A stretch of 24,861 nucleotides of DNA from a virus (IMGVR_UViG_3300032086_000293:1-24861), one strand, 5' to 3'. Numbered from the stretch's first letter, positions 1 through 24,861 are shown. Notes: generated from the sequence alone by a model not told the origin. Numbers and translations: made by a program.

Positions 1-54
1 CAGTGATGCGACTACTGCTCCAACTTGGAACAGAAACTGTGCATCCATTTCCAT
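1..54 (-). CDS. Start of a probable small membrane protein (partial, runs off the window)
   Basis: Only the first 18 codons are present. They read MEMDAQFLFQVGAVVASL, a short polar start followed by a hydrophobic stretch that looks like the beginning of a transmembrane helix. The ATG shares one base with the TAA stop of the 260-aa virion gene (TAATG), the same coupling used throughout this block, which supports it as a real start. Small single-helix proteins with this kind of N-terminus are common at the end of late operons in marine phages, where some are annotated as holin-like; that role is a guess here because the rest of the gene is outside the window. Confidence 0.55.
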   Translation of the reverse strand, partial: MEMDAQFLFQVGAVVASL

Positions 55-836
55 TAGTTAGAAACATTTTTAATATAGATAACAGAAAAGTCAGCAGAAA
101 CAAGATTGTTTGCTCCTGAACTAGATGCTCTCATCTCAAGGTCAGTCTTTTCCTGTACTTCAATTGGATATTTAATAACAAAGTCTGCTACGCCACCAGC
201 CCCAATAGTTTGTTTGATCATAGTTCTAAATACACCACCAAAATTTCTTTGTATTGCTCTGACAGTAATGTACTGGTTAACAGTTGTTGATCCTGTTGCT
301 ACGTTAAAGTGATCAAAGTATCCTGTATATCCTGCAGGTACTGTCCATAGTCCCATAAGAGTTTGGTTCTCTCCCAGTGTAATCTGGGCATAGATAGTGG
401 CAGGAACACCAGAAGTTACAGTACCTACACCTACATAGATATTACCCGCTGCTGTACCTCCTGATCCTGCTGTCAGCACATATGCTCTGTTTACTCTAAG
501 AAAAGAGGTGGTAGTATTTACTGCTGTCTGACCATTGAGAGTTACAATTTCCTCTGCCTCGTTGTAGTCTCCATCAAGACCTTGAACAAGAATAGTCCTT
601 GCTCCTGTACCTGCAGCAGTATCATTAGCAGAACTAGATGAAACTTTCATTACAGTAGCTGCAGATGGATAGGCATAGATACCACCACCATCCCAGATAG
701 TTTCTTCATCACCATTAATATCTGGATTAAATCCAAATTTAAAGATGATCTTGTGATCATATATTTGATTACGAGATACCTGTAAATCAAATGGTTCGTT
801 CTTGCCAAATCTTGTAACTGATGATGGTATTCCCAT
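54..836 (-). CDS. Beta-rich virion structural protein, 260 aa
   Basis: The product is rich in Gly, Ala, Thr, Val and Ser, has no Cys, and alternates short hydrophobic strands with Gly/Asn turns. This fits a beta-sandwich virion protein. It has no signal peptide, membrane helix or recognisable enzyme motif. The middle (about residues 70-135) is a run of T/V/G-rich strands, and the end (about 175-260) carries further strands finishing in FSVIYIKNVSN. A good ribosome site (AGGAG, 7 bases before ATG) lies inside the end of the 1273-aa gene, which stops 2 bases upstream. Proteins of this appearance occur in marine phage late regions as uncharacterised structural proteins. Its place after the ejection genes suggests a decoration, head-fibre or tail-accessory role. 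The exact role is not visible in the sequence. Confidence 0.6.
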   Translation of the reverse strand: MGIPSSVTRFGKNEPFDLQVSRNQIYDHKIIFKFGFNPDINGDEETIWDGGGIYAYPSAATVMKVSSSSANDTAAGTGARTILVQGLDGDYNEAEEIVTLNGQTAVNTTTSFLRVNRAYVLTAGSGGTAAGNIYVGVGTVTSGVPATIYAQITLGENQTLMGLWTVPAGYTGYFDHFNVATGSTTVNQYITVRAIQRNFGGVFRTMIKQTIGAGGVADFVIKYPIEVQEKTDLEMRASSSGANNLVSADFSVIYIKNVSN

Positions 837-838
837 AG

Positions 839-3800
839 TTATTCTCCTATTTTTATATCTGGTGGATCACCACGTAAATCAGCACCACGATAGAACCTTT
901 CTAGTTTAGCCATGTTGCGTCTTAAATCTGCTATCTCTTGAGTGTAGTACTCACCAGTTTTCTCATATAAGTTTCTATTTATATCTAACCAGAATTGTCT
1001 CTTGTCTGCTTTTGTGGTAGGTGCAGCACGACCATTTAAAATACCACGTATAACCTTTTTAGATGGTACTACACCACGTAGATCATATGAGTTTAAATTT
1101 TTTATTAATTCTTGTTTACCTATTATTCCATCCATGTCTTGGAATAGTTTACGAATAGCTTGTTGTGCAGTAAATTGTTCTTGAAGAACTTCATTATATT
1201 CTTTCATAACTTCTTCATAGTCATACCTTGATCTAGGATCAGCAAGCATGTCAGCAAGTTTACCTGCAAAGCTATTAAAGTTCTGCCGTGCATTAGAATT
1301 AATTGTATTAAGAGTGTATCCCATAACTCTCTTGGGATTAAATACTTCCTCTCTCAAGCCGGGAAAAAGCAAACCATTCTTTTGTAGTAAATCAATAAAT
1401 CCTTCAGCAGGTTCATCTACTGTACCAAACCTTTGAGGATAGAAGAACCGTTCTACATCTGAACCGGGAGTACCAAACTTCTCAAATGCCTCTGCATCCT
1501 GTGCCATGTCTCGTACAAACTTAGTGTATCCCGGTTCTAGTGCTTTGCCCATAGAAGCTAAGTCTCTAGCAACATCAGTTGACTTACCTGTAATTACATT
1601 ACCTAAATCCATAGCCGCTTCTAGTGCAAGAGAAGGAGACACATAAGGTTCAAACAGTTTCTTTCCTGCTTGCACAATACTTTCATCCAAGTCTTTACTT
1701 ACATCTTCACCACGTGATGCTTTCATCATAAGAGGTACAATACCCGCAATAACATACTGATCAGGATTTAAATAACTAATATCTACATATGTGGGTATAT
1801 CATCTTTTGTTCTACCTGTTATAATAAGTGCAGAGTTTTTCTGCCAGTCAGGTAGATTTGCTCTCATATTGTCTACTGTTTCGTTCTCTCCATTAAGAGC
1901 ATTAATACCATATGCACCTGTGTATATTGCACCTTGTACTGCGTGCAAAGAAGCAAGTCTTTTAATACCTTGATTACGCAATGCTGCATTACCTGTCTCA
2001 AAACCTTCAACCATTTCGTCAGTTCCAGTTTTAAGAATTTGATATACGTTACGTAGACGTTCTGCAGGGTAGGCAGTAAATGAACCAATGATAGGAAATG
2101 CTCGCATCTTTTCTAACAACGGAGGAATACGACCATATAGTGGTGTTACATTGCCTGTCTTAATTGCAGCTTGCTCGTTGATATAGTCTTCACGTGTAGG
2201 ATTTATAACACTATACTGTTGTTGAAACTCTGCTAGTTTTCTTTGCTGTATCTCAGGAGAAAAAGAATCAAATACTTTTTTAGCTTGTTGCCTTTCATTC
2301 ATAAACACTGCAAACTTAGCAGCATCGTCAACACCACCATATGTTTCTCTTGCAATTTTAGCTAACGCTACACCCGGTTTACCAAATGCACTAAGACCAC
2401 CAGTAACCATAAACTTTTCCATAATGCTACCATCATCCATTCGATCAGTAACATCACCAAATCGTCTTAGAGTTTGATTAAGATCAATGTTTGATCCTTG
2501 TAAACCTAAATCTTGAAACTCTCGTATAGCTGTTCTCAACTCAGGATTATCTAAACCACCTTTACTAAATAAATTACCTATATATTTAGTACCATTAACT
2601 AATCCTTTGATATTACCACTAGCCGTTACATAACCAACCGCGCCTAAAGTGTTACGAATCAACGCTATAGGACTGTATACTGTCTTACCTGCTTTAGCAA
2701 AAGCCTGTGTGCCTAAGAAAGAACGCATAGCTGTACCAATAAGGCTGTCCTTTTCTGCAGCTTGCTGACCAAAAAAATTTTTATCAAATATTTCTTTTAA
2801 TTTAAGACCTTCATCTCTTCTTACAAATATATTTTTTAGATCATCATCAACACGTTCATATGGTAAAGACATAACTGCATCTGCATCTTTGTCTTTATAT
2901 TTAGATACACTTTGAGTTAAAGGAATTATATCATCAGTTCCTAATCTTGCAATAGCCTCTGCAGGATTAGCCGCTCTTACAGCAAAACCATTCTCTATTA
3001 AATTAGCACCAATGTCTCTGGCAGTATTTGCTCTTGCTGCTGTATCAACAATACCATTAATTGTTTCTGTAATACGTATAGCAGGACGGTTGTTATAACC
3101 AAGTATTTTTCTTACTACTGAAGGAAGTTCCTTTTTCATTATCTCAGCAGTCTTCTTACGAGCAGCAGCTTGTTGCTGTGCTTCTGTTTTATTCTTGAAC
3201 TTATTAGAAGATTTGACAATCTCTAACTGCTCTAGGAAGATATCTTCTTCTTCCACATCTTGTCGTACTCTCTGCTTAAACGCACCTGTTTCAATTCTTC
3301 TGCTGCGAGAAGGAGCATACAATTCTTCTGCTGCTTCTCTAACAAGTTTATCTTCCATATCAGGATTAACAACCTGACCTTCAGACATATATTTTTTAGT
3401 ATACTTTTCCCACCTACTACTGGTAGGATTTTCTTGCATAGCAACTTTTAACTCTGTAAGAACGTCTGGGTTTTCTTTTAAAAACTCTTTAAAGTTTTGT
3501 GTTCTTTTATTTACTGCGTGTGCTTCAGGTACATTACGAACATAATTAGCATCATAAATTTCAGAACCTTCAGTAAAGTATCCTCTTGTCTTTTTATTTA
3601 AAGCAGAATCTTTTCCGTACTTAAAAGCCTCTTCTCGTAAATTAAAAAAGTCATTTATAATTTTACCTGCTTCTGCATCCTTTGCAGTCACTGCTTCAAG
3701 AGAAGTTGCATCACCTTGCAGTGCTTTATTAATTAAACTATTCTCGCCTTGTACTTCTTCAGGAGTAAAGGATTTAGACAGAACTGTATTAAACTGATCT

Positions 3801-4660
3801 GTAAGTTTATCTGCTCGATCTTTAAGTGAAGATACTTGTCCTGCACTACGTTCAATAAGTCTACGTTCAACCTCAGACACACCTGCAGTAGGTAGAAGAT
3901 TACGTTCCATCCATGCCGCTGCTCTTTCAACTTCAGGGACAACAGTCCTTGCCATCTCAAAGCCAGACTTAAATGGTTTAGCTGCTACAGTTCCTAACAT
4001 ACTAGCAGCTACACCTGCTACAGGACTTATCGTTCCTTCCAGTATACCTTGTAATGCAACAGTGGTAGGATCAATCTCTTTACGTAGACCAATGTCTTTC
4101 TCTACACTTTGTCTTTCATAACCTTGATATGCACCACCTGCACCTGCAACTGTACCTTCTGCAGCTAGACTTTTTAAAACTGCAGGTGATGCAAAGTTTT
4201 TAATCTTAGCTTTTAACGCTTGCTTTACACCCTGCTTTGCAGCTTCCTTTGCTGCTAATCCTGCAGCACCACCAGCACCAAGAGTAAATGCACCTGCAAC
4301 AGCAGAAGCTAGATTGGTAGGATCACTTATACCTGCTAGAAAATAGTCTGCAATTGCTGCTCCTTTTGGTGCAGACCCTTCTCCAAAGTTAGGTAGACGT
4401 TCAACAGCATCCATTGATCGTGCAAGAAGTTTACGACCAACATCATCCATACCTTCCACATCAGAAGCAACACCTATAGTAGATAATAAATTAGTATCAA
4501 AGTATCTTTTCTTTGTTAGAAAAGTATCTAGTATTAATTTATTATCACCATAAGCAACTGGTTCGCCCAACGACTCAAGAGAATAATACATAGAATCAAT
4601 TACATCTTGATCCTGTAGTAGTCCCTCGTATGTTGTTCCTACTTGTTGTTCTTCAGACAT
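839..4660 (-). CDS. Large internal virion / DNA-ejection protein, 1273 aa
   Basis: This is the second-largest protein of the window and sits last in the ejection-protein section, where T7-like phages carry their largest core protein. An acidic N-terminus is followed by two Gly/Ala-rich hydrophobic segments (about residues 103-147 and 155-226) of the kind thought to insert into membranes during DNA ejection. Long charged helical stretches follow. The C-terminal half contains a proline/aromatic-rich part (around PIIGSFTAYPAERLRN) that resembles the large polyvalent-protein associated domains (LPD38-like) seen in phage giant proteins; this is a resemblance only. I see no lysozyme or transglycosylase motif here; peptidoglycan cutting is supplied by the 1052-aa protein upstream. 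The start directly follows the stop of the 710-aa gene (TAA ATG). A position-based match to T7 gp16-type proteins is inference. Confidence 0.65.
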   Translation of the reverse strand: MSEEQQVGTTYEGLLQDQDVIDSMYYSLESLGEPVAYGDNKLILDTFLTKKRYFDTNLLSTIGVASDVEGMDDVGRKLLARSMDAVERLPNFGEGSAPKGAAIADYFLAGISDPTNLASAVAGAFTLGAGGAAGLAAKEAAKQGVKQALKAKIKNFASPAVLKSLAAEGTVAGAGGAYQGYERQSVEKDIGLRKEIDPTTVALQGILEGTISPVAGVAASMLGTVAAKPFKSGFEMARTVVPEVERAAAWMERNLLPTAGVSEVERRLIERSAGQVSSLKDRADKLTDQFNTVLSKSFTPEEVQGENSLINKALQGDATSLEAVTAKDAEAGKIINDFFNLREEAFKYGKDSALNKKTRGYFTEGSEIYDANYVRNVPEAHAVNKRTQNFKEFLKENPDVLTELKVAMQENPTSSRWEKYTKKYMSEGQVVNPDMEDKLVREAAEELYAPSRSRRIETGAFKQRVRQDVEEEDIFLEQLEIVKSSNKFKNKTEAQQQAAARKKTAEIMKKELPSVVRKILGYNNRPAIRITETINGIVDTAARANTARDIGANLIENGFAVRAANPAEAIARLGTDDIIPLTQSVSKYKDKDADAVMSLPYERVDDDLKNIFVRRDEGLKLKEIFDKNFFGQQAAEKDSLIGTAMRSFLGTQAFAKAGKTVYSPIALIRNTLGAVGYVTASGNIKGLVNGTKYIGNLFSKGGLDNPELRTAIREFQDLGLQGSNIDLNQTLRRFGDVTDRMDDGSIMEKFMVTGGLSAFGKPGVALAKIARETYGGVDDAAKFAVFMNERQQAKKVFDSFSPEIQQRKLAEFQQQYSVINPTREDYINEQAAIKTGNVTPLYGRIPPLLEKMRAFPIIGSFTAYPAERLRNVYQILKTGTDEMVEGFETGNAALRNQGIKRLASLHAVQGAIYTGAYGINALNGENETVDNMRANLPDWQKNSALIITGRTKDDIPTYVDISYLNPDQYVIAGIVPLMMKASRGEDVSKDLDESIVQAGKKLFEPYVSPSLALEAAMDLGNVITGKSTDVARDLASMGKALEPGYTKFVRDMAQDAEAFEKFGTPGSDVERFFYPQRFGTVDEPAEGFIDLLQKNGLLFPGLREEVFNPKRVMGYTLNTINSNARQNFNSFAGKLADMLADPRSRYDYEEVMKEYNEVLQEQFTAQQAIRKLFQDMDGIIGKQELIKNLNSYDLRGVVPSKKVIRGILNGRAAPTTKADKRQFWLDINRNLYEKTGEYYTQEIADLRRNMAKLERFYRGADLRGDPPDIKIGE

Positions 4661-6793
4661 TTAATCTTTAGTTCCTTTAGAAGCTGCTGTCATTGGAACA
4701 TCTCGTTCTGCTAGTGCAGCACGTGAGGTTTTTGGACCTTTACCATTACCCCTTGCTGCTCTAATACTAATAGCAGCTTGTCTTCCTCTAGGAGTAAGTG
4801 ATTGTAATGCTGCATTGAATACTGCATCATCTTCAGTTCTTGCCATTTCTAAAATCTTATCTAGTTCTTGAGGTTCAAGACCACTATCAGCTAATGCTTT
4901 TCTAAGTTTAATATTTAATTCAACAACACCTCTTTCTCTGTCTGCTAGTGCAATTGCTTGATCAGCTTCAAGTCCTGATTCAGCAAGTTCAATTGCCCTT
5001 TTCTGTATTGTAGCTTCTTTAGCTTTCTCAGGCAGATCACTAAATGCTTCAGCTAACTGTTGTGTTGTAGCTTTAGTTGGATCAGCGGCAGCAAACTTTA
5101 ACAATCCTTGAGCAAAGTCTGCCATGCCATAACCTAAGTCTTCTTTTTGTTTTGCTAATAATTCAGCTTGACCTTCATACTTTTTAGTCAAAGCATCTAC
5201 AATTTTCTTTTCACTTGCTACTAGAGAACCAATGTCACCAAAAGCAGGTTCTGAAACAGGTGGCTTTGCTGTTTCTGCAGCTTTCTTTTTTCCTTCTGCT
5301 AATTTTGCTTCTTCTTCTTTAGCTTTTTTAGCAGCTAAGACATTTTCTTTTTCAATATTTTTTGCTTGCTCTATTGTAGCCTGTCTCTTCTCTGGTTGAG
5401 AAAGAGCAGATTGTTTAAGACCAAAAGTAGATTGTTCTTGAATCTTTGGTAAAATTCTTTCTAATGTTTGAGGAGACTCTTTTAGTGCCTCTTTCACAAT
5501 GTCTTCTTCTGTAGCTTTTTCTCTTAAAAGTTTTATAGCACTTCTTTCTCTTAATTTTTCTTCTTCAGATATTTCTTCTTCACCAAATAATCTTTTCCCT
5601 AAATTAGATAAAAATTCAGGAAATGGAGAAGGTCTGTCATCAGGAACACCTTGTGATGCTGCTGTAGCAGGTGAACCACCATCAGCTAAACTAACAAGTC
5701 CACCTTCCTTTTTAAATGCAGCGGCTGCGCCAAGAGCAAGTCCGCCAAGTCCTGACGCTTGCTGTAAGAATGAGGGAGCAGGTGTTGTTCTCTGTGAACG
5801 CTCTATAGTAGAAGCAGGAATAGGTGCAGCATAACCACGAATGATTGACTGGTAGTCCTGTAGTGTACGCTCTGGGAATGTACGAGCAATCTCGTATTCT
5901 TGTTGTGCAATGTCCAATGCCTGTTGCTGTTGCTGCTGTCTCTGTGCACCAATAGCTTCAAGTGCAGACAACTCACGGAATGCCTGTCCCGGTGCTATTT
6001 GTCCTAGTGTAGCAAACTGTGCACCTGCAAGACGTTCACGTTCACGCTGCTGTTGTAAACGTGCCTGTGCATCTTCGTATGCTCCAGCTAAACCACGTGC
6101 TTGAATATCACCTAGTTTCTGTTGTAGATTACGTGCCTGTTCTGCTTCAAGAATTGCCTGACGAGAACCACCAAATCCACCAGCAGTTACAGCTTGTTTT
6201 CCTAACTGTTGACGCTCTACGTCTGCTGCTCTACGTGCTTCACGCTGTTGTATATCTACTACATTCTGTAGATAAGGATTCATAAACTGTGATACTTGTG
6301 GTGCAGTAGGTGCAAATGCACTAGCCGCTGTAAGCCTAGCGGCAGGATCAAAGTACTGCTGTCCTTGACCTACAAGACCTTTGATACTTTCAAATGCTTG
6401 TGTCTGCTCAGGAGCAAACTCTGCAATACGTGCACCTGCAAATGGAACATAACCTTCTACTTCTCTACGCTCTTGAATTGCACGTGCTTTCTCAAGAACA
6501 TCAGTAACGAATGGCTTTAGTTCTTCAGGAATAGTAGCTTGTTGAGTAACAGTCTGTGTAGCAGGAGGAGGTGGAGGAGGAGAACCACCACCACCAAATT
6601 GAATTAGATTGGTATGTGGGTTGATTGTACCTGATCCACCCATAGCACGCAGAACTGCCATCTCTTCCACGTTGACATGTGCAAGTTCAGTATCTCCATC
6701 AATACCTTTACCTGACAAGTCTTCATAGAGACAGTTGTACAGTTCAATCTTTTCTGCTACCGAAAGATCATTGATCAACTTGTTTGCTTCCAT
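4661..6793 (-). CDS. Internal virion / DNA-transfer protein with hexaproline linker, 710 aa
   Basis: Residues 37-66 carry a short module (ELAHV..., then GTINPHTN) that is also found twice in the 1052-aa protein. A Gly-rich stretch and six prolines (72-77) follow. Residues about 85-300 are a Gln/Arg/Glu/Ala-rich helical region with FMNPYLQNVVD (170-180) and GGFGGSRQA (205-213), a combination I associate with phage ejection or DNA-transfer proteins of marine podoviruses. GGLVSLADGG lies at 364-373. The C-terminal half is Lys/Glu/Ala-rich and probably coiled coil. There is no signal peptide and no enzyme motif. The ATG overlaps the stop of the GNAT-like gene by one base (TAATG). The protein probably travels inside the virion and forms part of the ejection apparatus; this rests on composition, motifs and neighbours. 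Confidence 0.62.
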   Translation of the reverse strand: MEANKLINDLSVAEKIELYNCLYEDLSGKGIDGDTELAHVNVEEMAVLRAMGGSGTINPHTNLIQFGGGGSPPPPPPATQTVTQQATIPEELKPFVTDVLEKARAIQERREVEGYVPFAGARIAEFAPEQTQAFESIKGLVGQGQQYFDPAARLTAASAFAPTAPQVSQFMNPYLQNVVDIQQREARRAADVERQQLGKQAVTAGGFGGSRQAILEAEQARNLQQKLGDIQARGLAGAYEDAQARLQQQRERERLAGAQFATLGQIAPGQAFRELSALEAIGAQRQQQQQQALDIAQQEYEIARTFPERTLQDYQSIIRGYAAPIPASTIERSQRTTPAPSFLQQASGLGGLALGAAAAFKKEGGLVSLADGGSPATAASQGVPDDRPSPFPEFLSNLGKRLFGEEEISEEEKLRERSAIKLLREKATEEDIVKEALKESPQTLERILPKIQEQSTFGLKQSALSQPEKRQATIEQAKNIEKENVLAAKKAKEEEAKLAEGKKKAAETAKPPVSEPAFGDIGSLVASEKKIVDALTKKYEGQAELLAKQKEDLGYGMADFAQGLLKFAAADPTKATTQQLAEAFSDLPEKAKEATIQKRAIELAESGLEADQAIALADRERGVVELNIKLRKALADSGLEPQELDKILEMARTEDDAVFNAALQSLTPRGRQAAISIRAARGNGKGPKTSRAALAERDVPMTAASKGTKD

Positions 6794-7224
6794 TACTCAA
6801 TTTCCTTTACAATCGTAGTATAATACTTTTTAAAGTTAAACTTCTTAGTGTACTTTAGCCAACCATCCCTGACATAACACTCAAGTCTTACTGCTCCTTG
6901 TTCTTTACCCCACTGCATTAGTGGAGAATTATCGTCCATTGTGTACTCGTACCACTTGCTTATTGTATGTGGCTTAGTTCCTACCAGCGGTAAAGACAAA
7001 GCCTTGTACTTAGGATACTGTATCAACTGTGTAACACATGCACCCAGTATTCCTTCTTCTTCACTTGCCAAAACCCATAGCTGCATTTGATTGTGAAGAA
7101 GAGAAAGGTAAACATCATCTATGTCTCTCTCGCCCATACCTCTGTCTACAGGTTTTTTAATAAAGTGTTTTACATAAGGCCAAGTAACTTCTACACAGTT
7201 TTGTTCAATTCTTATTAGTTTCAT
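6793..7224 (-). CDS. GNAT-fold-like protein, possible T7 gp13-type core protein, 143 aa
   Basis: The order of predicted strands and helices fits a GNAT acetyltransferase fold: a helical N-terminal half, a strand pair around LWVLASEEEGILGACVTQLI (about 49-68) and a C-terminal helix-strand part (WGKEQGAVRLECYV, then FNFKKYYTTIVKEI). The Q/R-x-x-G-x-G/A acetyl-CoA loop expected after the central strand is not visible, so it may be a non-catalytic relative. Internal virion protein A (gp13) of T7-like phages is small and GNAT-related, and this gene sits at the matching place just before the large core proteins. It starts after the only substantial intergenic gap in the window, which carries a 19-bp tandem repeat. 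No strong Shine-Dalgarno sequence is seen (AATAAGAAAAA before ATG). Fold fairly likely; role inferred. Confidence 0.6.
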   Translation of the reverse strand: MKLIRIEQNCVEVTWPYVKHFIKKPVDRGMGERDIDDVYLSLLHNQMQLWVLASEEEGILGACVTQLIQYPKYKALSLPLVGTKPHTISKWYEYTMDDNSPLMQWGKEQGAVRLECYVRDGWLKYTKKFNFKKYYTTIVKEIE

Positions 7225-7229
7225 TTTTT

Positions 7230-7279
7230 CTTATTGTTATTATTATCTCAAATTTTATTGCTTATTGTTATTATTATCT
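7230..7279. repeat. Two identical 19-bp direct repeats in the only real intergenic gap
   Basis: On the minus strand the sequence AGATAATAATAACAATAAG occurs twice, at 7261-7279 and 7230-7248, with a start-to-start distance of 31 bp, about three turns of the helix. The 60-bp gap 7225-7284 between the proline-rich gene and the GNAT-like gene is almost pure A/T and is the longest non-coding stretch in the window. The copies lie directly upstream of the GNAT-like gene start. They could be binding sites or promoter elements for the downstream core-protein genes, or a slippage duplication. No inverted repeat or terminator stem is visible. Confidence 0.75.
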
Positions 7280-7284
7280 ATCAA

Positions 7285-7950
7285 TTAATCACTCACGGAA
7301 TTTTCACTTGCCCAGTATTCTCGTTGTAATCTACCAAAGTCTTCTACCTCTTGTTGTCTTTGTTCTGCTGCAGAAAGTGCATTAGCTTCTGCCGCTGCTT
7401 TTGCTGCATCCTGCTCTGCAAATCTTTTATCAATTGCATCTAGTCTACGTAGTGTATCTCTTGCAGTAAGTTCGTCATCAAAATTAGTCCTAGATAATTC
7501 AGTTACATCTATTTGTGGACTGGGAGAAGTATAACCAGTGCTGCCATAAGGAGACAGAGGAATACTTGCAAGTCCTGTGAAAGGTGATGTAGGTGTAGGT
7601 GTAAGAGGTGAAGAAATACCACCACCTTTATTACTCTGCACAGGTGTAGGCAATGGTTGTGCTACTACTGGATCAGAAGCAAATGTTGGAGAAGGAATAG
7701 CAGCAGAACCGCCACCCTTATTTGATGTTGACAAAGGTAGTGAAGATGTTGGTGGTGGAGGTGGCGGTGCAGCAGCAGGTACAGTAGGAGTACCTCCACC
7801 TTTATTAGATGTATTTGGAAAACCTGTTGGACCTGCTGGTGACACTGGTAATGTAGACATACCTGCACCACGATTTACCAACTGTGGAGTAGCTGGTGTT
7901 GTTGCTGCTGGTGTTGTAGGTGCTACAGGTAAGCCTCTTGATCCACCCAT
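7285..7950 (-). CDS. Proline-rich protein with NKGGG repeats and C-terminal coiled coil, 221 aa
   Basis: I do not recognise this protein as a named family. Residues 1-150 are low-complexity Pro/Thr/Ser/Ala/Gly and presumably unfolded. They hold four related elements: NRGAG at 26-30 and NKGGG at 49-53, 77-81 and 107-111, each followed by Pro/Ser-rich spacer. A run of six prolines lies at 62-67. Residues about 153-212 are charged and helical with heptad-like spacing, probably a coiled coil. The ATG overlaps the stop of the 1052-aa gene by one base, and GAGAGG lies about 9 bases upstream. Its place between the lysozyme-bearing protein and the core proteins suggests a small internal virion or linker protein. 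Function unknown. Confidence 0.6.
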   Translation of the reverse strand: MGGSRGLPVAPTTPAATTPATPQLVNRGAGMSTLPVSPAGPTGFPNTSNKGGGTPTVPAAAPPPPPPTSSLPLSTSNKGGGSAAIPSPTFASDPVVAQPLPTPVQSNKGGGISSPLTPTPTSPFTGLASIPLSPYGSTGYTSPSPQIDVTELSRTNFDDELTARDTLRRLDAIDKRFAEQDAAKAAAEANALSAAEQRQQEVEDFGRLQREYWASENSVSD

Positions 7951-10900
7951 TAAACTAATCCTCTCAAATCTTGTTGTGCATTAAGCTGTCTTTGTTGTTT
8001 CTCTGTTCCAAATGAGTCTTGTCTAATACCCTTGATGAAACTGTCTAACTGTTCTGATCCTGCATTAGAAGAACCATTGCCAAGCATTGCTACCACATCT
8101 GCAGGTATAACATATTCGTCACGACTTAGCAAGGCTTTGTCAGGATTGTTGCCCTCTACTTCAAATAGTATTTGATCTGACATACCATCACCATTACCAA
8201 CTACCTGACCTTCAAAGTATTTTCCTACTTCACCACCTTGTGCATAACCTAATGCACCACGTACTCTATCTAAAAACGAACTTTGATCAGGAACAGTTAT
8301 TTCCTGTCCTCGGCTAATAACATTAGGATCAGAAATACTTTTATTTGCTTCAAGCAACTCATCTAAAGACATACCTTGTTGTTTTGCAATAGCAGATAAC
8401 GTATCTCCTGCTTGTACTTCATATTGTTTATCGTCACCGCTAAGTATATTTCTTAATATAGAAAGTATTCCTGCGTCTTTTTCTGTATCAGATAACTTAG
8501 CCATTTGAGTTTCTTTTTGTACAATGGGCATACCTGAATAAACAGAACTAAAAGGTTTATCATCATACATGTCTTTAGTTGTTGGAACAGATAGTTTTTT
8601 TAGTTCATTAGAAACAAGTTCCATGCGAGGTTTAATTCCTGATCTTTTTCTTTCCTCTGCTTTTCTATATTCTTCATTATTTAAAAATTCTTTGCTTGCT
8701 TTTTCATACTCTCCAGCGTTAATTAATTTTATAGTTTTAGGACTACCACTTAAACTTCCTCTAAACCATTCACCTACCATAGCTGTTTTTAAACTTTGCG
8801 GAAAAGAATCAAAATCTTTTATTTTATTTTTAATTTTAGGTAATCTTTTTCTTATATCTCTTCTTAGTAATAAGTCAGCTTGCTCTTCTGTTATTTCTTT
8901 ATCTGTCATTTTTACATTTTCTGTATGACCATAACCTATAGTTGGCTTGTCTCCTTTTGTAGGTATATAGGGCTTGGCTTTAAACTTTTCTTTTTCTTTT
9001 AAAAAAGAAACATAAGGTTCAATACTTTCTTCTTGAGGAATATCTCCTCCCTCTCTTAACCCTACCAACCCACCTGTGTTAAACCCAAAGTTAGTACCAG
9101 AAACAAAGGAAGAAGGAGCGGCTGACTGCCCCGGTGGAGTTGCATATGCTTGTGGTCCTTGGGCTAGTTGTTGTCCAATAACTTGTCCTGCAGCTTGCAT
9201 CTGTTGAAACAGTTGCTGATTACCTGTAGGCTGTTCAATAAACTGTTGTCCACGAGACATTGCCTGATCACGTTGTAGTAGTTCATCCTGCCGTGCACGT
9301 TCAGATATCTGTTGTTCCTGCTGTTGTAGCAGGGGTGTTTGTTGTTGCTGTTGTAGTACTGGTGATAGTTGTGACTGCAACACTCCCTGTTCAGGTGTAC
9401 CACCCTCTACTAATCTAACTAAACCACCCGCAGCTTTAGGATATAGTCCTGTATCTGCTGTGTCAAAGTATGAATGTCTTCCAGCACCCATTTCATTTAA
9501 TTGTAAATTTCTTGGAGAAGAAGCGTTTTGATTTATAAATTGAATAGCTTGTGGATTGTTCCTAAGAACAAGAGACATTAAAGCACTTACTCCACCCCTG
9601 CTTTCTAAGTCATTGAATACCCTGCTTGCTCTATCCTCTTGAGAGGGAGCAGCAGACATATCAGTGCGTATTCTCTCGCTTTCTGGTGTGATAGACATTG
9701 CTGTTAAACTAGAAGGTTGCCCACCCTCTTCTAAACCTACAAGTCCACCCTGTGCAGCATAACGATACTGTTCTGATAGTGGCTGATAACCACCCTCTAG
9801 TGCCATGCGAAGATACTCTTCTGATGAACGAGCAGGTGACTGTACACCACCAGCAAGTGTACGTTCACGTGGTACATAGGATGGACCTAATGTTGGTTCT
9901 TGTATATCTAATTCTTCATATTCTGGTGGTTGCATTAGTGTAGTAAGACCTGCACCAACATATGTCATAGGGTCTTTAAATGTTGCTTCTAAAAATTCAC
10001 CCGGTTTCATATCTGTAGGTCTACCACCAACATCTATATATTCTTGTCTTGTAATATACTCTCTACCAGTAAAATCTTTTGCTCCTGTTGCTTGTCTAAA
10101 TTTACTAGGTGCTTCATATGTTTTAGGATCAATCGTTGCAAATTTGTTTTCAGTTGCAAAACCTGCTGGATATTTTTCAAGTTGGGATGCTGTCATTTGA
10201 TCAACAGAAAACTCAGGTGTAGGAATTCGTGCCGCACCAGCAGTTGCTGTTGGAGTTGTATCAAGTATAGGTACTTGAGGAGTTAATGTTGCTTGTTGTG
10301 TAAGTGGAGTAGGTACTTGTCCAGCCATGCCTCCTCCATAATTTATTGCAGCTTGCTTTACTGAGGGTGCAACAGCAGAAGAAGCAGCAGTGCTTGCTGC
10401 TACATTTGCAGTAGTTGTTGGTAACGTAGTTTGAATTGCTTGTTGTGATGCTCCCTCAATAAAACCTTGTCCACCTATATCAGTTAGTGTACTTCCTCCT
10501 GCTCCTCCTGTTATTGGATCAATACCTGCAGGTGCACCAGAGAAAAATCCTGCAGTAGCGCCTGACATTAAACCACCAAGTGCAGCTTGACCTACTCCTT
10601 GTCCAGCAGCAAGACCACCAGCAAACCCTCCAACACCTGCTGCTAATCCTGTAGCAAGCGCACCTTTTCCTACAAGCATTCCAAAAGCTGGACCAAGTAA
10701 AAAACTACCACCAATTGCACCTATAGCAGGAAGAAGTGATTTAAAACTAAATGCTTCAGGTAGTCCTGTATCAGGATTGATTGTTAGTGTACCAAGAGAT
10801 GCAAGTCCCTGTAGTTCATCAGGACGTACATGCAACAACATGCTGTCACCATAACGTCCACGACTTGCAAGTTCATCTGCTACAGGTGCTAGTGGTGCAT

Positions 10901-11108
10901 CCTGTATGCTGCCACCATCAGCTACTGCAGCAATACCACGTGCCTGTGGAATACCTGAGTAAGAATTAAACTCCAGTCCACCCATACTTCCCATAGCTGC
11001 AATGTCCTTTGTAGGAACATATGCTAACTGTGTGGCAGGGTTGTTATCTCGCATATTAAGTAAACGAGTAAGTCCTGCTGCTGGTGCATTGGGGTTTATA
11101 TAATTCAT
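7950..11108 (-). CDS. Virion-associated GH24 lysozyme with LysM domain, ejection-type protein, 1052 aa
   Basis: Domain order: residues 28-55 and 91-118, two copies of a short module; about 123-195, a Gly/Ala-rich hydrophobic segment; about 575-660, a Gln-rich stretch; GGLVxLxxGG peptides at 454, 561 and 679; about 697-840, a phage-lysozyme (GH24) domain; 896-941, a LysM peptidoglycan-binding domain (YEVQAGDTLSAIA...); about 972-1052, a C-terminal region with GDGMSD and DEYVIPADVVAMLGNGS, a pattern common at the ends of phage virion proteins. In GH24 the likely catalytic Glu is E707, with Y714 and TIGYGHT (723-729) in the usual places. The size and neighbours argue against a free endolysin; it more likely cuts and grips peptidoglycan locally during DNA entry. 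The start lies 1 base after the stop of the 68-aa gene. Confidence 0.82.
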   Translation of the reverse strand: MNYINPNAPAAGLTRLLNMRDNNPATQLAYVPTKDIAAMGSMGGLEFNSYSGIPQARGIAAVADGGSIQDAPLAPVADELASRGRYGDSMLLHVRPDELQGLASLGTLTINPDTGLPEAFSFKSLLPAIGAIGGSFLLGPAFGMLVGKGALATGLAAGVGGFAGGLAAGQGVGQAALGGLMSGATAGFFSGAPAGIDPITGGAGGSTLTDIGGQGFIEGASQQAIQTTLPTTTANVAASTAASSAVAPSVKQAAINYGGGMAGQVPTPLTQQATLTPQVPILDTTPTATAGAARIPTPEFSVDQMTASQLEKYPAGFATENKFATIDPKTYEAPSKFRQATGAKDFTGREYITRQEYIDVGGRPTDMKPGEFLEATFKDPMTYVGAGLTTLMQPPEYEELDIQEPTLGPSYVPRERTLAGGVQSPARSSEEYLRMALEGGYQPLSEQYRYAAQGGLVGLEEGGQPSSLTAMSITPESERIRTDMSAAPSQEDRASRVFNDLESRGGVSALMSLVLRNNPQAIQFINQNASSPRNLQLNEMGAGRHSYFDTADTGLYPKAAGGLVRLVEGGTPEQGVLQSQLSPVLQQQQQTPLLQQQEQQISERARQDELLQRDQAMSRGQQFIEQPTGNQQLFQQMQAAGQVIGQQLAQGPQAYATPPGQSAAPSSFVSGTNFGFNTGGLVGLREGGDIPQEESIEPYVSFLKEKEKFKAKPYIPTKGDKPTIGYGHTENVKMTDKEITEEQADLLLRRDIRKRLPKIKNKIKDFDSFPQSLKTAMVGEWFRGSLSGSPKTIKLINAGEYEKASKEFLNNEEYRKAEERKRSGIKPRMELVSNELKKLSVPTTKDMYDDKPFSSVYSGMPIVQKETQMAKLSDTEKDAGILSILRNILSGDDKQYEVQAGDTLSAIAKQQGMSLDELLEANKSISDPNVISRGQEITVPDQSSFLDRVRGALGYAQGGEVGKYFEGQVVGNGDGMSDQILFEVEGNNPDKALLSRDEYVIPADVVAMLGNGSSNAGSEQLDSFIKGIRQDSFGTEKQQRQLNAQQDLRGLV

Positions 11109-11109
11109 C

Positions 11110-11316
11110 TTATAGTACCTGTTTTGGATTCATATAGTTTGACTGTGCCTTAGTCATATCAGCATGTAAAGTATTAGGATTATTATACAATGGAGTTTGT
11201 GAATATGCCATAGGTGAACCTGTAGTGTACTCCGGTGGTTGTACTAATCCAGTATTTACATTCTGTATGTAATTACTACTCTGCAAGAATTGTGCCATTT
11301 TATTTATATCATACAT
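11110..11316 (-). CDS. Small unidentified virion-region protein, 68 aa
   Basis: The frame is open to an ATG at 11334, but the ATG at 11316 is preferred. It forms TAATG with the stop of the 91-aa gene, as at many other junctions here, and has GGTGG about 10 bases upstream, whereas the earlier ATG has its only purine-rich stretch directly against it. The product begins MYDINKMAQFLQ and is rich in Asn, Gln, Tyr, Pro and Ser with few charges. It has no signal peptide, membrane helix or known motif. It stands between the nozzle/91-aa genes and the large lysozyme protein, so a small tail or core accessory role is possible. I do not recognise it. Confidence 0.55.
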   Translation of the reverse strand: MYDINKMAQFLQSSNYIQNVNTGLVQPPEYTTGSPMAYSQTPLYNNPNTLHADMTKAQSNYMNPKQVL

Positions 11317-11591
11317 TAGTGAAAGTCCACCCATCCTGTTCCGCTTACATAACCCCTGTATTTACCTGCACTTGCAGCAAATACTACATCTCCATTAGCA
11401 GGTCTTCCTATAGAAGCTACTGTAACTACTGTTAAAACTTTAGATGCAGGTGTACTATCAATCTGTACGTCTCTTGATTCAAGAAGAAACTTTAGTTCTC
11501 CTGCATATGAAACAAGATAGTTGTATAACTTCTCTACATCATTCTTATCTAAGTGTGCATACTGTGGTAGTTCAGGATAAAGAAAAGCCAT
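11316..11591 (-). CDS. Small tail-region protein, 91 aa
   Basis: The N-terminal half (MAFLYPELPQYAHLDKNDVEKLYNYLVSYAGELKFLLESRD, given here only as a helical, acidic region of about residues 1-45) is followed by a beta-rich end about residues 50-91 with GDVVFAASAGKYRGYVSGTG. That last part resembles the Gly/aromatic strand pairs found at the ends of short fibre or tail proteins. The ATG shares one base with the stop of the nozzle-like gene. No signal peptide, membrane helix or cysteine is seen. Its position directly behind the nozzle gene suggests a small tail accessory protein. Family not recognised with certainty. Confidence 0.55.
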   Translation of the reverse strand: MAFLYPELPQYAHLDKNDVEKLYNYLVSYAGELKFLLESRDVQIDSTPASKVLTVVTVASIGRPANGDVVFAASAGKYRGYVSGTGWVDFH

Positions 11592-13465
11592 TAGCGTTTA
11601 CCATCTGGCTGTAGTCCTAACCTTACACTACCCCACTTCCATGAAGTACCTATATCGGCAGTAGATACTCTAATGTTTGCCTGTCTTCCACGTGCACGAA
11701 AGTCAATCTTTTGTGTAGCGTTATTAATAGTGTATGGTCCTTTTTCAATTGTATCACCAGCAGGATACATTTTAGTATTAATTGAAAACCTAATTGATCC
11801 TTGATTGATAGTATAGTCAGGAACAATTTTATTCATAAACATAATCTGGTCACCGTCTTGAATATCAAAGTCAGCAGATTCAAGAAAAGAAGATAATGCC
11901 TGACCATCACCAGTGAAGACAGATGTAGGTTCGTTATCCCAGATATATGTATCAGCAGTAGCAGAAACTCTTCCTGTTGCAATTGTATTTAAAAATACAT
12001 CACTATTGTTAAATGTTGTATAGAAAGATGTACCATAGTACCAAGTATTTTCCATGAAGTTATAGATAACATATGCATCAGGTTCAGAAGAGTTGGCTGT
12101 AGGATACAACCATATAATTTCGTGAAACTCTGCATTAACTCCTGCAAATACTTTATCTTTGTTAGTCATATTAAAGTTATCATAGAGATAACGTCTTACT
12201 GTGCAATCTAGTTTTCTTACTCTACCATCAAAGACAAAGAAGTTATTATCACTCATCCAAAAACTTGCACCGTCCACATTAATTGCTGCATGTGGACCAA
12301 TCAATCCACAGTTAGAACCTAGTTGTGTAAGGTTAAATATAAAAGGTGGACCAACAAACTGAAGCGCATACATTGCTTTGTCTGTCCATACATGAATAGC
12401 ATTACGTGAACGAATACCACCTTGAATCTGTGTACCATCAATTAATTGTAACTCACCTGATGTAGAAGAAACTGAAGGTATCCAGTTAGAATAATCTTCC
12501 TGATCAGACCAGCGAATAAGAAGAGGATTGAATGTAGATGTACCATACTCTTCTGTACCAAATGCAATTACATGACGATCATTAGGTGAAACAACAATAC
12601 TATTTATTTGAGAAGGAGCAGTTCCTACAATTGAAGTTCTTACTGGTGCAGTACTTGCATCTGCATCCCAGTGTAGTAATGAACTACCACGACGTACAGC
12701 AAGAAGGTCTTCACCAAAGTTATCCAAGGACCACTGCGTTGCAAGAAAAGTAATATTAGAAGCGGTAGCAGGATTGTTCCATGCTCGCTCTCCTGTTGTA
12801 GAAGCACCAGCATTGTATACTCCTGCACCATAACCTAAACCCTGAATTGGATTTAGCTGTCCTGTAGCAAGAAGAAATCCTGCTACACCATGACCCTGAT
12901 TTGTCTCTGTACTTGTAGCAATGCTTGCAACACTAATATAAAAATGATTTAATCCTGATACACTTACAGCTTCAAAGGTAGGTCCACCATATGCTGAAGT
13001 AGAAAAGTCTACACCATTTGTACCAAATCCATTGATAGATGTATTAGAAAAATTAATAAAGTCTCCAACACTAACACCATTGTTATTGAGACTTACTTCA
13101 ATAAGATTAGAACCTACACTGGTAGAGAAGCTGCCCTGTGTTCCAATATCACCAATACTAACTGTACTTACAATTGGTGTAATGTCATAAGGCCAATCAC
13201 CATCAAGAAGGTACAGTTTCTTTTCTGTACCTACCGATAGTAGTTTGATTGTATCATTATTAATCCAAGTTTTTAAGTCTCTGCCTACACCAAGTATATC
13301 ATTGGTAGTATGCTTTTGATAACCTCTAATGTTCTCAGGTTTACCTTCTCTAAATCTTACACGATCACAATCGTACCATGAACCTTCCTCAGAATACTGA
13401 GTTGACTCACGGCGAATACCGGGTCTAAAATTAAATTTAGAAAGTGCTGATGCAGTAGAAGACAT
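11591..13465 (-). CDS. Tail nozzle/hub protein of the P22 gp10 / T7 gp12 type, 624 aa
   Basis: The N-terminus has FNFRPGIRRESTQYSEEGSW followed by YDCDRVRFREGKPENIRGY, a combination I associate with the packaged-DNA-stabilisation / tail tubular B family of marine phages. The rest is a long series of beta strands with repeated Trp/Asp/Gly turns (for example WSDQEDYSNWIP and SFWMSDNNFFVFDGRVRKL), consistent with the beta-propeller-like nozzle that closes the bottom of a short tail. Length fits this family (about 500-800 aa). It is separated from its partner, the gp4/gp11-like adaptor, by the fibre genes. The start has only a weak GGA 11 bases upstream and lies 7 bases after the stop of the 305-aa fibre gene. 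Family fairly sure; the structural role follows from the family. Confidence 0.72.
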   Translation of the reverse strand: MSSTASALSKFNFRPGIRRESTQYSEEGSWYDCDRVRFREGKPENIRGYQKHTTNDILGVGRDLKTWINNDTIKLLSVGTEKKLYLLDGDWPYDITPIVSTVSIGDIGTQGSFSTSVGSNLIEVSLNNNGVSVGDFINFSNTSINGFGTNGVDFSTSAYGGPTFEAVSVSGLNHFYISVASIATSTETNQGHGVAGFLLATGQLNPIQGLGYGAGVYNAGASTTGERAWNNPATASNITFLATQWSLDNFGEDLLAVRRGSSLLHWDADASTAPVRTSIVGTAPSQINSIVVSPNDRHVIAFGTEEYGTSTFNPLLIRWSDQEDYSNWIPSVSSTSGELQLIDGTQIQGGIRSRNAIHVWTDKAMYALQFVGPPFIFNLTQLGSNCGLIGPHAAINVDGASFWMSDNNFFVFDGRVRKLDCTVRRYLYDNFNMTNKDKVFAGVNAEFHEIIWLYPTANSSEPDAYVIYNFMENTWYYGTSFYTTFNNSDVFLNTIATGRVSATADTYIWDNEPTSVFTGDGQALSSFLESADFDIQDGDQIMFMNKIVPDYTINQGSIRFSINTKMYPAGDTIEKGPYTINNATQKIDFRARGRQANIRVSTADIGTSWKWGSVRLGLQPDGKR

Positions 13466-13472
13466 TTATATT

Positions 13473-14390
13473 TTATCCAAAAGATGAAACAAAAACTGTA
13501 TCTATAGCTGACACGCCTCTTACATTATATACAAGAAGGTCTACTGAATTTATTGAAGTAGACATTGTAGGTGCTGTCCCACCAACAAACTTAAATGAAT
13601 CTCCAAAGGCTAACGTCCTGCTTCCTGTACCGTCCTGAATAACATAGATATGACCTGTCTGACCTAATGCAGTATTGGTAGGATTTTGTAATGTTCTATT
13701 ACCTGCTAATGAAACAAGAAAGTTTGTACCTGAAGACAGATCAAGTGCAATAGAAGTTGCATCAGTAAGAGTAACAGGTGTGCCTGCAACCTGCCCTGTA
13801 AATGTTGCCTTACCTACAGTTTCAATTGATGTAGTAACAACATTAAATGCAGCGTTACTGACAAATGCTTCAGTAGCAGAAATACTTGTAGCAAATCCTA
13901 CTGCACTTGAAAATGCATTTACATCAGTAAATGTATTGCTTCCTGAAATAAGAGCGAAGGTAGAACTAAGATTAAAACCCTGTGCATTTAAACTGAAGAC
14001 CGAAACACCATCAGAAATAATATGTGCAATTGCACCTTCAGATATTGCAGAACCTGCACCTGCATCAGTTTTAAAAGTAATTGATGCAGAATTTTCTCTT
14101 GTTGTTTTATCGTTGACAATAAAACCTTTTGACTGTTCAGGTATAATTACATTAAGATTTGCAGAGACAGTACCTGATAGTTCAAGGAAAGCTGACCTAG
14201 ACTGATCTACTGTACCATCAGCGGCTGTTAGAGTTACATCTGCAGAAGATACAATTATAGTAGTGTATGCAGCAATAGCATCGTCAACCAGATCAATAAC
14301 ATTCTGATTAAGAATTGCTCCCCAGCTATTAGGGTTTTCACCATCGCCCTGTTTTTCTAATCTGATGCGAGTAGTATATGTACTTGCCAT
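13473..14390 (-). CDS. Short tail fibre protein, 305 aa
   Basis: The N-terminus (MASTYTTRIRLEKQ, then GENPNSWGAILNQNVIDLVD) matches a pattern I know from small fibre proteins of marine phages, in which this part is thought to attach to the tail. Residues about 45-200 are Ser/Thr/Ala/Val-rich beta strands with SNTFTDVNAF, typical of fibre shafts. Residues 205-305 form a module (LAGNRTLQNPTN, VIQDGTGSRTLAFG, APTMSTSIN) that is shared with the C-terminus of the 563-aa fibre. AAGGA lies 8 bases before the ATG. The gene follows the lipoprotein gene by 11 bases. It probably contributes to receptor binding or supports the larger adhesin. Confidence 0.75.
   Translation of the reverse strand: MASTYTTRIRLEKQGDGENPNSWGAILNQNVIDLVDDAIAAYTTIIVSSADVTLTAADGTVDQSRSAFLELSGTVSANLNVIIPEQSKGFIVNDKTTRENSASITFKTDAGAGSAISEGAIAHIISDGVSVFSLNAQGFNLSSTFALISGSNTFTDVNAFSSAVGFATSISATEAFVSNAAFNVVTTSIETVGKATFTGQVAGTPVTLTDATSIALDLSSGTNFLVSLAGNRTLQNPTNTALGQTGHIYVIQDGTGSRTLAFGDSFKFVGGTAPTMSTSINSVDLLVYNVRGVSAIDTVFVSSFG
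13476..13778 (-). repeat. Shared fibre C-terminal module, copy in the 305-aa fibre
   Basis: Codons 205-305 encode a module also present at 19451-19756. Aligned by eye, both copies contain LTDA.SIA.D, then LAGNRTL.NPTN, then QDGTGSRTLAFG and TAP..STSIN.VD. Only about the last 15 residues differ clearly. The similarity is at protein level; the bases have diverged. Confidence 0.8.
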
Positions 14391-14401
14391 TCTTACTTTC
14401 C

Positions 14402-14797
14402 TTATAAAGAGTTATGTTTTTGTGCTGCTACTGTTCCAGCAATTAGAATGTAACCAAAAAACTTTTTACTTACAACTGACTGTACTTTTATCACTACGTT
14501 AGAAACTTGATTGTAGTCTTTATAGCTGACTATAATCTCATGCACTACAAAAAGAGAGGGAGGATTAAGACGAATACACTTTTTTCCTAGTTGTTTTTTT
14601 ACAAGAGCAGTTCTAAAATTCTCTTCTGCTTTTGAATCTGCAAGAGCAATATCCAAAATGTCCTTCTCAGTTTCACATATTAAAAATACAGTTACTCCAT
14701 CTCCTATATTCCATGCTTCTTCTTTTGCTTGTGCTGTACTACAACTGGGCAGTATTGAAATAACAGCTACAAGAAACAATATAAGAAGAAGTTTCAT
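14402..14797 (-). CDS. Small secreted lipoprotein, 131 aa
   Basis: The first 19 residues, MKLLLILFLVAVISILPSC, form a lipoprotein signal: a Lys, a hydrophobic core and a lipobox-like LPSC, where the Cys would be lipidated after signal peptidase II cleavage. Pro at the -2 position is unusual but tolerated in lipoboxes. The following part (about residues 25-131) is a small mixed alpha/beta domain with two further Cys (around FLICETEK and GKKCIRL) that could form a disulphide. The gene sits among fibre genes and starts 3 bases after the stop of the assembly-like gene. Phage lipoproteins expressed in the host envelope are known to block receptors (superinfection exclusion) or to act in lysis (Rz1-type). 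The domain is longer than usual Rz1, and no Rz partner is visible. Function inferred. Confidence 0.65.
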   Translation of the reverse strand: MKLLLILFLVAVISILPSCSTAQAKEEAWNIGDGVTVFLICETEKDILDIALADSKAEENFRTALVKKQLGKKCIRLNPPSLFVVHEIIVSYKDYNQVSNVVIKVQSVVSKKFFGYILIAGTVAAQKHNSL

Positions 14798-14800
14798 TTA

Positions 14801-15358
14801 TTATACAGCAGTTTCTCTTGGGTTAACAGGCCAGTCATTAAACTCAGAAGCAACTTTACCTGCATCTGCCATCTCTTCTGTAAACACTGTCATAGCTTCA
14901 AGACCTGCTACATCTGTCTTTGCATCAATAGAAGCTTCTAGTGCATCAGCTTTTGCTCTAAGGTCTGTACGCCACTGTGCAAGGTCCGCTGGCTTTGCAG
15001 CACCAGTGTCCTGCTCTCTGATAACAATCCAGTCAGTCGATGCTAGATAACCACTTAGTACATCAGAGACATGCTTCTTCATTGTATCTTTGATAGCATC
15101 AACATCTCTGGCAGTTTGTGTTCTAGTAACAACAACTCTGTTCTCTTCAACAGCAGGTGCAGACTCAGAAGAAGTGTAGAACATATTTTCTACCATACTA
15201 CCTTCATATACATAAGGTACAATACCCAGCGCCTTACGTTCTTCATCTGTCCAAGCACGGGTAAAGATTGTCTTAGGATATTGTACATCATTAATTGTCA
15301 TGGCTTTTGGTTGGTTTATAACCTCTACCAACTGACTGCCCATAATTCTTGCCCACAT
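14801..15358 (-). CDS. Tail-fibre-assembly-like protein, 185 aa
   Basis: The N-terminal part (MWARIMGSQLVEVI, then PKAMTINDVQYPKTIF and a TDEERKALGI helix) and the C-terminal part (LASTDWIVIREQD, then LAQWRTDLRAKADAL) follow the layout of small phage proteins of the DUF4376 / tail-fibre-assembly kind, where a strand-rich start precedes a helix carrying W-R-x-x-L-R. Such proteins are usually encoded next to the fibre they help fold or trimerise. Here it lies after the 1324-aa adhesin and the 31-aa peptide. AAAGGA lies about 9 bases before the first ATG, which supports this start over the Met at residue 6. Family assignment is moderate, the chaperone role an inference from position. Confidence 0.6.
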   Translation of the reverse strand: MWARIMGSQLVEVINQPKAMTINDVQYPKTIFTRAWTDEERKALGIVPYVYEGSMVENMFYTSSESAPAVEENRVVVTRTQTARDVDAIKDTMKKHVSDVLSGYLASTDWIVIREQDTGAAKPADLAQWRTDLRAKADALEASIDAKTDVAGLEAMTVFTEEMADAGKVASEFNDWPVNPRETAV

Positions 15359-15374
15359 ATTTTAGTTTCCTTTC

Positions 15375-15470
15375 TTACATACAAACATCTTCATAGCGGA
15401 TGTTCTGTGATCGTCTGTAGTTGTTAAGTTCATGTGCTTTTTTCTTTTTACTAAATAACTTTTTAAACAT
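15375..15470 (-). CDS. Tiny basic peptide after the adhesin gene, 31 aa
   Basis: A strong ribosome site (GGAAGG, 6 bases before ATG) overlaps the stop of the 1324-aa gene and opens a 31-codon frame, MFKKLFSKKKKAHELNNYRR and so on to TAA. The N-terminal third is Lys-rich with Phe/Leu at 2, 5 and 6, so it could form an amphipathic helix. The gene fills most of the 114-bp space between the adhesin and the assembly-like gene, where every other junction in the block is tight; that and the ribosome site are the main reasons to accept it. No known family. Confidence 0.5.
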   Translation of the reverse strand: MFKKLFSKKKKAHELNNYRRSQNIRYEDVCM

Positions 15471-15472
15471 AA

Positions 15473-18400
15473 TTACCTTCCGTATATAGGAGGTAGCGTA
15501 CCACCACCTGCTATATCTGCCATAGAAATATACAGATATGTAGTTCCAGTATTTATAGTGCTGTCGTTTGCTCTTAGTTTAAATCCATCAGAAAGAATAT
15601 CAATTGCTGGATTTGTACCTAATGAAGTATTTTGTGCTTCTTCTGCTGCTCTTTGGTCAGAAAAATTAATACCACCATTAGTACCACCAGCAGTTGTTGC
15701 CCCGTTAAATTTATAACGGGCAGTGTCAAAAATAGGACGTTCTGCATCAGCACTGGTTAGGGTTGTATTAAAAATCCAAATAAATCGGGGTTTAAAACCT
15801 GTGCTTACATAAGTGCCATCCGTTGAAGAATTACCTGTATACGTTCCAATTTTGCACAGACCCGGCGTATTTTTGAATGAGTAAGCCATGTGAGTAGCAC
15901 CGCTTGTATTGGTAGCAACACCCGTACTAATCTCAACGAGGTTTGCGTCTGGAACCATGCCGTTTGCTCCCGCACCAGTAGCTAGTGCAATTCGATAGTG
16001 TGGATAGATATAATTCTCTGTTCCCAAACCGGGAATATGAATCACCCAATCGCTATTAGTTGCTGACCCACTAATTCTTTTAACCATAACAAAATTTGGA
16101 GTTGCCCCAAGACCATGTGCAAATGTGGCATTGTCAATGCCATTACCTGTGTACTGTACGATGCTAAAGTGATTAGCATCAGAGACAACACCAGTTGTTG
16201 CTAAACTAGGAGAACCAGTTGTAATACTAGAACCTGTTGTAGCACTGTCTCCTAACAACCATTGCCACAAAACATAACTTTCATTAGCAGTATTTACCTT
16301 CTCATCATTACCAACCTGCACACCTCTTTGCAAAAATCTTTGCACAACATTAGCATTTGTCGTTAATACATCTGAACCACCATCACCAAAAGAAGTAGCA
16401 GCAGTACCAGAATCATTTTGGGTTGTGCTTAGATAACCACTTGTTCCAATAACTCTGTCCATCCATATATTATCATCTGCTGCATCTCTATTTTTAATCC
16501 AAGCTAATGCTGTGATCTTAGATGAAGTGTCGTCTAGGTTATCTTGGTTAAGTGCTTTGTATCCAGTTGGTGGTGTGTAAACAAAATAACCATCAGCAGC
16601 AGCATTAAATGTTGTTGAGCTACCAGAAAATATATTAGCTTGTTGCCCAAAATTAAGAGCATATGTTTCAGCGAAACTACCACCTCTCCCTACAAAAAAT
16701 CGTCTTCTAATTCCTGTTGGAAATTTTGCTGTACCAACTGTAGTTGCATTTGCAAATGTATCTCTTGCACCACCCGCTCTAAACCAAGTATTGTTGTTGC
16801 CTATAAAAAGTGTTCCTGCATCTTGATCTAATGCAAATTGCAGTACATCACCAGAACTGACAAAACTATCGGGTGACACTGAATTACACCATGTAGTATC
16901 AGTACTAGATGAATCATAAACATTTGCAGTACCATTATAGTTTTGAAATATTACTGCTGTTGAGGTTACACCTGCTGAACCTGTATTTAATTCATCATGC
17001 TCATGCAAACCAAAGTATGCTCCACCTCCAGTAGCATAAGAAGTTATGTCTACTTCCCAGTACCATTTACCAGTGGAAGGAATATTCATTGTTGTATAAG
17101 CAGCTTTATTGTTTGTAGCTGTGACTATTTTAGTGTTGCCCTCTGATAACGTACCCATGGCATTTAAGCCACTATCAAATACATTAAAGTTTTTAGAAGG
17201 CGTATCTGTAAACTGATCTGATGTAGACCAAGCTGAACCACTGTCATTTTGTTCAGCCCAGTGATTGCCGTTACCAGATGAATCTTTTCCTGCACCTGTT
17301 GCAGCAACGCCAGAATTAAAAGTACCTTCGTATTCTAAATACCAACCTTCATCACCAAACGTAAGACCAGATACATCTTTTGGTATCCAACGATTTGTTG
17401 ATGTATCTAGCTGACCAAAGCTACTTGCGTCTAGCTGTTGACCATCAATCATAACTGTTTCAGCTAAATACCAACTAGGTTCACCAATTCCATTATTTGT
17501 CTGTCGTCCAATGTTGTGTGCATTTTCAGAATTAAACTCTGTTTCATAATCATCAGTGCTTAAAGCAGTTCCAGTTGTGGTTTCTTGAACACCGTTAATA
17601 TAAATTTTTACTTTGTTTGCACTAGCTACTGCTGCTCTTGTATCCACTGCTACAACTAGGTGATACCACTGACTTGTATCTGCAAATAATCTAGAAGTGT
17701 TTAGATTACAAACAAAACTTGATCCATTATAAAAATTTACATTAAGATGTTTCCCACTATCACCTACATGAAGTATTTGTGCTTGCTTAGAACCGTCATC
17801 TGTGCTTAAAAAAGCATTTCTTATATTAGGATTGCTTAACTTAAACCAAGTACTAAAGGTAAATGTTTTTTGATCACCACCAGCAGAAGGTGTAAAGCTA
17901 AGATACCTTTTATCTGCATTCTCAAACATTGCAGATTTATCGACGGTGTAAGCATCAGTAAACGGAACAAAGTCACCTACTCGCTGACCAGTGCCGTTAC
18001 CCTCGTAGAGAGTAGCATCAAAGTAATCTATTCCTTGAAAGTCTGGTGCTGTTTGATTTGCCGTGTTGACAGCTTTAGCTGATGCGGGGCGGTTGCTCGC
18101 AGTCCACTCGCTTGCCTCAGTTCTCAGCGTGTAGGTTTCGCCAGAATAACCGCCGACAAAAAGAAACACATTTTCGCTCGGAATGCTCGAACTGATCGGG
18201 TTAGTGTCTGCGTCTGGATCAGCGCTGTTGACCCATGTCCCATTGATTCCGATGTAGAAATTTGAGCCTTTTCTGTAAACCTGTAGCACATCTGTTAATG
18301 ACGCGCTGGTGTACGATGTGCCTGACGTGTCAGAGAAATCGTAGAACAGGCCGTCATCACGATAAAAGCAACGTTTTGCGCTGTCATTGGTGTTTGGAGG

Positions 18401-19447
18401 AGATGTTGAATAAACATTGTAAGACCCAGTGGCTAACCCCACGTTCATACGTCCAGCAAGACTGCGAGCGTCAAGAACAACTTCGCAGTAACTTTCGTCG
18501 GGAAATGGCAACGATGTGCGAGCGTGTTTCCAATTTGCCGTTGTCATCGCCAGCTTGCGGTTGCCGTTGCTAAGAGTTATTGTCGCTGCTGTGGAGTGAT
18601 CCAACGAATTAAATTTTGAATGAACATTAGACGGCGTGCTGGTTGATTGATTATCACTGCTCATGCTGTTGGCAGTAAAATCATTATTATTAGAACTGAT
18701 ATCATTTCCTAGATCAGCACTATTTGAAAAGTCTAAGCAGAATGAATTACCACCAGTGGCAGTTGCAAGCGCAGAAATATCTGCGTCAGTTTTTGGAATA
18801 TACTGCGAACCGTTAGTGCCAAAGGTATATGTGTCTAAAAAGTCTGTAACAACATAGTCACCCTGCTGAAAGCTTACACCATCAAGATAGCAGTATTGAG
18901 CATAAGCATGACCTGTGCTTCCAGCATTCTCACCAATGCGAAAGTTTACTTTGCTTCTTGCGCCAAGCATATCTAAGCCATTGGTAGTCGCAAGATTCTG
19001 TACGTTGATTGTAGTGTCTTGCTCTCCGTTAATATAAAATTTAATTTTATCTAAAGTATTAACTTGAGACATATCAATGCTTACAATGATGTGATACCAA
19101 GCAACGTCCCTCAATAACCGGGTATGCCTAGCAATAAGTTGAACGCCACCCGATGTAAAGCTGTTGACTACTAGGGTATCACCGCCACCATAACTGGTAT
19201 TTGTTTGCAACCCACCAAAACCAGACGCTTCAAACCATGTACTTTGAGCAACGCCAAAATTGTAACGCTGATACCAAAATGAAAAAATACCTTCAGTTGT
19301 TGAGTTGCCAGAACCTGCATAAGTCTTGCTAAAATAGTCAGAAGGTCCGTCCAGCCAAACAGAATTACCAATCAGGGTTGGATCAAATGGTGCTACTCCG
19401 CCACCCTGACCTGCAGCACCTAAAAGAAGATTATTATTAAATACCAT
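15473..19447 (-). CDS. Large host-recognition adhesin with duplicated LamG and SPRY-like domains, 1324 aa
   Basis: Domains in order: LamG/concanavalin-like fold at about 30-245 (with WYHIIVSIDMS and KIKFYINGEQD); SPRY-like at about 290-470 (FYIGINGTWVNSADP); second LamG at about 505-725 (FTFSTWFKLSN, QWYHLVVAVDTR, KVKIYINGVQE); second SPRY-like at about 750-960 (GKWYWEVDITSY, then GDVLQFALDQDAGTLFIGNN); and a C-terminal region at about 965-1315 (HFSIVQYTGNG, HGLGATPNFVMVKR, ILSDGFKLR) that I associate with DUF7483 of marine phage tail proteins. LamG and SPRY folds bind glycans or proteins, so this is the best candidate for the main receptor-binding protein. It follows the 563-aa fibre gene without a gap and precedes an assembly-like gene. 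The part encoding the first SPRY-like domain has a clearly higher G+C content than the rest. Confidence 0.82.
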   Translation of the reverse strand: MVFNNNLLLGAAGQGGGVAPFDPTLIGNSVWLDGPSDYFSKTYAGSGNSTTEGIFSFWYQRYNFGVAQSTWFEASGFGGLQTNTSYGGGDTLVVNSFTSGGVQLIARHTRLLRDVAWYHIIVSIDMSQVNTLDKIKFYINGEQDTTINVQNLATTNGLDMLGARSKVNFRIGENAGSTGHAYAQYCYLDGVSFQQGDYVVTDFLDTYTFGTNGSQYIPKTDADISALATATGGNSFCLDFSNSADLGNDISSNNNDFTANSMSSDNQSTSTPSNVHSKFNSLDHSTAATITLSNGNRKLAMTTANWKHARTSLPFPDESYCEVVLDARSLAGRMNVGLATGSYNVYSTSPPNTNDSAKRCFYRDDGLFYDFSDTSGTSYTSASLTDVLQVYRKGSNFYIGINGTWVNSADPDADTNPISSSIPSENVFLFVGGYSGETYTLRTEASEWTASNRPASAKAVNTANQTAPDFQGIDYFDATLYEGNGTGQRVGDFVPFTDAYTVDKSAMFENADKRYLSFTPSAGGDQKTFTFSTWFKLSNPNIRNAFLSTDDGSKQAQILHVGDSGKHLNVNFYNGSSFVCNLNTSRLFADTSQWYHLVVAVDTRAAVASANKVKIYINGVQETTTGTALSTDDYETEFNSENAHNIGRQTNNGIGEPSWYLAETVMIDGQQLDASSFGQLDTSTNRWIPKDVSGLTFGDEGWYLEYEGTFNSGVAATGAGKDSSGNGNHWAEQNDSGSAWSTSDQFTDTPSKNFNVFDSGLNAMGTLSEGNTKIVTATNNKAAYTTMNIPSTGKWYWEVDITSYATGGGAYFGLHEHDELNTGSAGVTSTAVIFQNYNGTANVYDSSSTDTTWCNSVSPDSFVSSGDVLQFALDQDAGTLFIGNNNTWFRAGGARDTFANATTVGTAKFPTGIRRRFFVGRGGSFAETYALNFGQQANIFSGSSTTFNAAADGYFVYTPPTGYKALNQDNLDDTSSKITALAWIKNRDAADDNIWMDRVIGTSGYLSTTQNDSGTAATSFGDGGSDVLTTNANVVQRFLQRGVQVGNDEKVNTANESYVLWQWLLGDSATTGSSITTGSPSLATTGVVSDANHFSIVQYTGNGIDNATFAHGLGATPNFVMVKRISGSATNSDWVIHIPGLGTENYIYPHYRIALATGAGANGMVPDANLVEISTGVATNTSGATHMAYSFKNTPGLCKIGTYTGNSSTDGTYVSTGFKPRFIWIFNTTLTSADAERPIFDTARYKFNGATTAGGTNGGINFSDQRAAEEAQNTSLGTNPAIDILSDGFKLRANDSTINTGTTYLYISMADIAGGGTLPPIYGR
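17930..18610 (-). other. G+C-rich, CpG-rich island inside the adhesin gene
   Basis: A hand count of 18061-18600 gives about 50% G+C (18061-18120 alone about 62%), against about 33% at 17581-17640 and 18661-18720. The segment is full of CpG (gcggggcgg, ctcgctcgg-like stretches) that are rare elsewhere. It encodes about residues 280-506, that is, the first SPRY-like domain and the linker to the second LamG. The reading frame continues unbroken on both sides. The pattern suggests exchange of one domain with a donor of higher G+C. Confidence 0.65.
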
Positions 19448-21139
19448 CTATGAATACGCCTTTGTTACTAAACCATGTACATCTGTAGATGTGTGTACAA
19501 TATAGTCTAACCTATCTACTGCATTGATAGAAGTAGAAATAACAGGAGCAGTGCCATCAGGAAAATCCCAGTTTGATCCAAAGGCAAGTGTTCTTGATCC
19601 TGTACCGTCTTGTACAATAAAGATACTTCCTACCTGACCTGCAACACAGTTGGTTGGATTTTCTAATGTTCTGTTACCTGCCAGTGTAATTGCAAAGTTC
19701 TGTCCTGTATTAAAGTCAACTGCGATACTTGCTGCATCTGTAAGACTTACAATGTCTGCTACAGCAGCAGTACCAATACGAAGTTCTTTTCCTAGAAGTG
19801 CATCTACTCCAATAGCAACTGCACTTACATAAAAGTCTGTACCGCTTACTGTACCAGTTAGTGTACCACCAGCAAGAGGTAAATGGTTTGCAATGCTTGT
19901 TGCTAATGTTGCTGATAGATTTGTAATAACCGTATTAACACTTGTAATTGCAGCAGCATTAACTGACGTTACAACAGACACTGCCTCTACTACAGTATTA
20001 ATACTTGTAATAGCTGCTGTATTCACACTTGTTAAAGCAGAGACTGCTTCTACTACTGTATTGATGCTTGTAATTGCAGCAGTATTAACTGAAGTAAGTG
20101 CAGAGACTGCTTCTACTACTGTATTAATACTGGTTATAGCTGCAGTATTTACACTTGTAAGAGCAGAAACATTTGCAACTACTGTATTAATACTTGTAAT
20201 AGCTGCAGCATTAACTGACGTAACTGCGGATACTGCATCTACAACTGTATTAATACTTGTAATTGAATCAAGATTTGTTTGCGTTAATACAGATACTGCA
20301 GCAAGTTCAGCACTTGTTGCAAAGTCAAGATTATCAACTACAGTATTAATGCTTGTAATAGCTGCAGCATTAACTGAAGTAAGTGCTGAAACATTTGCAA
20401 CTACAGTATTAATACTGGTAATTGAATCAAGGTTTGTCTGTGTTAATGCTGATACTGCAGCAACATCATTTACTGTTGCAGCGGTAACACCAGAGATAAG
20501 CAGATCACCTGTTACTGCAAGAGCAGTACTAACTGAAACTGTACCAAAGTTTTGATCAGCAGAAACAAGGATTGTTCCACTTACAGGTATTGAACTTGAT
20601 ACTGCACCATCAACTGTAATCTTAATGCCAGTACCTGCTTCAACAAACTTAACAGTACCACCTTCAGCAGATGGAACATTTGTTAGACCTGAACCATCAC
20701 CTACGAAGAACGCTGCACTAACAGTGTCATTAAATGTAGCAATAGAAGCAGATACTTTAGCAACATTAATTGTTGTATCTTCTAAACTTACAGCAATAGT
20801 TGGATTGCCCTCAGTACCATCACCATTAGTAATTGCAATGCCTGCACCAGCAGTTAAAGTTCTTCCATTTACACTTCCGCCACTTACTGCAACAATTCCT
20901 GTTGCACCAGTAAGATCAGCAACATTATTTAATGTAGATGCGTCAGCAGTAAGTGTAACACCATTTAATTGAAGTGTGCCATCAATATTAATAATACCAG
21001 TAGTAAGTTGTAAAGGAGAATTAGCACCAGAACCATCTTGTACTGTTTGAAGAGTAGTAGTTAATCCTCTATTATCAGAACCTATTTGTAATAGTTGCTT
21101 ATAGCTATTTGCAATTGTTGATCCAGTAAGTGTTGCCAT
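19448..21139 (-). CDS. Tail fibre with eight 21-residue repeats, 563 aa
   Basis: The frame is open to an ATG at 21154, but the ATG at 21139 is chosen because it forms TAATG with the stop of the zinc-knuckle gene and gives the start MATLTGSTIANSYKQLLQI, a pattern of marine phage fibres. Residues about 50-215 are Gly/Thr/Val beta strands with GDGSGLTNVPS, a common fibre turn. Residues 228-406 are eight 21-residue repeats with consensus SVNTAAITSINTVVEAVSAL, one interrupted by 11 residues; 21 is three heptads, so a trimeric coiled-coil stalk is plausible. HLPLAGGTLTG (419-429) is the classic fibre motif. Residues 462-563 are the module shared with the 305-aa fibre. This could be the tail-proximal fibre to which the next-encoded adhesin binds. 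Confidence 0.8.
   Translation of the reverse strand: MATLTGSTIANSYKQLLQIGSDNRGLTTTLQTVQDGSGANSPLQLTTGIINIDGTLQLNGVTLTADASTLNNVADLTGATGIVAVSGGSVNGRTLTAGAGIAITNGDGTEGNPTIAVSLEDTTINVAKVSASIATFNDTVSAAFFVGDGSGLTNVPSAEGGTVKFVEAGTGIKITVDGAVSSSIPVSGTILVSADQNFGTVSVSTALAVTGDLLISGVTAATVNDVAAVSALTQTNLDSITSINTVVANVSALTSVNAAAITSINTVVDNLDFATSAELAAVSVLTQTNLDSITSINTVVDAVSAVTSVNAAAITSINTVVANVSALTSVNTAAITSINTVVEAVSALTSVNTAAITSINTVVEAVSALTSVNTAAITSINTVVEAVSVVTSVNAAAITSVNTVITNLSATLATSIANHLPLAGGTLTGTVSGTDFYVSAVAIGVDALLGKELRIGTAAVADIVSLTDAASIAVDFNTGQNFAITLAGNRTLENPTNCVAGQVGSIFIVQDGTGSRTLAFGSNWDFPDGTAPVISTSINAVDRLDYIVHTSTDVHGLVTKAYS
19451..19756 (-). repeat. Shared fibre C-terminal module, copy in the 563-aa fibre
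   Basis: Codons 462-563 encode the same module as 13476-13778: LTDAASIAVDF, LAGNRTLENPTN, IVQDGTGSRTLAFG and TAPVISTSINAVDRL. Both copies lie at the very C-terminus of fibre proteins. A common fold that caps or trimerises fibres, or binds a shared partner, is the simplest explanation. Confidence 0.8.
19922..20458 (-). repeat. 63-bp / 21-residue tandem repeats in the 563-aa fibre
   Basis: Eight copies of a 21-codon unit encode residues 228-406, with an 11-codon interruption (around NLDFATSAELA) after the second copy. Three central copies are identical in protein sequence but differ at many third positions and even in serine codons (AGT against TCA). The repeats are therefore old or kept at the protein level rather than a recent DNA amplification. 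The first and third units have QTNLDSI in place of SVNAAAI. Confidence 0.85.
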
Positions 21140-21417
21140 TATATCATATTCCAATCAGTGTCATAATTTTCCCAAGTATTAGTAGCATTATTCCATACTA
21201 GATTTCGATCATTATTCAATGGTGGACGTGGATTACGAATACTCTCGTCATCTCGTACATTAGCAGTCCTATTCTGCGGATGGTTCTTTAAATCATATGC
21301 ACCTTCATAATCTGTAGGGCATACAAGCATACCATAACTATTCATCTTCAATACCCTATGAGGATACCGAAAACCACAAGTGTCACATATTGCTAATGCT
21401 CGCTTGTTACTTGCCAT
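21139..21417 (-). CDS. Small zinc-knuckle-like protein, 92 aa
   Basis: The N-terminus holds C11-x2-C14 (ICDTCGFRYPHR) and then C33-P-T-D36, followed by a HPQ with His46. This is the layout of a small zinc-ribbon protein found in marine phage late regions, except that the second pair is Cys/Asp rather than Cys/Cys; His46 or Asp36 could be the fourth ligand. The C-terminal half (about 50-92) is Asn/Asp/Trp-rich and probably flexible. The gene lies between the adaptor gene (3 bases upstream) and the fibre gene (TAATG overlap). A role in connecting tail parts, or in DNA or RNA binding, cannot be told apart from the sequence. Confidence 0.65.
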   Translation of the reverse strand: MASNKRALAICDTCGFRYPHRVLKMNSYGMLVCPTDYEGAYDLKNHPQNRTANVRDDESIRNPRPPLNNDRNLVWNNATNTWENYDTDWNMI

Positions 21418-21419
21418 AA

Positions 21420-22094
21420 TTATACTTTATTCAAACGTGGTAGAAAATAGGCACTTGCTCTTTCTCTGTCCTCGTCCATTGCTCTTGAAAGTCTTTCTTC
21501 ATATTCCATCTTTAAAAACTGAATACGTGAACCATCTACACCGGGTCGCTTCATTGACATAAAGTATGATAGACCTGCTGTAAGACAGGGAAGAAAACGT
21601 CTCGATACATCAGCAATTTGTACAGCAGACTTATTAACATCTTGTGTATACTTTATTTGTTCTAGTTTAAGAGTATCTGTTGTATTCTCTGGTACAGGCC
21701 AGAGGTAAAGAGTAGGATTAGCGCGATCACGGCGAATAGCATACTGTGTAGGTCTGCCCTTTTGACTCTTGCGAGGTATCTTGAGATACTCTTCCATACT
21801 AATTCTTTCAAGTTGTAAATCAGTATTATCTCTACTTAATACTACCTCTGTAATATCTATTGTGCTAGAGGTAAGAGCATAAGCTGTAACGCTAGTAGAA
21901 ACTGAAACTACTGTAGTACCAGCAGTCCATAGAAGAATACCTCGGTTCTGCCAATCTTGTAAAAGAAGATTGATTGAACGACGAGCAGACTTAGGTTCAT
22001 GTCCTAGTGTTTGCTCACCACCAATCATTTCCATTGCTTCTTGAATAACTTCATCAATATCCATTGAGAAGTTATATGTGCCACTGGTACTCAT
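21420..22094 (-). CDS. Head-completion / tail adaptor protein, P22 gp4 / T7 gp11-like, 224 aa
   Basis: Features seen: an N-terminal helix pair (MDIDEVIQEAMEMIGGEQ, then ARRSINLLLQDWQNRGILLW at about 37-56), a beta part (about 60-105), ISMEEYLKIPRKSQKGRPTQ at about 97-116, TLYLWPVPE (about 128-136), and a C-terminal helix with KMEYEERLSRAMDEDRERAS. This order (helical start, L-L-x-x-W-Q-N-R-G, G-R-P-T-Q, L-W-P-x-P) is one I know from the adaptor proteins that bind below the portal and hold packaged DNA, related to P22 gp4 and T7 tail tubular protein A. Length fits (about 165-230 aa). AGGGA lies 8 bases before the ATG. The family also supports the podovirus reading of the whole window. Confidence 0.72.
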   Translation of the reverse strand: MSTSGTYNFSMDIDEVIQEAMEMIGGEQTLGHEPKSARRSINLLLQDWQNRGILLWTAGTTVVSVSTSVTAYALTSSTIDITEVVLSRDNTDLQLERISMEEYLKIPRKSQKGRPTQYAIRRDRANPTLYLWPVPENTTDTLKLEQIKYTQDVNKSAVQIADVSRRFLPCLTAGLSYFMSMKRPGVDGSRIQFLKMEYEERLSRAMDEDRERASAYFLPRLNKV

Positions 22095-22105
22095 TAGAGT
22101 TATCC

Positions 22106-22294
22106 CTAGTCGTTATACTCTACAATTTTACCCGGTTCATAATCTACAACAACATCTTGTTCTGCACCTTTAACCTGTGGACCTTTACGTGCAGCACCAA
22201 AACCCTGACCTGTAGGTTTACCAGTCATCTTTAAAACGTCCTCTTGTGTACGAGGATTTTTAATCCAATTATACGTATACTCTTTTACTGCCAT
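22106..22294 (-). CDS. Small unidentified protein before the adaptor gene, 62 aa
   Basis: The product starts MAVKEYTYNWIKNPRTQEDV and has a basic middle (TGKPTGQGFGAARKGPQVKG) and an acidic end (VVVDYEPGKIVEYND). AGGAG lies 8 bases before the ATG, one of the best ribosome sites in the block. Its start overlaps the end of the 39-aa gene, and it is followed after 11 bases by the adaptor gene. It has no Cys, no signal and no membrane segment. It differs from the cationic proteins upstream by its acidic tail. Family unknown. Confidence 0.6.
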   Translation of the reverse strand: MAVKEYTYNWIKNPRTQEDVLKMTGKPTGQGFGAARKGPQVKGAEQDVVVDYEPGKIVEYND

Positions 22295-22388
22295 TTTTAA
22301 TTCTCCTGTTAGTCTTACGTTTAGTTTTTCTTTTTTTGCTAGGCACTTTAGTAATCTGTTGTGGTATGCTTGATCTACCTATAGCCAT
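22269..22388 (-). CDS. Tiny cationic protein, 39 aa
   Basis: The frame starts with an ATG that shares a base with the stop of the 69-aa gene (TAATG) and reads MAIGRSSIPQQITKVPSKKR, then a Lys/Arg-rich tail to TAA. The MAIGR...QQI beginning is one I recall from very short marine phage proteins. It overlaps the first 26 bases of the 62-aa gene in another frame. AAAGG lies about 10 bases upstream. It fills the only space in this part of the operon (22295-22387). Function unknown; possibly a nucleic-acid binding peptide like its neighbours. Confidence 0.6.
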   Translation of the reverse strand: MAIGRSSIPQQITKVPSKKRKTKRKTNRRIKNGSKRVYV

Positions 22389-22597
22389 TATTTTTTACCT
22401 TTTATTTTATACATAGCTTTTGCCATTTTGTCACCTGCTTTATTTTTAGCAGAATTAGATAAATCTTTAAAGTGCATTACTTTCTTTGATGTTTTAGTAT
22501 GTGTCTTTCCACTATGTATTGATCCATCTGGCATTTTATGAACTTCACCATAATAGGGTGTACCGTCTTTAGTAAAATGTGCCATACCTTTAGCCAT
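22388..22597 (-). CDS. Small Lys/His-rich protein, 69 aa
   Basis: The N-terminal half (MAKGMAHFTKDGTPYYGEVH, then KMPDGSIHSGKTHTKTSK) has the H-K-M-P-D-G-x-x-H-S-G pattern of short proteins common in marine phage genomes, and the C-terminal half is a Lys/Ala-rich helix ending in KGKK. The His residues at about 7, 20, 28 and 33 might bind metal, but the spacing does not match a known site. The start follows the stop of the 101-aa gene directly (TAG ATG). The function of these proteins is not known to me; charge suggests nucleic-acid binding. Confidence 0.62.
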   Translation of the reverse strand: MAKGMAHFTKDGTPYYGEVHKMPDGSIHSGKTHTKTSKKVMHFKDLSNSAKNKAGDKMAKAMYKIKGKK

Positions 22598-22903
22598 CTA
22601 ACACTTCCATCTTTTACGTGCTTGTCGTAGTCTTGAGTTAGGATTTTTAGCAGCTTTGGGAAACTGTTTCATTTGTCCTGCACTACGTGCACAGTAACTC
22701 TTTCTGCGTGCTGCTCGTTTACCTGAAGGATTTGATTCAGTTACAGCAGTTTTAAGTTTACTGCCGGGATTTTCTCTGCGGTATTTAGCTACTCCTTTTG
22801 CAGTCATACCTGCACCTTGTTTGGTAGGACGCTTATGTCCACCACCAATAGTATGACCCTTCATTCCTTTACCAGTAGACTTACGTTTCTTTTTTACAGC
22901 CAT
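22598..22903 (-). CDS. DUF6321-like cationic protein, 101 aa
   Basis: The product has GAGMTAKGVAKYRRENPGSK (31-50), KRAARRKSYCARSAGQMK (62-79) and the end NPNSRLRQARKRWKC, the signature of a phage protein family I know as DUF6321. About a third of residues are Lys or Arg, giving a very high positive charge. Cys71 and Cys101 are the only cysteines. The family is frequent in marine phages and is uncharacterised; a role in binding packaged DNA or RNA is possible. The ATG overlaps the stop of the DUF5872-like gene by one base. Confidence 0.75.
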   Translation of the reverse strand: MAVKKKRKSTGKGMKGHTIGGGHKRPTKQGAGMTAKGVAKYRRENPGSKLKTAVTESNPSGKRAARRKSYCARSAGQMKQFPKAAKNPNSRLRQARKRWKC

Positions 22904-23328
22904 TATTTTTTCCTGCGTGTTTTAGTGCTAGTTTTAAAAGTACGAACCATTGTGGGCTTACCACCTACACCTTGCTTAACTGCTCGCTTACGCTTTACTG
23001 CAGATGCTTTCTGTCCTGCTGTCATACGCTTTGCTTTTGCAAGTGGCACACATTTAGGATACTTACGCTTTGTACTCTTAGTTGACTTTCTTCCACAGGG
23101 TTGATACTTACCATTCTTCTTTGGTGCACCAATGTCAACCCACTTTTCGTCTACCCATTTGCGTAAACCACCACCTGCTTTCTTCTTTACAACTTTTTTC
23201 TTTTTCTTTCCACCCGGCTTTACCTTGCCACTACAAACAGCAGACGCATACATATTTGCATAAGCTGAAGGATATACATCAAACTTACGCTTTGCTGCAG
23301 CTTTACCCTTTGGACATAATTTAGCCAC
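22903..23328 (-). CDS. DUF5872-like cationic protein with GTG start, 141 aa
   Basis: The product begins [20 protein letters not shown] with [15 protein letters not shown] (21-35), then a Lys-rich linker (41-50), [20 protein letters not shown] (62-81) and [20 protein letters not shown] (87-106). This is the pattern of DUF5872, an uncharacterised family found in phages and some giant viruses. Four cysteines (5, 32, 78, 93) could bind one metal ion. The start codon is GTG, shown by the conserved MAKLCPKGK start and by AAGGG about 10 bases upstream, and it lies inside the last codons of the 47-aa gene (8-base overlap). Extreme positive charge suggests nucleic-acid binding. Confidence 0.78.
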
Positions 23329-23464
23329 GTTTTCTTTTTCCCTTGCTCTTTTTTGCCTGACTTAGTGCAATAGCTACCGCTTGCTTTTGAGGATACTTTT
23401 CCTTTTTTAGCTTACGAATGTTTGCACTGACTGTCTTTTGGCTTGAACCTTTTTTAAGAGGCAT
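23321..23464 (-). CDS. DUF6496-like small protein, 47 aa
   Basis: The frame reads [20 protein letters not shown], then [18 protein letters not shown] and a basic end. The combination of MPLKKG, S-x-N-I-x-x-L and [10 protein letters not shown] is the signature of a short phage and bacterial family (DUF6496-like). It probably folds as two helices with positive charge. The ATG shares a base with the stop of the 54-aa gene (TAATG), and the end overlaps the GTG start of the next gene by 8 bases. Its function is unknown. Confidence 0.78.
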
Positions 23465-23628
23465 TACATATACAGTCTATTCTGACAACCGCCTTTGCCT
23501 TTTTTACCTTTACTCTTTGATGACTTGGATGTTTTACCCATAGCCATTTTCTGCTGCTGAGTGATAGAACCGCCATCTTTGTACTTCTTGACTTTACCAC
23601 CACCCATCATTTTCTTTTTATCATACAT
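23464..23628 (-). CDS. Small Lys/Gly-rich protein, 54 aa
   Basis: The frame reads [20 protein letters not shown], then [20 protein letters not shown] and an end with a single Cys. AAAGGA lies about 9 bases before the ATG. It lies 24 bases after the stop of the 340-aa gene and is coupled by TAATG to the 47-aa gene. The short [12 protein letters not shown] resembles the GG-hydrophobic-GG peptides in the ejection proteins, though with Lys at the centre. Marine phages often carry such tiny Lys/Gly-rich proteins; none is characterised to my knowledge. Confidence 0.68.
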
Positions 23629-23652
23629 TGTAGTTTTCCTTTCTTGCTTTAA

Positions 23653-24675
23653 TTAAAAGCCTCTAAGTGCTGCACCTGCGCCACGACCAGAAAATCCTTT
23701 ACGTCTTTTAGATGTGCTTTTTTTAGACGCAGATTTTTTCTTAACTACCTTTTTAGTTTTAGATAATTTTTTTATCTGTCCACCTTTTTTAGCTGGCTCG
23801 CCAATGTCTTTTTCAAACTGTTCTGGTGTAGCATATTTTATTCCGTACTTTCTAGAAAAATCTCCTAGAGCAGTACCTTCCTTACCATAAAACCTATAAC
23901 CATCATCAGTAGGTTTTTGACGTTTAGGTTTTTGACGTTTTGGATTAATATTTAATTCTTCATTATCACCTTTCTTAGGAGCAGAACGAACTTTTTTTGG
24001 TTTAGGTAAAGTACGTACATTTACTTCAGGAACAGGTTTTAATTTTTTATCTTCTTTTTTCTTTGTATCTAAAGAAGCTAAACCAGTAGGACCAATTTGA
24101 GATGCTCTACTTGCTGATCTAGCACCTTCTTTAGATACGCCGACAACTTTATTATTTTCTCTTTGTCTTTCTCGTAATGCTTTTCTTCGTGCTGCCCCTG
24201 TTAATGATCTTCCACCACTTGTTGTTACATTACGCCCACCAGTTGTTGCTAATGGTTTATTTGTTGTTGTGGGAAGATTACGTTTATTTAAATTTTTTGC
24301 AATTTTTTCTTGCGCCATTCTTTCCGCAATATTTTTTTGATCTGTTTTATCTTTATCTTTTTTTGCTCTTGCTGCTGCATTACCTGCACCTCTAGCTGCA
24401 GCAGCAGCGTTAGGTTTTTTAGAAGGTTTTCTTCCTGCACCTGTATTAGGTTTTGGACGAGGTGCAGAAGTAAGAGTTTTTCCTTTTGGAGTAGTTCTAG
24501 CTAAATTTTCTACTTCTTTTTTAGTGGCTTTAGGAATATAACCCTTCATCGAATCTACTGCTTTTTTAGATGCTTCTTTAGCTAGTCCACTTTTTGTAAG
24601 TGCACGTGCAACAGTAGGAGCAACCATGCGAATAGCATTTGCTCCTGCAATTATAATTGGAACGAAAGCTGGCAT
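23653..24675 (-). CDS. Highly basic Lys/Arg/Ala-rich protein, 340 aa
   Basis: Residues 1-30 form a hydrophobic or amphipathic start (MPAFVPIIIAGANAIRMVAP). The rest is dominated by Lys, Arg, Ala, Pro and Thr and looks unfolded or histone-tail-like, with a tandem KRQKP pair near residue 247. A short folded part follows (YRFYGKEGTALGDFSRKYGI, about 258-277). The end is a Lys/Ser run and GRGAGAALRGF, a C-terminal tag I recall from other marine phage proteins. No enzyme motif or Cys is seen. AGAGGA lies 9 bases before the ATG. It heads the run of cationic genes after a gap of 16 bases. A role in DNA binding within the capsid is plausible by charge but not proven. Confidence 0.62.
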   Translation of the reverse strand: MPAFVPIIIAGANAIRMVAPTVARALTKSGLAKEASKKAVDSMKGYIPKATKKEVENLARTTPKGKTLTSAPRPKPNTGAGRKPSKKPNAAAAARGAGNAAARAKKDKDKTDQKNIAERMAQEKIAKNLNKRNLPTTTNKPLATTGGRNVTTSGGRSLTGAARRKALRERQRENNKVVGVSKEGARSASRASQIGPTGLASLDTKKKEDKKLKPVPEVNVRTLPKPKKVRSAPKKGDNEELNINPKRQKPKRQKPTDDGYRFYGKEGTALGDFSRKYGIKYATPEQFEKDIGEPAKKGGQIKKLSKTKKVVKKKSASKKSTSKRRKGFSGRGAGAALRGF

Positions 24676-24691
24676 TTTAAAAATCCTCTAT

Positions 24692-24861
24692 TTAATTAGT
24701 ATTAGGTACTAAGTTGTTGTCTGCACCTGCAGGACTTGCAGGAGTTTGCATATCATCTCGTCTTGTCCTACGTGCCTGATTACGCTGCAGTTCAAGAACT
24801 TGTGCATACCTTTGTTCATAAAGCTGTGCACCGGGAAAGTCTTTCTGAAACAACATTGCTT
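24692..24861 (-). CDS. C-terminal end of an unidentified gene (partial)
   Basis: The last 56 codons are present, reading AMLFQKDFPGAQLYEQRYAQ and so on through VLELQRNQARRTRRDDMQTP to TAA at 24692. The end is helical and charged, then Pro/Ala/Asn-rich and probably flexible. The stop lies 16 bases before the start of the 340-aa gene. Being upstream of the adaptor in a late operon, it could belong to a head or connector gene, but the fragment is too short to tell. Confidence 0.65.
   Translation of the reverse strand, partial: AMLFQKDFPGAQLYEQRYAQVLELQRNQARRTRRDDMQTPASPAGADNNLVPNTN

Follow-up and report, generated by a model that had tools for sequence, protein, structure and literature searches.

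Two neighbouring proteins of a 24.9-kb virus record (the window, that is, the whole stretch of DNA analysed here, whose proteins match podovirus-type families) carry a module of about 50 amino acids that, judged by its sequence, is a previously undescribed domain outside Pfam, PHROGs, NCBIfam and the PDB. We tentatively read this module as a constant adaptor domain that would direct exchangeable cargo into a pathway of injection or delivery. The points in favour of this reading are the homology of the copies, the synteny of their genes, the fact that neighbouring carriers share the module only, the constraint on the module and the exchange of the cargo behind it.

The module and its carriers in the window

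The two carriers, like all window features given below, are encoded on the minus strand. P0001 (7950..11108, 1052 aa, a type I carrier) has P0007 (11591..13465) as a syntenic landmark upstream, a stabilization protein matching phrog_3287 with an E-value of 1.3e-81. P0002 (4661..6793, 710 aa, a type II carrier) matches the phrog_4287 DNA ejection protein over residues 78-360 (5714..6562; E 4e-13), and this match starts after the module. The position of P0001 after the stabilization protein and the phrog_4287 match of P0002 support their assignment as probable ejection-cassette proteins. This agrees with the sequence-only reading, which had described an N-terminal module on two ejection-type proteins. 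In P0001, the first module copy (residues 28-55, 10944..11027) and the second (residues 78-130, 10719..10877) are followed by a hydrophobic Gly-rich segment (residues 122-190, 10539..10745) with predicted helices at 122-138, 151-167 and 172-190. Further downstream lie a Phage_lysozyme domain in the swappable middle part (residues 704-828, 8625..8999; PF00959, E 1.3e-12), a LysM domain (residues 896-940, 8289..8423; PF01476, E 7.6e-13) and a C-terminal constant domain (residues 970-1052, 7953..8201; SDQIL..LLSRDEYVIPADVV..LGNGSSNAG; HMM match E 3e-21). Outside the lysozyme and LysM regions, P0001 had no Pfam or PHROG match. The P0002 module covers residues 19-70 (6584..6739).

The similarity had been noticed between residues 28-55 (LAYVPTKDIAAMGSMGGLEFNSYSGIPQ) and 91-118 (LLHVRPDELQGLASLGTLTINPDTGLPE) of P0001, and these residues and their coordinates proved correct: the segments align without gaps at an offset of 63, with 8/28 identities, and the alignment score is reached by 2 of the 496,506 pairs of 28-residue windows within P0001. 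All three pairings of the window copies scored above each of 500 shuffles. For an independent comparison, the HMM was built on 96 copies taken from other phages, with the relatives of the window left out. Run on the window proteins, it matched P0002 at residues 21-68 (i-E 1.5e-19) and P0001 at residues 80-128 (i-E 1.2e-13), gave no further match in the rest of the window and scored the first copy of P0001 at only -1.6 bits. This HMM recovers two of the three copies and misses copy 1, which scores through its relatives: its counterpart in L139 (VLMHMSPMEAQQITAMRGQGFNPQTGLP) was found with an E-value of 5e-7 in a profile search of the whole L139 record, those in L005, L006 and L008 had profile E-values of 0.0014-0.002, and a profile-profile comparison of P0001 copy 1 with the module in hhalign gave a probability of 82% (E 1e-5). 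The motif of copy 1 reads FNPYSGIP in the relatives and FNSYSGIP in the window. Copies 1 and 2 are offset by 63 residues in the clan of the window and by 61 in L139, so the spacing is not fixed.

Judged by these profiles, shuffles and hhalign scores, P0001 copy 2 and the P0002 segment are homologous, and P0001 copy 1 is evidently a true but diverged copy, which bears out the claim of a module repeated in the 1052-aa and 710-aa proteins. The full domain exceeds the segment first described and extends over approximately residues 78-130 of P0001 and 19-70 of P0002. Chance similarity in low-complexity N-termini, for which the mere 8/28 identities of the two P0001 copies could be cited, is next to impossible in view of the independent-phage profile E-values of 1e-13 to 1e-19, the 0/500 shuffles and the purifying selection described below, and is already refuted for P0001 copy 2 and P0002.

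In 47 diverse copies of the module, the residues G, D, L, T, N, P, T and L are invariant, H, E, I and G are almost invariant, and the elements follow in the order helix, D[TS]xL(A/V)H, helix, TINPxTGLPE hairpin. The copies fall into two classes, A (LAH[IV]...GGSGTINP) and B ([LV][VL]HM...TINPxTGLPEA). The P0002 module belongs to class A (DTxLAHhxxEExxxLxxxGGSGTINP) and P0001 copy 2 to class B, of the type H[VM]xPxE[LV]xGLxxL..TINPxTGLPEA. AlphaFold2 predicted the same order of secondary structure for all three window copies, namely a helix, an LAH-type loop, a helix and two short strands around NPxTG, with modest confidence (mean pLDDT 63 and 68). The fold may thus be described, with the same modest confidence, as a helix, a D[TS]xL(A/V)H loop, a second helix and a TINPxTGLPE beta-hairpin.

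No consistent match to the 47 module sequences was obtained in Pfam, PHROG or NCBIfam. The best hit among PDB sequences was not significant (E 0.6), so that the adenylate kinase 'RINPETG' was discarded as a chance match, and the fold search of the PDB returned nothing below an E-value of 0.47. Fold matches in BFVD were uncultured phage proteins with unassigned function and a weak 'internal virion protein' (E 0.13). The motif strings were not found in the open literature. A relationship to the C-terminal SDSIPAxLSDGEFV domain, which looks similar by eye, was rejected (hhalign probability 0.1%). A sortase sorting signal (NPxTG/LPxTG) was also rejected, as the module is N-terminal or internal with hundreds of residues behind it, and in type II carriers without a hydrophobic stretch; a double-glycine leader was dismissed for its wrong spacing, judged by eye.

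Distribution in phages, gene order and exchange of cargo

Deposited phages were searched separately with the N-termini of P0001 and P0002, and both searches reached L001, L002 and L003, whose proteins read GRGxDTxLAHITPxEAxxLKxxGGSGTINPDTGLPEF. A tblastn search with the consensus module found it in 4 of 50,697 deposited phage records. Methylophilales phage Venkman, an isolated phage, has one carrier, gp46. Among uncultured viral contigs, the DNA pattern for GGSGTINPxTGL and that for TINPxTGLPEA each gave at least 120 hits, and the module is borne by more than 240 contigs; these counts are lower bounds and not prevalences. Among 57 whole records, 50 encode only one carrier, and this protein bears one copy. 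Six further whole records, all of the window clan, have two or three copies each, and a seventh window-clan record, cut at its end, has one.

Classified by HMM, the 168 complete phage carriers comprised 119 of type I, 14 of type II and 35 that fit neither. In type I carriers the module precedes a hydrophobic segment rich in Gly, the middle part varies, and the C-terminus has a ..SDxIxA..L(S)DGEFV.. domain; the C-terminal constant domain of the P0001 type was detected by HMM in 119/168. Type II carriers combine the module with the ejection domain. Of 135 type I carriers, 131 had a hydrophobic segment within 110 aa behind the module, compared to 15 of 294 control windows and 0/15 type II carriers. 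Three carriers are siphovirus tape measures: L045 (2543 aa; phrog_3779, E 3e-42), and L254 and L260 with matches to phrog_1533 (6e-9) and phrog_24 (9e-7). Unlike in the phage carriers with an N-terminal module, the module of these proteins is internal and lies outside the matched PHROG regions. Tape measures, like ejection proteins, occupy the injection channel. The distribution, in which the module always stands beside parts that are swapped, suggests a common tag for attachment or delivery.

The phrog_3287 stabilization family was present in 184 loci, and in 180 of these it precedes the carrier at a distance of 2-3 genes; a P0002-like (phrog_4287-like) ejection gene followed 1-3 genes downstream of the carrier in 95 loci. 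Most phages studied here have the phrog_4287 domain alone, without the module, and this standalone P0002-type protein is encoded right after type I carriers; therefore, the module has moved between neighbours. Two neighbouring carriers were found in four lineages, that of the window and the unrelated loci L039, L101 and L261, and in 4/4 lineages BLASTP detected no significant similarity between the paired proteins outside the module. P0001 and P0002 have only the module and a 15-residue GGLV motif in common. P0001 copy 2 and the P0002 module fell into different classes in a tree calculated without branch support values, which argues against a recent duplication in the window genome, and we rejected this origin.

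Podovirus ejection (internal virion) proteins are known as gp14-gp15-gp16 in T7 and gp7-gp20-gp16 in P22, and domain swapping has been called thematic for their mosaicism (review PMC8954989). The carriers resemble them in their gene position after tail or stabilization genes, a large peptidoglycan-hydrolase protein, hydrophobic segments and swapped domains, and differ in the 50-aa module, which is not described for the T7 and P22 proteins in this review.

Close relatives of P0001 show 86-98% identity in the modules and 92-97% in the C-terminal domain. Both ends of P0001 are kept in L007, where an unrelated segment replaces the lysozyme, and in L010, which lacks both lysozyme and LysM. Four relatives share a 100% identical P0002 module, and two of them have residues 400-710 replaced. 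The pN values were 0.000 for the P0002 module, 0.030 for P0001 copy 2, 0.049 for copy 1 and 0.022 for the C-terminal domain, as compared to 0.27 in the middle of P0001 and 0.25-0.45 across the exchanged parts. The low pN of copy 1 indicates that selection maintains this copy and that it is not in decay. When the 119 type I carriers were compared pairwise, the module could be aligned in 92% of the pairs and the middle in 11%; because these carriers were chosen for having both constant ends, the conservation figures of the ends are partly circular, while the 11% figure is free of this circularity. A Pfam census of the middle parts of phage carriers gave few matches and few known cargo domains.

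As ejection proteins are hard to recognise because of their fast divergence, a short, nearly invariant module would allow their detection in uncultured phages. It also points to one unchangeable segment in proteins whose lysozymes and other parts are swapped.

Carriers on bacterial chromosomes

When bacterial genomes were scanned, the module turned up in metagenome-assembled ones, with the caveat that metagenome bins can be mixed. It was present in 21 of 297 genomes of the order of one such genome, several of them with 5-7 copies, among them one whose 4.0-Mb contig contains seven. In a sample of Gammaproteobacteria, it was detected in 1/369, the seed genome alone. Most alphaproteobacterial carriers begin with PG_binding_1, followed by the module, and diverge behind it: the identity of L282 with L283 is 96% across residues 22-167, up to the end of the module, and the two are unrelated beyond, and L284 and L286 are 95% identical over residues 1-184 with nothing alike thereafter. 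Several module copies occur in one chain in L288. Some bacterial carriers have housekeeping genes as neighbours. One adjoins the gene for the ATP synthase epsilon chain and is therefore not located in an evident prophage. The C-termini contained Phage_Mu_F in two cases and CHAP, below the cut-off, in one.

This organization, with a constant N-terminus, divergent C-termini, several paralogues per genome and Phage_Mu_F in two carriers, is similar to that of polymorphic toxins, including those of the MuF type (PMC3482391, PMC12226406), and we infer that the bacterial carriers are delivered effectors. In contrast to polymorphic toxins, the domain search recognised no toxin domain in them, and they are not linked to the type VI secretion system (T6SS): VipB was found in 2 of the 21 module-positive genomes and in 28 of all 297, so that delivery by this system was rejected for lack of an association. 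The combination of PG_binding_1 and the module as the constant part is not described in the portions of the polymorphic-toxin survey considered here. Candidates for adjacent immunity genes are those with Sel1 repeats: they adjoin the L282 and L284 carriers, and in G087 a Sel1 match lies within 12 kb of 4 of the 6 carrier loci, where about 0.1 Sel1 gene per locus is expected (16 genes in 4.0 Mb).

Proposed role of the module and alternatives

According to our proposal, the module would single out proteins for injection or delivery and keep them on that route, with the sequence behind it being exchanged. Its carriers in short-tailed phages are ejection-type proteins, either of type I, with the module directly in front of the hydrophobic segment, or of type II, with the module ahead of the gp7-like ejection domain; the window phage has both. 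In some long-tailed phages the module is part of the tape measure, and in some alphaproteobacteria it separates a peptidoglycan-binding N-terminus from exchangeable C-termini. The module would act by binding a partner on the side of the delivery machinery, leaving the cargo free to change while the tag stays. The broader idea that a single delivery domain of ejection proteins, tape measures and bacterial polymorphic proteins is the tag of a common cargo-injection route across the envelope, used by aquatic phages and some bacteria, is possible but doubtful. With the module occurring in tape measures as well as in chromosomal proteins of bacteria, a connection between injection by phages and effector-like bacterial proteins becomes testable. 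Several observations speak against the adaptor reading: the structure predictions are of modest confidence, most phages do not need a second carrier, it is difficult to think of one docking partner that podoviruses, siphoviruses and bacterial proteins would share, the bacterial carriers show no association with T6SS, and few known cargo domains are found in phage carriers.

The sequence-only reading had interpreted the module as a docking tag that assembles several proteins on one partner such as the portal or core. Paired carriers do recur in three lineages besides that of the window, but single carriers with single copies prevail in whole records, and therefore the gathering of more than one protein on a shared partner is the exception. 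Because tape-measure and alphaproteobacterial chromosomal carriers exist, the portal or core is unlikely as a general partner. A docking site in the virion is plausible for the podovirus module; docking to the portal or core is too narrow as a reading of the module as a whole.

The main rival to binding of the delivery machinery is a role in the target envelope after ejection, where the module would bind a conserved host component (the inner membrane, a periplasmic protein or peptidoglycan) and position the hydrophobic segment or enzyme behind it. The membrane-like segment directly behind the module in type I carriers is consistent with such a role, as are the lysozyme, LysM, PG_binding_1 or weak CHAP matches of some carriers, and a host-side partner would explain why one domain occurs in podoviruses, siphoviruses and bacterial proteins. 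However, the type II carriers have no hydrophobic segment at this position, most carriers have no recognised peptidoglycan domain, and no obvious signal peptide was seen by eye at the N-termini of the bacterial carriers; we regard this role as rather unlikely.

In four lineages two neighbouring proteins share just the module, and L288 and P0001 of the window have several copies per chain. Both observations could also be explained by homotypic assembly, in which the module binds to itself and either forms rings or links type I proteins to those of type II. As most phages have one carrier with one copy, this is improbable, even though a ring of a single protein would still be feasible. A processing site is more improbable still. 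The near-invariant D, H, E, GG and TINPxTG and the location of the module just before the exchangeable part would fit cleavage or self-cleavage near GGSG|TINP with release of the cargo; however, many class B copies as well as P0001 copy 2 (GTLTINP) lack the GG, the spacing does not fit that of a double-glycine leader (by eye only), and the conserved region extends far upstream of any such site.

A conserved C-terminal domain and a second shared motif

The 1052-aa lysozyme and LysM carrier P0001 ends in a domain (window 7953-8201, residues 970-1052; ..SDxIxA..L(S)DGEFV..LGNGSxxAG..) whose conservation equals that of the module, and a domain of the same type was present in 119 of the 168 complete phage carriers. 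This domain had no match in Pfam and PHROG searches of P0001. Besides the module, P0001 and P0002, the 710-aa carrier with the ejection domain, have another short motif in common, GGLV(G/R/S)LxxGG; P0001 has three copies (residues 454, 561 and 679) and P0002 has one (residue 364). Many class A carriers, whose modules are of the LAH[IV]...GGSGTINP type, have similar GG[IL]A motifs ahead of the module.

Other genes of the window

Between P0001 and P0002 lies the gene for P0005 (window 7285-7950), a proline-rich protein of 221 aa with three SNKGGG repeats. P0006 (143 aa; window 6793-7224) is encoded immediately upstream of P0002 and, judged by eye, may have a GNAT-like fold; a family of near P0006's size, which includes the product of the gene upstream of gp46, the single carrier of the Methylophilales phage Venkman, adjoins the carrier in about 39 loci. 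P0009 (window 19448-21154), probably a tail-fibre-region protein, contains eight near-identical 21-residue repeats (SALTSVNTAAITSINTVVEAV) at residues 235-416.

Carriers in other phages and in bacteria

In the phage locus L261, which has two neighbouring carriers, the second (9962-11380) has at its end a hairpin copy (RINPFTGALEY) that lacks the rest of the module; therefore, half-modules exist. The L257/L275 carrier (genome G057, contig C100) has a PG-binding-like N-terminus, and genes for a T7-type portal (phrog_332), a tail protein and a MORN-repeat protein are found nearby; this region may be a prophage within a Rhodospirillaceae bin. In the 1496-aa protein of L289 (genome G308), the module directly follows an LSPGEYVV-type motif.
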